From NCBI GenBank assembly GCA_016873845.1, contig VGVX01000001.1, positions 62,001 through 126,000 on the forward strand: a DNA stretch of 64,000 bases. The letters are read 5' to 3'. Positions 1-64,000 of this stretch are shown piece by piece. Origin of the DNA: Ignavibacteria bacterium (GTDB lineage Bacteria; Bacteroidota; Ignavibacteria; Ch128b). Position 1 is the first letter of the stretch; every line of letters starts with the position of its first letter. The notes beneath the pieces were generated by a model. The model did no database searches, was not told where the DNA came from, and saw only the letters and a program-made list of their open reading frames with translations. The position numbers and the translations under genes were made by a program.

Positions 1-288
1 TCTGCAAAACATGCGCTTGAAACCGAAGTTCGACTTTATGATAGATTGTTTACATTAGAAAATCCCGGCGTTTCGGAAGATTGGCTGAATAAAATAAATC
101 CAAATTCTTTGGAGATAATTTCAAACGCAAAAGTGGAACCATTTCTTAAAAATGCAAAACCACTTGATAAATTTCAGTTTGAACGGCTCGGTTATTTTTG
201 TGTGGATACTAAATACACAACGCCAGAAAAATTATCTTTTAATAGGACTGTAACACTGAAAGACAGCTGGGGAAAAACGAAAAAATAG
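1..288 (+). CDS. glnS: Glutaminyl-tRNA synthetase, C-terminal end (5' truncated by window)
   Basis: Frame 1 is open from the first base and reads SAKHALETEVRLYDRLFTLE, then an anticodon-binding beta-barrel end with ERLGYFCVD and FNRTVTLKDSW, which are typical of the GlnRS C-terminus (charging of tRNA-Gln with glutamine in the cytosol). Only about 95 residues are visible; the catalytic domain lies upstream of the window. The protein ends shortly after the barrel in GKTKK, so there is no C-terminal YqeY extension of the kind seen in some GlnRS; a separate yqeY gene lies at 55202-55654. It converges on gltX with a 33-nt gap. Confidence 0.88.
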   Translation, partial: SAKHALETEVRLYDRLFTLENPGVSEDWLNKINPNSLEIISNAKVEPFLKNAKPLDKFQFERLGYFCVDTKYTTPEKLSFNRTVTLKDSWGKTKK

Positions 289-321
289 CCTACTGATTAT
301 TATGATTGGCACAGATTAAAA

Positions 322-1779
322 TCAAACTAAAAGATCTATTGCTCTTATAATTCGATTCACAACCTCATTTTTTCCTAATATAATTAGTAAATCAAACATT
401 CCCGGTCCGGTGCTTTGTCCGCTGACTGCAAGTCGGAGTGGATGAATAAGTTTTCCTTTCCCAACTCCAAGTTCTTCAGCGACAATTGTTAATGCTTTTT
501 CATAGTCTTCTTTACTTGGATTGTTTAACTTTTCGAATGTTTCAAGAAGTTTTTTCATTTGATGGGAAGTTTCCGGTTTCCAATTTTTCTCGACAGCTTT
601 TTGTTCATATTCAGCTGGCGCTTTATAAAAATATTTACAGTTATCTATAAAATCGCGAACAAATGAAACTCTCTCTTTCATTGCTTCTATAATCTTCAGT
701 AAGTAATCGTCTGATAAATTGAAAGTGACAAATTGAGAATTGAGAAATTCCTTTTTTAGAAGTAGAAGGATTTCTGCATTATTTAGTTTTCTCAAATGTT
801 CTGCATTTAATGAATTCAATTTTACAACATCAAATACAGCACCGGCTTTATTCACCCTTTCAAGTGAGAATGCATCGACAAGTTCAGCCAAGTAATAAAA
901 TTCGCGGTCATCACCGGCATTCCAGCCGAGAAGTGCAACAAAATTTATAAGTGCTTCTTTCAAGTAACCTTTATCACGGTAATCTTCAACTGCTACATCA
1001 CCTTGACGTTTGCTTAATTTTGATTTATCTGGATTTAATAGAAGCGGAAGATGCGCGAATACAGGTCGTTCCCATCCGAAAGAATCATAGAGCAAAACAT
1101 GTTTTGGTGTGGATGATAACCATTCTTCACCACGGATTACATGACTGATCTCCATCAGATGATCATCAACAACATTAGCCAAATGATAAGTGGGGAAGCC
1201 GTCACTTTTAATTAATACTTGGTCATCAATATTATTGCTGTCAAATTCAACTCGCTCACGAATTACATCGTTAAAAACAATTTTATGATCGGGTTTAACA
1301 TTTAATCTGATCACATATTGAATTTTTCGTTCAAGTTTTTCTTCAAGCTCACTTTTTGAAAAAGAAAGACAATGCTTGTCATATTTAGCTTGAGGGAGTT
1401 TTTGTTTTTCTTGTTCTTCGCGCAGGGCTTTTAATCTTTCGGGAGTGCAGAAACAGTAATAAGCATCACCTTCTCGAATTAGTTCTTCCGCATGTTGCTT
1501 GTAAATCTCTAACCTTTGAGACTGCATGTATGGACCAAAATTTCCACCGACATCAGGACCTTCATCAAAGTCGAGTCCAGCCCATCTCAAAGCTGATACT
1601 AAATTTTCAACAGCACCTTCAACGTAACGCGATTGGTCGGTATCTTCAATTCTTAAAATAAATTTTCCGTTATTCTTTTTTGCAAATAAATAATTATATA
1701 AAGCGGTTCTCAAACCGCCGACGTGCAAATAACCGGTGGGAGAGGGAGCAAATCTTACTCGTGGTTTAAATTCAGACAA
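322..1779 (-). CDS. gltX: Glutamyl-tRNA synthetase
   Basis: Class I aminoacyl-tRNA synthetase that charges tRNA-Glu. At 485 aa it has the usual bacterial length. The N-terminus carries FAPSPTGYLHVGG (HIGH-type motif HVGG at residues 19-22), the IEDTD signature follows near residue 44, and the KMSKS-type motif is KLSKR at 254-258. The C-terminal half is the all-helical anticodon-binding region. The frame begins at a TTG codon (TTG TCT GAA), placed just before the conserved RVRFAPSPTG block, and a TATCTTTG -7-like box lies about 32 nt upstream. It faces glnS tail to tail, so the two Glx-tRNA synthetases sit together in this genome. Confidence 0.96.
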   Translation of the reverse strand: MSEFKPRVRFAPSPTGYLHVGGLRTALYNYLFAKKNNGKFILRIEDTDQSRYVEGAVENLVSALRWAGLDFDEGPDVGGNFGPYMQSQRLEIYKQHAEELIREGDAYYCFCTPERLKALREEQEKQKLPQAKYDKHCLSFSKSELEEKLERKIQYVIRLNVKPDHKIVFNDVIRERVEFDSNNIDDQVLIKSDGFPTYHLANVVDDHLMEISHVIRGEEWLSSTPKHVLLYDSFGWERPVFAHLPLLLNPDKSKLSKRQGDVAVEDYRDKGYLKEALINFVALLGWNAGDDREFYYLAELVDAFSLERVNKAGAVFDVVKLNSLNAEHLRKLNNAEILLLLKKEFLNSQFVTFNLSDDYLLKIIEAMKERVSFVRDFIDNCKYFYKAPAEYEQKAVEKNWKPETSHQMKKLLETFEKLNNPSKEDYEKALTIVAEELGVGKGKLIHPLRLAVSGQSTGPGMFDLLIILGKNEVVNRIIRAIDLLV

Positions 1780-1810
1780 ATTTATCTCCGTATTCTAAAT
1801 AAAATCGATA

Positions 1811-1818
1811 CAAAGATA
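1811..1818 (-). promoter_or_regulatory. Candidate Bacteroidota-type -7 box for gltX
   Basis: The minus strand reads TATCTTTG, an exact match to TAnnTTTG, about 32 nt upstream of the gltX TTG start. No TTG is visible 19-20 nt further upstream, so only the -7 element supports the call. Confidence 0.4.
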
Positions 1819-1869
1819 AGAAATTGATTTGATTTATTAAGATACAGATATTTGGGTGGAGAATTTAAA

Positions 1870-1914
1870 AAGCCCAACTGCAGAGTTGTTTTTATTTAAA
1901 AAAAAGTTGGGCTT
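1870..1914 (-). terminator. Inverted repeat, likely terminator of the iscS-sod operon
   Basis: AAGCCCAACT (1870-1879) is the exact reverse complement of AGTTGGGCTT (1905-1914), a 10-bp stem with a 25-nt loop. On the minus strand the stem is followed by TTTAAATT. It lies 36 nt downstream of the sod stop codon. The long loop is unusual for an intrinsic terminator. Confidence 0.6.
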
Positions 1915-1950
1915 CTAAATTTCAAATGGAATGGTATTTAAGCATTGGTT

Positions 1951-2562
1951 TTATTTTAATGCTTCGAAGTATTTCTCAGTCACAGCATCCCAATTTACAA
2001 CGTTCCACCAAGCTGAAATATAATCACCTCGTTTGTTTTGATATTTTAAATAGTATGCATGTTCCCAAACATCGAGTCCCAATATGGGTAAACCTTTCAC
2101 ATCTGATAAGTCCATGAGTGGATTATCTTGATTTGGAGTCGATCCGACAAGTAATTTTCCTTCATTAACAACAAGCCATGCCCAACCTGAACCAAAACGC
2201 GTTGTAGCTGCATTTGAGAATTTTTCTTTAAATGAATCAAACGAGCCGAAATTGGATTCGATCACTTTTAATAATTCGGTTTTGGGCGTGCCTCCGCCAT
2301 TTTTTTTCATAACCTGCCAAAAGAGCGAATGATTATAATGTCCGCCGCCGTTGTTTCGCACGGCAGTTGGATGTTTTGAAATATTTTTCAAAATCTCTTC
2401 AATAGTTGATTTTTCTAATTCGCTTCCACCAACTGCATTATTTAAGTTATTAACGTATCCAGCATGATGCCGACTGTGATGGATTTCCATCGTCATTGCA
2501 TCAATACTTGGTTCCAATGCCTCTATCGAATATGGAAGTGCTGGTAATTCATATTTTGCCAT
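1951..2562 (-). CDS. sodA: Superoxide dismutase, Fe/Mn family (Mn-type signature)
   Basis: Converts superoxide to hydrogen peroxide and oxygen. It has 203 aa, normal for the family. Metal ligands are visible as H28 (MEIHHSRHH), H78 ([11 protein letters not shown]), D164 and H168 (LDVWEHAYY). Gly74 in the GGGH run together with Gln145 in STPNQDNP matches the manganese type rather than the iron type, though cambialistic enzymes cannot be excluded. There is no signal peptide, so it is cytosolic. The start has a good ribosome site (AAAGGAGA). It lies 50 nt downstream of the IscA-type gene, in the same direction, and is probably the last gene of that operon. Confidence 0.95.
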
Positions 2563-2612
2563 TTATATTTCTCCTTTTATTAATTTTATACTTCTTAAGA
2601 TCTCGATTATTA

Positions 2613-2969
2613 CTAAACTGAGAATGAACTTCCGCATCCGCAGGTCTTTGCAGCATTTGGATTGTTGAATACAAATCCACGCCCACTTAGACCATCAGAA
2701 AAATCGAGAATAGTGCCGCCAAGATAGAATAAACTTTTCGGATCGATGTATAATTTCACATTTTCTATATCAATTATGTGATCATTATCTTTTTTATTTG
2801 CATCAAATGCGAGTGAGTAGATTAATCCGGAGCATCCGCCTCCTTTAACACCAAGTCTCAATCCGTGCGTTTCTGATGTGATTTTATTCTCAGTCATAAT
2901 TTTTTTTATCTCGTTCAATGCTTTATCAGTAACTTCAAGATCTCCTAGTTCAGTTGTAATCTCAGCCAT
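2613..2969 (-). CDS. A-type iron-sulfur carrier (HesB/IscA/SufA/ErpA family)
   Basis: This 118-aa protein has the three family cysteines: C46 in GGGCSG and C110/C112 in the C-terminal CGCGSSF. These ligate a transient Fe-S cluster delivered to apo-proteins. A short extra N-terminus (about 12 residues) precedes the family core. Placement two genes downstream of a cysteine desulfurase and upstream of sod supports a role in Fe-S assembly or repair. No IscU or SufBCD scaffold is visible next to it. The exact paralog (IscA, SufA or ErpA) cannot be assigned from sequence alone, so no gene symbol is given. Confidence 0.9.
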   Translation of the reverse strand: MAEITTELGDLEVTDKALNEIKKIMTENKITSETHGLRLGVKGGGCSGLIYSLAFDANKKDNDHIIDIENVKLYIDPKSLFYLGGTILDFSDGLSGRGFVFNNPNAAKTCGCGSSFSV

Positions 2970-2983
2970 TAAAAATTCTCCGT

Positions 2984-3301
2984 TTAATTATGATTCGTTT
3001 GTGATTGTATATTGGACTGCGAAACGGCAAATTGAGGATAGTTAAGCACCCAACTCATGTTTCCGACGCGTAACAGTGTATTTTCATTCTCAAGTAAATT
3101 AATAATCTCATTTGCGAGCAATTCGCTATCCGTATATGAGACTTGCATTCCTTTTTTCTCCAGAAAGTGCCTTATGCCATATTGAATATCACGATAAAAG
3201 ACATTTGATTTGTGATGCATTGGATATCGTGATTTTAAATAATTCATCAGACTTGTTTGATTCTCGACTAAAAAGGTTATAAATTTTTTATGTTCTTTCA
3301 T
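2984..3301 (-). CDS. Small protein of unknown function between iscS and the IscA-type gene
   Basis: I do not recognise this 105-aa protein. It has no signal peptide or membrane segment. The N-terminal 60 residues are basic and look helical (KEHKKFITFLVENQTSLMNY), and the C-terminus is Asn/Gln/Ser-rich (QSNIQSQTNHN). ATG is preceded by an AGGAAC ribosome-binding-like site. It is 24 nt downstream of iscS and 14 nt upstream of the IscA-type gene, so it is almost certainly co-transcribed with the Fe-S genes. It has no cysteines, so it does not look like a cluster scaffold itself. Confidence 0.7.
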   Translation of the reverse strand: MKEHKKFITFLVENQTSLMNYLKSRYPMHHKSNVFYRDIQYGIRHFLEKKGMQVSYTDSELLANEIINLLENENTLLRVGNMSWVLNYPQFAVSQSNIQSQTNHN

Positions 3302-3325
3302 AATTGTTCCTATAAAATTTCTTCG

Positions 3326-4489
3326 TTAATCAATTGCGATTTTATCTCTAATCCGTTTTACTGTCTCGGTGAACCGCTTCCCAACGTATTCAATTTCATC
3401 TTCGGTATTGAATCGTCCAATGCTCAATCGTATTGAATTTTGAATCTCATTTTTAGCCAATCCAATTGCCTTCAATACATGCGATGGCTCTGCCTTAGCC
3501 GATGAACACGCTGATCCACTTGAAAATGCTACATCTTTTATTTCAGCTAATAACAAATCTGCATTAACATCCTTAAACTTAAAGTTTAAGTTGCCTGGCA
3601 AACGATCAATCTCATGCCCATTTAAGCTAACATCTTCTATTCCACTTAGTAAAAAATCAAACAATCTATTTTGCATCAATTTTATTTTCGACGTTTCATT
3701 TTCCATCTCGTTCAATGCAATTTCGCACACCTTACCGAATCCAACAACACAAGGCACATTCAAAGTTCCCGATCTAAGACCTTTTTCATGCCCACCGCCA
3801 TGAATAATTGGTTTTAACTGAATACTCGGCTTTCTTTTTCTGATGAATAAGGCACCAATCCCTTTGGGGCCGTATATCTTATGGGCTGAGATCGAAATTA
3901 AATCGGCTTGAATCTTCTGAGCATCAAGACTGACTTTTCCTAAAGATTGGACTGCGTCAGTATGAAAAAGAACATTTTTAGCGTTACAAATTTTTGCAAT
4001 TTCATCTACAGGTTGAATAGTTCCTATCTCATTATTAGAAGCCATTATTGAGACTAAAATTGTTTTTGAATTAATTAATCCTTTTAGATCTTTCAGATTT
4101 ACTTTACCAGATTCATCAACTCGAACATAAGATATCTTGAATCCTCTATCCCCAAGAGATTTACACGGTTCGAGGACTGAAGGGTGCTCAATTGATGAAG
4201 TAACAATATGATTTCCTTTACTTTGGTAAGCTTGGGCAATACCAAGAATGGCAAGATTATTAGATTCGGTTGCACCGCTTGTAAAAAAAATCTCTTCTGG
4301 ATTTGCATTTAAAAGAGATGCAATACGTTGTCTTGCTCTGTCTATGGCACTTTCAGCAATCCAACCAAAAGAATGCTGCTTGCTTGCAGAATTTCCAAAA
4401 CGTTCTGAAAAAAAGGGAAGCATCTCTTCAAGAACTCTTGGATCTACTTGAGTAGTTGAATTGTTATCAAGGTAAATCGGAAATTTCAT
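3326..4489 (-). CDS. iscS: Cysteine desulfurase (IscS/NifS family)
   Basis: PLP enzyme that takes sulfur from cysteine for Fe-S clusters and tRNA thiolation. The N-terminus is IYLDNNSTTQVD, the PLP lysine is in SISAHKIYGPKG (about residue 204), a histidine sits in SSIEHPSV, and the catalytic cysteine is in SSGSACSSAKAEP (about residue 328). The long loop around the cysteine is of the IscS/NifS type rather than SufS. I start at ATG 4489; a GTG six bases upstream is also possible. It heads the small operon iscS, unknown, IscA-type carrier, sod, and could also feed mnmA at 16.2 kb. Confidence 0.94.
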   Translation of the reverse strand: MKFPIYLDNNSTTQVDPRVLEEMLPFFSERFGNSASKQHSFGWIAESAIDRARQRIASLLNANPEEIFFTSGATESNNLAILGIAQAYQSKGNHIVTSSIEHPSVLEPCKSLGDRGFKISYVRVDESGKVNLKDLKGLINSKTILVSIMASNNEIGTIQPVDEIAKICNAKNVLFHTDAVQSLGKVSLDAQKIQADLISISAHKIYGPKGIGALFIRKRKPSIQLKPIIHGGGHEKGLRSGTLNVPCVVGFGKVCEIALNEMENETSKIKLMQNRLFDFLLSGIEDVSLNGHEIDRLPGNLNFKFKDVNADLLLAEIKDVAFSSGSACSSAKAEPSHVLKAIGLAKNEIQNSIRLSIGRFNTEDEIEYVGKRFTETVKRIRDKIAID

Positions 4490-4559
4490 TTGCACGTTAA
4501 AAAATTTGTTCCTTTATCGAAACAATACAACGAATATTAATTAAAAATTAGTTACTAAC

Positions 4560-4587
4560 AAATGAAAATCACCGCTGATTTTCATTT
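4560..4587 (-). terminator. Perfect 12-bp hairpin after nuoN
   Basis: AAATGAAAATCA, then CCGC, then TGATTTTCATTT form a perfect 12-bp stem with a 4-nt loop, 33 nt downstream of the nuoN stop codon. On the minus strand it is followed by GTTAG rather than a long T run. Position suggests it ends the nuo transcript or stabilises its 3' end. It also lies just upstream of iscS. Confidence 0.6.
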
Positions 4588-4620
4588 ACTAAAACAAATA
4601 AAATATTTTAATTGTTCCGA

Positions 4621-6135
4621 TTAAAATCCCAAAATAGAAATTGATTTTTGTGCATATTCAACCAACGGTTGAAAATACACACCCAATATGATTGTCGGGG
4701 CGACAAGTAAAAATACGAGAGCAATATTACCCCAAGAAATTGGAATAGTAACTTCATCTGTTGCATCCTTTAAAAACATGTGTTTGATTACTCTAACGTA
4801 GTAATAGAGTGAAACAACACTGTTCAGCACTCCGATCACGGCCAACCAAATCCATTCTGTTTTCACGAGTGCGGAAAACAAATAAAGTTTTCCAATAAAT
4901 CCGGCAGTGGGAGGGATTCCTGTGAGCGAAATCAAAAAGATTGTGAAAGATATACAGAGAAATGGCGCTTTAAAACCAAGTCCATTAAAAGTATCAATTT
5001 CCTCTGAGCCAGTTTTATCTGTGATCAACATCAGTACAAAGAATGCACCAAGATTCATGAACAAGTAAATGACGAAATAAATTAAAATCGCCATGATGCC
5101 TTGGTTATCAAGAATCACAATTCCCATTAATAGATAGCCTGCATGTGCTATACTTGAGTAAGCGAGCATTCTTTTCAAGTTGTCTTGCCAAAGTGCTGCA
5201 AGATTTCCAAGAGTCATAGTTAATACAGACAGCCCGGCTATAACATAAGTCCAATCGAAAAATTCGAAAATAGCCCAAGCTGAAGATTGAAAATTCGTGG
5301 AAGCTACATCGACGAATGCAACTTTCAAAAATCTTATTAGAATTGCGAATCCAGCAGCTTTCGATGCAACTGATAAAATCGCTGTAATCGTAATTGGAGC
5401 ACCTTCATAAACGTCAGGTGTCCAGAAATGAAAAGGAGCCATTGAAATCTTAAATCCAAGACCCACGATAATCAATAGACCAGCAAATACCATTGTTAAA
5501 GTATTAACTTGGCTATAAGACAAAATTGCATTGATCGCATAGATATTCGTACTTCCGACCATCCCATACATCAAGGAAATTCCATACAGCATTGCACCCG
5601 AGGCCACAGCTCCAAAAATAATATACTTCAACGATGCTTCTGAGGATCTTGCGACTTGACGCGTGAATCCAGCCAAGATATATGATGAGATACTCACCAT
5701 TTCAATCGCAAGATACATTAAAAGTAAATCCACGGTAGAAGTCATGATGAACATTCCAAGCATCATACCTGCAAGGAGGACATAATACTCACCATGATTT
5801 TGTTTTGACTCTTCAACTTCTTTTGAAGAGAGTGAAAATAAAACAGTTAGGGAAGTGGCAAGCAGAATAATTACTTTAAAGAAGGTTCCAAATGGATCGA
5901 TCACAACCATTCCAAGGTCGGGATTATCTTTTGCTCCGAAAATCAAATTTGGAGAATTTGGAGTAGAAAAAATAAAATACGCAACAACACCGAATCCGAT
6001 TATGCTAACAATTGGGAGAAGTAGTTTCCATTTTCTGAAGAAAAGATCTAACAACAACAAAACGACAAAAACTACAGATAATGCAATCTCAGCCTGAAAG
6101 TATTGTAATGAGTTCCAAATATAAGATAGATCCAT
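4621..6135 (-). CDS. nuoN: NADH-quinone oxidoreductase subunit N
   Basis: Antiporter-like membrane subunit of complex I, 504 aa with about 14 predicted transmembrane helices. The conserved core is visible: KISMAPFHFWTPDVYEGAP, with the helix-breaking FH and DVYEGAP segment, then SSIAHAGYLLMG, and a proton-channel lysine in the DNLKRMLAY region. It is the last gene of the nuo cluster, starting 15 nt after nuoM. No frameshift or truncation is seen. Confidence 0.95.
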   Translation of the reverse strand: MDLSYIWNSLQYFQAEIALSVVFVVLLLLDLFFRKWKLLLPIVSIIGFGVVAYFIFSTPNSPNLIFGAKDNPDLGMVVIDPFGTFFKVIILLATSLTVLFSLSSKEVEESKQNHGEYYVLLAGMMLGMFIMTSTVDLLLMYLAIEMVSISSYILAGFTRQVARSSEASLKYIIFGAVASGAMLYGISLMYGMVGSTNIYAINAILSYSQVNTLTMVFAGLLIIVGLGFKISMAPFHFWTPDVYEGAPITITAILSVASKAAGFAILIRFLKVAFVDVASTNFQSSAWAIFEFFDWTYVIAGLSVLTMTLGNLAALWQDNLKRMLAYSSIAHAGYLLMGIVILDNQGIMAILIYFVIYLFMNLGAFFVLMLITDKTGSEEIDTFNGLGFKAPFLCISFTIFLISLTGIPPTAGFIGKLYLFSALVKTEWIWLAVIGVLNSVVSLYYYVRVIKHMFLKDATDEVTIPISWGNIALVFLLVAPTIILGVYFQPLVEYAQKSISILGF

Positions 6136-6150
6136 TTTAACCTAAATCTT

Positions 6151-7758
6151 TTATAACGTTCCTAAATTTGAATACACAACCTGTGCATTGGCAACAAGCT
6201 CAACAAGTTTATTTAATGATGTGTTCATCATATCGAGCATAGGACTTGGCCAGATGCCAAAGAGAATCACGACTAAGGCAAGTGGAACAAGTGTAAATAG
6301 TTCTAATTTATTTATCTCAGTAAGTCCAGCCCACTTTTCATTCATCTTGCCGAAGAAAATTCTTTGCAGTGTCCAAAGCATGTATGCAGCAGTCAATAAA
6401 ATTCCAAGTGTTGAGATAATGGTGATAATTCGGATTGAATCTACACTGAATGCACCAAGAAATACAAAAGCTTCTGAGATAAATCCGCTTAATCCTGGTA
6501 ATCCAAGAGATGCAAAAAAAGCTATTGTCACGATTGCTGTATAAACAGGCATTTTATTCGCCAATCCGCCGAAATCTTCAACTCCACGAGTGTGTGCTCT
6601 ATCATACAATACTCCAACGATTAAGAAGAGCATTGCTGTAATGGTCCCATGATTGAACATTTGGAATACAGCGCCAACCATTCCTTGTGATGTGAGTGAA
6701 GCCATCCCAAGCAAAACATAACCCATGTGACTGACACTCGAGTATGCGATTAATTTTTTAAAATCCTTCTGAGCCATGGCGCAAAATGCACCATAGATGA
6801 TATTTATCATGCCAAAGACAGCGATCCAATACGCCAGCTGCATAGTAATTTCCGGGAAGATCGGGAAGCTTATTCTAAGCATTCCGTAAGTTCCAAGTTT
6901 AAGTAAAACTCCAGCAAGAATAACACTTATTGGTGTTGGTGCTTCGACGTGCGCATCTGGAAGCCATGTATGAAATGGGAACATAGGTACTTTGATAGCA
7001 AATCCTAAAAATAAAAAGATATAAGCTATTAAACGCAAATTACTGGGATTCAGCGGCGAAAGAATTCCTTCCGGTCCGTAATTAGAAGGATTCATCATCG
7101 TGAGCATGTTGAATGAAAAAACTTGAGAACCATCTGGCATCAATTCATAAACGCTGAAGTAAAGTCCAATCATTACTAAGAGCATAAAGACGGAACCGAA
7201 CAGAGTATAAATAAAGAACTTAATAGCTGCATATTCTTTTCGAGGCCCGCCCCAAATTCCAATCAAGAAGTACATTGGCAGAAGCATTAACTCCCAGAAA
7301 ACATAGAACAGGAAGAAATCTAATGCAAGGAAAGATCCCATCATTCCTGTATCGAGTAGTAAGTATAATGCAAAATATCCTTTAACTGCTTTACTGATAT
7401 TCCAAGAAGCAAAAGTGGCGAGGAAACAAATTAGAGCAGTTAAAACAACCATGGGCATTGATAAACCATCAAGCCCAAGGAAATAGTCTATTTTAATTGT
7501 GCCTAGCCAGTCTGCCATACCTTTAATTTCGATCCATCTCCACTTCTCCACGAATTGAAAACTTGATGGATCATTAATTCCACCAGCTGAGAAATTAAAT
7601 CCCTGCCACAAAATAATAGCAACAACTAATTGCAGAAACGTAACTACAGCAGTTGTCCACTTTATTAAATTCTCACGTCTGCCGGGAATGAATAAAATTA
7701 GAATCATTCCCAAGATCGGGAGAAAAGTTACTAAACTAAGTAAAGGAAGTCCTTGCAT
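6151..7758 (-). CDS. nuoM: NADH-quinone oxidoreductase subunit M
   Basis: Antiporter-like, proton-pumping membrane subunit, 535 aa. Diagnostic segments are DFFLFYVFWELMLLPMYFLI (with the conserved glutamate of the WE motif), KVPMFPFHTWLPDAHVEAPT, GVLLKLGTYG with the conserved lysine, and KKLIAYSSVSHMGYVLLG. The protein is hydrophobic throughout, with about 14 helices. It lies 24 nt downstream of nuoL and 15 nt upstream of nuoN, so translation of the three antiporter subunits is closely linked. Confidence 0.95.
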   Translation of the reverse strand: MQGLPLLSLVTFLPILGMILILFIPGRRENLIKWTTAVVTFLQLVVAIILWQGFNFSAGGINDPSSFQFVEKWRWIEIKGMADWLGTIKIDYFLGLDGLSMPMVVLTALICFLATFASWNISKAVKGYFALYLLLDTGMMGSFLALDFFLFYVFWELMLLPMYFLIGIWGGPRKEYAAIKFFIYTLFGSVFMLLVMIGLYFSVYELMPDGSQVFSFNMLTMMNPSNYGPEGILSPLNPSNLRLIAYIFLFLGFAIKVPMFPFHTWLPDAHVEAPTPISVILAGVLLKLGTYGMLRISFPIFPEITMQLAYWIAVFGMINIIYGAFCAMAQKDFKKLIAYSSVSHMGYVLLGMASLTSQGMVGAVFQMFNHGTITAMLFLIVGVLYDRAHTRGVEDFGGLANKMPVYTAIVTIAFFASLGLPGLSGFISEAFVFLGAFSVDSIRIITIISTLGILLTAAYMLWTLQRIFFGKMNEKWAGLTEINKLELFTLVPLALVVILFGIWPSPMLDMMNTSLNKLVELVANAQVVYSNLGTL

Positions 7759-7782
7759 TAAACTACCATCCTCTAATGTTTT

Positions 7783-9861
7783 CTATAAAGACCTAAAAAT
7801 AAAAAATAAAACAATTATACCTGTAAGAACCATAACTAAATACGTTTGAACTTTACCGGTTTGGAATTTTCTGAATATCAATCCGAAAAATCCTGTTACA
7901 TATGCAGTGAAGTTCACAAAACCATCGATTACAACATTATCAAATTTGCCAGTACCAAAAGCAGAAATTCGAGTTAATGAAGCAACACCATTTACAATTC
8001 CATCAATAATTTTCAGATCGAACCACGCTAAAACTTTTGATAGAAGAACAGAAAACGCTACGGCAGTTTTATCATACAGTTCATCGAAGTACCATTTGTT
8101 CAATGAAAAATTGTACAATGGTTTTAGTCTGGTTGACAATTTATCCGCACTTATCTTTCTCCATTGATAAATGACGAATGCAAAAAGAATTCCAATCCCT
8201 GCACAGAGAAGCGAAATTATCATAGCTTGTGAATGTGCATGATGTACAGCCTCAGTATATTTAACAGAATGTGCTGTGATAACGCCTGATTCAACATTTT
8301 CGTTAATCATAAAATCAAATGATAAATTGCTTGGAACAACCGTATGCGGTGTTTTAATCCAAGAAGTAAACCATCCAGCATCAGCATTTATTGGATTGGG
8401 TGTGTAAAATATAAAGATTGATAATGTTGCTAAGATAATGAGTGGCAACACCATCGTAGTTGGAGATTCATGTGCGTGCTCAAACTTATGATGATCTCTT
8501 GGTTCACCATGAAAGGTTAAAATAACTAATCTGAACATATAAAAGGCAGTCATCGCTGCAACTAAAAATCCGATCGTTGGAAGCAGCCAGTATCCGGTTA
8601 AATTTCCGAAAGCAAGTGTCCCACCAAGAATTCCATCTTTACTTAAAAATCCTGATGTCAAAGGTACACCTGAAATAGCGAGAGTTGAGATTAAAAATGT
8701 GTAGTAGGTGAGCGGCATTTTCTTTCTCAATCCGCCCATGAATCGAATATCTTGCTCGTGATGCATAGCATGAATCACAGAGCCTGATCCAAGGAATAAG
8801 CACGCTTTGAAAAATGCATGAGTCACTAAATGGAAGAAGGCAACAGTATAAGCACCAACTCCAAGCGCCATAATCATGTATCCAAGCTGACTGACAGTCG
8901 AATATGCTAAGACTTTTTTAATGTCATTTTGAGTAATCGCAATAGTGGCCGAAATAAAAGCAGTTATAGCTCCGATGTAGGCAATAACGAGCATTGCATC
9001 TGCAGTTAGCATAGTAAAAATGCGAGCTACGAGATAAACTCCCGCAGCCACCATGGTGGCAGCATGAATTAATGCACTAACAGGAGTCGGACCTTCCATC
9101 GCATCGGGAAGCCAAACATGAAGTGGAAATTGTGCAGATTTTCCAACTGCACCGCAGAATAATAAAATTCCCGTTGCAGTAAGCCAGGCACTACTATCAA
9201 ATGGTAAATTTCCTGCTGCAATCTGAGCAAAGATTGTATCAAGTGTAAAAGTGTGATAGTTCACATATAGAATTAATATTCCGGCGAAGAAACCGAGGTC
9301 TCCAATTCGATTCACTATGAAAGCTTTTTTTGCAGCATCAGCAGCAGATTTTTTCTCGTACCAAAATCCAATCAAAAGATAGGAACTTAGTCCAACCAAT
9401 TCCCAAAAGATGTACATCATTAAAAGGTTGTGTGTAAGTACAATTCCCATCATGGAGAAAGTGAAAATGCCAAGATAGGCAAAATATCTTGTGTATTTTG
9501 GATCACCTTCCATGTATTTGTGCGAAAAGAGATGAACGACAAAACTTACAAGCATAACAACAAACTGCATTATAACAGTAACATTGTCGAGCATAATACC
9601 TAGATCAATTCCAACTCTTCCAACAAATGGAACGTATCCAAAATTAAGCCATTCGAATTGGTATACTAATTTCTGAGCATTGAAATAAACTAACTTATTA
9701 AAGGCAACAATGATAGACAGCACGAGTGAAACCAGTATAATAGTAGTTTCCACAGCATGTGCTTTTGGAATTCTCTTTCCAAAAAAGATTAGTAGAACAA
9801 ATCCGAACAATGGCAGGAAGAGTATAAAAGCAGATAATTGAAGTAGTAAAGTCTCGTTCAT
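7783..9861 (-). CDS. nuoL: NADH-quinone oxidoreductase subunit L
   Basis: Largest antiporter-like subunit (692 aa), with the extended C-terminal region that forms the lateral helix along the membrane arm (about residues 540-690). Core motifs: MMYIFWELVGLSSYLLIGFW, SAQFPLHVWLPDAMEGPTPV, SALIHAATMVAAGVYL and KKVLAYSTVSQLGYM. A charged histidine-rich loop (GEPRDHHKFEHAHESP) is ordinary for NuoL. Its ATG overlaps the nuoK stop codon by one base (TAATG), a sign of translational coupling. Confidence 0.95.
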   Translation of the reverse strand: MNETLLLQLSAFILFLPLFGFVLLIFFGKRIPKAHAVETTIILVSLVLSIIVAFNKLVYFNAQKLVYQFEWLNFGYVPFVGRVGIDLGIMLDNVTVIMQFVVMLVSFVVHLFSHKYMEGDPKYTRYFAYLGIFTFSMMGIVLTHNLLMMYIFWELVGLSSYLLIGFWYEKKSAADAAKKAFIVNRIGDLGFFAGILILYVNYHTFTLDTIFAQIAAGNLPFDSSAWLTATGILLFCGAVGKSAQFPLHVWLPDAMEGPTPVSALIHAATMVAAGVYLVARIFTMLTADAMLVIAYIGAITAFISATIAITQNDIKKVLAYSTVSQLGYMIMALGVGAYTVAFFHLVTHAFFKACLFLGSGSVIHAMHHEQDIRFMGGLRKKMPLTYYTFLISTLAISGVPLTSGFLSKDGILGGTLAFGNLTGYWLLPTIGFLVAAMTAFYMFRLVILTFHGEPRDHHKFEHAHESPTTMVLPLIILATLSIFIFYTPNPINADAGWFTSWIKTPHTVVPSNLSFDFMINENVESGVITAHSVKYTEAVHHAHSQAMIISLLCAGIGILFAFVIYQWRKISADKLSTRLKPLYNFSLNKWYFDELYDKTAVAFSVLLSKVLAWFDLKIIDGIVNGVASLTRISAFGTGKFDNVVIDGFVNFTAYVTGFFGLIFRKFQTGKVQTYLVMVLTGIIVLFFIFRSL

Positions 9862-10172
9862 TAATCTCTCAATCCGTCAATTTCATCAACATTAACTGTA
9901 TTAAAGTTTTTATAAATATTTAGAACAATCGCCAGAGCGACAGCAGCTTCAGCAGCGGCTAAGATAATTACAAAGAGTGCTACCATTTGTCCAGAGAACC
10001 CAAAATTACCATACTTAGCGAATGCTATAAAATTAATATTTGCCGAGTTTAGGACAAGCTCAATACCCATGAGAACCATGATCGCATTTCTTCGAGTAAG
10101 GATTGCAAAAATTCCCAGTGAAAATAGAAGTGCACTGAGAACTAAAAAATGTGTTAATCCAACTTGTAACAA
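9861..10172 (-). CDS. nuoK: NADH-quinone oxidoreductase subunit K
   Basis: Small three-helix membrane subunit, 103 aa, family-typical length. The two conserved membrane glutamates are visible in MGIELVLNSANINF and in the AAAEAAVALAIVL stretch. It follows nuoJ by 12 nt with an AGGAGG-like site upstream (minus strand of 10177-10184) and overlaps nuoL by one base. Confidence 0.95.
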   Translation of the reverse strand: MLQVGLTHFLVLSALLFSLGIFAILTRRNAIMVLMGIELVLNSANINFIAFAKYGNFGFSGQMVALFVIILAAAEAAVALAIVLNIYKNFNTVNVDEIDGLRD

Positions 10173-10184
10173 AATTTTTCCTCC

Positions 10185-10682
10185 TTACTCCTTTTCTCTT
10201 CTAGCTATCATGACCGATCCGATAAGTGCAATAAGTAATAAAATTCCGGCAAGCTCAAAAGGAAGTACATAAGTAGTTACTAATTGTCTTCCAATTTCGA
10301 AAATCGTTTGGTCATAAGAAGCTGGATTTGAAGTGTACCAGTCTGTTTTAAGCAGAGCAGCCGTAAGAATACCTGCGAAAATCCCTACAGCGATAGTTGC
10401 AGGAATAATCTGAATTGTTTCTGATTTGATCTGGACATCAGTAATTTTATTAGTCAGCATGACTCCAAAAATTATAAGAATTAAAATTCCACCGACATAC
10501 ACAATCAACTGAACTACAGCAATAAAATCTGCATTCAGTAAAACATAAATTCCTGCAACTCCGAAAAAGGTGAATAAAAGTGAAAATGCAGAATGAACAA
10601 TATTTTTCGACGATACGACGATTAATGCCGAACCAAGAGTAATGATCGCAAAAAGGTAAAAAATTATATCGTATAAGCTCAT
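10185..10682 (-). CDS. nuoJ: NADH-quinone oxidoreductase subunit J
   Basis: Five-helix membrane subunit, 165 aa. The glycine- and tyrosine-containing third helix VVQLIVYVGGILILIIFGVM, which carries the pi-bulge in known complex I structures, is clear. The C-terminus ends in MIARREKE. Its ATG directly abuts the nuoI stop codon with no spacer. Confidence 0.94.
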   Translation of the reverse strand: MSLYDIIFYLFAIITLGSALIVVSSKNIVHSAFSLLFTFFGVAGIYVLLNADFIAVVQLIVYVGGILILIIFGVMLTNKITDVQIKSETIQIIPATIAVGIFAGILTAALLKTDWYTSNPASYDQTIFEIGRQLVTTYVLPFELAGILLLIALIGSVMIARREKE

Positions 10683-11243
10683 TTAATTAGTTGCTCCTGT
10701 ATCAGTTGGCGGGGGAGCCGGTTTTGGAGCTGCAGCTTTTTTCGCTGCTTTCTCCTCTTCGAATTTTTGATAATTCAATTTCTTTTGTTCAATTTCTTCT
10801 TTAGTTAATGTCACAAAATTGTAAATTAAATCGTTTCTGTTGTACTCAGAAAACTCATAAACGTCTGTCATGAAGATACAGTCTGTGGGGCAGGGCCAAA
10901 CGCAGAGTGAACAATAACAGCATTTTGCGATATCAATATCAAATTTGGTTACCCAGAGAGCTTTTTTCTTACCTTGAGAAGTTAAACCGAGGTCATCTCC
11001 CGGAACAGATTTCACAGTCTCAATCGAGATACAATTTACCGGACAAGCACGTGAGCATTGATCACAACCAATGCAATCATCCATATTAACATACAATCGA
11101 TTACGCACACGTTCAGGCAGTTCAACTTTTACTTCTGGATATTGAATTGTGACCGCTGGCTTGAATAGATGAAGAAAAGTAATCTTCATTCCAACCAGCA
11201 CAGTGTAAAGTCCAAGCCATGTATCTTTTAAGTATTCTATCAT
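10683..11243 (-). CDS. nuoI: NADH-quinone oxidoreductase subunit I (2 x [4Fe-4S])
   Basis: Peripheral-arm ferredoxin-like subunit passing electrons to NuoB. Both cluster motifs are intact: CIGCDQCSRACPVNC and CCYCSLCVWPCPTDC. The N-terminal amphipathic and membrane-associating helix (about residues 1-30) precedes them. Odd feature: the last 25 residues form an Ala/Pro/Lys-rich tail (EEEKAAKKAAAPKPAPPP and then TDTGATN) longer than in many NuoI. It lies 12 nt after nuoH and abuts nuoJ. Confidence 0.95.
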   Translation of the reverse strand: MIEYLKDTWLGLYTVLVGMKITFLHLFKPAVTIQYPEVKVELPERVRNRLYVNMDDCIGCDQCSRACPVNCISIETVKSVPGDDLGLTSQGKKKALWVTKFDIDIAKCCYCSLCVWPCPTDCIFMTDVYEFSEYNRNDLIYNFVTLTKEEIEQKKLNYQKFEEEKAAKKAAAPKPAPPPTDTGATN

Positions 11244-11255
11244 TTCGCAATAACT

Positions 11256-12326
11256 TTAAATTAAAGTTATGATTCCTATAATTATTAAATTCAAAAAAGC
11301 GTAAGGAATTAAATATTTCCAACACAAATTCATTAATTGATCGACTCTTAATCTCGGTAGAGTCCACCTGAGCCACATTTGAACAAAAACTAAGAATAAA
11401 CCTTTGCTAAGAAACCACAATAATTGTTCTATCGGAATTAACCACTTAATTTCGAGCGAATTCCCGAGATATCCAAATGGAGACTGCCAACCGCCAAAAA
11501 ATAAAGAAACAGAAATTGCAGCAACTAAAAACATACTTGCATATTCCGCTAAGAAGAACATCGCGAATTTCATTGGTGTGTATTCTGTATAATATCCGGC
11601 AACAAGCTCAGCTTCTGCTTCAGGAATATCGAAGGGAGTACGATTAACTTCTGCAAGCGAAGCAATGAAAAATATTATGAAAGCTACAACCATGAATGGA
11701 ATGAGCAAATATTTTTGAAGCCCTTCAATCGGTCCACCGAATATGTACCAATTGAAGAATGAGGAAGTTTGCATTTCAGCTATTTCATGTAAATTCAACT
11801 TGCCGATGACCATTACAACTGCGATGATCGAGAGGAGTGCTGGAATTTCGTAGCTCACAATTTGTGAAACAGATCTCATTGCGCCATAGAGTGAATATTT
11901 ATTATTCGATGCCCATCCTCCCATCAAAATTCCTACTACCGACAAGGATGAAACCGCAATAATATAAAAAACTCCTAAATTGATTGATGAGCCAATATAA
12001 AAACTCGAAAAGGGAAGCGCAGCAAATCCGGCAAAGCTCCCAATAAAAACTAAGTAAGGTGCAAGAATAAATAATTTTCTGTCAGCTGCACTTGGAATTG
12101 AATCTTCTTTCTGCATCATCTTAATAATATCAGCAACGGTTTGAAGTAATCCCTTTGGACCAACTCTGTTCGGACCGATTCTATCCTGCATAAATGCAGA
12201 AACTTTTCTCTCGGCAAGAACAGCGAACAGGGCAAATGGGACGACAAATAAAAATAAGGGCAATGCAGCACTAATGAAAAATGCAAGGATATCATTACCT
12301 AAAAAATTTCTTAAAAACTCAGACAT
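11256..12326 (-). CDS. nuoH: NADH-quinone oxidoreductase subunit H
   Basis: Membrane subunit at the junction with the quinone chamber, 356 aa with about 8-9 helices. Family signatures: ERKVSAFMQDRIGPNRVGP, NRTPFDIPEAEAELVAGYYT and EYTPMKFAMFFLAEY. These include the acidic loop near the quinone tunnel. ATG overlaps the nuoD stop by one base (TAATG). Confidence 0.96.
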   Translation of the reverse strand: MSEFLRNFLGNDILAFFISAALPLFLFVVPFALFAVLAERKVSAFMQDRIGPNRVGPKGLLQTVADIIKMMQKEDSIPSAADRKLFILAPYLVFIGSFAGFAALPFSSFYIGSSINLGVFYIIAVSSLSVVGILMGGWASNNKYSLYGAMRSVSQIVSYEIPALLSIIAVVMVIGKLNLHEIAEMQTSSFFNWYIFGGPIEGLQKYLLIPFMVVAFIIFFIASLAEVNRTPFDIPEAEAELVAGYYTEYTPMKFAMFFLAEYASMFLVAAISVSLFFGGWQSPFGYLGNSLEIKWLIPIEQLLWFLSKGLFLVFVQMWLRWTLPRLRVDQLMNLCWKYLIPYAFLNLIIIGIITLI

Positions 12327-13441
12327 TATCTATCAATCTCTCCTAAAACAATATCTATGCTTCCAAGATTTGCTATTATATCTGCGACGAGATGCCCTTT
12401 ACAAATTATGGGCATTAGTTGCAAATGTACAAACGAAGGAGCTCTTACTTTAACTCTAAATGGATTCAATGAACCATCACTGATTACATGATAGCCCAAT
12501 TCTCCCTTCGGACTCTCAACACGAAAATAAAATTCACCAACTGGCGGTTTAATTCGCTTTGGCATTGCCGAAGCAATATCACCTTCAGGCAATTGATCGA
12601 GAGCTTGTTCAATTATTCTGATACACTGTTCCATTTCACGAACTCTTACCATGTAGCGATCCCAGCAATCACCTACAGTCCCTTTTTCACCTTTTCCAGT
12701 TATTACCTCAAAATCAAATCTGTCATAAATAGAATACGGATCATTTTTTCTTAAATCCCAATTAACGCCCGAACCGCGTAAAACTGGACCAGTTGCACCA
12801 AAGTTAATTGCTGTATCGACAGGCAAAATTCCAACATTCGCTGTTCTCTCAATGAAAATTTTATTTGTACTTAAAAGATTGTTCAATTCTACAATCGTCT
12901 TTTTAAAATCATTTAAAAACTCTTTGCACTTTAGTACGAAAGTCGGATGGAGATCGTGTGACAAGCCGCCGATCCACATGTAATTATACAAAAGTCTTGC
13001 ACCGCAAGTCATTTCAAATAAATCTAGTATTCTCTCTCTATCTCTAAAACAATAAAGGAATGGAGTCCATGCACCGATATCAATTCCATAGGTCCCGATA
13101 GCTACAAGATGTGAAGCAATTCGCTGAAGTTCGCCCATTATCACTCTGATGAACTTAACACGTTCAGGGATTTCAATGTTCATGAATTTCTCAACACCTT
13201 CTACATATCCGAAATTCATATACATTGATGCGAGGTAATCCATTCTATCAGTGTAGGGAAGAACCTGCTGGTAATTCATTGCTTCGCAATGTTTTTCAAA
13301 ACATCTGTGTAGATAGCCAATGTGTGGAGTTACTTCTACAACGACTTCACCATCGAGCTTAACTTCAAGCCTCAGCACACCGTGAGTTGATGGGTGTTGA
13401 GGACCCATATTTAATACCATTATCTCGGTTCGTAGGGACAT
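12326..13441 (-). CDS. nuoD: NADH-quinone oxidoreductase subunit D (49-kDa type)
   Basis: Quinone-site subunit related to NiFe-hydrogenase large subunits, 371 aa. The N-terminal beta sheet has MGPQHPSTHGVLRLEVKLDG with the quinone-binding histidine, then IGYLHRCFEKHCE and YTDRMDYLASMYMN. The C-terminus IDIVLGEIDR is the canonical end. It is a separate gene, not fused to nuoC. It starts 16 nt from the inner edge of the inverted-repeat element at 13457-13877, so its original upstream spacing has been changed. There is little Shine-Dalgarno signal in the remaining leader. Confidence 0.95.
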   Translation of the reverse strand: MSLRTEIMVLNMGPQHPSTHGVLRLEVKLDGEVVVEVTPHIGYLHRCFEKHCEAMNYQQVLPYTDRMDYLASMYMNFGYVEGVEKFMNIEIPERVKFIRVIMGELQRIASHLVAIGTYGIDIGAWTPFLYCFRDRERILDLFEMTCGARLLYNYMWIGGLSHDLHPTFVLKCKEFLNDFKKTIVELNNLLSTNKIFIERTANVGILPVDTAINFGATGPVLRGSGVNWDLRKNDPYSIYDRFDFEVITGKGEKGTVGDCWDRYMVRVREMEQCIRIIEQALDQLPEGDIASAMPKRIKPPVGEFYFRVESPKGELGYHVISDGSLNPFRVKVRAPSFVHLQLMPIICKGHLVADIIANLGSIDIVLGEIDR

Positions 13442-13456
13442 ATTTATTAACAGATT

Positions 13457-13482
13457 TTAGTATTTAGTAGTGAGTATTGAGA
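13457..13482 (+). repeat. Left terminal inverted repeat of the four-helix-bundle element
   Basis: Plus-strand reading contains AGTATTT, AGTAGTG and AGTATTG in tandem followed by AGA, that is three degenerate heptamers. It is inverted relative to the copy at 13852-13877, with 22 of 26 positions identical. Confidence 0.7.
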
Positions 13483-13485
13483 CAT

Positions 13486-13839
13486 TTAATTTTTAATCGA
13501 ATTTATTAAACCATTTTGCATTTTTTGGAGTTCGTTAATTCTATTATTCAAATCTGATAATTCAGAATCATTCAGATATTTTAAATCATTTGAAAGTATC
13601 AATTGAGTATCCAATTCTCATGAAGAGGAATATGCAATTTCTAAGAATCGGCAGAATTCATTTTTTGAAGAATGTCCAGAACCTTCTGCAATATTAGATG
13701 CAATCGAAACTGTAGCTCTCCTGATTTGATTGGTCAATCCATAAGTTTCTACTTTCGGAAACTTGCTTGTCACATCATATATCATTTTAACCAATTCTCT
13801 CGCCTTTTGCCAAACTTTAAGTTCTCTATAATTATGCAT
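13486..13839 (-). pseudogene. Four-helix-bundle (S23/23S-rRNA-IVS family) protein with in-frame TGA
   Basis: The first 73 codons carry the family hallmarks RELKVWQKARELV, YGLTNQIRRATVSIASNIAE and GSGHSSKNEFCRFLEIAY. A TGA follows at 13618-13620. Beyond it the same frame stays open for 43 more codons to a TAA at 13486 and encodes the expected fourth helix (ELDTQLILSNDLKYLN and the rest). Total length with the TGA codon is 117, normal for the family (about 115-120). So this is a full-length gene interrupted by one stop, not a short gene. The residue lost is probably cysteine or another TGN-related codon. RNA or protein binding is suspected for relatives; the function is not established. Confidence 0.8.
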
Positions 13840-13851
13840 CTATAACTCATA

Positions 13852-13877
13852 TCTCAATACTAAGTACTCAGTACTAA
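13852..13877 (-). repeat. Right terminal inverted repeat of the four-helix-bundle element
   Basis: The minus strand reads AGTACTG, AGTACTT, AGTATTG, AGA: three tandem heptamers of the form AGTAYTK. The leading TTAG contains the stop codon of nuoC (13874-13876). Confidence 0.7.
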
Positions 13878-14395
13878 TAAGGTACTTTCATTCCTTGATA
13901 AAATTCTGGGACTTTATAATCTTTTCGTAGCGGATATCCTTCCCAGTCGTAGGGGAGCAAGATTCGAATTAAATTATGATGACCTTCATAGACTATTCCG
14001 AATAGGTCGAAAGCTTCACGTTCGTGGTAATCTGCAGTCCGCCAAATTTTTTCTACTGTGGGAATCCGTGGATTATCTTTAGGTACAATAACTTTCAGAG
14101 TAAGTTTATGATCGCGATTGATTGAATGCAGATGATAAACGCTTGCAAGATTTCCCCCCACATATTCAAATGAACCATCTTCAAAAGTTTTCTTTTCTCC
14201 ATCAGCCAAATCTACGCCGCTCAGATTCATGAGTGAATCAAATGATAGTCTCTCATCATCTTTTAAAAAATAACAAGCCTCTTTAAGAATTGAAGCTGGC
14301 ACTATCAGAATTTGCTCAGAGATATTTTCTTTTAATTCGAAGGATTGATCAGCAAATTTCTCTTGTAGTAAACCTAAAATTTCTTGAGGGGTCAT
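13874..14395 (-). CDS. nuoC: NADH-quinone oxidoreductase subunit C (30-kDa type)
   Basis: Peripheral-arm subunit, 173 aa. The family signature is seen in the WRTADYHEREAFDLFGIVYE stretch and in ILLPYDWEGYPLRKDY. The protein ends PEFYQGMKVPY, a plausible native end. Its TAG stop is part of the right inverted repeat of the adjacent element, so the insertion either fell exactly at the gene end or replaced the last codons. ATG overlaps the nuoB stop by one base. Confidence 0.95.
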   Translation of the reverse strand: MTPQEILGLLQEKFADQSFELKENISEQILIVPASILKEACYFLKDDERLSFDSLMNLSGVDLADGEKKTFEDGSFEYVGGNLASVYHLHSINRDHKLTLKVIVPKDNPRIPTVEKIWRTADYHEREAFDLFGIVYEGHHNLIRILLPYDWEGYPLRKDYKVPEFYQGMKVPY

Positions 14396-14886
14396 TAAGC
14401 AGTCTTCTTTACTAATCTTTCGTTGCGAATTTTTTCTTGAAGTTTTAATAGTCCTTCCAATAATGCTTCTGGCCTTGGCGGGCAGCCTGGCACGTAAACA
14501 TCGACTGGGATTACTCTATCAACACCTTTTAAAACATGGTAACCATGTTCCCAATAAGGACCTCCGCAATTCGAACAGCTTCCCATCGAAATGATATATT
14601 TCGGATCTGGGATCTGTTCATACAACCGTTTTATTCTCAATGCCATTTTAAGTGTGACTGTACCGGAAATAATTATGATATCAGCCTGTCGAGGACTTGG
14701 ACGGGGAATAACTCCGAATCTATCAAAATCATAATGCGATGCAGAAGTCGCCATCATTTCAATTGCACAGCAAGCAAGCCCGAATCCTAATTGCCATAAC
14801 GATGAGAGCCGAGCCCAATTCATCAAATCTTCAAACTTTGCGACAACTATATTCGAATCGGTAAATTCTTTATCTAGTAAACCCAT
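14395..14886 (-). CDS. nuoB: NADH-quinone oxidoreductase subunit B (cluster N2)
   Basis: Peripheral-arm subunit carrying the terminal [4Fe-4S] cluster N2 next to the quinone site, 163 aa. Ligands are visible as the tandem cysteines in [14 protein letters not shown], a cysteine in [13 protein letters not shown] and one in [15 protein letters not shown]. Start and stop overlap nuoA and nuoC by one base each, which indicates tight coupling. Confidence 0.96.
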
Positions 14887-15317
14887 TATTTAGAACCGTA
14901 TTGATTTTCAAAATCTGCCATAACTGTTTTAAGATCATTCGTCTTCACTTCTGGACGCACCCAATCGAGATCACCTTTTCGCCATTCATATAACATCCCG
15001 AGCATTAAGATGAAGAGGAAGAGAATACCAACACCAAAACCGTAGAATCCAAATTCTTTGTAGATCAGAGACCATGGAACAAGCAATGTAATTTCAACAT
15101 CAAAGAGAAGAAATATCAGAGCAACGACATAAAAACGAATGTTGAATTTGATCCATGGCGTGCCGATAGGATTTTCACCGCATTCATAAGTCATTAATTT
15201 TTCTGTAGTTGGTCGAGCGGGACGTAGGAATCGATTAATGATAAATGCAATAGCAACAAAAATGGCAGCGAGGATCATAAAGACGAGTATTTTTCCGAAA
15301 TCAGTCAGCATTTCCAT
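14886..15317 (-). CDS. nuoA: NADH-quinone oxidoreductase subunit A
   Basis: Three-helix membrane subunit, first gene of the cluster. The conserved loop [20 protein letters not shown] and the acidic [14 protein letters not shown] helix are present. I choose ATG 15317 (MEMLTDFGK), giving 143 aa. A longer frame from TTG 15359 is possible, but that TTG is part of a well-matched promoter whose -7 box lies at 15329-15336, so translation from there is unlikely. ATG 15311 is an alternative. nuoA-B-C-D-H-I-J-K-L-M-N follow in this order; nuoE, F and G are not in the window. Confidence 0.93.
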
Positions 15318-15328
15318 AAATATGGTTA

Positions 15329-15359
15329 CAAATATATCGCATACATCTAGGAATGTCAA
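15329..15359 (-). promoter_or_regulatory. Promoter of the nuo operon (TTG-N20-TATATTTG)
   Basis: On the minus strand TTG (15357-15359) is followed after exactly 20 nt by TATATTTG (15329-15336), matching the Bacteroidota-type -33/-7 pattern TTG and TAnnTTTG. The -7 box ends 11 nt before the chosen nuoA ATG, so the 5' leader would be only a few bases long. Confidence 0.65.
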
Positions 15360-15430
15360 TCACTTAAAATTGTTTATCGAAAAAAATTGATGAACATGAA
15401 GAAAATATTTTTTCAAATTGAATTTAATAA

Positions 15431-15457
15431 ACGGGACAATCAAGAAGATCATCCCGT
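15431..15457 (-). terminator. Intrinsic terminator downstream of the small membrane-protein pair
   Basis: On the minus strand ACGGGATGATC and GATTGTCCCGT pair as an 11-bp stem (two G-T wobbles) around a TTCTT loop, followed by TTTATTAAATT. It lies 22 nt after the stop of the 45-aa gene and separates it from the nuoA promoter. Confidence 0.75.
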
Positions 15458-15478
15458 CCAAGATAATTGTTCCCCTGA

Positions 15479-15616
15479 TTACGGCAAATCTAACCAATCC
15501 AATACGAACTTTATTGCAAACGTTCCTATTACAATAAATACTACGAATAATATTACTTGCAGCAACGCTTTTTTTCCTCCGGTATCTTCTGGTTTCTTGA
15601 TTGATATATTTTCCAT
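15479..15616 (-). CDS. 45-aa single-pass membrane protein, unknown
   Basis: Starts MENISIKKPEDTGGKK, a charged cytosolic-looking head, followed by one hydrophobic helix (residues 18-34, LLQVILFVVFIVIGTFA) and a short DWLDLP tail. The gene begins one base after the stop of the 35-aa gene upstream and ends just before a clear terminator, so it is a genuine transcriptional unit member. I do not recognise a family. Confidence 0.6.
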   Translation of the reverse strand: MENISIKKPEDTGGKKALLQVILFVVFIVIGTFAIKFVLDWLDLP

Positions 15617-15617
15617 T

Positions 15618-15725
15618 TCATTTCTCTTTATTATTTGTTCTAACAATTTTATAGACACAATACAGGGTCAGCACAATTATTATTGACCAACCCGCTAGCA
15701 TAAATGTCCATGCGAGTGCAGGCAT
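15618..15725 (-). CDS. 35-aa single-pass membrane protein, unknown (possible transporter/oxidase accessory peptide)
   Basis: The ATG follows a strong GGAGGT ribosome site seven bases upstream. The peptide starts MPALAWTFMLAGWSIIIV and is one membrane helix with a basic C-terminal tail (KIVRTNNKEK). It resembles in shape the tiny accessory subunits of sodium symporters (MetS-type), but no symporter gene is visible nearby, so the function is open. It is co-transcribed with the 45-aa gene immediately downstream. Confidence 0.6.
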   Translation of the reverse strand: MPALAWTFMLAGWSIIIVLTLYCVYKIVRTNNKEK

Positions 15726-15780
15726 TTTACCTCCACGATAATTTCTTGACTAATTAGTTAATAAATTATACAGGGGGTGT

Positions 15781-16107
15781 TCAGAGAAATGTAGTATAGT
15801 ATGGAGTGAGTGTGGGAACTTCAACCAATAGCACAAAACTGAACTCGGCAATCGGCGATGCAGAATTTGAAAATTTGGTTAATTTGATCTTCCTATTTTT
15901 CGGATCAATAAAGGTCGAGAAGGAGTTTGAATTGTTTTCAGTTTTGGATGTCTCACCTTTGGGCGAAATATTGATTTGAAAATCGCTGCTGAGACTTGTC
16001 AGCTCAAAATTTTTATTTTCAATAACATTCTTTTCTGCTGCGAGTAAAAATGGTACGGCGAGTAAATGAATAAAAATAAGACAGCCCAAAATTGCTTTCG
16101 TTTTCAC
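15781..16107 (-). CDS. Exported protein of unknown function
   Basis: This 108-aa frame starts at GTG and has a convincing signal peptide (KTKAILGCLIFIHLLAVPFL, cut near LLAAEKN). The mature part is polar and rich in Ser/Asn/Lys with no recognisable domain and ends in a hydrophobic strand (FSFVLLVEVPTL). It is divergent from mnmA. No clear ribosome-binding site is seen before the GTG, so confidence is moderate. Confidence 0.45.
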   Translation of the reverse strand: MKTKAILGCLIFIHLLAVPFLLAAEKNVIENKNFELTSLSSDFQINISPKGETSKTENNSNSFSTFIDPKNRKIKLTKFSNSASPIAEFSFVLLVEVPTLTPYYTTFL

Positions 16108-16173
16108 GGATGCAATATTAGATTAAAAAAGAACATTTTGCAAGGGTGGAGAGCAATATTTATAAATAATTTT

Positions 16174-16181
16174 TATCTTTG
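16174..16181 (+). promoter_or_regulatory. Candidate -7 box for mnmA
   Basis: TATCTTTG matches TAnnTTTG exactly and ends 20 nt before the mnmA ATG. The same octamer precedes gltX. No TTG at the expected -33 distance is visible. Confidence 0.4.
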
Positions 16182-16201
16182 TTAAAGTTTTATAGATAAA
16201 T

Positions 16202-17332
16202 ATGTTAGGTAATTCAAATAAAAAAGTAGTTGTTGCAATGAGCGGAGGTGTAGATTCTTCTGTTGCAGCAGTATTGTTAAAACAGGAAGGATTTGAAGTT
16301 ATTGGAATTACCATGAAAACTTGGGGATTTATGGAAGTCGGAGGCGCTCCAAAATACGAAAGCGGCTGCTGTTCGCTCGATGCAATTTTCGATGCAAAGA
16401 ATGTTGCAGTGCAATATGACTTTCCCCACTTCACTGTCGATTTTACAGAAAGCTTTCAGGAAAACGTAATTGAGAATTTTATTGATGAATATCTCCACGG
16501 ACGAACACCTAATCCATGTGTTGTCTGCAACCGCACAGTTAAGTGGGGAGACTTGCTAAAAAAAGTAGACGAATTAGGTGCAGAATACATTGCTACGGGT
16601 CATTACGCCAAACTCGAGAGAGATGAAAAATCCGGAAGATATAAATTGAAATCTGACCCATTAAATAGAAAAGATCAAACTTATGCATTGTGGGGATTAA
16701 CACAGGAATTTCTATCACGTACACTTTTTCCACTTGCAGATTTAAGAAAAGAAGATGTTCGAAAACTCGCAGAGGATTTTAAACTTAAGACGGCCAAAAA
16801 GCCTGAAAGCCAAGAAATCTGTTTCGTAGCAGATGATGATTACGAAAGATTTCTCACTGAAAAATTTAGTGAACGGAAAATCAATGTTCATGAAGGAGAT
16901 TTAGTTTATCACGGCGAGAAAGTCGGTACTCACCGTGGACTTCCATTTTATACGATTGGACAAAGACGCGGAGTTGACGTTGCACTCGGCAAACCAGTTT
17001 ATGTGAAATCGATTTCAACTGATGATAACATAATTGAACTCGGGGATAAAGATGAAATTATTTGTGAGAAGTTTTCTGTTACAGATCTTAATTACGTTTC
17101 AATTCCAAACTTAAATGTTGGAGATAGGGTTTTTGTTAAAGTTCGCTATTCAGATTCAGCGACTTCAGCAAAAATTGAAGTAATAAATTCAAATGATCTC
17201 ACAATTAAATTGAATGAGCCGAAACGAGCTGTAACACCGGGTCAATCAGCTGTGTTTTATGACAACGATGGTTTCCTGCTTGCAGGAGGAATCATAGACA
17301 AGGATTTAATGGGTGAACAAAAATCTTTTTGA
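16202..17332 (+). CDS. mnmA: tRNA-specific 2-thiouridylase MnmA
   Basis: ATP-dependent thiolation of U34 in tRNA-Lys, -Glu and -Gln, with sulfur ultimately from a cysteine desulfurase (iscS at 3.3 kb). It has 376 aa. The PP-loop is AMSGGVDSSVAAVL (residues 12-25), the first catalytic cysteine is C106 in NPCVVCNRTVKWG, the second is C207 in SQEICFVADDDY, and GQRRGV plus the C-terminal beta-barrel (PGQSAVFYDNDG) follow. It starts a long plus-strand run of overlapping genes; the next gene begins inside its last 20 bases. Confidence 0.96.
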   Translation: MLGNSNKKVVVAMSGGVDSSVAAVLLKQEGFEVIGITMKTWGFMEVGGAPKYESGCCSLDAIFDAKNVAVQYDFPHFTVDFTESFQENVIENFIDEYLHGRTPNPCVVCNRTVKWGDLLKKVDELGAEYIATGHYAKLERDEKSGRYKLKSDPLNRKDQTYALWGLTQEFLSRTLFPLADLRKEDVRKLAEDFKLKTAKKPESQEICFVADDDYERFLTEKFSERKINVHEGDLVYHGEKVGTHRGLPFYTIGQRRGVDVALGKPVYVKSISTDDNIIELGDKDEIICEKFSVTDLNYVSIPNLNVGDRVFVKVRYSDSATSAKIEVINSNDLTIKLNEPKRAVTPGQSAVFYDNDGFLLAGGIIDKDLMGEQKSF

Positions 17333-17501
17333 AATTTTAAGTTATGCCGCAATGGCAGTGATAGTAGTACTAATAGTTTTAATGTGGACAGGAAATTTTC
17401 CTATGCAATATTCATTTATTGCAATTATATTTGCGGCTGTAATACTAATTTTGAGAATTATCGGAAGATTTTATTTTATAAATAAAAAGAAAAGAGGTTA
17501 A
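17313..17501 (+). CDS. Small two-helix membrane protein, unknown
   Basis: A 62-aa protein from a GTG within the end of mnmA (20-nt overlap). Two hydrophobic helices (about residues 9-27 and 33-50) are joined by a short GNFPMQYSF turn, and it ends in a basic KKKRG tail. Length and layout fit a small conserved inner-membrane protein; no family is recognised. Its TAA stop is in the same frame as the HNH gene that follows, so the two frames are separated only by that stop and an unopened stretch. Confidence 0.6.
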   Translation: MNKNLFEILSYAAMAVIVVLIVLMWTGNFPMQYSFIAIIFAAVILILRIIGRFYFINKKKRG

Positions 17502-17529
17502 GTCTTCGCTGAAGGTAAAAAGCAAGTCA

Positions 17530-18041
17530 ATGGAAAACTAAATGCAAAGGTATTAGTCCTGAATCAAAACTATGAGGCAATTACACTCTGCAATACAAAG
17601 AAAGCTGTGGTTATGGTTTATCTCCACAAAGCCGAGGTCATTGCAAAGAAGGACAGTCTCGAGGTACGCTCGCCAAAGCTTCGGTTTCCATTTCCAAGCA
17701 TAATCCGATTAGACTCTTATGTACCAGTTAAATATAGAAAAGTAATTTTGTCGAGGAAAAATATTTTACGCCGAGATTCACATAAATGCCAATATTGCGG
17801 AAGATCAGATTTGCCTTTGACAATTGATCACTTACTGCCGAAGGCACGCGGCGGTGCCGATACATGGGAAAACATGGTAACGGCTTGCACTAACTGTAAT
17901 AATAAAAAGGGAGATAGGTCTCCCGAAGAAGCAAAAATGTCTTTGATTAGAAAACCGTTCAAGCCGAGTCATATTATGTTCCTGAAGCATTTTGTCGGTC
18001 AGGTTGATGAACGGTGGAAACCTTACCTTTATCTGAGCTAA
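17530..18041 (+). CDS. HNH endonuclease, 5' end disturbed (probable 1-nt deletion)
   Basis: Conserved N-terminal strand LNAKVLVLNQNYEAITLCN is followed by an HNH nuclease core with CQYCGRSDLPLTIDHLLP, ARGGADTWENMVTACTNCN and KKGDR, that is two Cx2C zinc pairs and the DH and N catalytic residues. The homologous frame (codons in register with 17607) stays open upstream to the TAA at 17499 but holds no ATG, GTG or TTG before GTG 17607, which would cut off the conserved start. An ATG at 17530 is in another frame; one extra A in the GGAAAACT run would give M-E-K-L-N-A-K and join it. The role of these orphan HNH proteins is not known. Confidence 0.8.
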
Positions 18042-18048
18042 TTAAGAG

Positions 18049-19026
18049 ATGAAAAAAATTGTATTAAGCGGTATGCGTCCTACGGGGAAATTGCATATCG
18101 GTCATTATGTTGGCGCACTTGAAAATTGGATCAAACTTCAAAGCGAATTCCAAAATTATCATCTTATTGCTGACTATCATGTTTTAACAACTTCACTCGA
18201 TACGAGCAGAGTTCATCAAGAATCAATAGATATGTTAATCGATTGGATTGCATCTGGCATTGATCCTCAAAAAAGTCCTGTTTTCCGCCAATCACAAATA
18301 AAGGAACATACCGAGCTGCATTTAATCTTTTCTATGTTGATCACAAGCGCTCGGCTTGAAAGAAATCCGACGGTGAAGGATCAAGTCCGTGATTTGAACA
18401 TTGAAAATATTACGTATGGACATCTCGGTTATCCTGTTTTACAGGCTGCGGATATTCTGCTATATAAAGGTGATTTTGTCCCTGTGGGTGAAGATCAAGT
18501 TCCGCACATTGAAATATCAAGAGAGATAGCACGAAAATTCAATTTAACTTGGGGTGAAGTTTTCCCTGAGCCGGAACCAAAGCTGACGAATTTTGCACGA
18601 CTTCCTGGACTTGATGGAAATGCTAAGATGAGTAAATCTTTGAATAATGCTCTTTTGATTTCTGACAGTGAAGAAGAAATAAAAAATAAATTGCGAAAAG
18701 CTGTTACCGATCCTCAGAAAATAAGAAAGAATGATCCCGGTCGACCTGAAGTTTGTCTTGTTTTCACTTATCATAAGAAATTCAATCCGGTAGAAACCGA
18801 TTCACTCGAAAAAGACTGCCGCAGCGGAGTGCTCGGATGCGTAAACTGCAAATTAAGTTGTGCAGAAAAAATTTCTGAATACTTTAAACCGATTAGAGAG
18901 AGAAGACTCGAGCTGGAGAAACAGCCAAAACTTATTACAGATATTTTATATGATGGGGAAGAGCGTGCAAAAAGTAAAGCAAATGAGACAATGGGTGAAG
19001 TACGCGAAAAAATGAAATTTGGATGA
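18049..19026 (+). CDS. trpS: Tryptophanyl-tRNA synthetase with putative [4Fe-4S] cysteine motif
   Basis: Class I synthetase charging tRNA-Trp, 325 aa. HIGH motif at 16-19 (GKLHIGHYVGA), KMSKS at 193-197 (NAKMSKSLNN). In the C-terminal anticodon-binding part C236, C257, C264 and C267 form C-x20-C-x6-C-x2-C. Thermotoga maritima TrpRS binds a [4Fe-4S] cluster through the closely similar C-x22-C-x6-C-x2-C, so this enzyme probably does too (inference). It starts seven bases after the HNH gene and is followed 12 nt later by scpA. Confidence 0.95.
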   Translation: MKKIVLSGMRPTGKLHIGHYVGALENWIKLQSEFQNYHLIADYHVLTTSLDTSRVHQESIDMLIDWIASGIDPQKSPVFRQSQIKEHTELHLIFSMLITSARLERNPTVKDQVRDLNIENITYGHLGYPVLQAADILLYKGDFVPVGEDQVPHIEISREIARKFNLTWGEVFPEPEPKLTNFARLPGLDGNAKMSKSLNNALLISDSEEEIKNKLRKAVTDPQKIRKNDPGRPEVCLVFTYHKKFNPVETDSLEKDCRSGVLGCVNCKLSCAEKISEYFKPIRERRLELEKQPKLITDILYDGEERAKSKANETMGEVREKMKFG

Positions 19027-19038
19027 TTCAATTATCTT

Positions 19039-19749
19039 ATGTATAAAATTTCATTAAAAGATTTCGAAGGTCCGCTGGATCTTCTTTTATTTTTTATAAA
19101 GCGTGATGAACTCGATATTTATGATATCCCAATTTCAGTTATTCTTAAAGAATTTTTAGAATACATGCATCAAATTGATGAACTTGATCTCGAAATTGCC
19201 GGTGAGTTTATAATGATGGCAAGTACATTGATGCACATTAAAGCCAGAATGCTTTTACCTCGTGAAGTCAACGAGAAGGGGGAAGAAATCGATCCTCGTG
19301 AAGAACTTGTACAGCGTCTGCTTGAATATATGCGTTATAAAGAAATGACCGGCGATCTTAGCGATCTGGAATCCCGCAGAAGACGAATTACATTTCGAAA
19401 GTACTTTGAGCTTGATGAAGCACATGAACCACACGATTTCGATGTTTTGCTGAAAAATATTACGCTTTACGATCTATCAAAAGCTTTTAAAAAAGTAATT
19501 GATGATCTACCAAAAATTACCGAACATCAGGTAAGGAAATTAACCGTCAGTGCAGAAGAACAAGTCCAATTTATTCTGAACAAACTGGCCGAGAAAGCTG
19601 AAATAGATTTTAGTGAATTGGTCAATGGCATGGTAGAAAAGATACGAGTAATTGTTACATTTATTGTACTTCTCGAATTAGTGAAAAGTCAAACTATTCA
19701 AATACGAGGCGGGGAGAATCCGAATAATTTTATTATTGCAAAAGCATGA
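19039..19749 (+). CDS. scpA: Segregation and condensation protein A
   Basis: Kleisin subunit of the Smc-ScpAB chromosome condensation complex, 236 aa. The N-terminal kleisin signature is seen in ISLKDFEGPLDLLLFFIKRD, then IPISVILKEFLEYMHQ and ASTLMHIKARMLLP. The C-terminal winged-helix part contains IVTFIVLLELVKSQTIQI. It overlaps scpB by four bases (ATGA), the usual arrangement. Confidence 0.95.
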   Translation: MYKISLKDFEGPLDLLLFFIKRDELDIYDIPISVILKEFLEYMHQIDELDLEIAGEFIMMASTLMHIKARMLLPREVNEKGEEIDPREELVQRLLEYMRYKEMTGDLSDLESRRRRITFRKYFELDEAHEPHDFDVLLKNITLYDLSKAFKKVIDDLPKITEHQVRKLTVSAEEQVQFILNKLAEKAEIDFSELVNGMVEKIRVIVTFIVLLELVKSQTIQIRGGENPNNFIIAKA

Positions 19750-20444
19750 TTGAAAATTTAAAGAATATAGTTGAAGCTTTAATCTTTGCATCGGATGAAC
19801 CGATGGATATTAATGCAATTGTTGAAGTGATAAAGTCAGTAACGCGTGATGAAAATGGCGAAAAGTATATTGAAGAAATTCAAAATGCCATTTCCGAGCT
19901 AAATGAATTTTATGAAAAGAATGAGATGGCATTCAGGATTATTAAAATTGCAAAAGGTTTTCAATTCGCTACAATCCCCGAATTTTCTAAGTTTGTCGGA
20001 TTCATGAACACCGAGCGTAGAAAGAAAAGACTTTCACAAGCAGCTCTGGAGACCTTAGCGATTGTGGCATACAGACAACCAATTACAAAACCTGAAATTG
20101 AGAGAATCAGAGGTGTTGGAGCTGAATATATTCTCTCAACGCTTTTAGAAAAAAATTTAATATGCATAAAAGGTCGAGCTGAGACTGTCGGAAGACCACT
20201 GCTTTATACTACGACAGATGAATTCTTGAAATACTTTGGCATTGGTGATATAACCGATCTCCCCAAGCCAAGAGAAATGGATGAAATTATGAATGATGAC
20301 GAGTTTCAAGAACAGAGAAGAAAAATTTTAATGAATGTCCTCGAAGAGGAAATTGAGAACGAAGTGTTCGATGAAGACTCCGGAGGTAATGGAACTGGTG
20401 AATTGAAATTTGAAAGTGATGATAATGCTAGTGAGACTGAATAA
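19746..20444 (+). CDS. scpB: Segregation and condensation protein B
   Basis: Two-winged-helix partner of ScpA, 232 aa. Key segments are IVEALIFASDEPMD near the N-terminus and AALETLAIVAYRQPITKPEI with the IRGVGAEYIL continuation, followed by VGRPLLYTTTDEFLKYFGI. The C-terminal 50 residues are strongly acidic (LEEEIENEVFDEDSGG) and probably disordered. The gene overlaps rluB by about 20 nt. Confidence 0.95.
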   Translation: MIENLKNIVEALIFASDEPMDINAIVEVIKSVTRDENGEKYIEEIQNAISELNEFYEKNEMAFRIIKIAKGFQFATIPEFSKFVGFMNTERRKKRLSQAALETLAIVAYRQPITKPEIERIRGVGAEYILSTLLEKNLICIKGRAETVGRPLLYTTTDEFLKYFGIGDITDLPKPREMDEIMNDDEFQEQRRKILMNVLEEEIENEVFDEDSGGNGTGELKFESDDNASETE

Positions 20445-21135
20445 ATATCTTTCTGAAAACGGCGTTTGTTCACGAAGAACTGCCGATGAACTTATTAAAG
20501 AAGGCAGGATTCAAGTTAATAGAAGACAAGTTTCAGAATTGGGAATGAAAATTGACCCAGCAAAAGATTCCATATTTGTCGATGGAGAGGGGATAAAAAA
20601 AACAAAGCCGGTTTATTATCTATTTCACAAACCTGCAGGTTACATTACAACTTTAAAGGATGAAAAAAACCGCAAGACAATTTTTGATATCCTGAAAATC
20701 AAACAACGAGTTTTTCCAATTGGCAGATTGGACCGCGATACGACTGGTGTTTTACTTTTGACAAATGATGGGGACTTCGCAAATTTATTAACTCATCCAA
20801 AAAATAAAGTTTCTCGTGATTATATTGCAACTTTAGGCAAAGAGGCATCAGCAGCACGATTAGCTGGATTAAAAAAAATTGATTTGGAAGACGGACCTGT
20901 GAGAATTGAAGAGATAAATATAAATAAATCTAATCCGTTCAAAGTTAAAATTACTTTGCAAGAAGGAAGAAACAGAGTTGTAAAAAGAATTTTTGCTAAA
21001 TTGGGTTATGAAGTAAAGAAATTACACAGAAGCAACTATGCGGGCTTCACGCTTGAAGAACTTCCACTAGGAGCCGTAAAGAAAATTCACTATTCGAAAA
21101 TTGAAGAAACTATTAAAAGATATGAAAAGAATTAA
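20425..21135 (+). CDS. rluB: rRNA pseudouridine synthase, RsuA/RluB family
   Basis: The N-terminal S4 RNA-binding domain (VRLNKYLSENGVCSRRTADE) is followed by the pseudouridine synthase core with the catalytic aspartate in IGRLDRDTTGVLLLTNDG and the RNRVVKRIF segment. It has about 236 aa. The start is placed at ATG 20425 inside the end of scpB; GTG 20431 (V-R-L-N) is equally possible. scpA-scpB-rluB is a widely conserved gene order. The exact target (23S U2605 as in RluB) is inferred from order and not proven. Confidence 0.9.
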   Translation: MLVRLNKYLSENGVCSRRTADELIKEGRIQVNRRQVSELGMKIDPAKDSIFVDGEGIKKTKPVYYLFHKPAGYITTLKDEKNRKTIFDILKIKQRVFPIGRLDRDTTGVLLLTNDGDFANLLTHPKNKVSRDYIATLGKEASAARLAGLKKIDLEDGPVRIEEININKSNPFKVKITLQEGRNRVVKRIFAKLGYEVKKLHRSNYAGFTLEELPLGAVKKIHYSKIEETIKRYEKN

Positions 21136-22633
21136 ATACACTATTCCACTCTTTATATTTTTACTGCAATTCGGATTTTCGCAAACCGATCAACCACTCA
21201 CGCCAAAACCGGTATCAGTATATCCATCGATACAAGATTTTTCAAAAGCTTTAGATGATATTTTTAATGATCCCAATTTTTCTAATTCACATTGGGGAGT
21301 TGTTATTCAATCACTTAACACTGGTGAATATTTCTACAAAAGAAATGAAAATAAAAATTTCATGCCTGCCTCGAATATGAAACTATTCACAAGTGCAGTT
21401 GGACTTTTAGATCTTGGTCCAAATTTTCAATATGAGACTTCTTTATATCTTAAGGGAAAAATCGATGACGAAATTGTAAAGGGAGATCTGGTAATTAGAG
21501 GAAGCGGCGATCCTACTATTACTGCGAGATTCTATAACGATGATCCAAATTATGTTTTTTCTTCGTGGGCTGATTCTCTTGTTGAACTCGGTGTCGAAGA
21601 AATTCGTGGAAATATAATTGCGGACGACGATGTATTTGATGATGTGGGTCTTGGCTCGGGCTGGTCTTGGGATGATGAAACTTATTATTACTCTGCTCCC
21701 GTAAGTGGTGTATCGTTCAATGATAACTGCGTTGACGTCAGTATAATGCCTGGGGAAACTATTGGTTCGAAAGCTTTGATTACATTTAGACCTAATACAA
21801 GATATGTTACAGTACTTAATGACATTGCTACGGTTAAAGATGATTCCGTAACAAAACTTGAATTTTATAGAGATCGAGGAACAAATCTCATTCATTGTTT
21901 TGGAACAATCAGGTTATCAGAACCAAAATATACAGAATCAATTTCTGTAAACAATCCGACACAATTTGCTGCGGTTGTCTTCAAAGAAATTCTTGAGAGC
22001 AAGGGGATCGCTGTGAAAGGTTATTCAGCTGATATCGATGAATTCACTGAAGCTCTCGATTATACTGCAATGACAAAATTGTTTTCACAGTTATCACCCA
22101 AACTAGATCAGATTGTAAATGTGATAAATAAAAGAAGTAATAACCTTTATACAGAACAATTGTTAAAGACAATCGGATTTAAGCATGAAAAAGTTGGCAC
22201 TACCGAAAATGGAATAAAAGCTTCGGAACCATATTTAAAACAAATGGGAATCGACCCGGATAACATTCAGATTGTGGATGGATCAGGTTTATCGAGAATG
22301 AACCTTATCACACCAATGCAATTGAATAATCTTCTGAGATATATGTACAAATCAAAAGTTTTCAAAAGTTTCTACGAATCGTTGCCAATCGCCGGAGTTG
22401 ATGGAACAATTTCAAGAAGAATGAAAAACAGCCGCGCAGAGAATAACGTTCATGCTAAAACTGGATATATCAACTCTGTTCGGTCCTTATCAGGTTACGT
22501 AACAACTGCTGATGGTGAAATGCTGACATTTGTCATTATCGCCAATAATTTTCTTGTGCCGTTGCCTCTTGCTGAAAATATTCAAGATTTAGTTTGCGTT
22601 CTGTTATCAAACTTTTCACGAGGAAAAAAATAG
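21122..22633 (+). CDS. dacB: D-alanyl-D-alanine carboxypeptidase / PBP4 (DacB-type)
   Basis: Periplasmic peptidase that trims or cleaves peptidoglycan cross-links (peptidase S13). The N-terminal signal peptide is [20 protein letters not shown], and I start at ATG 21122, overlapping the rluB end. The penicillin-binding motifs are SxxK with S84 in MPASNMKLF, SxN in [11 protein letters not shown], and KTG in [11 protein letters not shown] large insert between SxxK and SxN fits the S13 family. Length from this start is 503 aa. Confidence 0.93.
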
Positions 22634-22635
22634 GA

Positions 22636-24153
22636 ATGAATAATCAAAATAATGTTCATCAGGAATTAGATGTTAATGTTTTAATCAAAAGAAGATTGGA
22701 AGAGGTTACTGAATTACGGGAAAAAGGAATAGAACCATATCCATATTCATTTGAAGTCTCTCATCATTCGAAAAGCATAATTGAAAATTTTTCAGAGCTA
22801 GAAGCAAAGGATGTAACTGCAGCCGGAAGAATAATGTCCCTTAGGCGAATGGGCAAAGCATCTTTTGCACATCTTCAAGATTCTCAAGGTAAGATTCAAA
22901 TTTACCTGAAGAAAGAAGAGCTTGGTGACATGTACGATAATTTCAAGTTGATGGATATCGGAGATATAATTGGAGTTAAGGGTTTCGTTTTCAAAACAAA
23001 GACGGGTGAAATAAGTCTTCACGTAAAAGAATTTACTTTGTTGAACAAATCTATTCGTCCGATCCCAATCGCAAAAGAAATGGTTGATGAAAACGGAAAT
23101 AAAATAATTTACGATCAATTTGTTGACAAAGAACTGCGTTACCGTCAACGTTATGTTGATCTGATTGTAAATTCCGAAGTGAAAGAAGTTTTTGTCAAAC
23201 GAGCAAAAGTCATCAAATTAATGCGACAATATCTAGATGAGCGAGGATATACAGAAGTCGAGACTCCAATCTTACAACCGATTTACGGAGGTGCCGCTGC
23301 AAGACCTTTCATTACAAAACATAATGCACTTGACATGCAGCTCTATCTCAGAATTGCAGATGAACTTTACTTGAAACGCTTGATCGTTGGTGGATTCGAG
23401 GGTGTGTATGAGATTTCAAAAGACTTCAGAAATGAAGGAATGGACAGAGAGCACAATCCAGAATTCACAATGATGGAATTGTATGTAGCATATAAAGATT
23501 ACTATTGGATGATGGATTTTGTTGAACAAATGATTTCTTCAATTGTATTTCAACTCAATGGTAACTATGAGATTGAAATCGAAAACCATAAAATAAATTT
23601 TCAGCCGCCGTGGAAAAGAATATCAATGGCTGATTCAATAAAAGAAAAATTTGGAATCGATGTTTATTCAGTTAATGAAAAAGCTCTTCGTGTTTTTGCC
23701 ACAGACAAAGGACTTGAGATTGAACCGAATCTGCAGCGTGCAAAAATAATTGATGAAATATTCAGTGTCTTAGTTCAACCATCACTAATTCAACCAACAT
23801 TTGTTTGCGATTATCCAGTTGAAATTTCACCTTTAGCCAAAATTCACAGAACAGATAAGAACATCGTCGAAAGGTTTGAAGGATTTGTAATCGGTAGAGA
23901 ACTATGCAATGCTTTCAGCGAACTTAATGATCCACTGGATCAAAGAAAACGATTTGAAGATCAGGTCAAAATGCGTACTGCAGGGGATGATGAAGCTCAC
24001 ATGTTTGATGAAGACTTTGTTCGTGCTCTTGAATATGGAATGCCACCAACTGCAGGACTTGGAATTGGCATTGATCGACTAGTTATGCTTCTTACGAATC
24101 AAAATTCGATTCGAGACGTTATTCTTTTCCCGCAGATGAGGAAAGAATCATAA
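22636..24153 (+). CDS. lysS: Lysyl-tRNA synthetase, class II
   Basis: Charges tRNA-Lys, 505 aa from ATG 22636, which follows an AGGAA site; an in-frame upstream start would lie inside dacB. The N-terminal OB-fold anticodon domain holds [20 protein letters not shown]. The catalytic core has the class II motifs: motif 2 in [20 protein letters not shown] and motif 3 in [18 protein letters not shown]. The C-terminus ends in FPQMRKES, close to the usual end. It is two bases from the next frame downstream. Confidence 0.96.
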
Positions 24154-24175
24154 AGTGTTTCTCAAATCGAGTTGC

Positions 24176-25099
24176 ATGAATTTTTATTTATTACTAATCT
24201 TTATTATAGTTAGTTCTAAAAGTATTGCTCAAGTAGATTCACTGCTGCAAGTAGATTCGACAAAGTTAATTCATTTCTCTTTAACGAATCAGAATGATGG
24301 TTTAACCTCACATAAATCAAAAAAAATAGATTATACTAAACTTGCAATTATTGGAAGTGCGGCATTAGCGACTGGAGTAGGTCTTCATATTTATCAAGCA
24401 AATGCTTGGTGGAAAGACCAAAGAAGAAGTTTTCATTTTAAAAATGATTGGGATTATGCCCTTTGGATAGATAAATTAGGCCATTTTTGGGATGGTGCAC
24501 TGGTTCAACATTTATTTTCATCAGCATTTGAATGGTCGAATATTGAAAGAAGAAAATCAATGTGGTATGGAGCTATTCTATCCAGTGTTTACATGCTTTA
24601 TATCGAATTTGAGGATGGATTTGCAACTGATTGGGGATTTAGTCCCGGTGACGCAGGAGCAAATCTTATGGGGGCATTCTACCCAGTTCTGCAAGAATAT
24701 GTTCCATTCATGCAAAATGTTAATTTAAAGGTAAGCTACTTCCCCTCAAAATATTACAAAAATGCGAAACAGACTACAGGTCACAGTAAAACTGTTTTTG
24801 ACGATTACGAAGGACAAAGTTTCTATTTGAGTTTCCGTGTGAATGAATTCCTCCCTCAGAATTTAGAAACTTATTGGCCAGATTTTCTCTGTCTCGCATT
24901 GGGATATAGTATCCGCAATTGGGATGGATTTGGACATGCCGACAAGAATTTTTATTTGACATTCGATTATGACTTAGAAAAAATTCCACTTGAGGGTGGT
25001 TTCTGGAATTTTTTAAAAAAGACTCTAAATCAAATTCACTTTCCGGCACCCGGAATAAAATATAGTAACAAAAAATTTTATCTAACACTTACATATTGA
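24176..25099 (+). CDS. Exported DUF2279 / YfiM-like protein
   Basis: A 307-aa protein with an N-terminal signal segment (NFYLLLIFIIVSSKSIAQ). The central block DKLGHFWDGALVQHLFSSAF, EFEDGFATDWGFSPGDAGAN and LMGAFYP matches the DUF2279/YfiM pattern of DKxxHF with D...G.S..D...N. A membrane helix lies near residues 56-70. I start at ATG 24176 rather than the upstream GTG, since the signal peptide begins there. The biochemical function of the family is unknown; an envelope location is inferred. Confidence 0.7.
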   Translation: MNFYLLLIFIIVSSKSIAQVDSLLQVDSTKLIHFSLTNQNDGLTSHKSKKIDYTKLAIIGSAALATGVGLHIYQANAWWKDQRRSFHFKNDWDYALWIDKLGHFWDGALVQHLFSSAFEWSNIERRKSMWYGAILSSVYMLYIEFEDGFATDWGFSPGDAGANLMGAFYPVLQEYVPFMQNVNLKVSYFPSKYYKNAKQTTGHSKTVFDDYEGQSFYLSFRVNEFLPQNLETYWPDFLCLALGYSIRNWDGFGHADKNFYLTFDYDLEKIPLEGGFWNFLKKTLNQIHFPAPGIKYSNKKFYLTLTY

Positions 25100-25104
25100 T
25101 CTAA

Positions 25105-25830
25105 TTGCTAAGTATTATAATTCCATCACTTAATGAAGAAAAATTATTGCCCAATCTTCTTGAGCAATTAAATGCAAAAAACTTGAAAGACAAATTTCAT
25201 TACGAAATAATCCTTTCAGATGGAGGAAGTAAAGACAAAACAATCGAAAAATCTCTTAACTTCTGCGATAAAATTATTTCTCATACTGATGGAACTCGAC
25301 AGACTATTTCACAAGGAAAAAATGCAGGTGCACAACGTGCAAGCGGTGATGTTTTTGTCTTCCTTTGTGCTGATTGCACGATTGAAAAACCGTCTGAGTT
25401 TTTCTCTTTCATTTCGAATGAATTCAGGCACTCAGAATATAAAGCTGCAACATTTAAGTTTGAAATTGCACCGAGTGAAAAAAAACTTAGTGACGTTCTT
25501 TTTCATAATTTTTACAATACTTACGTAAGATTTTTGAATTTCATCGGTACTGGGATGGGAAGAGGCGAATGCCAAGTAATCAAACGAGATGTATTCGAGA
25601 AATACAATGGTTACGATGAAAGTCTTACCGCTGGAGAGGATTGGGATCTTTATAAAAAGATAAGAAGGAATGGTAAAATTAAAGTCCATTTTGGCTTGAA
25701 AATCTACGAATCTCCAAGAAGATATAGAAAATTTGGATATCACCGCGTATTTTGGTTATGGACTTTGAATGCTTTGAATGTTTTAAAATTTATTCCAAAA
25801 CCTATTGATGAATGGGTAGAGGTAAGATGA
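25105..25830 (+). CDS. Glycosyltransferase, family 2
   Basis: GT-A fold glycosyltransferase, 241 aa, starting at TTG (L-S-I-I-I-P-S-L-N-E). SIIIPSLNEEKLLPNLL and ILSDGGSKDKTIE are the nucleotide-sugar motifs, CADCTIEKP occupies the DxD region, and GAGEDWDLY-like text (TAGEDWDLYKKIRRNG) is the acceptor-site acidic motif. There is no membrane helix of its own. It is followed with a four-base overlap by a Wzi-like outer-membrane protein, which hints at surface polysaccharide or glycolipid work. Donor and acceptor are unknown. Confidence 0.85.
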   Translation: MLSIIIPSLNEEKLLPNLLEQLNAKNLKDKFHYEIILSDGGSKDKTIEKSLNFCDKIISHTDGTRQTISQGKNAGAQRASGDVFVFLCADCTIEKPSEFFSFISNEFRHSEYKAATFKFEIAPSEKKLSDVLFHNFYNTYVRFLNFIGTGMGRGECQVIKRDVFEKYNGYDESLTAGEDWDLYKKIRRNGKIKVHFGLKIYESPRRYRKFGYHRVFWLWTLNALNVLKFIPKPIDEWVEVR

Positions 25831-27467
25831 AGAAAATATTACCAGTATTATTCTTAATATATCCAATTATAATTTTTTCTCAGGGGACATACGTTCCTGT
25901 TGATAACGACGTCTATCCATTTCTCAGCAGAATGAAAACGATTGGAGTGAACGATAATTATTATTCTGAAAGTCTACCTCTAACTCGGAATAAAGTTGCT
26001 GAATTGCTTTTGAATATTTGGGACAAAAGAGAAAGATTAAACTCGACTGACAAATCATTTCTAAATTATTTTCTGACAGAATTCGGTTATGAAGCTTTTG
26101 GTTCATTGGAGAAATATGAATCGCTTTTCACAGATTCTGATTTTGATTTTCTCTCCGACCGCGAAAAATACATGTTAGCTTATTCTAAAGAAAAAGAATT
26201 TTCAATCTTCGTTCAAAGTCATTTATTTTTTAGAAGAAATTTATTTAAAGAAAATAATGCGATTTATAATGCAACCCTCGGCGAAATTGGGGGGAGAGTT
26301 TACGGTTCATTTATTGATGCTCTTGGCTTTGAAATCGATGGAAGAAATGGACTCTTAAAAGGAAACAAAACGGCGGCTTTAGCAGAAAAAGATTTGAAAT
26401 ATAATTTCAAGCTCTTTGAGAAAGAAGAATCAAGTTTTTTTGATAGAGCATACGGTTATATAGCTTACGAGCATCCAAATATAAATGTGAAAATTGGAAG
26501 CGACCGTCAAATCATCGGTTATGGAATTAACAAACTAATTCTCGGAGACAATTCACCTAACTTCGATTACTTATCACTGCGGCTGAATTACAAATCATTT
26601 CAATTTGATTATACTCATGGATGGATGTTAGGAAAAAAATATCGCAGTACTGTTATCGACAGAGGTTACCAAATAACTTTCGAACCGAAAAATTTTGTGC
26701 ACCATCGAATCAGTTTTTCGACTTTCAAGAATTTAAGGTTAGGTTTTGGTGAATCTGTAATTTATGCAAATCGCATAGTCGATTTTGCGTACATCAATCC
26801 ATTTAATTTCTACAAATCGACTGAACACAGTCTTCAAGATCGTGATAATACGCTGCTGTACTTGGATGCTGAGTATATTCCATTCTCGGAAGTGAAATTG
26901 TATTCAACCTTTTTGATAGACGATGTAGATTTTTCAAAGCTTGGTTCTGGTTGGTTCGGGAATCAATTTGCATATAATATCGGTGCTGACGTTGTTCAGC
27001 CATTTGAAACTCTTCCACTGCATTTTGGAATTGAATACATAAGAATCGAACCCTATACTTACACTCATAGACTCATTGAAAACAATTATTCAAATTACAG
27101 TTATCCTCTCGCGAGTGAGTTGCAGCCGAATAGTGATCGAATCACTTTTGTGATAAAAATTTTTCCATCACCGAAAGTGAACTTCACAGCATCTGCATCG
27201 TATCAAAGACATGGAAAAAATTATAATGAAAATCTAAATTTGATTAATGTCGGTGGAGAGTTAAATTTTGGAAGAAGGACTTTTGATAGTGAGACTGCAA
27301 ATTTTCTTGATGGTAATTTAGAGAGAACTATGAGTTTTGAATTCAAGGGTTTTTATGAATTTATAAGAAACGTGAAACTAATTGGAATGTGTCGATTCGA
27401 TCAAATCAAATCTGACAAGCCTGTTAACTTTTTGATATTTTCAATTGGTTTAATATCTTTTATTTGA
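25827..27467 (+). CDS. Outer-membrane beta-barrel, capsule assembly Wzi-like
   Basis: A 546-aa protein from ATG 25827, with a signal peptide KKILPVLFLIYPIIIFSQG. A helical N-terminal region (VDNDVYPFLSRMKTIGV, then LPLTRNKVAELLLNIWD) is typical of Wzi-like proteins, followed by many alternating aromatic strands ending in IFSIGLISFI, consistent with an outer-membrane barrel with a C-terminal hydrophobic residue pattern. It is translationally coupled to the glycosyltransferase upstream (ATGA overlap). Lectin or polysaccharide attachment is inferred from the family only. Confidence 0.7.
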   Translation: MKKILPVLFLIYPIIIFSQGTYVPVDNDVYPFLSRMKTIGVNDNYYSESLPLTRNKVAELLLNIWDKRERLNSTDKSFLNYFLTEFGYEAFGSLEKYESLFTDSDFDFLSDREKYMLAYSKEKEFSIFVQSHLFFRRNLFKENNAIYNATLGEIGGRVYGSFIDALGFEIDGRNGLLKGNKTAALAEKDLKYNFKLFEKEESSFFDRAYGYIAYEHPNINVKIGSDRQIIGYGINKLILGDNSPNFDYLSLRLNYKSFQFDYTHGWMLGKKYRSTVIDRGYQITFEPKNFVHHRISFSTFKNLRLGFGESVIYANRIVDFAYINPFNFYKSTEHSLQDRDNTLLYLDAEYIPFSEVKLYSTFLIDDVDFSKLGSGWFGNQFAYNIGADVVQPFETLPLHFGIEYIRIEPYTYTHRLIENNYSNYSYPLASELQPNSDRITFVIKIFPSPKVNFTASASYQRHGKNYNENLNLINVGGELNFGRRTFDSETANFLDGNLERTMSFEFKGFYEFIRNVKLIGMCRFDQIKSDKPVNFLIFSIGLISFI

Positions 27468-27489
27468 AAAATATATTTATAGGTATGAA

Positions 27490-29103
27490 ATGAAAAACAA
27501 AAGATTTGGATATGTATTCGTAATCGCCGTATTGGTAATTGGAATTATCGGAGGTATACAAATTGAAAGAGCGATTTCAGGTGATAATCTGCAGGAACAG
27601 ATCAGAAAATTTAATGATGTTTTAAGTATCACAAAAAAATATTACGTAGAGGAAGTGGACACTCAAAAATTAGTTGAAGCTGCGATAAAGGGAATGTACG
27701 ATCAGCTCGACCCGCACAGTGTCTACATTCCGCCGAAACAGCTCGAAAGCGTGCAGGAAGAATTCAGAGGAAACTTTGAAGGAATAGGAATTGAGTTTCA
27801 GATAATCAGCGATACAATCGTTGTAGTTTCACCAATAAGCGGCGGCCCAAGCGAAGCTCTTGGAATTACGGCTGGAGATAGAATTGTTAAAATCAATAAT
27901 GAGCCATACAAAAAAATTACCAATGATGATGTAAGAAATAAATTGCGCGGTCCCAAAGGTTCAAAAGTTGATGTTTCAATTTACCGCCCTGGAATTGATG
28001 GCTTATTAGATTTCACAATCGTTCGGGATAAAATTCCTCTCTATTCAGTTGATGCACATTTTATGATCAACCGCGAAACTGGATATATAAGTCTTTCAAA
28101 ATTTTCTGAAACAACTTTTGAAGAAGTCAAATCCGCACTCGATGACCTCGACAAAAAAGGAATGAAGAAACTTATTCTCGATTTAAGAAATAATTCCGGC
28201 GGTTACATGCATGAAGCTGTGAAAGTTTCTGACTTATTCATAGATGGAAATAAAAAAATTGTATTTACGAAATCAAGGATCAAGGAATTCATCGAGGAAT
28301 TTTCTGCATCAAGAAGTTTTAAGTACGAAAAAATGCCAATTGTGGTTTTAGTAAATAATGGTTCTGCTTCAGCGAGTGAAATCGTTTCGGGCGCAGTGCA
28401 GGATTGGGATAGAGGATTAATTGTCGGAGAAACTACATTTGGAAAAGGTCTCGTTCAACGACAATTTGAACTGAACGATAATTCAGCAATTCGACTAACC
28501 ATCTCTCAATATTATACTCCAGTAGGTCGCTTAATCCAAAGAGATTATGAAAAAGGTGCTTCGAAGGAAGACTATTACAGAGCTTCACTTGCACAAGACT
28601 CGATTGAAGGAGAAAACATTTCTCACGATGCTGAAAAAGATACTTCCCGACCAATTTTCAAAACAAATGGCGGCAGAACAGTATACGGCGGTGGTGGTAT
28701 CACACCAGATTTCATAATCAAATCTCCGCCGTTAACAAAATATACTTCTCAATTACTAAGAAAAAACTTGTTCTATCAGTTTGTACTAAGTTATTTGGAT
28801 AAAAATGGTAAATCGATTCAAAGCAAATATGCTGAATTCGATTACTATAAAACTTCTTTTAAGATTGAGGAAAAAGTCTTTGATGATTTCATTAATTATG
28901 GAAAATCTCAGGGTGTCGACATTGTTGAAGAAGATTTGAAAAAAGACTCTGAGTATATTCGTGCAAGATTAAAAGCACAGATAGCACGAACATATTGGCG
29001 TAATGAAGGATGGTATCCTGTTCTGCTTGAACTTGATCCTCAGTTTAATAAAGCATTATCACTTTTTCCAGAGGCTGAGAAATTAGCAAAACTCTTGAAG
29101 TGA
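27490..29103 (+). CDS. ctpA: C-terminal processing peptidase (S41 family, CtpA/Prc-like)
   Basis: 537 aa, with an N-terminal membrane anchor (YVFVIAVLVIGIIGGI), a PDZ domain (GPSEALGITAGDRIVKINNE) and the S41 catalytic core. The serine is in VLVNNGSASASEIVSGA and the lysine in GETTFGKGLVQRQF. The C-terminal extension after residue 400 is ordinary for Bacteroidota-type enzymes. It acts in the periplasm on protein C-termini or in peptidoglycan hydrolase control. It lies in the same run as the envelope genes, 22 nt after the Wzi-like gene. Confidence 0.93.
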   Translation: MKNKRFGYVFVIAVLVIGIIGGIQIERAISGDNLQEQIRKFNDVLSITKKYYVEEVDTQKLVEAAIKGMYDQLDPHSVYIPPKQLESVQEEFRGNFEGIGIEFQIISDTIVVVSPISGGPSEALGITAGDRIVKINNEPYKKITNDDVRNKLRGPKGSKVDVSIYRPGIDGLLDFTIVRDKIPLYSVDAHFMINRETGYISLSKFSETTFEEVKSALDDLDKKGMKKLILDLRNNSGGYMHEAVKVSDLFIDGNKKIVFTKSRIKEFIEEFSASRSFKYEKMPIVVLVNNGSASASEIVSGAVQDWDRGLIVGETTFGKGLVQRQFELNDNSAIRLTISQYYTPVGRLIQRDYEKGASKEDYYRASLAQDSIEGENISHDAEKDTSRPIFKTNGGRTVYGGGGITPDFIIKSPPLTKYTSQLLRKNLFYQFVLSYLDKNGKSIQSKYAEFDYYKTSFKIEEKVFDDFINYGKSQGVDIVEEDLKKDSEYIRARLKAQIARTYWRNEGWYPVLLELDPQFNKALSLFPEAEKLAKLLK

Positions 29104-29112
29104 GAAATTTAA

Positions 29113-29934
29113 TTGACTCATTTTGTTAAATTACTTTCGATAGGTATTGTTAGTTTTTTAATCTTCGGATTAAATTTTTCGAACTTCAAGACTAATCCGA
29201 CAAACGAAAATAGTGGGAAAAATATTTTTGCTGTCGGTGAAGATCTAATTTATGAAGTTAAATATACATTTATAAAAATTGGTGAGATCAGAATAAAAAC
29301 TCTTCGAAAATTCACTAAAGATGGTCTTGAAATTTTTGAAACAAGAGCATATATAGATTCATATGATAGATTGCCTTTTGTTGATCTTCACAGCATCTAT
29401 AATAGTCAGGTTTCAGAAAAATTTCTTTCAGAAATGTTTATTGGTTTAGACAAACATAATATTGGATGGCGTTTCACTAAATATGATTTCGATTATAAAA
29501 AGAAATCTATCTTTGTTCAGAAGGGATTTAAAGAGAATTGGAAGGTAGATTTTGAGGAATATGTTCCCCTCAATGCGGAATTGCAGGACGGACTTTCACT
29601 CTTCTTCTTCGCAAGAGGGAACACACGCCAAAATAAAACATACGATATTCCAACATATTTAAATGAATCAACGACTTTAACTACAATCAATTTTTATAAA
29701 AAACCGGAACAAATAAAAATTGATGCACTCGACTATGATGTCGACTGCGTTAAAATCGATGGACTTGTCAGGTTTACTGGTATTTTTGGACTCACCGGTA
29801 ATTTTGAAGGTTATTTTTCAAATGATGAAGCTTCAGTTCCTATAAAAGCTACAATGAAAGTAATTCTCGGAAATATAAATATTGAATTAAAAAAATGGGA
29901 TCGCGATGATTGGCAGCCGCCTCGAAAAAGTTGA
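29113..29934 (+). CDS. Exported DUF3108 domain protein
   Basis: 273 aa, starting at TTG, with a hydrophobic signal segment (residues 5-25) followed by the DUF3108 pattern GEDLIYEVKYTFIKIGEIRI and a lipocalin-like run of beta strands. It ends DDWQPPRKS. It overlaps the next gene by 29 nt. The family is periplasmic and of unknown role; lipid or polymer binding has been suggested only by fold resemblance. Confidence 0.75.
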   Translation: MTHFVKLLSIGIVSFLIFGLNFSNFKTNPTNENSGKNIFAVGEDLIYEVKYTFIKIGEIRIKTLRKFTKDGLEIFETRAYIDSYDRLPFVDLHSIYNSQVSEKFLSEMFIGLDKHNIGWRFTKYDFDYKKKSIFVQKGFKENWKVDFEEYVPLNAELQDGLSLFFFARGNTRQNKTYDIPTYLNESTTLTTINFYKKPEQIKIDALDYDVDCVKIDGLVRFTGIFGLTGNFEGYFSNDEASVPIKATMKVILGNINIELKKWDRDDWQPPRKS

Positions 29935-30460
29935 GTTTGACAATTGCATCTCTTACAATGGAGTAAGCCCTGCAATAGGTGAAAATGTTTTTATTGCATC
30001 TGGAGTGAAAATAATCGGTGATGTAACAATTGGAGACAATAGCAGTGTATGGTTCAACTCCGTAATTCGCGGTGACATTAACTATATTAAGATCGGATCC
30101 TATACAAATGTTCAAGATAGTTCGGTGATTCACTTAACTAAAGACAAACCTGTGGAAATCGGAAATTATGTAACAATTGGTCATGCCGTTAAACTGCACG
30201 CATGCACATTGAAAGATTACACATTGATCGGAATTGGTGCAATCGTTTTGGATGGAGCGGTAATTTCAGAATATTCGTTCATTGCTGCTGGCGCACTTGT
30301 ACCGCAGAATACAATTGTCCCTTCTGGTAAATTAATCGCTGGTGTCCCCGGTAAAATAATTAGAGAATTACGCGAGGATGAACTGAAATACATACATCAG
30401 TCTGCACTTAATTATCAAAATTACACTGAACAAATGAAGAAATCTTTAAATAAATTTTAA
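29906..30460 (+). CDS. Gamma-type carbonic anhydrase family protein (left-handed beta-helix)
   Basis: 184 aa of hexapeptide repeats (FIASGVKIIGDVTIGDNSSV and following) with the three zinc histidines in SSVIHL and IGHAVKLHAC, and the C-terminal helix (REDELKYIHQSALNYQNY). These match gamma carbonic anhydrase/YrdA-like proteins. Carbonic anhydrase activity is not certain, as many homologs are untested. Its start lies 29 nt inside the DUF3108 gene; no better start is seen without losing the first repeat. Confidence 0.85.
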   Translation: MIGSRLEKVEFDNCISYNGVSPAIGENVFIASGVKIIGDVTIGDNSSVWFNSVIRGDINYIKIGSYTNVQDSSVIHLTKDKPVEIGNYVTIGHAVKLHACTLKDYTLIGIGAIVLDGAVISEYSFIAAGALVPQNTIVPSGKLIAGVPGKIIRELREDELKYIHQSALNYQNYTEQMKKSLNKF

Positions 30461-30468
30461 GTAACTAT

Positions 30469-30927
30469 ATGCCAAATGAATTTATTTTCAGTAAAGACGA
30501 TATAAATAAAGTAGCTGCTGCATTAAATGCAAAAGTGAAAGAACATCCAAATAATTTTCGTCTTGAAATCTCAAATCCGGAAAGAAAAACTTCGCTTTAT
30601 CTTGAGATATATTCGAACATCGATATCGGGGACCGAAAAGGGAATTTGATATCGATTTATGCTCCAATCACTCACCTGCAGCTCCATTTTTGCACAGGCT
30701 ACATTATCAGCGATATGCTTGAAGAAGTTACATTCATTGCTGAAGAAGGAGATAGGGTGAGTGGTTTAACAGTTGAAAAAACTGGCGGTTGCGCACTTTA
30801 TGCTAATGTAAATAGGAAACTTTTATCTGGAGATTTTACAAAATTAGGTCCTGAAGTAATGTTATCGAGTATTGCTCTCTCATTGGCTGAAGAGGTTTTG
30901 GGTAGTGATAAAACAAAGAAGAACTGA
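30469..30927 (+). CDS. Conserved-looking protein of unknown function
   Basis: 152 aa, cytosolic, no signal peptide. Alternating strands (FRLEISNPERKTSLYLEIYS, ISIYAPITHLQLHFCTGYI) lead to a C-terminal helix (LGPEVMLSSIALSLAEEVL). Two isolated cysteines (FCTGY and GGCALY) are not in a metal pattern. It lies nine bases after the gamma carbonic anhydrase and overlaps ybeY, so it is probably co-translated with the latter. I do not recognise a domain. Confidence 0.65.
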   Translation: MPNEFIFSKDDINKVAAALNAKVKEHPNNFRLEISNPERKTSLYLEIYSNIDIGDRKGNLISIYAPITHLQLHFCTGYIISDMLEEVTFIAEEGDRVSGLTVEKTGGCALYANVNRKLLSGDFTKLGPEVMLSSIALSLAEEVLGSDKTKKN

Positions 30928-31378
30928 GATTACAATTGTTGACGATAAAAATTTTAGAGTAAGGAAAAGTGTATTAAAGCTAATCGTATTTGAATTTTTA
31001 TCGGTATCAAATAAAATATTTAACAGATTATCTATAAATTTTGTCGAATCCGAAAAGCTATTTGATTTAAATAAAAAATTTCTTAATCATAATACAGACA
31101 CTGATATAATTACATTTTCATATACGGAATCTGAACCGTTTGAAACAGAAATTTTCATTTCGTACAAAATGGCGAAAATAAATGCCCAGAAATTTAATAT
31201 ATCAATCGAGGATGAAATACTGCGACTGATAATTCATGGAATTTTGCATACAATTGGATTTCGTGATAAAACCTCAAAGCAGAAAAAAATAATCCGAGAA
31301 GAAGAGAATAAAATTCTAACTAAATTAAAAAAGAAAAAATTTATCGAGAAGATGAATTTAGGATCAGTATCGCATTGA
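30905..31378 (+). CDS. ybeY: Endoribonuclease YbeY (rRNA maturation), third metal histidine absent
   Basis: The zinc site LIIHGILHTIGFRDKTSKQ shows H-G-x-L-H and G-F but lacks the final H of the common HGxLHLxGYDH motif; DKT stands there instead, as in my recollection of many Bacteroidota YbeY. Upstream DTDIITFSY and EIFISY are the usual core strands. I start at GTG 30905, inside the end of the preceding gene; no ATG precedes the conserved region. It acts on 16S rRNA 3' end and ribosome quality control in the cytosol. Confidence 0.85.
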   Translation: MIKQRRTEITIVDDKNFRVRKSVLKLIVFEFLSVSNKIFNRLSINFVESEKLFDLNKKFLNHNTDTDIITFSYTESEPFETEIFISYKMAKINAQKFNISIEDEILRLIIHGILHTIGFRDKTSKQKKIIREEENKILTKLKKKKFIEKMNLGSVSH

Positions 31379-31407
31379 TCTTGTAACAGCTCACAAATGG
31401 AGATATA

Positions 31408-33705
31408 ATGGCTAGAAATCTGGTTTTAGTGGAATCACCTTCCAAAGCCAAGACAATAAGTAAGTACCTCGGGAAGAATTATGTCGTTGAAGCGACAGTT
31501 GGACACATACGCGATCTCCCAAAAACGACTTTAGGAATTGATTTAGAAAACGGATTCAAACCTAAAATTGTAACTATTCGTGGTAAATCTGACGTCTTAA
31601 AAAAAATCAAATCGCTTTCTCAAAAATCGAAAAAAATATTTATTGCGACCGACCCTGATAGAGAGGGAGAAGCGATAGCTCAAGATATTTGCGAGATAAT
31701 TAAAAATGGGGAAGAGAATATTCATCGTGTCCTTTTCAACGAAATCACTGAGAGGGGAGTAAAAGAGGGGATGGACTCACCGCACAAAATCGATGAAAAG
31801 CTTGTTAATTCTCAGCGAGCTCGTCGTGTGATGGATAGAATAATCGGTTACCAAATTAGTCCGTTACTTTGGAATCACATGCACTTGATCGAGCATTCTT
31901 CAGAATCAGCGTTATCTGCCGGTCGCGTTCAGTCAGTTGCATTGAGAATAATTTGTGAGCGTGAAGTAGAGATTAATTCATTTATCCCTATTGAACACTG
32001 GTCAATTATAGGTACTTTTGAAACTGAGAAGAATGAAAAATTTTCAGCTAAGCTTTTAAATTATAAAGGGAAGAGTTACAAGCTCCCAGAATCTGCAACT
32101 GTCGATGAAAAGTATTTAAATGAATTTTATAAAAACTATTTCTTCATCAAGAACGAATCCGAAGCTCAAAATATTCTCGAAGATTGTAAAAACCAAAATT
32201 ATAAAATCACTCGCCTTGATAAAAAAATTGTAAATCGAAATCCCGCCGCTCCGTTCATAACGAGTACACTACAACAGGAAGCGTCCCGAAAGCTATACTT
32301 GCGGCCGCGGCAAACAATGATGCATGCTCAAAAACTTTATGAAGGAATTGAACTTGGAAAAGATGGATTAGTTGGTTTGATAACCTACATGAGAACAGAT
32401 TCAACAAGATTGAATGAAGAATCTGTTCAGTCTGCAAGAGATTTTATCGGCATAAATTATGGAAAGGAATATTTACCCGATAAGCCAAAAGTCTATTCAA
32501 GTAAGAAATCAAATGTGCAAGATGCTCATGAAGCAATTCGTCCGACAAATTTGAAGTATACTCCAGAATACGTCAAATCGTTTTTATCGAAAGAACAACT
32601 CAAATTGTATGAATTAATTTGGAACAGATTTTTGGCATGTCAAATGAATCCAGCCAAATTTGAACAGACTTCTTTGGATATTACTGGAGGAGAGTTTTTG
32701 TTCCGTGCCAGTGGATCGACTTTACTTTTCAGAGGATTCCTCGCTGTGTATGATGAAAATGGTGAACAGAATCAAGAGGAAGAAGATATAGATGAAAAAA
32801 CCAATCGAATTCCATCAGGTTTATTCGAGAATCAAAACTTAACACTTAATGAGATAAACAAAAACCAACACTTCACTAAGCCACCACCGCGATTTTCAGA
32901 AAGTACTTTGGTTAAAGAGTTAGATAATCTTGGAATCGGTCGGCCAAGCACTTACGCATCAATCATTAGCACTCTGTATGACAGATCGTATGTAGAGCAG
33001 CAAGAAAGGAAATTACTGCCAACAGATTTGGGTGTAAAAGTCAATCGATTATTAGTTGAACATTTTGAACATATCTTTAACGTTAAGTTCACTGCACTCA
33101 TGGAAAAAGAACTTGATGATATTGCAGAAGGTACGAATAAGTACGAAAATGTTTTGAGTGATTTTTATATCCCATTTAAAGAAGATTTGCAAGAAGCAGA
33201 AAAAAAGATTGAGAAGCCGAAATGTGAGCAATGCGGATCCGATATGATGATCCGTATGGGAAGATTTGGAAGATTCTTGGCATGTACAAATTATCCTGAA
33301 TGCAAGAATCTAAAGTCGTTGCGAGAAATGAGTCCTACCCAGCCAGAAGTATTAGAATATAAATGCCCCAAATGTAATTCTGATCTAGTGATTCGAAACT
33401 CAAAATTTGGAAGATTTATTGGCTGTACGAAGTATCCGGATTGCGATTACACAAAGTCGATCACCTTAGAAATAAAATGCCCACGCTGCAGTGAGGGAGA
33501 AATCGTTCAACGCATGACAAAAAGAAAGCGTGTTTTTTACGGTTGTTCAAATTATCCTAACTGCGATTATGCAAGTTGGGATAGACCAACGAACCAAATT
33601 TGTCCAAACTGCAAGAAAGATCTGCTTGTAACAAAATTCAAATCTGGTAAGGAAAATATTCTTTGCAATTCTTGTAAATTTACTCTGAACGAGGAGAACG
33701 AATAA
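31408..33705 (+). CDS. topA: DNA topoisomerase I (type IA) with four zinc ribbons
   Basis: 765 aa. The N-terminal TOPRIM domain has VESPSKAKTISKYLG and TDPDREGEAIA. The catalytic tyrosine is Y327 in GLITYMRTDSTR. The C-terminal region carries four Cys4 ribbons starting at CEQCGSDMM, CPKCNSDLV, CPRCSEGEI and CPNCKKDLL. It relaxes negative supercoils. ATG follows a GGAGAT site. xer starts one base after its stop. Confidence 0.97.
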   Translation: MARNLVLVESPSKAKTISKYLGKNYVVEATVGHIRDLPKTTLGIDLENGFKPKIVTIRGKSDVLKKIKSLSQKSKKIFIATDPDREGEAIAQDICEIIKNGEENIHRVLFNEITERGVKEGMDSPHKIDEKLVNSQRARRVMDRIIGYQISPLLWNHMHLIEHSSESALSAGRVQSVALRIICEREVEINSFIPIEHWSIIGTFETEKNEKFSAKLLNYKGKSYKLPESATVDEKYLNEFYKNYFFIKNESEAQNILEDCKNQNYKITRLDKKIVNRNPAAPFITSTLQQEASRKLYLRPRQTMMHAQKLYEGIELGKDGLVGLITYMRTDSTRLNEESVQSARDFIGINYGKEYLPDKPKVYSSKKSNVQDAHEAIRPTNLKYTPEYVKSFLSKEQLKLYELIWNRFLACQMNPAKFEQTSLDITGGEFLFRASGSTLLFRGFLAVYDENGEQNQEEEDIDEKTNRIPSGLFENQNLTLNEINKNQHFTKPPPRFSESTLVKELDNLGIGRPSTYASIISTLYDRSYVEQQERKLLPTDLGVKVNRLLVEHFEHIFNVKFTALMEKELDDIAEGTNKYENVLSDFYIPFKEDLQEAEKKIEKPKCEQCGSDMMIRMGRFGRFLACTNYPECKNLKSLREMSPTQPEVLEYKCPKCNSDLVIRNSKFGRFIGCTKYPDCDYTKSITLEIKCPRCSEGEIVQRMTKRKRVFYGCSNYPNCDYASWDRPTNQICPNCKKDLLVTKFKSGKENILCNSCKFTLNEENE

Positions 33706-33706
33706 C

Positions 33707-34582
33707 TTGACTTTTATCTCAGAATGTGTTATTAAATACTACGGATACCTGAATTCAATGAGTGGTTATTCTCATCATACAATAAGTGCTTATAAAAAAG
33801 ATATAGAAATATTTCTGGATTTTCTGAAAGAATCCTCAATTGAAAAATTAGAGTTAATTGGAGAAAAAACCATCCGAAGATTTTTATTGCATTTAGGAAC
33901 TTATAACTATTCGAGAACCACTATTTCTAGAAAATTGAGTTCGCTTAGAAGCTTTTTCGATTTTCTTCTTCAGAATGATTTAATAGCAATAAATCCAGTC
34001 TCAAATATTTCGAATCCTAAGTTCTCTCGAAAATTACCAAAATTTATTGAGCAGAAAGAATTAGTGAACGTGCTGAACTATTTGAAAAAGGATAAGGAGA
34101 ATCTGCCAGCATGGGCAATTATTGAATTGCTTTATGGCTGCGGATTACGAGTATCAGAAATTTGCTCTCTTAAAGTTGAAGATATCGATCTAGAAAATTC
34201 TACAATCAAAATATTCGGCAAAGGAAAAAAACATAGAATTATACCTGTTGGAACGTATGCTAAAGAAGCCATCAATCTTATGGTTGAAAAGAATAAATCA
34301 AATTCAAAATTTCTGTTTCACACAGAGAAAGGAGAACCATTATATCCAAAATTAATTTACAGGATTGTTAAAAATTTTCTATCTGATATTACCGAGGATG
34401 GAAAGATTTATCCGCACGCACTCAGACACTCTTTTGCAACTCATATGTTGAATCGAGGTGCCGATCTTAAATCAATAAAAGAACTTCTCGGACATGAAAA
34501 TTTATCAACTACCCAAATCTATACGCATGTTAGCGTAGAGCATTTAAAACAAACTTATAAAAAGTCACATCCAAAATCTTAA
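33707..34582 (+). CDS. xerD: Tyrosine recombinase XerC/XerD
   Basis: 291 aa from a TTG preceded by GAGGAGA. The N-terminal SAM-like domain (YYGYLNSMSGYSHHTISAYK) precedes a complete catalytic set: R in LYGCGLRVSEICSL, K in FGKGKKHRIIPV, HxxR in YPHALRHSFATHML and H plus Y in LLGHENLSTTQIYTHV. Length and single copy near topA and hprK fit chromosome dimer resolution at dif, not an integron or phage integrase. XerC versus XerD cannot be separated here. Confidence 0.9.
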   Translation: MTFISECVIKYYGYLNSMSGYSHHTISAYKKDIEIFLDFLKESSIEKLELIGEKTIRRFLLHLGTYNYSRTTISRKLSSLRSFFDFLLQNDLIAINPVSNISNPKFSRKLPKFIEQKELVNVLNYLKKDKENLPAWAIIELLYGCGLRVSEICSLKVEDIDLENSTIKIFGKGKKHRIIPVGTYAKEAINLMVEKNKSNSKFLFHTEKGEPLYPKLIYRIVKNFLSDITEDGKIYPHALRHSFATHMLNRGADLKSIKELLGHENLSTTQIYTHVSVEHLKQTYKKSHPKS

Positions 34583-34592
34583 AGGAGGAACC

Positions 34593-34916
34593 ATGAACGT
34601 TCAAGTAACAGCAAGACGATTTAAAGCCCACGACTCATTAAGAGAGTACGCTCAAAACGAAGTTTCCAAATTAGAAAGATATTTTGATAATATAATTGGT
34701 GCTGATGTGATACTTAGTTTTGAAAAACCTCGTGACAGTGTGAAAACAGCAGAGATCAGCTTGAGTGTCTATAGCAAAAAAATTATTGCAAAGGAATCAT
34801 CCGATGATTTCATTAAATCAATTGACTTGGCAGTAGCGAAACTTGAACGTCAACTCAACCGGTACAAGTCCAAAAAGCGTGATAAAAAACGTAGCTCTTC
34901 GAAAGTGCTTGTATGA
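34593..34916 (+). CDS. hpf: Ribosome hibernation promoting factor, short form
   Basis: 107 aa with NVQVTARRFKAHDSLREYAQ, then VSKLERYFDNIIGADVILSF and a basic tail (RYKSKKRDKKRSSSK), matching short HPF/YfiA. It lacks the long C-terminal dimerisation domain. The start has one of the strongest ribosome sites in the window (AAAGGAGGAACC ATG). It overlaps hprK by four bases, so stress regulation and the kinase are translationally coupled. Confidence 0.9.
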   Translation: MNVQVTARRFKAHDSLREYAQNEVSKLERYFDNIIGADVILSFEKPRDSVKTAEISLSVYSKKIIAKESSDDFIKSIDLAVAKLERQLNRYKSKKRDKKRSSSKVLV

Positions 34917-35929
34917 ACTTTCTAGAAAAATCTAAAGAAATAAGAAATGAGTATATTGAAGTCGGTTATTTCTTCGAGCAATGCCAAAGGTTATTTGGAC
35001 TTCAACTGGTTTCCGAAAATAAAGGTTTTGGTCGAAAAATAACCGACAGGAGTATTCACAGGCCTGGACTCGCATTAGCAGGTTTTATTGAGCTGTTTAC
35101 TTTTAATAGAGTTCAATTATTTGGAAACACGGAAGTACGTTATCTAAATAGTCTCACGAAAGCGAAAAAGATAAAGGCGATCACAAAATTTTTCAGCTTC
35201 GAGATTCCATGTGTTATTTTTACAAACGATACAGAACCCGATACCGATTTTAAAAAAATAGCCCGACAGAAAAAAGTGAGCATTTATAAAACGGGACATT
35301 CAACTACAAAAGCAGTTTACCACTTAAGCGACTTCCTAGACGATCAATTTGCAACTCAAATAACAATTCATGGAGCTCTTGTCGATGTTTATGGAGTTGG
35401 ATTATTGTTTGTCGGGCGTTCCGGGATTGGAAAAAGTGAAGTGACTCTCGATCTAGTTGAACGCGGTCATCGATTAGTTGCCGATGATGTAATTCTCGCC
35501 ACGCGAAAAGGAGAAGGGATCCTAATGGGCTCCGGAACATCCTTAATGAAACATTTTATGGAGATTCGCGGACTCGGATTACTGAATGTTGAAAAAATAT
35601 TTGGTATTAGGTCAATTCGCTTTCAAAAAAGAATCGAAGTTATTGTTGTGCTTGAAGAATGGGATAGTGAAATTGAGTACACAAGAACGGGTTTAGATTC
35701 CTCTACAACAAGTATTTTAGATGTGGAAGTCCAGACTGTCAGACTTCCCATATTTCCTGGGAAAAATATTACCGTTATATCTGAAGTCATTGCACTGAAC
35801 TATCTCCTTAAACATTACGGCTATGATCCAGCTCAAGATATGGCAGGAAGGATAAAACAAAACATTGAAAATAAACGAAAATCGAAGGAAAAAAGGTCTG
35901 TAATATATTTTGAACATGATTTTGAATAA
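34913..35929 (+). CDS. hprK: HPr kinase/phosphorylase
   Basis: 338 aa. The N-terminal MurF-like domain is followed by the kinase domain with Walker A VGRSGIGKSE (168-175) and the HprK loop EIRGLGLLNVEKIFG. It phosphorylates Ser46 of HPr, or a similar carrier, in catabolite control. No ptsH or ptsI is in the window, so the substrate gene must be elsewhere. ATGA overlap with hpf. A new promoter for the M23 peptidase starts at its end. Confidence 0.93.
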   Translation: MNFLEKSKEIRNEYIEVGYFFEQCQRLFGLQLVSENKGFGRKITDRSIHRPGLALAGFIELFTFNRVQLFGNTEVRYLNSLTKAKKIKAITKFFSFEIPCVIFTNDTEPDTDFKKIARQKKVSIYKTGHSTTKAVYHLSDFLDDQFATQITIHGALVDVYGVGLLFVGRSGIGKSEVTLDLVERGHRLVADDVILATRKGEGILMGSGTSLMKHFMEIRGLGLLNVEKIFGIRSIRFQKRIEVIVVLEEWDSEIEYTRTGLDSSTTSILDVEVQTVRLPIFPGKNITVISEVIALNYLLKHYGYDPAQDMAGRIKQNIENKRKSKEKRSVIYFEHDFE

Positions 35930-35960
35930 TTGACAATTTTATGCAGTTTCATTAAATTTG
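35930..35960 (+). promoter_or_regulatory. Promoter upstream of the M23 peptidase (TTG-N20-TAAATTTG)
   Basis: TTG (35930-35932) and TAAATTTG (35953-35960) are spaced by exactly 20 nt. The -7 box ends seven bases before the ATG, so transcription would start at or within a few bases of the start codon. Confidence 0.6.
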
Positions 35961-35967
35961 CCGCCGA

Positions 35968-36822
35968 ATGAGAATCTATTTCTTTTCCAAAAAGCATAAC
36001 AAACTAAAGCAGCTCAACTCTAAAAAGTTGATCATGTTGCTTTTGTTTCCTCTCATTGTTTTCTTAACGATGAGTGCGACGATTTTGCATCAGTTATTCT
36101 TCTCCAGCACTAGCTTGCTTCAGAAGGAAAATCGTAAACTTAAAGAAAGTTTAGCCAATCTTTCAGAACGATTTTCAGGTATTCAAAATTCATTGAATCA
36201 ACTCTATCATCAGGAAAAGAAACTTAGAATTGCTTCAAACGTGAATATTACAGATGATGCAGAATTTGGAATTGGTGGTGCCGATGAAAGTATAATCTCC
36301 TTAAGTAAGGATGGGGATATCTCGGCTATAGATCAACTAGCTGAAATTATTTCCGGGCAAATTAACTACCAGCTTGAAAATTTCAATAAACTCACTGATA
36401 AAATTTCTGAAAATGAATCTTTAGTTGCACATATACCGGCCATTGTTCCGATGTATGGAGTTTTCAGCGAGCACAGTTTTGGTATGAGAGTTCATCCTAT
36501 CATAAGAAGATGGAAAATGCACGAAGGAATTGATATCCTTGGTAACCATGGAGATCCGATCTTTGCTACTGGCTCAGGTAAGGTTACTCATGTTGGTTGG
36601 AGCGGGGGTTATGGTTTAACTATTGAAATTGATCACGGATTTGGATACAAAACACTTTATGGACATTTATCCCGAGCACATGTCAAAGAAGGACAGCAAA
36701 TTAAGCGATATCAAGTGATCGGGAGCTGTGGTAGTACTGGTTTATCAACTGGACCACATGTTCATTATGAAGTCTCATTTAATGGCGAAAAGCAGGACCC
36801 AGTTAATTATATACTCAATTAA
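35968..36822 (+). CDS. M23 family metallopeptidase (membrane-anchored)
   Basis: 284 aa. One membrane helix (residues about 20-40) and a coiled-coil stalk (QKENRKLKESLANLSERF) precede an LytM-type domain with zinc ligands in KMHEGIDILG (H-x3-D) and GPHVHYEVSF (HxH), plus YGHLSRAHVKEGQ. It cleaves peptidoglycan peptide bridges or acts as a divisome regulator if inactive; the ligand set here is complete. It has its own promoter at 35930-35960. Confidence 0.92.
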   Translation: MRIYFFSKKHNKLKQLNSKKLIMLLLFPLIVFLTMSATILHQLFFSSTSLLQKENRKLKESLANLSERFSGIQNSLNQLYHQEKKLRIASNVNITDDAEFGIGGADESIISLSKDGDISAIDQLAEIISGQINYQLENFNKLTDKISENESLVAHIPAIVPMYGVFSEHSFGMRVHPIIRRWKMHEGIDILGNHGDPIFATGSGKVTHVGWSGGYGLTIEIDHGFGYKTLYGHLSRAHVKEGQQIKRYQVIGSCGSTGLSTGPHVHYEVSFNGEKQDPVNYILN

Positions 36823-36860
36823 AGCTTGAAAATTAAACAAGGGCAGGGAATTTATTATAT

Positions 36861-37085
36861 ATGATATGGACAATCGAATTAGCATCATATCTTGAAGATG
36901 CACCATGGCCAGCAACAAAGGTTGAATTGATAGACTATGCTAATAGAACAGGTGCACCGATTGAAGTTGTCGAAAATTTAATGGAGCTTGAAGATGCTGA
37001 AGAAATATTCGAAAGCATGGAAGACATTTGGCCGGATTATCCTACCGAGAATGACTTTTTCTATTCTGATGAGGACGAATATTGA
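36861..37085 (+). CDS. DUF2795 small protein
   Basis: 74 aa with SYLEDAPWPATKVELIDYAN followed by APIEVVENLMELEDAEEIFE, the DUF2795 pattern of a short four-helix fold. The last 20 residues are very acidic. Function of the family is unknown. It is 38 nt after the M23 gene and 16 nt before holB. Confidence 0.65.
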   Translation: MIWTIELASYLEDAPWPATKVELIDYANRTGAPIEVVENLMELEDAEEIFESMEDIWPDYPTENDFFYSDEDEY

Positions 37086-37101
37086 TCTATGACATTCTAA
37101 C

Positions 37102-38207
37102 ATGAATGTTTTATGGGACTATATCGTTAATCAAGAAACAGTTCGAAACAATTTAAATAAAATTTTTCTTTCCAAAGCATACCCACCGGCAATTCTATTC
37201 AAAGGGGAAGCTGGAGTTGGAAAGGAAGCTGCTGCTTTTGCTTTTGCTCAATCGATAAATTGTAAGGTTGACTCTTTTACTCCATGTGGCACATGTCCAT
37301 CCTGCAGAAGCATTGCAAGTCTCGAATTTCCCTATATTAATTTCATTTATCCATTGCCTCTCGGTAAAAATGAAACTTCGGGTGACGATCCATTTCAAAA
37401 GCTATCTCCAGATTCCATGGATGAGTTAAAATCCTCACTGGAAAAAAAAAATCCAATCCACATTTCAAAGTAAAACTAACTAAAGCTAATGACATCAAAG
37501 TAAATTCGATTCGGAAACTCAGAGTCGATTTATCTCAATCTTATTCAGAGATCCCAAAACGAGTTGTAATAATTTCTGAAGCTCATACTCTTAATCAAGA
37601 ATCGCAAAATATGCTGCTGAAGACTCTTGAGGAATCATCAGTAAATGTTCTTTTTATATTGATTACCGATAAACCACATTTTTTATTATCTACTATTCTC
37701 TCAAGATGCTGGGAAATCAAGTTCAGTCCCATTAACGAAGCAGAAATTAAAAGTTATCTTCTAAAAACATTTCAAATCAAGGAGGAAGTTGCACTGCAAT
37801 TTATCCAGATGTATTCTTCAAATATTTCAAATATTGTTGATGCTTTACTGAATGATCTTGAGCTCTATGATACTGAAATTATTTCTTTCTTTCGCCACAT
37901 TTGGAAAACTGAGTTTTATTCAGCCATGCAATTAGTTCATGACTTCATAAACTCCAATGATAAGGCAAAAGCAGTGTTATTGTTGGAACGGTTTCAAGCT
38001 ATGTGCAGCCAATTGCTTCAAGCCAAGATTAATAGTGGAAATCTTAGCAGCGAAATCGTAAATTTAGCTCGAACTCTTGATTCTGATGGAATAAACGAAA
38101 TATCTAAATACTGTGTTGGTTCAGTTAAATTAATTTATTCGAATATTAATATGAATCTGATCTGGACAAATCTTTTTATCAAAATCAAAAAATCTTTTAT
38201 CACTTAA
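37102..38207 (+). CDS. holB: DNA polymerase III delta' subunit (HolB), frame broken at a poly-A tract
   Basis: The first part (37102-37473) has ILFKGEAGVGKEAAAFAFAQ, where the P-loop lacks the Thr/Ser after GK as expected for the non-ATPase delta', and a zinc site around CGTCPSCRS. At the A10 run (37442-37451) the frame must shift by -1: the other frame then continues NPHFKVKLTKAND, VVIISEAHTLNQESQNMLLK and STILSRCWEIKF. With one more A the gene would encode about 368 aa, normal for HolB. Whether this is a real mutation, a slippage site or an assembly error is open. It loads the sliding clamp with DnaX and HolA. Confidence 0.88.
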
Positions 38208-38229
38208 CAATTAAAAGAAGGGGAATTAT

Positions 38230-39408
38230 ATGTCTGAGGTTTTTATTTGTGAAGCACTGCGAACTCCAATAGGAAGTTTTCTTGGTGAACTATCTGCATT
38301 TTCTGCACCTGCATTAGCTTCCGAAGTTATTAAAGCGATACTTGAAAAAAGTTCTATCCCAAAAGAAAAAATTGATGAAGTAATTCTTGGAAATGTCCTT
38401 GGGACAGGAATCGGTCAAGCTCCGGCAAGACAAGCTGCGTTATTTGCAGGATTGCCAACATCAGTGGAATGTATGACGATCAATAAGGTCTGCGGTTCAG
38501 GTCTTAAATCGGTAATGTTGGCACATCAGGCTATAAAGTCTGGTGATGCTGGAGTAGTCATTGCTGGCGGCATGGAAAGTATGTCAAACGCACCATTTAT
38601 AGTACATGGAATTAGAAACGGAGTAAAATTTGGGAATCAGACTTTATTTGATTCAATGATCTCAGATGGATTAACAGATCCATATAATAAAATTCATATG
38701 GGAAGCTGTGCAGAAAAGGTCGCTAAGGAGAAAAATATCACAAGGCAGATACAGGATGATTATGCCGTTGAAAGTTACAAAAGAGCCATTGCTGCTCAAG
38801 AAAAAAATCTATTTGAAGCTGAAATAGTTCCAATTGAAATTAAGGACAAATCGGGCAGCAAATTTGTGAAAGTTGATGAAGAGCCCAAAAAAGTTAAATT
38901 CGAAAAAATTCCGCAACTGAAATCAGTTTTTGAAAAAGATGGAACAATAACTGCAGCGAATGCCTCAAAACTAAATGACGGTGCATCAGCTTTGTTAATC
39001 GCCAGTCATGAAAAGTGCAAAGAACTAAGCCTAAAACCAAAAGTGAAAATTATCTCTCAAGCATCTGCAGCAATTGAGCCAATTAATTTTTCATTAGCTC
39101 CAATCAACTCCATCAAAAAAGCTCTTTCAAAGGCAAATCTCACAATTACTGACATAGATCTTTTCGAAATTAACGAAGCATTCGCTCTGGTAACAATTGC
39201 AGCCATGAACGAATTGAAAATTGATTCTTCAAAAGTCAATGTCAACGGAGGTGCGATTGCACTCGGACACCCGATTGGAGCATCTGGAGCAAGAATATTA
39301 ACTACATTGATTCATGAGATGAAAAAAAGAAATTCAAAATACGGGCTAGCTTCACTTTGTATTGGCGGTGGAGAAGCATCAACATTAATAATTGAAAACA
39401 TTCAATAG
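38230..39408 (+). CDS. Acetyl-CoA C-acetyltransferase (thiolase)
   Basis: 392 aa. The acylated cysteine is C88 in NKVCGSGLKS, and NGGAIALGHPIGASGAR plus CIGGGEAS complete the catalytic H and C. Condenses or cleaves acetoacetyl-CoA. AGAAGGGG lies before the ATG. It pairs with hbd ten bases downstream, suggesting a short-chain acyl-CoA (butyrate or PHB-like, or beta-oxidation) step; no dehydratase or acyl-CoA dehydrogenase is adjacent, so the direction is not determined. Confidence 0.94.
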   Translation: MSEVFICEALRTPIGSFLGELSAFSAPALASEVIKAILEKSSIPKEKIDEVILGNVLGTGIGQAPARQAALFAGLPTSVECMTINKVCGSGLKSVMLAHQAIKSGDAGVVIAGGMESMSNAPFIVHGIRNGVKFGNQTLFDSMISDGLTDPYNKIHMGSCAEKVAKEKNITRQIQDDYAVESYKRAIAAQEKNLFEAEIVPIEIKDKSGSKFVKVDEEPKKVKFEKIPQLKSVFEKDGTITAANASKLNDGASALLIASHEKCKELSLKPKVKIISQASAAIEPINFSLAPINSIKKALSKANLTITDIDLFEINEAFALVTIAAMNELKIDSSKVNVNGGAIALGHPIGASGARILTTLIHEMKKRNSKYGLASLCIGGGEASTLIIENIQ

Positions 39409-39418
39409 GGAGGAAATC

Positions 39419-40279
39419 ATGGAAATAAAAAATATAGCTGTTATTGGTTCTGGAACAATGGGCAATGGAATTGCTCACGTATTCGCTCAAAATGATTATA
39501 AAGTAGATTTAATAGATCTATCTAAAGAACTATTAGATAAAGCCTTATCTACTATTACCTCAAATCTGGATAGAATGATAAAAAAAGAAACTATCTCTGA
39601 GAGTGACAAAACAAACACCTTAAAAAATATAAATTTGGTAGAAGGAATTGAAAAAGCTTCTAATTTGTATGACCTTGTCGTGGAAGCAGTCACCGAGGAA
39701 GAATCTATAAAGAAAAAAGTACTTCAGGCAATTGATGCTAAAATTGGAGAACATTGTATTTTAGCATCGAATACTTCATCTATTCCCATCACGTTATTAG
39801 CAGCATCTACAAAGCACCCGGAAAATTTTATTGGAATGCATTTTATGAATCCAGTTCCGATGATGAAACTTGTAGAAATTATTCGTGGTTATTCTACGTC
39901 ATCTGAAACTTTTAGCAAGATAAATGAACTAACAATCAAAATTGGAAAGACTCCTGCAGAAGTTAATGACTATCCGGGATTTGTGTCTAATAGAGTCCTT
40001 ATGCCCATGATCAATGAAGCTATATATTGCGTTTACGAAGGTGTCGCAAATGCAGAGAATATAGATCTAGTGATGAAACTCGGAATGAATCATCCAATGG
40101 GACCATTAAATTTAGCTGATTTTATCGGACTTGATGTTTGTTTATCAATAATGGATGTATTATATGAAGGATTCCGCGATCCTAAATATCGAGCTTGTCC
40201 ATTATTACGAAAAATGGTAGCTGCCGGAAAGCTTGGAAGAAAATCTGGAGAAGGATTTTATAATTATAAGAAGCAATAG
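39419..40279 (+). CDS. hbd: 3-hydroxybutyryl-CoA dehydrogenase
   Basis: 286 aa from ATG 39419, which follows GGGAGGAAATC. NAD(P)-binding GSGTMG at residues 10-15, VEAVTEEESIKKKV and the catalytic region ASNTSSIPITLLA with MHFMNPVPMMKLVEI, then FVSNRVLMPMINEA. These match the monofunctional Hbd/PaaH type. Acts on acetoacetyl-CoA made by the thiolase just upstream. Confidence 0.93.
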   Translation: MEIKNIAVIGSGTMGNGIAHVFAQNDYKVDLIDLSKELLDKALSTITSNLDRMIKKETISESDKTNTLKNINLVEGIEKASNLYDLVVEAVTEEESIKKKVLQAIDAKIGEHCILASNTSSIPITLLAASTKHPENFIGMHFMNPVPMMKLVEIIRGYSTSSETFSKINELTIKIGKTPAEVNDYPGFVSNRVLMPMINEAIYCVYEGVANAENIDLVMKLGMNHPMGPLNLADFIGLDVCLSIMDVLYEGFRDPKYRACPLLRKMVAAGKLGRKSGEGFYNYKKQ

Positions 40280-40321
40280 TTAATTGTCCTATAATGTATA
40301 TTATGTAAACTTACATAGTTT

Positions 40322-40528
40322 CTAAAAAATACCCGTATAGAACAATAAATATACTATGCCTAGAATAATTAAAATATAAAATAGCATTCTGCTATTCTTC
40401 TTTCTTCGAGTATATTTTCCTCTCTGAAAGTTTATTCTTTTTCTTAGCTTGTGCTTATCTTCTTTCTCGGGATCATAATAGCGAGGTTGGTAATCATATC
40501 GCTTATGTTGAATTCTTTTAAAAAACAT
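40322..40528 (-). CDS. Small basic single-pass membrane protein
   Basis: 68 aa: a strongly basic N-terminal part (RIQHKRYDYQPRYYDPEKED then KHKLRKRINFQRGKY) and one C-terminal helix (MLFYILIILGIVYLLFY). The RYYDPE-type core resembles small proteins that are annotated in Bacteroidota as 'riboflavin synthase subunit beta'; that name is almost surely wrong for a protein with no enzymatic domain. Four bases downstream of the lipid kinase. Confidence 0.65.
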   Translation of the reverse strand: MFFKRIQHKRYDYQPRYYDPEKEDKHKLRKRINFQRGKYTRRKKNSRMLFYILIILGIVYLLFYTGIF

Positions 40529-40532
40529 TTAG

Positions 40533-41447
40533 TCAACTCCAGTTAGAAATTATTCTAAGTTTTTTCTGAAGTATTGAAATCTTCAACTCTTTAAGATTAT
40601 TAGTTAGAATTTCGCCATCAGCATGAACATACAATGGGCTTTTAATCGAGACAGATAACTTACTGGATTTCCTATAAATTACCCTAAAACTATTAATGTG
40701 TTTTCCAATAATTGCACGAGGCAATAAATTAATAACTGCTTCAAGTTTATTTACTTTTTTTATCAGGCAGAAGTCCAACAAGCCATCATCAGCTTCAGCA
40801 TCTGGAGTTAGGCGAAAGCCCCCACCTGCTGTTTTACCGATCCCTACAGCAAGCATAAAGGCGATATCTGAGTATTTGAAATCATCAGCATCTACAGTAA
40901 AATGTGTCATTTGATAACTAATTACATTCTTAAACACTGACAGAAGGTACAATGGTAAACCAGATATAAATGTGATTGATTGTGCTCCCGCAGCTACTGC
41001 GGCATCAAATCCGATTCCTATGCTGTTTGCAAATTTTGCAATTAGTTTTCTTCCATCTTGGTTTTCAATCTCAGCAAAACCAATGTCCAGATGAGATACA
41101 TTATCCTTTAGTATAACTTCTAAGTTTTCCTCCAGACTTTTTTTCATCTTTAATGTCATTGCATAATCATTTCCAGATCCTGTTGGAATTATTCCGCAAA
41201 TTACGTCGGTGATCGATTTTGAGTTAATTAAATCATGAGCCGTACCGTCACCTCCAACAATTATAAAACGATCAAAGATTTGCTTATTTTCTTCTATGAT
41301 GGAATCGATGTGTCCGCGTGACACAGTTTTTAAAATTTTGTAATCAAGTTTATTATTATTTATCAACATTCGGAGAGTGTCGATTAATTTCCCGGTTTTA
41401 CCCTTGCCTGCTATCGGATTTACAATAAAAAGATACTTTTTATTCAC
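40533..41447 (-). CDS. Lipid kinase, YegS/DagK family
   Basis: 304 aa. Kinase motifs are IVNPIAGKGKTGKLI, VGGDGTAHDLIN and IPTGSGNDYAMTL; the C-terminal half is the beta-sandwich domain with TPDAEADDGLLDFCLI. Phosphorylates diacylglycerol or a related lipid at the membrane. It sits 13 nt downstream of ftsY and in one direction with pgsA, so membrane lipid synthesis is a theme of this operon. Confidence 0.88.
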   Translation of the reverse strand: MNKKYLFIVNPIAGKGKTGKLIDTLRMLINNNKLDYKILKTVSRGHIDSIIEENKQIFDRFIIVGGDGTAHDLINSKSITDVICGIIPTGSGNDYAMTLKMKKSLEENLEVILKDNVSHLDIGFAEIENQDGRKLIAKFANSIGIGFDAAVAAGAQSITFISGLPLYLLSVFKNVISYQMTHFTVDADDFKYSDIAFMLAVGIGKTAGGGFRLTPDAEADDGLLDFCLIKKVNKLEAVINLLPRAIIGKHINSFRVIYRKSSKLSVSIKSPLYVHADGEILTNNLKELKISILQKKLRIISNWS

Positions 41448-41460
41448 TTAGTACTCCAAG

Positions 41461-42405
41461 TTAGTTTGAAAATAGAGCATCGACAAAAGTTTTAGGATCG
41501 AAAGGTTGGAGATCTTCAATCCCCTCACCTACTCCGATGTAACGAACAGGAATTTTTTTGTCGTTGCAGATTTGAAAAATAATTCCTCCCTTTGCCGTAC
41601 CATCAAGTTTCGTTAAAATAATACCTGTTGTATCAATAAATTTTGAGAACTCGTTAATCTGATGAATTGCATTTTGGCCTGTACTTGCATCGATTATTAA
41701 AAAAGTTTCATCTGCAGATCGATTTAATTTCTTGTATATAACATTTTGAATTTTCTTCAATTCCATCATCAACGGCGATTTTGTATGTAATCTGCCTGCA
41801 GTATCTACTAAAACTATATCAATCTTGTTTGTCTCGGCAAAAGATAAAGCTTCATAAACAACAGCACCTGGATCGGCTCCTTGTTTTTGCTGAACTATTC
41901 TCGCTCCTGATCTTTTCGCCCAAATCTCGAGTTGCTCGTTTGCAGCCGCCCTGAATGTATCGGCTGCTGCTATGATAACACTATAACCGTTTTTAATAAA
42001 ATTATGTGATATTTTTCCGATTGAAGTTGTTTTCCCTGTCCCATTTACGCCTGCGATCAAAATTACAAATGGAGTTTTAACATTTTTCAAATTAAATTCT
42101 TGATAATTAAAATAATCTGATCCATTTTCGGCATCATTGAGGATTTTTAGTAATTCGTTTTTTACACTTTTGAAAAATAAATCATTAACATTTTTAAAAT
42201 TGTCTTTGGCATTCGATAAGATTCGTTCTGTGGCTCCCACTCCAACATCGGCAGAAAGCAGGGCTTCCTCTATTTTCTCAAAAGTTTGATCATCGATTGA
42301 TGGAGAAATCCTGATGATCTCTTCAATTTTCGAAATTAGAGAATTTTTTGTTTTAGTAAGACCGCCTTTCAGTTTATCAAAGCTAATTTTTGAGAGGAAG
42401 TTCAT
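41461..42405 (-). CDS. ftsY: Signal recognition particle receptor FtsY
   Basis: 314 aa, NG domain only, without the long acidic N-terminal A domain. GTPase motifs are GVNGTGKTTSIGKI (119-132), AADTFRAAANEQLE, DTAGRLHTKS and TKLDGTAKGG. Docks SRP-ribosome complexes at the membrane. ATG overlaps pgsA by four bases (ATGA). Confidence 0.96.
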   Translation of the reverse strand: MNFLSKISFDKLKGGLTKTKNSLISKIEEIIRISPSIDDQTFEKIEEALLSADVGVGATERILSNAKDNFKNVNDLFFKSVKNELLKILNDAENGSDYFNYQEFNLKNVKTPFVILIAGVNGTGKTTSIGKISHNFIKNGYSVIIAAADTFRAAANEQLEIWAKRSGARIVQQKQGADPGAVVYEALSFAETNKIDIVLVDTAGRLHTKSPLMMELKKIQNVIYKKLNRSADETFLIIDASTGQNAIHQINEFSKFIDTTGIILTKLDGTAKGGIIFQICNDKKIPVRYIGVGEGIEDLQPFDPKTFVDALFSN

Positions 42406-42962
42406 TCAATATTATGTTTTGTATAAAAATAATTTGTTCTTGCATAAACCACTAAACTAATTACAACAAAGATCGATGTCAGAATAATAAATCCATCAAA
42501 GATTAAGTTTCCTGTTTCAATTCCAAACAACGCAAGAAGAAATGAAACACCTGTCATTGTAACGGTAAATTTTCCAATAAAATTTGATGCTGCGACTTTA
42601 TCCACTTTACTCATGAATAATAAACTGAATAATATTATAATTAAATCTCTCGATATCACAAGGGCTGCAAACCATGTTGGAATGGCTCCATTCAGTACTA
42701 AGCCTATTCCAAAAACTGCTACTATTAATTTATCAGCAAGTGGATCAAGTATTTTACCGAGTTCAGTGATTTCATTGAATCTCCTTGCAAGATAACCATC
42801 TAAATTATCGAGCAAGGCAGCAATAATACCTATTAAAATCAAAGGAATTCGATTAATTTCAAAATCTTGAAATAAAATAATTGAAGGTATTAAAAGTAAA
42901 ATTCTAGCAGAGCTAATTAAATTTGGTATTTTTATAAATTCAGAAAAATTAATTTTTACCAT
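42402..42962 (-). CDS. pgsA: CDP-diacylglycerol-glycerol-3-phosphate 3-phosphatidyltransferase
   Basis: 186 aa with about five to six membrane helices. The CDP-alcohol phosphotransferase motif DNLDGYLARRF plus GKILDPLADKL is complete (D-x2-DG-x2-AR-x8-G-x3-D-x3-D). Commits CDP-DAG to phosphatidylglycerol. PgsA rather than PssA is the best reading from length and neighbours, but substrate choice cannot be seen directly. Confidence 0.88.
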   Translation of the reverse strand: MVKINFSEFIKIPNLISSARILLLIPSIILFQDFEINRIPLILIGIIAALLDNLDGYLARRFNEITELGKILDPLADKLIVAVFGIGLVLNGAIPTWFAALVISRDLIIILFSLLFMSKVDKVAASNFIGKFTVTMTGVSFLLALFGIETGNLIFDGFIILTSIFVVISLVVYARTNYFYTKHNIE

Positions 42963-42973
42963 ATTTGAATATT

Positions 42974-44458
42974 CTAAACTTCATGTTCGTTTTTTTTGAA
43001 ATTCTCGTCAACTGGAATTGGGTAATCACCATTGAAACAAGCTGTGCAATAATATTCAGGTGATTGCTCCGGCACCGAGTTCAACATTCCTTGAAATGAT
43101 AAATATTGAAGTGTGTTGACTTCGATTTCTTCTTTAATTAAAGTAATGTCACCATTAAATTGATTTGCAACGAGTTCCTCCCGACTAGGAAAGTCCATTC
43201 CGTAATGACATGGATACAAGATCGGAGGTGAAGAAATCCTTAAATGAATTTTTTCAGGTCCTGCTTCTCGAAGCAATTTAACTAACATCTTTGAGGTCGT
43301 TCCTCTCACAATTGAATCGTCTACTACAACAACTTCTTGATTTTGCAGTACACCTTTAACTGTATTGAATTTAATTCTTGTTGCCAACTCTCGCTTATCT
43401 TGACCAGGCTGAATGAATGTCCTCCCTACATAATGACTTCTAATCAATCCTATCTCTAGTTTTGAATCAATTCCCTGTTTCCGTAACTGAGATTGATAAC
43501 CTATTGCAATCGTATTTGATGAATCTGGCACACTTATTACGGATACTTTTTCATCTTTTGCCACTACAGGACTTTCAAGGGCTAAATTCTTCCCAAGTTT
43601 TCTTCGGACTTTATCAACATTTTCACCAAAGATTGCACTATCTGGTCGCGAGAAATAAATAAATTCAAAAATACATTTCTTCGGAAGATCAGAAATTTCA
43701 TCAAGCCAAAAGCTTTCCACTTGTCTTGATTTAACTGAGTCATGATTTATAACTAGAATTTCGCCAGGTTGCACATCTCGGATGGATTTGGCTCCAATCA
43801 AATCGAATGCACAAGTTTCTGAAGCTACTACATAGGAGTTGTCAAGCTCACCTAAAACTAATGGCCGAATGCCGTATCCATCTCTTGCAGCAATCAAAGC
43901 ATTATCAGTCAGAATGACCAAAGAGAAAGCACCTTTAATTTTATCAAGAGCATCTTTAATCTGAGCAATCTGCGTTTCTTTCTGGCTTCTCGAGATAAGA
44001 TGAAGAATTACTTCAGTATCACTTGATGATCTAAAGATTGAGCCGCTGTCTTCTAATTCTTTTCTCAATGATTTGGCATTTGTGAGGTTACCATTATGTG
44101 AAACTGCTAAATTCCCGAGTTTGTATTTAACATTGAATGGCTGAATATTTTCAAGGTAATCAGAACCTGTGGTAGAATAACGATTATGTCCAATCGACGA
44201 GTTTCCAACTAAATTCGATTTGAAAATTTTTTCATCATGAAAAACTTCTGAGACTAATCCTCTCCCATTAATCGAGTGAAATACTTTACGTGAATCAGAA
44301 AGACTTTCGCACGATGTGATACCACAAGCTTCTTGACCTCGGTGCTGAAGTGCTAGCAATCCGTAGTAAGTCAGTGTTGCAGAAAGTTGGGTGCCAAAAA
44401 CACCAAAAATTCCGCAGTTACTTTTTGGTTTATCAAGATCTAAATCACTATAATGCAT
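42974..44458 (-). CDS. purF: Amidophosphoribosyltransferase (Fe-S, propeptide type)
   Basis: First step of purine synthesis, 494 aa. The Ntn nucleophile is C15 after a 14-residue propeptide (SNCGIFGVFG). The phosphoribosyl site is VVVVDDSIVRGTTSK. Cluster cysteines of the Bacillus type are present: CIFEFIYFSRPDS, SSPPILYPCHYG and the YYCTACF pair. So this is the [4Fe-4S] form, not the E. coli cluster-free form. It starts 30 nt after the tRNA-Pro gene. Confidence 0.95.
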   Translation of the reverse strand: MHYSDLDLDKPKSNCGIFGVFGTQLSATLTYYGLLALQHRGQEACGITSCESLSDSRKVFHSINGRGLVSEVFHDEKIFKSNLVGNSSIGHNRYSTTGSDYLENIQPFNVKYKLGNLAVSHNGNLTNAKSLRKELEDSGSIFRSSSDTEVILHLISRSQKETQIAQIKDALDKIKGAFSLVILTDNALIAARDGYGIRPLVLGELDNSYVVASETCAFDLIGAKSIRDVQPGEILVINHDSVKSRQVESFWLDEISDLPKKCIFEFIYFSRPDSAIFGENVDKVRRKLGKNLALESPVVAKDEKVSVISVPDSSNTIAIGYQSQLRKQGIDSKLEIGLIRSHYVGRTFIQPGQDKRELATRIKFNTVKGVLQNQEVVVVDDSIVRGTTSKMLVKLLREAGPEKIHLRISSPPILYPCHYGMDFPSREELVANQFNGDITLIKEEIEVNTLQYLSFQGMLNSVPEQSPEYYCTACFNGDYPIPVDENFKKNEHEV

Positions 44459-44488
44459 TCTGGAAAAAATTGGTTAGATTGATCGTAG

Positions 44489-44563
44489 TCGGAACGGCGG
44501 GATTTGAACCCGCGACCCCCACTACCCCAAAGTGGTGCGCTAGCCGGGCTGCGCCACGTTCCG
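44489..44563 (-). tRNA. tRNA-Pro (anticodon GGG)
   Basis: 75 nt folding into a full cloverleaf: acceptor CGGAACG/CGTTCCG, D-stem GCGC/GCGC, anticodon stem CCACT/AGTGG with loop TTGGGGT (anticodon GGG, G37), T-stem GCGGG/CCCGC with TTCAAAT loop, discriminator A. The CCA end is not encoded. The first base abuts the stop codon of the regulator gene upstream, and purF follows 30 nt later. Confidence 0.96.
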
Positions 44564-44956
44564 CTATAATTTTATATAGATATCTTGAAGTAATTCCTTT
44601 ACGTCTCTTAAATCATTAATGATATTTGAATCAGTAATTTTATTGACTGTCTCTTCACCTGAAATGCCTGCTTCGACCTGATCTTCGAGCAATCTCTCAC
44701 CCTCTTCTGGATTGTAGGTTGTCAATATTTGTTTTGCACCATCAATTGTATATTTTTCATCTCGGAGAAGCTTTTTAACAAAAAGTATAAGTTGAATATC
44801 TCTGTTTGTATAAATGCGGTTACCGGCGCGATTCTTCTGAGGTTTAAGTTGTTCGAATTCGTTTTCCCAGTACCTTAATACATACTGTTCTAAACCGGTT
44901 ATTTTACTTACTTCGCTAATTGAATAATATAACTTCTTGATTGATAAGTCTTTCAT
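44564..44956 (-). CDS. MerR family transcriptional regulator
   Basis: 130 aa. The N-terminal winged helix has YYSISEVSKITGLEQYVLRY and NRAGNRIYTNRDIQ, and a helical linker follows. There is no recognisable effector domain; the C-terminal 45 residues are acidic and helical. It may be the HspR/MlrA-like single-domain type seen near purF/pgsA/ftsY in this group. Its TAG directly touches tRNA-Pro, so the mRNA 3' end would be made by RNase P cleavage. Confidence 0.85.
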   Translation of the reverse strand: MKDLSIKKLYYSISEVSKITGLEQYVLRYWENEFEQLKPQKNRAGNRIYTNRDIQLILFVKKLLRDEKYTIDGAKQILTTYNPEEGERLLEDQVEAGISGEETVNKITDSNIINDLRDVKELLQDIYIKL

Positions 44957-44978
44957 AGACTTCCTTAAAAAATCACAT

Positions 44979-45008
44979 CAAATATACAAAATAAAATTCC
45001 ATTATCAA
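44979..45008 (-). promoter_or_regulatory. Promoter of the merR-tRNA-purF-pgsA-ftsY unit (TTG-N19-TATATTTG)
   Basis: On the minus strand TTG (45006-45008) is followed after 19 nt by TATATTTG (44979-44986), the same octamer as before nuoA. It lies about 22 nt upstream of the regulator's ATG, with an AAGGAAG site between. Confidence 0.6.
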
Positions 45009-45151
45009 ATGTACTGTAATTATGATCTCACATTGGTTATCAATAGATTCTAACGTGATATATACACAGTATTAAACTAAACAAGTATTGATTTTAGTAA
45101 TGGGAGCATTTGTTATGCTGTTTCATCGGTTTTCACAATTGAAAACTCGAT
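45009..45151. other. Intergenic stretch with weak hairpins
   Basis: Two small inverted repeats are visible: GTTTTCA/TGAAAAC (45129-45146, 4-nt loop) and AGCAT/ATGCT (45105-45119). Neither is followed by a T run on the minus strand, so a terminator for the unknown pair upstream is only possible. No gene is seen. Confidence 0.3.
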
Positions 45152-45415
45152 TCAATTTTCTTCAATCATTTCACGGATTTTTGGATTAACGTAAATATCC
45201 TCTATACCGATTTCCTTTAGAGCCAGGGCGAGAACATTTGCTTTTCTTTTTTGTGATGCACTTTTATTGATCACAATTACCTTTTCGGTTTTTAAAACAC
45301 AATATCCTCCATTAAAATCCCCCTTTTCGAATCGAATCCTAATACCCTGCGTATCAGCAACAGCTCTTAATTCTTGAATTAGAGCTTCATATTCTTTTTC
45401 TTTGGCTCTTATCAT
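45152..45415 (-). CDS. Small protein of unknown function (GGY-x-V-L type)
   Basis: 87 aa with EYEALIQELRAVADTQGIRI, then FEKGDFNGGYCVLKTEKVIV and a C-terminal helix ending KIREMIEEN. I recall similar small proteins in Bacteroidota and Chlorobi genomes with no assigned role. It is soluble, with one isolated cysteine. It overlaps its upstream neighbour by four bases (ATGA), so the pair is co-translated. Confidence 0.65.
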   Translation of the reverse strand: MIRAKEKEYEALIQELRAVADTQGIRIRFEKGDFNGGYCVLKTEKVIVINKSASQKRKANVLALALKEIGIEDIYVNPKIREMIEEN

Positions 45416-45927
45416 TGCGGACGTTTAAGGGGTTGAAAAATAGCTAACCAAATTGTAGTAAAATATGCAAAGAATGAAATTGCAGGAAGTCCGCTTAATG
45501 CTCCGACACGTTGAATCAATAAACTCATCCCTTGATTCAAATCAAAACCTTGCTTGTGCACCAATAAAACAAATTGAAAGTCTATATTCATTAAGAAAAT
45601 TTCTACCGGTAAAAAAATACCAAAAATAACTGTACACATAAAAAACCAGCCATTCTCCTTAAAACTGATCTTTGAATCGATAATCAACATTATATAAAAA
45701 ATTATAAACAAAATGTATGCAGCAAGTATATAAACTGTTACTCCACCAATTATCAAAAGAGTTTGGGCAATTGATTCATAGGTTAATTCTGACCTAACGA
45801 TTAATGAGAACGGCTCAAATAAGCGATATGCGATTATTCCTTTGTAAATTGTACCGCCAAGCCAGAAAAATCCTGACATTATCAATGCGAAGAAAAAAAA
45901 TTTTGTCCTAAGTTTCTTTATCTCCAT
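45412..45927 (-). CDS. Four-helix integral membrane protein, unknown
   Basis: 171 aa with four hydrophobic segments (about residues 10-32, 55-83, 92-118 and 143-164) and a short basic N-terminus (MEIKKLRTK). No catalytic motif is visible. It is coupled to the 87-aa soluble protein. The 236-nt region upstream (45928-46163) holds no gene and is about 75% A+T. Confidence 0.65.
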   Translation of the reverse strand: MEIKKLRTKFFFFALIMSGFFWLGGTIYKGIIAYRLFEPFSLIVRSELTYESIAQTLLIIGGVTVYILAAYILFIIFYIMLIIDSKISFKENGWFFMCTVIFGIFLPVEIFLMNIDFQFVLLVHKQGFDLNQGMSLLIQRVGALSGLPAISFFAYFTTIWLAIFQPLKRPQ

Positions 45928-46163
45928 GATAATACAACTTAATACATGAATAAAAATTTATCAAGAACAAATAATCAAATGTTTATCCTAATATTGGGCA
46001 ATCTAAAAAGTGTTTTACAAAAAATAATCCAAAAAAAAATTAAATTATTCGGATAACTTTCAGTTAAATAGTTCTTTATAGCTTTTATGTCATTTACTTT
46101 TTATAATAAGTGAATATATTTTTCAATCAAAAAAAATCTCTACTCCGAAAAATACTATGCAAA
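45928..46163. other. AT-rich intergenic region between nadB and the unknown pair
   Basis: 236 nt with no credible open frame and several A and T runs. An AATAAT...ATTATT imperfect repeat around 46021-46050 could end the nadB transcript but is weak. No exact TAnnTTTG promoter was found for the 45927 gene. Confidence 0.3.
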
Positions 46164-47795
46164 TCAAATATTTAAATTCTGAGTGTAAGTTGGTTTAAGC
46201 CAATTCTGATCATCTTTGTTCGGAAAATCGATCGTGTAATGCAAACCACGTGATTCTTTACGTGTAAGCGCAGATTTCGCAATAAGATATGCTGTATCAA
46301 TTAAATTCCTTAATTCTAGAATTTCTTCAGACAAAGTCGAAATGTTGTACATGTTTTTTGTCTCTTCATAAATTATGTGGCATCTTCGAAGTGCCCGATT
46401 TAATCGCTCGGTTGAACGAACGATTCCGACATATTCCCATAAAATTTCTCGTATCTCTCTCCTGCTTTGAGAGATAAGAACCTTTTCCTCAGTCGATGAC
46501 TCTGCTGTATCCACCCATTCGGGAATTTCAGCGGGAATTTTGGAAAGAGATTTTTGAATTATTTCCTTACACCCAAGTGCCGAGTTTTTTGAAAACACAA
46601 GTGCTTCGAGTAGCGAATTACTGGCAAGCCGATTTGCTCCATGCACACCAGTCATTGAAACTTCACCTGAAGCAAATAAATTTTCTATTGAAGTATGTCC
46701 ATTTAAATCAGTCACTACCCCACCGCACGCATAATGTGCTGCTGGAATTACTGGAATGTAATCCTTTGTTATATCAATATTTTTTTCCAAACATTTAAAG
46801 TAAATATGAGGGAAATGATTTATGATTTCGTCTTTAGATTTGAAATTCAAATCGAGATAAACGAAATTGTCACCACTCTTTTTTAGCTCTTTATCGATGG
46901 CTCTCGCAACGATATCTCGTGGAGCAAGTTCTTTTCGATTATCATAATTGTTCATAAATTCTTCACCAGATTTTAACCTGAGCTTAGCACCGAATCCGCG
47001 GACAGCTTCACTTATTAAAAAACAGGGTTTCGTGCTCCGATTGTCAAAACCTTGTTCGTACAATGCTGTCGGATGAAACTGAATAAACTCCATATTTGCC
47101 ATTAATGCACCTGCACGAAATGCCATTGCAAAACCGTCACCGGTTGCGATTGCAGGATTTGTTGTATGCAAATATGCTTGTCCTAAACCTCCAGTTGAGA
47201 GCAAAGTGCATTTTGCGACAAATGTATGGACAGCAGAATTTTCAACATCATAAACATAAGCACCCCAGCAATGACGCTTGCTAGACAATGTTCGGTAAGG
47301 ACTTAGAAGATTATGTTCAGTAATCAAATCAATTGCAATATGATTTTCAAAAAGCCGAATATTTTTAATTTCAGAAATATGTCTAAGTAAGGCTTGTTCA
47401 ACTTCCCGCCCAGTGAGGTCTTTTGCATGTGCGATTCTGCTGATTGAATGTCCTCCTTCTTTTGCAAGGTGAAGATTTCCGTTCGATGTTCTTGAAAATT
47501 GTGTACCGAAATCAATTAACTTTTGAATTTCAGATGGGCCTTCTTTTACGATCAATTCAACTGCTTCTCGATTGCAGATTCCATCTCCAGCACTTAGAGT
47601 ATCTTCAATGTGTAATTCCGCCCTGTCTTCTTTTGAAAGAACTGAAGCAATCCCACCTTGAGCATAGTTGGTATTAGATTCCGCTCTGTCTTTTTTGGTA
47701 ACTATACAAACTTCAGCAAATTTGGACGCTTCTATTGCGAATCTTAAACCGGCAATACCACTTCCGATAACGAGTATATCAGTTTCAAATTTCAT
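46164..47795 (-). CDS. nadB: L-aspartate oxidase
   Basis: First step of NAD synthesis, 543 aa. FAD-binding VIGSGIAGLRFAIEA at the N-terminus, TNYAQGGIASVL, HAKDLTGREVEQAL and the substrate loop VSMTGVHGANRLASNSLLEA with the catalytic arginine. nadA and nadC are not in the window. It is separated by one base from the DedA-type gene upstream. Confidence 0.95.
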   Translation of the reverse strand: MKFETDILVIGSGIAGLRFAIEASKFAEVCIVTKKDRAESNTNYAQGGIASVLSKEDRAELHIEDTLSAGDGICNREAVELIVKEGPSEIQKLIDFGTQFSRTSNGNLHLAKEGGHSISRIAHAKDLTGREVEQALLRHISEIKNIRLFENHIAIDLITEHNLLSPYRTLSSKRHCWGAYVYDVENSAVHTFVAKCTLLSTGGLGQAYLHTTNPAIATGDGFAMAFRAGALMANMEFIQFHPTALYEQGFDNRSTKPCFLISEAVRGFGAKLRLKSGEEFMNNYDNRKELAPRDIVARAIDKELKKSGDNFVYLDLNFKSKDEIINHFPHIYFKCLEKNIDITKDYIPVIPAAHYACGGVVTDLNGHTSIENLFASGEVSMTGVHGANRLASNSLLEALVFSKNSALGCKEIIQKSLSKIPAEIPEWVDTAESSTEEKVLISQSRREIREILWEYVGIVRSTERLNRALRRCHIIYEETKNMYNISTLSEEILELRNLIDTAYLIAKSALTRKESRGLHYTIDFPNKDDQNWLKPTYTQNLNI

Positions 47796-47796
47796 T

Positions 47797-48423
47797 CTAC
47801 AATAAATATTTTAATACGAAAAAACTTCCGATAAGTAAAACAAAAAATACAAGGGCTAGTTTATCAAAATATTTTTCAATATAAATTTTTATTTTTGGCC
47901 CAATCCAAAAAATTAAACCTGCAACTAAAAAGAACCGTCCAGCACGTCCTACTAGCGAGGCAAAAGTTAATGTCCACAAATCGATAGTTAAATTAAAACC
48001 TGCAAGAATCGTAAACACTTTATAAGGAATCGGCGTAAATCCAGCTGTAACAATTGCAAGGAATCCGTTTTCCTGATATTTACTTAACACGTAATTTATC
48101 TCATTTTCAACACCATAGAATTTAATTATTCCAATCCCAATTGTATCATAAAAAACATAACCAATTAAATAACCTAAATAAGCACCCAATACTGAACCAA
48201 TCGTACAGTAAAAAGCATATATAAAGCTCCGTGATGGTTTGCTCAAAGCTAACACAATTAACAATGCATCTGGTGGAATAGGAAAAAACGATGATTCAAT
48301 AAATGCGAAGAAAAATAACGCTGCCGTTGCATAAGGTTTTTCCGCAAAACTTTCTACCCAGGCTTTTAAATCGTAAAGTTTTGTTTTTAAGTACGTGTAT
48401 ACGTTTGATGACTTTATTTCCAT
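47797..48423 (-). CDS. DedA/YqaA family membrane protein
   Basis: 208 aa with about five helices. The SNARE-associated/VTT core is seen in ALFFFAFIESSFFPIPPDAL, GSVLGAYLGYLIGY and FTPIPYKVFTILAGF with G-R near GRAGRFFLVAG. These proteins affect membrane lipid distribution. The YqaA subgroup is suggested by length. Its 126-nt upstream region holds no clear promoter match. Confidence 0.85.
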   Translation of the reverse strand: MEIKSSNVYTYLKTKLYDLKAWVESFAEKPYATAALFFFAFIESSFFPIPPDALLIVLALSKPSRSFIYAFYCTIGSVLGAYLGYLIGYVFYDTIGIGIIKFYGVENEINYVLSKYQENGFLAIVTAGFTPIPYKVFTILAGFNLTIDLWTLTFASLVGRAGRFFLVAGLIFWIGPKIKIYIEKYFDKLALVFFVLLIGSFFVLKYLL

Positions 48424-48549
48424 ACTATTTACAATTTTCCTTTCAAGAACATGAGTTAGTAGTTATCTAGCTTAACGCAACTCCTATCAGCAATTACCTC
48501 GCCGAAATTAGGAACATAATACAATTTAATTTTTTTTATAACTTCAGAA

Positions 48550-49563
48550 TTATCCTATCTGGGGATTTAGGTAATTGGGGATCTGAATGTTTTTCATAGT
48601 TAATAATCCGAATTCTGCATGCAGTAAGCTTGGTATACAATTTACGAGCATAGCGACCGTTGCAGTATCACCAAAGACTCCGTTCTCGACAATAACATTT
48701 AACTTTGGAGTTCCGTCTACAATGATTTTATCGAAAGATTTATACAGATCAACTCTCATCTGAAGATCGAGACTGATTAATTTTTGTTTTCCATAAAACC
48801 CTTGAACAACATGATTCATTCCACACACTTTCCCTTTGTCTATTCGGAAGTATTTTGTTGTGAAGTTTTTTGAAGCGAGTATTGGAGTAATTTTCTCCTT
48901 ATAAGAAGAAATATTCATTCGCAATCCGTCAGCAATCAATTGGGCAGATTCAAGTAAACCGACATGACCAAGCTTCTTTACTTTTACCATCTGATTAAAC
49001 TCAGATTTTGTTTTTCCAAGTCCCATTTTCGCTTGTAATGGTTTACGTCTTTTATTCAAATCAACAACCCGCTCTGCTTTAATAGTTTTTACATTTGAAC
49101 ACACGCTCGTAAAAAACAATGGTGCAATATCCATTATGAATCCCGGATTTACCCCTGTTCCAAGTATATGGACAAATTTTTCTTTCGCCTTTTTATCTAT
49201 GTCTTCAGCTAATGCTGGATTCGAGATAAATGGATACAGCAATTCCTCACAGCTTGATATTATACTGACTTTATTCTCAATACATGTGAATAAATCTTCC
49301 TTTACTGATTCAAGTCTGCTGCCAGAAGTCAAGATTGCAACTTCAGGATGAAACTTGTGTAAGGCAGAGCTAAGATTCTCAACAATTGGAATATTCAATT
49401 TCTTCTTTGCTCCAATAAACTTTCCTAAATCTTTGCCAAACTTCTTTGAATCGATATCAACAACAGCTAATAGATTTAAAGATTTTTTTTGAAGGACCAA
49501 TTTACAGGTTTCAACTCCTATTGGTCCCAACCCTACGAGTATGATTTTTATTCTATTCGGCAT
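48550..49563 (-). CDS. 2,4-diaminopentanoate dehydrogenase-like / dihydrodipicolinate reductase-like enzyme
   Basis: 337 aa. The N-terminal Rossmann GLGPIGVETCKLVLQ binds NAD(P); ILGTGVNPGFIMDIAPLFF and MGLGKTKSEFN follow in the C-terminal domain, matching the 2,4-diaminopentanoate dehydrogenase (Ord) group used in ornithine fermentation. No other ornithine-degradation gene is in the window, so the true substrate is uncertain. It lies two bases from the membrane protein upstream. Confidence 0.7.
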   Translation of the reverse strand: MPNRIKIILVGLGPIGVETCKLVLQKKSLNLLAVVDIDSKKFGKDLGKFIGAKKKLNIPIVENLSSALHKFHPEVAILTSGSRLESVKEDLFTCIENKVSIISSCEELLYPFISNPALAEDIDKKAKEKFVHILGTGVNPGFIMDIAPLFFTSVCSNVKTIKAERVVDLNKRRKPLQAKMGLGKTKSEFNQMVKVKKLGHVGLLESAQLIADGLRMNISSYKEKITPILASKNFTTKYFRIDKGKVCGMNHVVQGFYGKQKLISLDLQMRVDLYKSFDKIIVDGTPKLNVIVENGVFGDTATVAMLVNCIPSLLHAEFGLLTMKNIQIPNYLNPQIG

Positions 49564-49564
49564 A

Positions 49565-50281
49565 CTAAACCACCATAATTAATGAAAAAAAATGTTTTGA
49601 TAAGAAAAATAAAATTGGAATTATTAAAATGGCAGATAAAGTGACGATTACGGACATTCGAATTGATTGTAAATAAATTTTAAATCCGATGAAGGAAAAT
49701 ATTAGAAAAAGAGCTAACACCAAAATCTCAAGCCCTGCAATGATGTAAGCCGGAATTGGCTTAATATCAAATGGCGATGGATTGCCGGAAAATAAAAAAG
49801 GCCCGAATAATACCAACTCTATAGTCAGTAAAACAAAAATGCTCAAAGAAAATATAGATGAGGCATATACAATCACTGATAGATAATTTTTTCTAAACAA
49901 ATTTTGCAAAAATAATTTGTTAATCACTGTTCTTATGAATTCTAAATATATAAACATAATGATGCACAAAATAACCATTAAAGCAAGCAGAGCTCCCCAG
50001 AACAAACTAAACGAGATCTCTAAATCATAAATTGAACCTAAAACAAAAAGAAGTGATGCAAATTTTAAATTCAATAAAATAAAAAGAGGTATTAAAAAAT
50101 TCTTATTATTTGCATAGAGAATTTGTTTAAATGCGTTCTCAGTATCAAATAACATTTGATAAAGCACTGACCAAAAATCAATGTTAGAAACTTTAGCACG
50201 TAAAACATTTGAGCAGCTTGAGCATTTGTATGCTTCAAAATAATTTTCTGAACTGCAAGATTTACAAATAACTTTATTCAA
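49565..50281 (-). CDS. Zinc-ribbon, Yip1-like integral membrane protein
   Basis: 238 aa. The N-terminus has a Cys4 ribbon (ICKSCSSENYFEAYKCSSC) followed by five or six hydrophobic segments. The layout resembles zinc-ribbon/Yip1 proteins of unknown role. It follows the BCCP gene by six bases and precedes the dehydrogenase by one base, so all are probably in one transcript. Confidence 0.65.
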   Translation of the reverse strand: MNKVICKSCSSENYFEAYKCSSCSNVLRAKVSNIDFWSVLYQMLFDTENAFKQILYANNKNFLIPLFILLNLKFASLLFVLGSIYDLEISFSLFWGALLALMVILCIIMFIYLEFIRTVINKLFLQNLFRKNYLSVIVYASSIFSLSIFVLLTIELVLFGPFLFSGNPSPFDIKPIPAYIIAGLEILVLALFLIFSFIGFKIYLQSIRMSVIVTLSAILIIPILFFLSKHFFSLIMVV

Positions 50282-50287
50282 AAAATT

Positions 50288-50764
50288 TCACTCCCCTTCA
50301 ATTGTGATTAATGGTGCATTTTTGTTAATTGTAGCACCAAGCTCAACATTTATCTGCTTCACAACCCCATCAATGGGTGATTTTAGCTCGTTTTCCATCT
50401 TCATTGCTTCTAGAATTAGTAGGCTTTCGCCAACTTGAATTTCCTGTCCGACCACAACTTTCAGTTTTGATATTAATCCGGGCATCGGAGCCTTGATAAT
50501 TGCGTTCTTCTGATTTAAGTGATCTTCGCTCATCTTTTCGAAAACTTCACCGTAATAATTATGAATTTCGAATGGTAAAATATTCCCATTGAAATATGCA
50601 CGTGATGAACCATTTACAATCGGTTCAACATTGATTTCGTAAATATGATCTCCATCGGAAACTTGATACAAATTTTCTGATAGAGGTATGATTTCCAGAG
50701 CATTATTATTTTTCTCCTCTATTACAGAGTGTTCATAATTCGGATATGTTATTTTGTATTTCAA
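50288..50764 (-). CDS. Biotin carboxyl carrier subunit (BCCP-type)
   Basis: 158 aa. The C-terminal 70 residues are a biotinyl domain with the biotinylated lysine in LLILEAMKMENELKSP and GLISKLKVVVGQ. The first 80 residues look like the BT linker domain of long-chain acyl-CoA carboxylase alpha subunits, now separate from the carboxylase. ATGA overlap with the biotin carboxylase shows they act as one alpha chain. No carboxyltransferase is adjacent. Confidence 0.88.
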   Translation of the reverse strand: MKYKITYPNYEHSVIEEKNNNALEIIPLSENLYQVSDGDHIYEINVEPIVNGSSRAYFNGNILPFEIHNYYGEVFEKMSEDHLNQKNAIIKAPMPGLISKLKVVVGQEIQVGESLLILEAMKMENELKSPIDGVVKQINVELGATINKNAPLITIEGE

Positions 50765-52260
50765 TCCTCAAACCTTCGTTTTATCCAATTCGATTTTACT
50801 GTAAAAGAATTGGAGGTATTCTTTTGAGCAGAATTACGTTTAGAATTACAATAACTTATCGTCTTCGAGACAAGGTCTAAAATCTTCTCATCACCTTTAA
50901 TCCAATGACCGTTTCCATTTTCCTGAAATTTATTCGAGAGGTACTGTGTGTCAAATTTATTCTCAATAAACTCTGGCTCATTTAAAATCCATAAACATAG
51001 AGGAATGTTAGTCACTAAACCTACAATTTGTATCTCACGCAGCACTCTTTCCATTCTTGCGATTGCTTCATTTCTATTAATCCCCCACGTCACTACTTTT
51101 GCTAAAATGGGATCATAATATATTGGAACCTCGCTTCCCATGTCGATCCCGCTGTCAATCCGCACTCCGAATCCACCCGATACCCGGTAGTGAGAAATTT
51201 TTCCAAACGAGGGCATAAAGTTATTAAAAGGATCCTCAGCATAAATACGAACTTCAATACTTGATCCATTGATTTTTAATTGGTCTTGAGTAAAAGAAAG
51301 TTTTTCACCAGCAGCTATCTTAATTTGTTCACGTACGATATCGATACCTGTTATGAATTCGGTAACTGGATGTTCAACTTGAACTCGCGTGTTCATCTCT
51401 AAGAAATAAAAATTCTTATCGCTATCAACTAAAAATTCTATCGTTCCTGCATTTGTATAATTACAAGCTTTTGCAGCTTGTATTGCAGACAATGTAATTT
51501 TTTTTCTAAGTTCATCATCAACAGTTGGTGATGGGGCTTCTTCAATAATTTTCTGATGCCTCCTTTGGATGGAGCATTCCCTTTCAAACAAATGGACATA
51601 ATTTCCAAAATGATCCGCAATTATCTGAATTTCAATGTGTTTTGGATTCGTCAGATATTTTTCTACATATACATTTTTATCTTTGAATGATTTTTCTGCT
51701 TCGCTCTGAGCCATCTCAAAACTTGAGTATAGTTCTGACTCATCATGCACTACTCTCATCCCTTTACCACCACCGCCAGAAGTTGCTTTGAGTAGAATCG
51801 GATAACCAATTGAATTAACAATAGATTTTAATTCATCCTTAGATTGAATTGGATCCTTAGTTCCGGGAACAACTGGAACATTGTGCTTTATCATCAAATC
51901 TCTTGCAGATGCTTTATTTCCCATTAGTCGTACTGAATCAGCTGAAGGACCTATAAAAACTAAATCTCGATCACAAACGTATTTAATAAAGTCAGGATTT
52001 TCTGATAGAAATCCATATCCGGGATGAATCGCCTCGCAATTGGAGATCTTAGCGGCATCAACTATTTGCTCAAAGTTTAAATACGAATCTTTAGATTGAC
52101 TTGCTCCAATATGAATTGCCTCTCCTGCAAGTCGAACATGCAAAGAGTTTTTATCAGCGTCTGAATAAACCGCAACTGGTTGAATACCAAGATCTTTACA
52201 AGCTCGAATGATGCGTATTGCGATCTCGCCCCTATTTGCAATTAAGATCTTTTTGAACAT
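50761..52260 (-). CDS. accC: Biotin carboxylase subunit of an acyl-CoA carboxylase
   Basis: 499 aa, about 50 longer than simple AccC. ATP-grasp signatures SGGGGKGMRVVHD and YFLEMNTRVQVEHPVTEF, with ECSIQRRHQKIIEE. The C-terminal tail (residues 450-499) is extra and could pair with the BT domain of the neighbour. Together with the BCCP this is a split propionyl- or methylcrotonyl-CoA-carboxylase-like alpha chain; acetyl-CoA carboxylase is also possible. A TATTTTTG box lies only six bases before the ATG. Confidence 0.9.
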   Translation of the reverse strand: MFKKILIANRGEIAIRIIRACKDLGIQPVAVYSDADKNSLHVRLAGEAIHIGASQSKDSYLNFEQIVDAAKISNCEAIHPGYGFLSENPDFIKYVCDRDLVFIGPSADSVRLMGNKASARDLMIKHNVPVVPGTKDPIQSKDELKSIVNSIGYPILLKATSGGGGKGMRVVHDESELYSSFEMAQSEAEKSFKDKNVYVEKYLTNPKHIEIQIIADHFGNYVHLFERECSIQRRHQKIIEEAPSPTVDDELRKKITLSAIQAAKACNYTNAGTIEFLVDSDKNFYFLEMNTRVQVEHPVTEFITGIDIVREQIKIAAGEKLSFTQDQLKINGSSIEVRIYAEDPFNNFMPSFGKISHYRVSGGFGVRIDSGIDMGSEVPIYYDPILAKVVTWGINRNEAIARMERVLREIQIVGLVTNIPLCLWILNEPEFIENKFDTQYLSNKFQENGNGHWIKGDEKILDLVSKTISYCNSKRNSAQKNTSNSFTVKSNWIKRRFED

Positions 52261-52266
52261 ACACTA

Positions 52267-52274
52267 CAAAAATA
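52267..52274 (-). promoter_or_regulatory. Candidate -7 box directly before accC
   Basis: The minus strand reads TATTTTTG, an exact TAnnTTTG match, ending six bases before the accC start, which would give an almost leaderless mRNA. No TTG at the -33 distance is seen. Confidence 0.4.
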
Positions 52275-52328
52275 TGAAAACTGATATTAAATAAAACTGT
52301 TAATATTTTATTTTGAAATATGTTATAA

Positions 52329-54674
52329 CTATTCTTTCAATTTCACTATAGTAATCCCATCTCCTCCTTGCTCTATTGGAGCTGGGTTAAATGATTCAAC
52401 AAAAGGATGTTTTGTTAACCATTCTTTTACAAAATTTTTAAGAATACCATCTCCCTTTCCATGCAGGATCTCAAGTAGTATTAGACCTGAAACGGAAGCA
52501 TTGTCAATAAAATTAAGCACTTCTCTTTCCGCATCAACTGTTCGTTGTCCTCGAATGTCGAGTCTCATGGGAATAATTTCATTCCGTAAGTTGAATACTT
52601 TAGATGTTATTTCTAGTTCCTTTTCAACATTGATTTTAACCAGCGTATTTAATTTTGTTTTTACTTTAAGATTACCAATTAAAAGTTGAACAAAATTTTT
52701 CCGCTCATCTATTTCAATAACCCTCCCTTTAATATTTTTTTCCTTCGAGATAACAAAATCGCCGACTGAAATAGAACCTGCTTCAATAGGAATTGATGAT
52801 TCTACTATTTGTGCTTCAATATCATTTTTTACGGTTTTAATCTGCTCCCGATATTGATGGATTACATTTGAATCTGCCTTCGATTCTTTGATTGATTTTA
52901 CTGTTTTCTCGATAAGAGAATTTGCAGACTTCACTATTGTAAGAGCCTCTTCCAAAGCTTTTTGTTTTATTTCAGATTTAGTTGCCTTAACTTCATTTAG
53001 TTTTTGATTGAATTCATTAATTAATTTATCTAGTTGGATTTTCTCTGCCTTCACTTCTTCAAGCAGTTTAGAATAAACTTGCAATTTTTGATGCAGTGAT
53101 GAAATGTATTGTTCAATTTCGGCAGCATTTTTCTCACGGAAACTTTTTGAGGTATGAATTATTTCATCAGGAAAATTGAGTCGTTCTGAAATTTCAAATG
53201 CATAACTGCTTCCCGGAATTCCTTGTATGAACTTATAAGTTGGCTCGAGATTTTTTGCATTAAACTCCATTGATGCATTAATCGCATTTGAATGATTTGC
53301 TGCAAATAATTTCAAGTAGCTGTGGTGTGTAGTAACAATTATAAAAGAACCTTTTTCGATCAAAAGTTTTAAAATCCCCGCAGCGAGAGAAACACCTTCG
53401 CTTGGGTCTGTTCCGGTACCGATCTCATCCAATAGCACAAGTGATTCGTCATTTGACGAATTATAAATCTCTTTAATACTCTTAAGATGCGAGCCGAAAG
53501 TACTGATGTCATTATCAATTGATTGCTCATCACCAATATCGATCTGGATATTTTTGAAAAAAGGTATCGTCGAATCAGCTTGCATGGGAACATGGTAACC
53601 GTATCTTGCAAGATGAGATATCACGCCAATTGCTTTCATCAAAACAGTCTTCCCTCCTGCATTTGGACCTGAAATGACCATACATTTTATTGTCTCATCG
53701 AGTTTAAGATTAAACGGAACTGTTTTTTGGTAACCTATGGTTTGAATTAGAAGCGGATGTCGGCATTCAAGGAGTTCAAATGAGTGATCATTTGAAAAAT
53801 TGACTTTCGTACCGCGTACTTCGATGGAGTATTTTGCCTTTGCAAAAATCGAATCAAACTTTGCGATCAATTTGAGCGATTCGACTAATTGTGTTGCAAT
53901 CTTACTTACTTCGGTAGTCAATAAATGCAATATTCTCGAAATCTCTCTTTTCTCTTCAAAGTGAAGTGATAGAAGCTCATTGTTCAGTTCAAGAGTTTCT
54001 TCCGGTTCAATGTATGTAGTCAACCCAGTTGCAGATTCAGAGTGTATAAAACCTTTAACTTGTCTTTTGTATTCAGTTTTCACCGGAATGACAATTCTTC
54101 CATCACGGATTGTCATTAGTTCTTCCTGAACAAGTCCTTTCTCAGCAAATGTTTTTAAAAGTTTATCAGCAACTTTTCTCAAATAGTCACTTTGCTGTTT
54201 GATTTCTGCGCGAATTCGTCTTAGCTCCGGACCTGCATTATCTTTTATTTCGCCATAATCATCGATTACGTCATTTATTCTTTTTTCGAGAAGTTTATCG
54301 ACAATTAATTCTTCAGATAGCTGGCGAAGATTTTCGAGATTCAAATTATTCTCTGAAAAAGTGTTTTTTATTATGCGGGAATTACGAAGCAGATCATTTA
54401 TTTTTAAAAAGTCCTTTGCATTTAGTATAAAACCCTCAATCCGCGATTTAACAATTTGCTCTGTTAAATCCGGTAAAAATAGAATTTCAAGATCGGAAGA
54501 TAATTCAAAGTATCTTTTCGCTTCATCAGTTAAGGTTTGATATAGTTCTGCTTCAGCTAACGAATTCGCTATAAAATCATTTTCAATTAAATTTGCGCCA
54601 ACTTCAGTGGAAGCATACTTTTTTACGTGAGAAAAAATCTTAGGAAGATCTAATTTTTCAATACTCTTTAGCAT
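52329..54674 (-). CDS. mutS2: Endonuclease MutS2
   Basis: 781 aa. Walker A SGPNAGGKTVLMKA, Walker B LVLLDEIGTGTDPSEG, a long coiled coil (EVKAEKIQLDKLINEFNQKL) and a C-terminal Smr domain with RLDIRGQRTVDAEREV and EILHGKGDGIL. No mismatch-recognition domain, as expected for MutS2; acts on recombination intermediates and, in some bacteria, on collided ribosomes. It overlaps cvpA by 17 nt. Confidence 0.95.
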   Translation of the reverse strand: MLKSIEKLDLPKIFSHVKKYASTEVGANLIENDFIANSLAEAELYQTLTDEAKRYFELSSDLEILFLPDLTEQIVKSRIEGFILNAKDFLKINDLLRNSRIIKNTFSENNLNLENLRQLSEELIVDKLLEKRINDVIDDYGEIKDNAGPELRRIRAEIKQQSDYLRKVADKLLKTFAEKGLVQEELMTIRDGRIVIPVKTEYKRQVKGFIHSESATGLTTYIEPEETLELNNELLSLHFEEKREISRILHLLTTEVSKIATQLVESLKLIAKFDSIFAKAKYSIEVRGTKVNFSNDHSFELLECRHPLLIQTIGYQKTVPFNLKLDETIKCMVISGPNAGGKTVLMKAIGVISHLARYGYHVPMQADSTIPFFKNIQIDIGDEQSIDNDISTFGSHLKSIKEIYNSSNDESLVLLDEIGTGTDPSEGVSLAAGILKLLIEKGSFIIVTTHHSYLKLFAANHSNAINASMEFNAKNLEPTYKFIQGIPGSSYAFEISERLNFPDEIIHTSKSFREKNAAEIEQYISSLHQKLQVYSKLLEEVKAEKIQLDKLINEFNQKLNEVKATKSEIKQKALEEALTIVKSANSLIEKTVKSIKESKADSNVIHQYREQIKTVKNDIEAQIVESSIPIEAGSISVGDFVISKEKNIKGRVIEIDERKNFVQLLIGNLKVKTKLNTLVKINVEKELEITSKVFNLRNEIIPMRLDIRGQRTVDAEREVLNFIDNASVSGLILLEILHGKGDGILKNFVKEWLTKHPFVESFNPAPIEQGGDGITIVKLKE

Positions 54675-55209
54675 GAGTAAGAATGGAATCTTTTTTTCTG
54701 TTTACTTCTCTAATTAGATCAAAAAATTCTTTTGTGCTTGGAAATGCTTTTTCAATAACTTTGAATGTATTTGGGATTAAAGAAAAAGTAAAATTATATA
54801 AATGAGATTGTACCCTACTCTCCTTATCTGGAAAACTAAAAAGATTCAGGAAGATAAAAAGAGCACTCAGTATTAACCAAATTTGGAACACACCAACAAT
54901 GCCGCCTAAGAACTTATTAATCAGACTAATAACACCATCTCTTGGTTTAAGTAATCTTGAAAGGAGCGATGCGACAAGAAAACTAACAACAAAAATCAAG
55001 ATGAACGAAACAATCATCGCTGGCAATGCATCAAGCGATGTAATTTGCATGACTATTTTTTTCACATCATGAGAAAAAGTGATTGAAATAAATATTGCTG
55101 CAATCAGTGCAGCTAAGCTGATTACTTTTTTAATCAATCCATCTTTTAAGCCAAGAAGAAAACCAATGATCACAAAAATGATTACAGCGTAATCAATGTA
55201 ATTATGCAT
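54658..55209 (-). CDS. cvpA: CvpA family membrane protein
   Basis: 183 aa with four helices; the family start YIDYAVIIFVIIGFLLGLKD, and LLKPRDGVISLINKFLGGIV after helix three. Relatives affect envelope homeostasis and colicin V export in E. coli. mutS2 overlaps its end and yqeY overlaps its start by eight bases, so three functionally unlike genes are packed as one unit. Confidence 0.82.
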   Translation of the reverse strand: MHNYIDYAVIIFVIIGFLLGLKDGLIKKVISLAALIAAIFISITFSHDVKKIVMQITSLDALPAMIVSFILIFVVSFLVASLLSRLLKPRDGVISLINKFLGGIVGVFQIWLILSALFIFLNLFSFPDKESRVQSHLYNFTFSLIPNTFKVIEKAFPSTKEFFDLIREVNRKKDSILTHAKEY

Positions 55210-55654
55210 TTGCTGAGAGCTTTAATTTTACAATTTCATTTACGATTTTGCCGTCTGCTCTGCCTTTCAGTTCGGTCATTGCTGGTCCCATCACTTTCCC
55301 AAGATCACTCATACTTTTTGCATTAACCAGAGTAATTAACTTATTAATGATCTCTTCAATTTCCTCCCTCGAGAGTTGTTTCGGAAGAAAAGTCTGAATG
55401 ATCTCAAGTTCTTTAGTCTCTTTTTCGGACAAATCATTTCTGCCGGCCTTCGAGTATTGCTCGGCTGCGTCTTTTCTTTTTTTCACAAGGGAAGTGAGAA
55501 TCGAAATTTCATCGTCGGTAGTCATTTCACGATCCACACCGCTTTTCTCAAATTCGATGATTGAAGCTCTGATTGATCTTAATGTCTCAAGTCGCAATTT
55601 ATCTCCTGATTTCATTGCTTCTTTTATTTGTAAACTGATAGATTCTTTTAACAT
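55202..55654 (-). CDS. yqeY: GatB/YqeY domain protein
   Basis: 150 aa, soluble: SLQIKEAMKSGDKLRLETLR, IIQTFLPKQLSREEIEEIIN and LGKVMGPAMTELKGRADGKI are the YqeY family blocks. May bind tRNA-like or amidotransferase partners; in other bacteria it is fused to GlnRS, but here glnS is separate. It starts 10 nt after a strong terminator, so it begins a new transcript. Confidence 0.9.
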   Translation of the reverse strand: MLKESISLQIKEAMKSGDKLRLETLRSIRASIIEFEKSGVDREMTTDDEISILTSLVKKRKDAAEQYSKAGRNDLSEKETKELEIIQTFLPKQLSREEIEEIINKLITLVNAKSMSDLGKVMGPAMTELKGRADGKIVNEIVKLKLSANA

Positions 55655-55674
55655 TAAACTCCTATAAATAAAAA

Positions 55675-55706
55675 AAGGCAGGAATTAAAATAATAACGCC
55701 TGCCTT
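55675..55706 (-). terminator. Intrinsic terminator after the ExbBD operon
   Basis: On the minus strand AAGGCAGG (a 16-nt loop) CCTGCCTT followed by TTTTTATTTA: an 8-bp stem plus T run. It lies 20 nt after the second exbD stop and 20 nt before yqeY. Confidence 0.85.
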
Positions 55707-55726
55707 AAAAATAATTCACAGTAAAG

Positions 55727-56140
55727 CTACATTTTTTTAATTGAAGAATAGTTTATTCTCAAACAATAAGCTTTACGTAATTCTTGCTGAATATCGGTCA
55801 CCAAACCCATTTTTGAAGTCTTATCGATTCTTAGAGAAACGATAATTGTCGGTAAATCTACACGTTTGTTGTACATGATTCTTTGAACTTGATCGACTGT
55901 TACGATATTGTCATCAATCTGCATTCTTCCATCTCTACCAACCCAGATGTATGAAACAACGCGCTTATTTTCAATCTTTTCAATAGCACGAGCTTCGGGC
56001 AAACGATACTGCACTTTTACATCATGCTCTCTGAGTGTCGTAGTTACCATGAAGAATAACAATAGCATAAAAACAATGTCTGGAAGTGATGCAGTAGGAA
56101 TCTGCTGTTTTGTTTTTGCTAGTTTCTTTTCAAATTTCAT
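55727..56140 (-). CDS. exbD: ExbD/TolR family protein (second copy)
   Basis: 137 aa: one N-terminal membrane helix (PDIVFMLLLFFMVTTTLREH) with the conserved aspartate and a periplasmic ExbD domain (YIWVGRDGRMQIDD). Together with the MotA/TolQ/ExbB-like protein it would form an energy-transducing stator for TonB or a Tol-like system. It follows the first exbD by 18 nt. Confidence 0.88.
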   Translation of the reverse strand: MKFEKKLAKTKQQIPTASLPDIVFMLLLFFMVTTTLREHDVKVQYRLPEARAIEKIENKRVVSYIWVGRDGRMQIDDNIVTVDQVQRIMYNKRVDLPTIIVSLRIDKTSKMGLVTDIQQELRKAYCLRINYSSIKKM

Positions 56141-56158
56141 TTTCTTGACCTTAAAATT

Positions 56159-56695
56159 TTATTTTACAACCTCAGGTTCTGCAATTGATATGATAATAGG
56201 TATCCTCTCTTTTACATCGATAGATTGCTCTTCATCAAGATTGATAACCTTTCTACCATACTTTTGAAATGAATATTCTTCACGAACTTCAAAATAAGAT
56301 TCTTTCACTTGATCTAGAGCTTGTATATAGAGATTGTAATTAGTTTTACTGTCTGTCTTAACTGAGACAATTAGTTTTTTATTGTTTGGCAAATCAATTT
56401 TACTTCTTATCCTTACCTTAAGCTTTTCACCGATTTGAGCTAATGTGACTACTTCATCACTAAGCAGAATATCACCGTTTTCATTTATAAGCAAAGTTGC
56501 GAGTCGGTCTTTAGAGATCTCGGCTTGAATTTGTTCTTCAGGAGGTACAAATTCGGGTAACGTTAAACCGATACCTGTGTCCACGTCAATCGTCGTAGCA
56601 ACCAAGAAGAAAAGCAAAAGTAAAAATGCAATATCAGCCATGGAGCTGGTTGGAATCTCAGCTTCTGGTGTTTTCTTTTTTCTAATTTGAGGCAT
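56159..56695 (-). CDS. exbD: ExbD/TolR family protein (first copy)
   Basis: 178 aa: the helix SSMADIAFLLLLFFLVATTI has the proton-carrying aspartate, followed by a longer periplasmic domain (ILLSDEVVTLAQIGEKLKVR). Two different ExbDs after one ExbB is common in Bacteroidota and suggests a heteromeric stator. It starts 29 nt after exbB. Confidence 0.9.
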   Translation of the reverse strand: MPQIRKKKTPEAEIPTSSMADIAFLLLLFFLVATTIDVDTGIGLTLPEFVPPEEQIQAEISKDRLATLLINENGDILLSDEVVTLAQIGEKLKVRIRSKIDLPNNKKLIVSVKTDSKTNYNLYIQALDQVKESYFEVREEYSFQKYGRKVINLDEEQSIDVKERIPIIISIAEPEVVK

Positions 56696-56724
56696 TAAAA
56701 ATTCCTGCGCTAAATTTACTTAGT

Positions 56725-57414
56725 TTACTTTTTTTGTTTGTAAGAGACTAAAGTGTCAATTAATTCGACTGAGCTCTCTTCCATTTCAACGACAATTTTA
56801 TCAATTCGAGAAACAAAATAGTTGTATAAAACCTGTAGGATCATAGCTACTACTAGACCAAAAAGTGTGGTGAGCAATGCAACTGCGATACCACCAGCAA
56901 CAATACTTGGTGAAATCTGATTTGCTTCTTTAATAGCGTCAAAAGCTTCAATCATACCTTGAACTGTTCCGGTGAATCCTAACATCGGGGCGATACTGAT
57001 AAACGTAGAAATCCAAATTAATCCTCTCTCGAGGAATGACATTTCAATTCCACCGTAGGCAACTATTGCTTTCTCAGCAGCTTCGATTCCTTCATCGGAT
57101 CTTAAAAGACCAGCATGAAAAACACTTGCAATTGGACCGCGGGTATTGGCGCAATAATCCTTTGCTCCTTCAATTCCTCCGTCGTCCATAGCTTTTTTAA
57201 CACCAACCAAGAAATTTTTGGTGTTAATGTTTGCTCTCGTCAATGTCCAAAATCTTTCAATCGAGAAAGCCAATCCTAAAATCAAGCAAGCTAAAATTGG
57301 GTGCATGAATAAGCCGCCAGCATTATATTTTTCTGTTAGCCAGTTAAGCATACCGGTATCAGATGCTTGCGCTATGATTGCATTTATAAATCCAAAAATT
57401 CCAGAATATTCCAT
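56725..57414 (-). CDS. exbB: MotA/TolQ/ExbB proton channel family protein
   Basis: 229 aa with three membrane helices; the conserved channel helices appear as FLERGLIWISTFISIAPMLG and GIAVALLTTLFGLVVAMILQ. ATG follows a strong AGGAGGT site. An upstream promoter with TTG-N20-TAAAATTG is visible. It leads the three-gene stator operon closed by the terminator at 55675-55706. Confidence 0.9.
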   Translation of the reverse strand: MEYSGIFGFINAIIAQASDTGMLNWLTEKYNAGGLFMHPILACLILGLAFSIERFWTLTRANINTKNFLVGVKKAMDDGGIEGAKDYCANTRGPIASVFHAGLLRSDEGIEAAEKAIVAYGGIEMSFLERGLIWISTFISIAPMLGFTGTVQGMIEAFDAIKEANQISPSIVAGGIAVALLTTLFGLVVAMILQVLYNYFVSRIDKIVVEMEESSVELIDTLVSYKQKK

Positions 57415-57473
57415 TTAAATTTACCTCCTAAAGATTGATAAATTATTATTGTTCAACATAGTTTAAATCGGTA

Positions 57474-57504
57474 CAATTTTAAGACTTTGACATACGAAAG
57501 TCAA
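57474..57504 (-). promoter_or_regulatory. Candidate promoter of the ExbBD operon (TTG-N20-TAAAATTG)
   Basis: TTG (57502-57504, minus) and TAAAATTG (57474-57481) are spaced by 20 nt; the -7 box has seven of eight positions of TAnnTTTG. It is 60 nt upstream of exbB. Confidence 0.45.
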
Positions 57505-57544
57505 TTGATTTTTCCCTTTCTTTTGAAGAATTCCGCCGAAAAAA

Positions 57545-58561
57545 TTATTCAATTACTTTCAAACGAATTCCAACTGGAAAGTGATCGCTAAATCCGCCGA
57601 GATATCGGCCCGAACCAAAAGTTGGATACGGAGCACCTGCATATTTACCCTGACGAGTTGTATTCAAATCATTACTTAATATTTCAAAAGAATTGCATAC
57701 ATAATCGAACTTTTTATTATCCAACAATCCTTTTGAAACTATTATTTGGTCCAACATATTGAATTGCCCTTGATGAAAATATGTGCCTTTTTCCTGCTTA
57801 AATAAACTTTGAGAAAGATTATATAAATTTGATCCATACTCCGTTGACATATTACCACAATCAAAGTCCACAGCTAATAATGAAACCAAGATTGAATTAT
57901 TATAAGGCATGTCATTAAAATCCCCCATAATAATAATGTTCGCTGTCTGATCTTTTGATAGAACTTCATCAACATTTTTTCTTAATATTGTTGCAGCTTT
58001 TATTCTGCGAGGTTCACTTTCAATTTCCCCACCACGTCTTGATGGCCAATGATTAACGAAAAAATGGAAAAACTCACTATCGATTTTTAATTTTGAATAT
58101 AAAATATCGCGAGTCATCCCTTCTATGGGTACATTAATTGCAGTCGCATCAATAAATTCTATTCGATCTTTTTTATACAATAATGCAACATCAATACCGC
58201 GGGAATCAGGAGAATCAAAATGAATAATTTCGAATTCTAAATCTCTTAAATACCTTGAAGCCATTAGTTCGATCACACTTCGATTTTCAATTTCACAAAC
58301 TCCCAAAATATCGGGTCCCTGACCTTCATTCATGCTTCGAATTATTTTTGAAAGATTACTGAGCTTTTTGTCGAATTTCTCCTCATCCCATCTCAATTGG
58401 TTATTTGGTAAATATTCGTCATCCCCCATGTTATTTGGATCATCAATTGTATCGAAAAGATTCTCCAAATTCCAAAATGCTACATAATAATTCGTCTGAG
58501 AACTGCAACTCTGGAACATTAATACCGATAATAAGAACGAAAGAAGAATTTTAATTTTCAT
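57545..58561 (-). CDS. Lipoprotein of the endonuclease/exonuclease/phosphatase family
   Basis: 338 aa with a lipobox near residue 19 (SVLMFQSCSS). The EEP fold is seen in YYVAFWNLENLFDTIDDPNN, DILGVCEIENRSVI, FFVNHWPSRRGGE, IIMGDFNDMPYN and GFSDHFPVGIRL with the catalytic D-H. Acts outside the inner membrane on nucleic acid or phosphoester substrates; unknown which. Divergent from the GH5-like gene with 49 nt between. Confidence 0.85.
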   Translation of the reverse strand: MKIKILLSFLLSVLMFQSCSSQTNYYVAFWNLENLFDTIDDPNNMGDDEYLPNNQLRWDEEKFDKKLSNLSKIIRSMNEGQGPDILGVCEIENRSVIELMASRYLRDLEFEIIHFDSPDSRGIDVALLYKKDRIEFIDATAINVPIEGMTRDILYSKLKIDSEFFHFFVNHWPSRRGGEIESEPRRIKAATILRKNVDEVLSKDQTANIIIMGDFNDMPYNNSILVSLLAVDFDCGNMSTEYGSNLYNLSQSLFKQEKGTYFHQGQFNMLDQIIVSKGLLDNKKFDYVCNSFEILSNDLNTTRQGKYAGAPYPTFGSGRYLGGFSDHFPVGIRLKVIE

Positions 58562-58610
58562 AATTTTGAATTATCACTTTATTTTTTCGAGTTAATTTAA
58601 AATAACACTT

Positions 58611-59720
58611 ATGTTCAAGAATTGGAAAATATTTTTATTTGTATTGTTGTTAATTACTAACGCAGCAAATTCGCAAAATCAAAAATATGATTTCTGGAGG
58701 ATTGATGGAGCACTAAGAGGTGCAAACGTGCATCCTTATAAACATTTTTCATCCTATTCAATGCGTGAACCAATTTCACTTCAAGATATTATGGAGTTAA
58801 AAAATTTGGGGGCTAATTTATTAGTCGCAAACTACCCGGGCGTGTTTACTTATTTTTCTCCGTATGAAATCGATTCACTTCATTTAATGAATTTGGACTC
58901 GATTGTTAGTTACTCAAGAGAGTGCAGATTGAATCTCGTAATTTCATTGCGCAGCGGCCCAGGAAGATCACTTCAAGTTTTTGACAACGACGGCAGAGAA
59001 GATGAACTGCTTTTTCACGATTCATTTGCAATGGGTAAGTATATCGAAATGTGTGAATTCATTGCTGACCGATATAAGAAAAACGACCACATAATTGGGT
59101 ATAATTTTATTTTAGAACCCCATGCCGATTATCCTGTTTACTTACCTCCAGTTTTTGATTCAACTTATTTTAAGTTCGTCGATGAACTCATTTCTCGGAT
59201 CAGGAAAGTTGATTCTGTAACACCAATAATTATTCAGCCGCTTGGGTGGGCTTATCCGGATAGATTTTTTTCAATGAAAGTCCTTAACGATCCATTTTTG
59301 GTTTATTCATGTAATATGTATTTCCCTCACCAATTCACAAATGAGTTAAATGATTCCGTTTACCCTGGCAGCTATTATTATCGTGATTCACTTGTTCAAA
59401 TTGATTCATCAATCTTTAAAGATTTATTCTATAATGTGATTCAATTTAAAAAAGTTAATGATGTACCAATTTTTATTAACGAATATGGCGGACGGAGATT
59501 TAAAAAAGGATTCTTAAATTATCTTAAAGATCTGCATTCGCTCTTTATTTCGGAAGGATTTCACTTCGCATTTTACATTTGGAAGAGTGAATGGGGTGAT
59601 GTGAATGGTGAATCATTTGGTGATTACAATTACCTTAAAGGTCCGGATGGGAATTCAATTAATGAGAACCATGAGAATGAGTTGATGGATGAGTTCAAGC
59701 GGATTTGGTTTAAAGAATAG
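58611..59720 (+). CDS. Secreted glycoside hydrolase, GH5/cellulase-like
   Basis: 369 aa with a signal peptide (FKNWKIFLFVLLLITNAANS). The TIM-barrel pattern is seen in LQDIMELKNLGANLLVANYP; the general acid is in YNFILEPHADYP and the nucleophile in VPIFINEYGGRR. These match clan GH-A/GH5 catalytic glutamates. Substrate unknown. Its stop (TAG) directly touches the stop (TAA, minus) of acpS. Confidence 0.8.
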   Translation: MFKNWKIFLFVLLLITNAANSQNQKYDFWRIDGALRGANVHPYKHFSSYSMREPISLQDIMELKNLGANLLVANYPGVFTYFSPYEIDSLHLMNLDSIVSYSRECRLNLVISLRSGPGRSLQVFDNDGREDELLFHDSFAMGKYIEMCEFIADRYKKNDHIIGYNFILEPHADYPVYLPPVFDSTYFKFVDELISRIRKVDSVTPIIIQPLGWAYPDRFFSMKVLNDPFLVYSCNMYFPHQFTNELNDSVYPGSYYYRDSLVQIDSSIFKDLFYNVIQFKKVNDVPIFINEYGGRRFKKGFLNYLKDLHSLFISEGFHFAFYIWKSEWGDVNGESFGDYNYLKGPDGNSINENHENELMDEFKRIWFKE

Positions 59721-60080
59721 TTAAGATTCAATTACACAAACTGCTACAACATAATTGTCTGAGTGTGAAATAGATAACATAATTTTTTCTTTGATCTTTC
59801 TCTTTGTTCTGATACTTGGTTTCCCCTTCGCATCTCGCACAATCTCAATTTCTCTTAAAATAAATTCCTTACCAAGACCAGTTCCTATAGCTTTACTAAA
59901 TGCTTCTTTGGCAGCAAACCTTGCAGCAAAATGTTGCGAAGGTTTTGCTTTTGAGTTACAGTACTTCACTTCTTCATCTGTAAAAACTTTATTGTAGAAT
60001 CTTTCACCATATCTTTCAATAATTTCTGAAACACGCTGAACTTCGATTATATCTACACCGACACCGATTACCATATTCAA
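59721..60080 (-). CDS. acpS: Holo-[acyl-carrier-protein] synthase
   Basis: 119 aa. GVGVDIIEVQRVSEI with the metal aspartate, and FAARFAAKEAFSKAIGTG with the catalytic glutamate. Transfers phosphopantetheine to ACP. ATGA overlap with ggt upstream. Convergent stop-to-stop with the GH5-like gene, with no base between. Confidence 0.94.
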   Translation of the reverse strand: MNMVIGVGVDIIEVQRVSEIIERYGERFYNKVFTDEEVKYCNSKAKPSQHFAARFAAKEAFSKAIGTGLGKEFILREIEIVRDAKGKPSIRTKRKIKEKIMLSISHSDNYVVAVCVIES

Positions 60081-61780
60081 AATCCCTCTGCCAATCCGTT
60101 ACCACGGCGGTCGGTTGCTCCCAAAATAAAATTATTTTTTTGATCAATCATGATCCCTTCTAATCTTCCCATGCTAGTGCGCGGTTGAAAAACGTGTCCC
60201 CTCTTGATCAGCTCCTCTTTTACATCTTGAGATAAAGAAAATGATTCAAAATAAATTTCTTGCGGGAGCCATTGATGGTGAATTCTTGGCATATCTATGG
60301 CCTGCTCAATATCCATTCCAAAATCGATAATGTTCATCACAGCTTGAAGTACTGACGTTATAATCATCGGACCGCCAGGAGAACCAATAATAATATATGG
60401 TCGATTCTCCTTTAAGATGACAGTCGGTGTCATCGAACTGAGCATCCTTTTATTCGGTTGGATAGAGTTCGCTTCAGATCCGATCAGGTCATACATATTT
60501 GGTACGCCAGGTTTTATGCTAAAATCATCCATCTCATTGTTCAATAAAAATCCAGCATCTTCGACAACAACATGAGAGCCGAATGAACCATTTATAGTTG
60601 TTGTAACGCTGACCGCATTTCCAAATTGATCATAAATTGAATAGTGCGTTGTCTCAGTACTTTCATTACTCTTCAATCCTTTTGTATTTATCAATTTGTT
60701 GTTTGACGCAAGGATTGAATCGATTGAGTTAAATATTTCTGAAGCATATTCTTTGGATAGTAATTTTTTTACTGGGATGTTTACAAAATCAGAATCACCG
60801 AGATATTCGGCTCGATCGAAATAGACTCGTTTTAGTGTTTCAATTAGATAATGCAGATGCTTGCTGCTATGATAATCCTCTCTTGAAAGAGTTAAGTTTT
60901 CAAGTACGTTCAAAGCTTCAATTAATGCTATTCCCCCTGAGCTTGGCGGACCCATTGAAATAATTTTATAACCACGATAGCTTCCATTTACCGGCCTTCT
61001 CTCAATCGGTTTATAATTTGCAAGATCTTCTAAAGAAATAAAGCCGCCATCATTTTTCATGTGGGCAACGATTAAATCTGCAGTTTTTCCTTTATAAAAT
61101 CCATCAGTTCCATTTTCACGAATTCGCTTCAGCGTTTCTGAAAGATTATTTTGAATGAAGATATCTCCTTCGACAAATTTTCCACTGCTCTTAGTGAAAA
61201 TTTTTTTTGAAGAAGGAAAATTTATAAAATTCACATAATTACCATTGAATGAAGAGGCCAACTCGTAATTCAGTAAAAATCCTTTTTCGGCAAGTTCAAT
61301 TGCGGGTTGAATTACTTCTTCTAATTTCATTGTTCCGTATTTATCGAGTGCATACAACATTCCAGCGACACTCCCAGGTACGCCCGCAGAAGTTACACCT
61401 TCTGTACTCATATTTGCAATCGGTGTTAAATTCGAATCGAGATACATATTTCGATAAGCCGAAGAAGGGGCTTTCTCCCTATAATCAATTGAAGTAGCAT
61501 AACCGTCGTTCCTAACGAATACAAGAAATCCCCCTCCCCCAATATTTCCTGCGGCTGGATAAGTAACAGCGAGGGCGAATCCAACCCCAACAGCAGCATC
61601 AATTGCATTTCCACCCTTTTTCAGGATTTCGAGCCCAACCTTAGTTGCTAAATCACTCGCAGAAACAACCATTCCTCTTGTCGCGCGGATAGGTTTAGCT
61701 GAAATTATTTCATACTGAATAAAGCTAAGGAAAGTCCAGATCAAGATTGCTGATATTAATAATTTACTAATATGCCTCAC
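60077..61780 (-). CDS. ggt: Gamma-glutamyltransferase
   Basis: 567 aa with an N-terminal signal peptide (KLLISAILIWTFLSF). The autoprocessing threonine is T377 in ESTETTHYSIYD; MGPPSSGGIALIEAL, SSMTPTVIL and GSPGGPMIITSVLQ are family blocks. It matures into two subunits in the periplasm and degrades glutathione and gamma-glutamyl peptides. It overlaps the MCE gene by four bases. Confidence 0.95.
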   Translation of the reverse strand: MRHISKLLISAILIWTFLSFIQYEIISAKPIRATRGMVVSASDLATKVGLEILKKGGNAIDAAVGVGFALAVTYPAAGNIGGGGFLVFVRNDGYATSIDYREKAPSSAYRNMYLDSNLTPIANMSTEGVTSAGVPGSVAGMLYALDKYGTMKLEEVIQPAIELAEKGFLLNYELASSFNGNYVNFINFPSSKKIFTKSSGKFVEGDIFIQNNLSETLKRIRENGTDGFYKGKTADLIVAHMKNDGGFISLEDLANYKPIERRPVNGSYRGYKIISMGPPSSGGIALIEALNVLENLTLSREDYHSSKHLHYLIETLKRVYFDRAEYLGDSDFVNIPVKKLLSKEYASEIFNSIDSILASNNKLINTKGLKSNESTETTHYSIYDQFGNAVSVTTTINGSFGSHVVVEDAGFLLNNEMDDFSIKPGVPNMYDLIGSEANSIQPNKRMLSSMTPTVILKENRPYIIIGSPGGPMIITSVLQAVMNIIDFGMDIEQAIDMPRIHHQWLPQEIYFESFSLSQDVKEELIKRGHVFQPRTSMGRLEGIMIDQKNNFILGATDRRGNGLAEGF

Positions 61781-62694
61781 TCGAACAATCTCACTTTTGT
61801 ATCGACTTTAATACCGCCGGTTTTCATTTGTTCTAGAAGCAGTTCTGTGATTTCATTTAATCGGTTCAACGAGTTCTGCAAATCTTCATAAACTTTTTCA
61901 TCATAAATGATTTTACCTAAGTTATTTTTTTGCTGTTGGGTTTGCTCTAAAAACGAATCAAGTTTTTCGGATAATTCATTCAATCGGCTGACAAGTTTTT
62001 CTGTTTCTTGCAAGGTTAATTTTATTGTTGCAGAATTTTCACTCAGAAGTGTGTTCAACTTTCCAGATGCCTCAGCGGAATTCTTTACAAATTGAGTTAT
62101 ATTTTTTTCATTGGTCACTAAGATTTTATCTAATTTTATAGAAATTTGTTCGAAATTTGAAATTGCATTCCTTAAACTCACAAATAACTTTTCATCGCTG
62201 ATATTCTCAGAAACTTTTTCCAGTAGACCTTTTAAATCAACAATAATTGTTTTCAATTCATTCTCGACATTTCCAATCATTTGAAGTGCACCTGGAATGT
62301 CGGTTGCTAACTTCCCTTCGAGTTCAGTGCTCAAGTTAAATAAATCCTCATTATACCCAGGAAATATTTCAATTTTTTTCCCCCCCATTAAATCCAGCAT
62401 TTCAACTCGTGCTTTCGCATCTGATTTTAATTTTACATCGTTCGGCAGTATTCCACTCACTAAAACAAATCCTCCTTCAACCGTAATGTTAGTCACTTTT
62501 CCCTTTTTCACTCCATTGACAGTGATGTGGTCTCCATTTTCGAGTCCTGAAACTGAGTTAAATTTCATTCTAACAGTGTAACTGTCACCAGCAAGTGTTA
62601 TTCTTTTAGCCCATCCAAGAATCCAAATAAAAGCTAACAGAGCAACTATAACAGTGATTCCGACCTTAATATTTGTTTTTCTACTTTCTTTCAT
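61777..62694 (-). CDS. MCE/MlaD family lipid-transport protein
   Basis: 305 aa: one N-terminal membrane anchor (VGITVIVALLAFIWILGW) and an MCE domain with MKFNSVSGLENGDHITVNG and VEMLDLMGGKKIEIFPGY; the rest is a long coiled coil (ELSEKLDSFLEQTQQQKNNL). Carries phospholipid between membranes with an MlaE/MlaF-type ABC pair, which is not in the window. Confidence 0.88.
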   Translation of the reverse strand: MKESRKTNIKVGITVIVALLAFIWILGWAKRITLAGDSYTVRMKFNSVSGLENGDHITVNGVKKGKVTNITVEGGFVLVSGILPNDVKLKSDAKARVEMLDLMGGKKIEIFPGYNEDLFNLSTELEGKLATDIPGALQMIGNVENELKTIIVDLKGLLEKVSENISDEKLFVSLRNAISNFEQISIKLDKILVTNEKNITQFVKNSAEASGKLNTLLSENSATIKLTLQETEKLVSRLNELSEKLDSFLEQTQQQKNNLGKIIYDEKVYEDLQNSLNRLNEITELLLEQMKTGGIKVDTKVRLFE

Positions 62695-62695
62695 C

Positions 62696-63058
62696 TTAAA
62701 ACTCGCTGTAAACTAATTTATAAAATTTGTCAACAAGATTGCTGTCTATTTGGTTTTCACGTTCAAGGGAATCGAAAAACTTTAAAATCTCATTTAGGTG
62801 TTCATCTGAATAATTCTCATTCTTGATATTTAACCTCAATTTATCAAATGTAGCACTGAGTTTTTTCTTTTGATCAGGCCGTTCCACTCTTAATAATAAT
62901 GAACCTATCAATTCGTCTACATGCTTTTCGCTTAGAATAGTCAAAGTTGTTTTTGCAATCCTGCTTTTTGAACTTGCATAATATGCGACAATACCAATTA
63001 TAATCATTGTCACAGATAATGAAGCAACAAAAATCCTTTGTCTAACTTTAAGATTCAT
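62696..63058 (-). CDS. Membrane-anchored protein of unknown function
   Basis: 120 aa: a basic N-terminus (NLKVRQRIF), one helix (VASLSVTMIIIGIVAYYA) and a helical, charged periplasmic region. It overlaps the CBS-domain gene by 11 nt and is one base from mlaD. No domain is recognised; an accessory role in the MCE system is only a guess from position. Confidence 0.6.
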   Translation of the reverse strand: MNLKVRQRIFVASLSVTMIIIGIVAYYASSKSRIAKTTLTILSEKHVDELIGSLLLRVERPDQKKKLSATFDKLRLNIKNENYSDEHLNEILKFFDSLERENQIDSNLVDKFYKLVYSEF

Positions 63059-64000
63059 TTTTTGTAAGTAATACTGAAGTTATTCTGTTGTTTTTAATTT
63101 CTTTTATCTGTAGTTCATACCCTTTTATCGCAAAACGAAAATTCGTTTTAGGTATTTCACCTAACGTATGAAATATAAATCCGCCAAGCGTGTCATATTC
63201 CGATTCGTCTTCTCTTAAACTTTCATCAAGTAAATTTTCAAATTCTTCTATTGGAATTTTTGCATCTATCAAATAAGAATTTTCATCCAATTTTTTACAA
63301 TACTCGCTTGGTTCATCTGATTGACTGAATTTACTCATTATCTCTTCAATAATATCTTCCAGCGTAATTAAACCGGCAGTACCGCCAAATTCATCGACAA
63401 CAATTGCTATATGTACCTTCTTTGATTGAAAGTCCTTAAACATTTCATCAATTAATTTGATTTCTGGAACAAATAATGGCTGCCTGCATAATTTTTGCAG
63501 AGAAAAATATTGCAGTGAACTCTGCGTCGAATAATATGGTAATAGATCCTTCGCATATAGAATTCCCACTACATTATCAATATTATTTTTGTAAACCGGA
63601 ATCCGTGACCTCTTGTGAGCAAAGATAGTTTGTATAACCGTTTCAAATGACGAATTTATTTCGATGGCTACCATCTCAGTTCGAGTGGTCATAATTTCTC
63701 GTACAGTTGTATCGCCAAATTCAATGATACTGTGAATCAAACTGTGTTCTTCGGATTCAAGCGCACCGTGTTCTTTACCAAGGTCGGCAAGTGTTTTAAT
63801 CTCATCACTGCTAATAGCCATTTTCTTTTTATCAATCACAATCCTTTTTTGCAATAGTCTGGTCATGTGAAAAAATAAAAAGGTAACAGGTGCAAGAAGT
63901 GTGAAAATCCAACTCAAGGGGTATGATGCAAATACTGAGAACTCGATTGGATATTTATTTGCTATAATTTTCGGAAATATTTCCGCGATAATCAACACAG
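63048..64000 (-). CDS. CorC/HlyC-type protein with paired CBS domains (5' truncated by window)
   Basis: The visible 317 residues start in the end of the DUF21 membrane domain (IIAEIFPKIIANKYPIEFSV), continue through a helix (SWIFTLLAPVTFLFF), two CBS repeats (MTTRTEMVAIEI, RIPVYKNNIDNVVGILYAKD and VVDEFGGTAGLITLEDIIEE) and the CorC_HlyC domain at the C-terminus (DEYDTLGGFIFHTLGEIP-like SEYDTLGGFIFHTLG). Divalent cation transport or GldE-like function; its real start lies beyond base 64000. Confidence 0.88.
   Translation of the reverse strand, partial: VLIIAEIFPKIIANKYPIEFSVFASYPLSWIFTLLAPVTFLFFHMTRLLQKRIVIDKKKMAISSDEIKTLADLGKEHGALESEEHSLIHSIIEFGDTTVREIMTTRTEMVAIEINSSFETVIQTIFAHKRSRIPVYKNNIDNVVGILYAKDLLPYYSTQSSLQYFSLQKLCRQPLFVPEIKLIDEMFKDFQSKKVHIAIVVDEFGGTAGLITLEDIIEEIMSKFSQSDEPSEYCKKLDENSYLIDAKIPIEEFENLLDESLREDESEYDTLGGFIFHTLGEIPKTNFRFAIKGYELQIKEIKNNRITSVLLTKNES

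Follow-up and report, generated by a model that had tools for sequence, protein, structure and literature searches.

What are the short tandem repeats that frame a four-helix-bundle gene lying between two genes which, from their sequence, we take to be nuoC and nuoD? In the window, by which we mean the whole 64-kb stretch of DNA analyzed here, the gene stands in sense orientation between these neighbors with a repeat array at either end. A first-pass annotation had described each end as three tandem AGTAYTK-like heptamers, a modular structure unlike ordinary IS ends and tied to the gene, and had suggested that the unit could be recognized by the four-helix-bundle protein or by a host factor. 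On balance, we favor the view that the arrays are the ends of a decayed mobile element of ~0.4 kb, in which inverted arms of ~7-bp units surround a single four-helix-bundle gene, and which would be moved in trans by an enzyme reading the period or shape of its arms and freed from transcripts by RNase III. Its assignment to a kind of mobile element that has no transposase gene, is kin to 23S rRNA intervening sequences and has fast-drifting heptamer ends is well supported; the mobilizing enzyme acting in trans, the mode of end recognition and the transcript step are what we infer.

Table 1 Features of the window copy and its neighbors
Feature	Position	Strand	Description
3′ arm (relative to gene)	13457–13485	+	Three ~7-bp units, AGTATTT AGTAGTG AGTATTG, plus AGA, at 13459–13482
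5′ arm	13849–13877	−	Three ~7-bp units, AGTACTG AGTACTT AGTATTG, plus AGA, read on the minus strand from 13875; overlaps stop codon of upstream gene
Four-helix-bundle gene	13486–13839	−	TIGR02436, S23/IVP-type; one in-frame TGA; open part 13618–13839
Upstream neighbor	13874–14395	−	Presumably nuoC, named from sequence
Downstream neighbor	12326–13441	−	Presumably nuoD, named from sequence

The window copy and its relatives in the same genome

Both arms consist, as annotated, of three tandem AGTAYTK-like heptamers, the middle unit of the 3′ arm being one base off the consensus. Together they form an inverted repeat of 29 nt that is 83% complementary, with a spacing of 363 nt. Three tandem AGTAYTK units, allowing up to three mismatches, match four times in the window, always within the two arms. 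In shuffled windows the mean was 0.04 and none of 100 shuffles reached four, so chance would not be expected to produce the array in 64 kb. The 3′ arm is the only period-7 array in the window scoring at least 11 (the 5′ arm scores 9.5); at this score, periods 5, 6 and 8 give no array and period 9 gives one.

The open part of the gene matches TIGR02436 at 85.9 bits (cut-off 24), and the whole frame, with the TGA read through, at 127.4 bits. Because of this in-frame TGA, the window copy is considered decayed. No transposase gene was found within the element, and no rRNA match in the window. The arms pair in both the MFE and the centroid fold, and the fold of the whole element is not unusual (z −1.2).

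The genome that carries the window contains 12 matches to the four-helix-bundle family. For nine of them, a period of 7 or 14 fits best in at least one flank; the others have period 6/12 (L003), period 9 (L004) or an unclear one (L010). The units vary from copy to copy and include AGTAYT, AGCTGA, AAGGCT, ATTGAGA, AATGCGG, GAACAAG, AAAGTCA and others. AGTAYTK is specific to the window copy, and the layout is general. The pattern AGTAYTNAGTAYTNAGTAYT, with up to two mismatches, occurs 32 times in the genome as against twice for the reversed control pattern, and of these matches only the two arms in the window flank any of the 12 gene copies. Sixteen pattern-found loci lie away from the gene, and 10 of these have DNA of 70–79% similarity in common. 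At L033, the sole pattern-found locus given a family search, the array is inside a T9SS sorting domain (TIGR04183, 2.9e-14).

Heptamer arrays in coding sequence were seen at L033:1497–1636 and also at L014, L019, L021, L023–L026, L034 and L035. In several L033-like loci, TGAGTAT arrays and reverse TGAGAAT arrays recur ~80 bp apart.

Layout, drift and recognition of the ends

The family is present in 32 of 41 genomes (G000 included). For comparison of flanks we assembled 121 loci: the 12 from the window's own genome, 29 from the family search and 80 among the matches listed, mostly better-scoring ones. These yielded 128 hits and, after broken or partial genes were dropped (the window's gene being one of them), 112 full-length genes. 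In 77 of 110 flanks on the left and 76 of 110 on the right, a period of 7 or 14 fitted best, as against 16/109 and 19/109 in control stretches 420 bp further out; period 8 was best in 15/110 and 18/110 flanks, respectively. An array of period 6–9 or 14 scoring at least 9, mostly of period 7, adjoins 95 of the 112 genes and 10 of the 112 outer stretches, and 63 genes have arrays on both sides. Since tandem-repeat ends are found at most other copies too, the ends belong with the four-helix-bundle gene, as had been annotated, and their modular character, unlike that of ordinary IS ends, is likewise upheld.

The arms were next compared with each other, taking the 99th percentile of between-locus comparisons as the threshold. 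Inverted arms exceed it at 59 of 108 loci, direct copies at eight, and the outer stretches at one of 106; the 49 loci that fall below it count against the mobile-element reading. Scanning named genomes yielded 51 loci including the query's own contig; 38 of the other 50 were full length and 36 of these scorable, of which 23 passed the threshold and 13 failed. The passing loci come from cyanobacteria, Bacteroidetes, Acidobacteria, Deltaproteobacteria, Atribacterota, Thiobacillus, Nitrospinae, Planctomycetales and Patescibacteria, and period 8 is frequent in the Deltaproteobacteria and Acidobacteria. Inverted arms were not found at three Ruminococcus copies, and a Thermodesulfatator copy (L187) has arrays that are direct rather than inverted.

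In two related genomes, inverted heptamer-like arms seem to flank a tRNA gene adjoining the four-helix-bundle gene (L065:1353–1424 and L138:666–737).

How closely the arms follow the gene can be read from pairs of copies at different sites (Table 2). Nostoc genes that are 82–90% identical and lie at non-homologous sites mostly have GGGGAAA-type arms. Because close gene relatives at unrelated sites share arms and the sharing fades with protein distance, we conclude that the arms travel with the gene and drift.

Table 2 Arm sharing between copies of the gene at different sites
Protein identity	Fraction of pairs sharing arms	Pairs
At least 85%	0.90	30
75–85%	0.58	36
65–75%	0.62	108
55–65%	0.26	110
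45–55%	0.06	300 (sampled)
Below 45%	0.02	300 (sampled)

In 254 of the 284 pairs at different sites, the two arms of a locus pair better with each other than across loci; with each locus used only once, the count is 29 of 33. Among same-site pairs, within-locus pairing is better in 20 of 32, worse in eight and equal in four; below 70% identity, every one of the 10 pairs favors within-locus pairing, and closer pairs are mixed. The two arms of one copy evidently drift together. In the arms of L045, L048 and L094, same-site relatives have two kinds of heptamer next to each other, as if one unit were displacing another.

Among long simple repeats, heptamers outnumber all others in many bacteria, and the accessible text of two reports (PMC4679880, PMC4692102) puts forward slippage as their source. 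The arrays might accordingly be a functionless by-product of polymerase slippage in unconstrained intergenic DNA beside four-helix-bundle genes. We regard this as quite improbable, because slippage alone leaves the inverted match of the arms unexplained, and because the arms of one copy drift together and travel with the gene.

Still less probable, in our estimation, is the annotation's suggestion that a heptamer array is read sequence-specifically, whether by a host factor or by the four-helix-bundle protein. The period is kept, and solved relatives of the protein exist (2GSC and 2RLD), of which 2GSC forms a five-fold assembly according to the title of a reference, so that repeated contacts are conceivable. 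Nevertheless, the unit differs in most copies of what is one protein family, and it is shared by only 2% of pairs below 45% protein identity. Units are shared chiefly among closely related copies of the gene, and arrays of AGTAYT are found in T9SS coding sequence where the gene is lacking. The annotation's expectation that other copies carry such repeats was thus borne out for tandem repeats as such, and failed for their sequence, which differs, and for their restriction to the gene. Copies preserve their period, their inverted layout and the agreement between their two arms; the sequence of the unit is not preserved. Within one close subfamily, sequence-specific reading could still hold.

Filled and empty sites and movement of the proposed element

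The nuoC–nuoD junction is empty, with overlapping stop and start codons, in all four genomes of the same family in which it was retrieved (G001, G002, G003 and G005). In G023, which belongs to another family, the junction contains a remnant, made up of the gene's end and a single arm with the unit of the window copy. Over its first 60 bp, nuoD of the window is 78% identical to that of G023 and 60% to that of G001, a genome of the same genus; further in, G001 is usually the nearer. One short stretch, window 13400–13441 compared with L151, thus suggests that the element may have reached nuo laterally, together with flanking DNA, from a G023-like donor.

Plasmids of Nostocales provide close pairs of filled and empty sites. 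At site T, where the flanks are 98% identical to an empty plasmid, the empty sequence is AAAAAGTAATTAAC and two plasmids have the filled sequence AAAAA-GTAAT-[element]-GTAAT-TAAC. This is a clean 5-bp target duplication (GTAAT), and the only clean one. Site A|B is filled in three plasmids and empty in five, and two of the filled plasmids have TTCTA at either end of the insert; this duplication is ambiguous, as TTCTA may instead belong to the arm. Approximate 5-bp duplications are seen at sites B|C and U and at a ribonucleotide-reductase site, and the duplication is unreadable at plasmid sites I, C and P and at nuoC–nuoD.

Arms also occur without the gene. In 50 kb of the Nostoc plasmid pNsp_c there are five period-7 arrays scoring at least 12. 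Two of them flank a four-helix-bundle gene, one lies at position 18739, and the remaining two are inverted relative to each other and separated by 107 bp that contain no gene. The arms of this gene-less unit of ~190 bp match a second Nostoc family. The unit matches 100 places in 43 plasmid records, including partial places and the arms of four-helix-bundle elements, and is at least 80% covered at one place in 30 of these records; most of the matches have no flanking DNA in common. In pNPM1, a gene-less copy is located within a four-helix-bundle gene, and no target duplication was seen there beyond one base. Arms alone, with no gene between them, can therefore delimit a mobile unit. Against Rfam, a gene-less copy gave one match, at 11.8 bits compared with a gathering score of 100, and a search of a phage collection gave one weak hit.

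Other sites were also seen to differ in content between related genomes. At one operon junction, two genomes of the same genus, G029 (L049) and G020 (L118), have clearly different four-helix-bundle genes and units, and G038 has none; the junction is either a hot spot or a case of replacement. In G012, a gene-less pair of heptamer-like arms (L222:1380–1480) occupies the site at which a genome of the same genus has a whole element (L139).

Two ideas were considered and rejected: that the unit derives from the target, and that short homology with the arms guides insertion. The nuo, L049/L118 and L042 junctions look alike by eye; across nine sets of junctions and arms, the shared words were no longer than with permuted arms (p 0.24). 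Close gene relatives, moreover, retain their unit at unrelated sites.

The gene itself is under purifying selection. Of 18 pairs, 14 gave finite dN/dS values, 13 of them at 0.01–0.19 and one at 0.42. The lowest (0.01–0.02) belong to the same-site pairs L059/L108 and L112/L120, the latter of which is near silent-site saturation. Such low values at a shared site hint at use in place, either in processing of host transcripts in the manner of a maturase or through some benefit to the host. A host gene would likewise persist for long at one site and show low dN/dS. The family might accordingly consist of adopted operon genes, inherited mostly vertically and moving only rarely and incidentally; their arms would fold into an RNA stem serving to process or stabilize the operon message. 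Same-site orthologues with conserved outer flanks, down to 57–69% protein identity, speak for such adoption as do the two low dN/dS pairs. We nonetheless find it unlikely, as close relatives have empty sites, close gene relatives have the same arms at unrelated sites, and gene-less copies exist.

The orientation of the copies bears on how they move. Both neighbors were called, by mechanical open-frame calls, at 103 loci; both are co-directional with the gene at 78 of these and both opposite at three. This bias fits expression from host operons and selection against antisense insertions. It would also follow if movement were RNA-mediated, the four-helix-bundle protein, as a relative of Avd, binding the RNA stem of the element and passing it to a cellular reverse transcriptase for sense insertion at transcribed loci. 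Kinship between Avd and PF05635 has been published (PMC10053308, in the part accessible), and the Avd model matches the first 73 residues of the window protein weakly, at 25.9 bits against a cut-off of 80. Selection predicts the same orientation bias, however, gene-less copies have the arms and not the protein, and a 5-bp duplication of fixed length is more typical of DNA transposition, so we give the RNA route little credence.

Under the preferred reading of a transposase-less mobile element, movement would take place as DNA, with an enzyme supplied in trans cutting and joining the ends. This enzyme would read the period or shape of the arms rather than one sequence. The units would drift by slippage, and pairing would hold the two arms of a copy alike. 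Once transcribed, the arms could pair into a stem open to cleavage by RNase III, which, by analogy with 23S rRNA intervening sequences, would free the message of the element from that of the host operon. We propose that insertions in operons are tolerated because the element is released from the transcript in this way. Across 142 loci, the duplex energy of 150-nt flanks did not differ from that of outer controls (median −63.5 compared with −64.4 kcal/mol, with the same pair counts); in 58 of these loci the flank duplex has z < −3 relative to shuffles, despite the equal energy of the outer controls.

Relation to known systems

Genes of this family have been recorded in several contexts. The available text of one study classes 18 23S_rRNA_IVP genes in cas loci among CRISPR-Cas-associated functions (PMC3936711), and the family is named in a figure legend of a CRISPR survey seen in extract (PMC10910872). 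Two of our plasmid copies are in cas loci, at a cas6/cas4 and a cas10/cmr3 junction, and an insert-free relative is available for each; both copies resemble the usual insertions of this element. At the cas6|cas4 junction (L272:450–495 compared with L261), the relative without the gene has an array of its own with the unit TTACGAA. In the accessible portions of further sources, Anabaena 90 has MITEs and a heptamer probe figures in the reference list only (PMC3542288), and such genes are listed for a UCYN-A contig (PMC11637426) and in Flavobacterium tables (PMC5524665). No link between four-helix-bundle genes and paired heptamer ends was found in the accessible parts of the open-access literature.

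The arms resemble the STRR heptanucleotides, or heptamer SSRs, which the extracts of PMC4692102 and PMC4679880 describe as intergenic 7-bp arrays with many units per genome. The Nostoc arms are arrays of the GGGGAAA and TCAGGAG types, and the window copy, too, consists of tandem intergenic 7-bp units, although only three of them and with one degenerate base. In the same extracts, STRRs are direct repeats described with no link to a four-helix-bundle gene, and the GGGAATC STRR is described without a link to mobile elements; here the arrays are matched inverted pairs. As a more tentative extension, and one to which we attach clearly less confidence than to the reading of the window copy, the heptanucleotide STRRs, in cyanobacteria as in many other bacteria, could largely be the ends, or worn remains of the ends, of one widespread kind of transposase-less element with an S23/Avd-like protein. 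If its ends are read by period and pairing and not by sequence, each lineage would drift to a unit of its own.

The proposed element would unite three things formerly described separately: the 23S rRNA intervening sequences, the S23 genes found in operons such as the cas loci, and the heptanucleotide repeats. If the reading is true, a small mobile element is widespread in which the ends retain their period and their pairing while their sequence changes, contrary to what is familiar from transposases and the ends they recognize. A test system is offered by the filled and empty plasmid pairs and by the gene-less copies, which something acting in trans must move.

Like MITEs and other non-autonomous IS, the elements are short, have inverted ends, include dispersed gene-less copies on plasmids and left one clean 5-bp duplication. 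They differ in their drifting tandem-heptamer ends and in the conserved four-helix-bundle gene of the full version. Avd of diversity-generating retroelements is a related four-helix bundle, for which the window protein is far below the cut-off. The closest parallel is with 23S rRNA intervening sequences that carry an S23 ORF, as these have the same protein family and inverted ends that pair as a stem. In the Coxiella 23S intervening sequence, tandem heptamers (GACAGAT) lie beside the ORF and RNase III cuts the sequence in vitro, according to the accessible text of PMC4990558. In contrast to the rRNA insertions, the elements described here lie mostly between protein genes, with none of the 20 loci scanned with Rfam, including the 12 of the window's own genome, located in rRNA, and their arms are heptamer arrays with copy-specific units.
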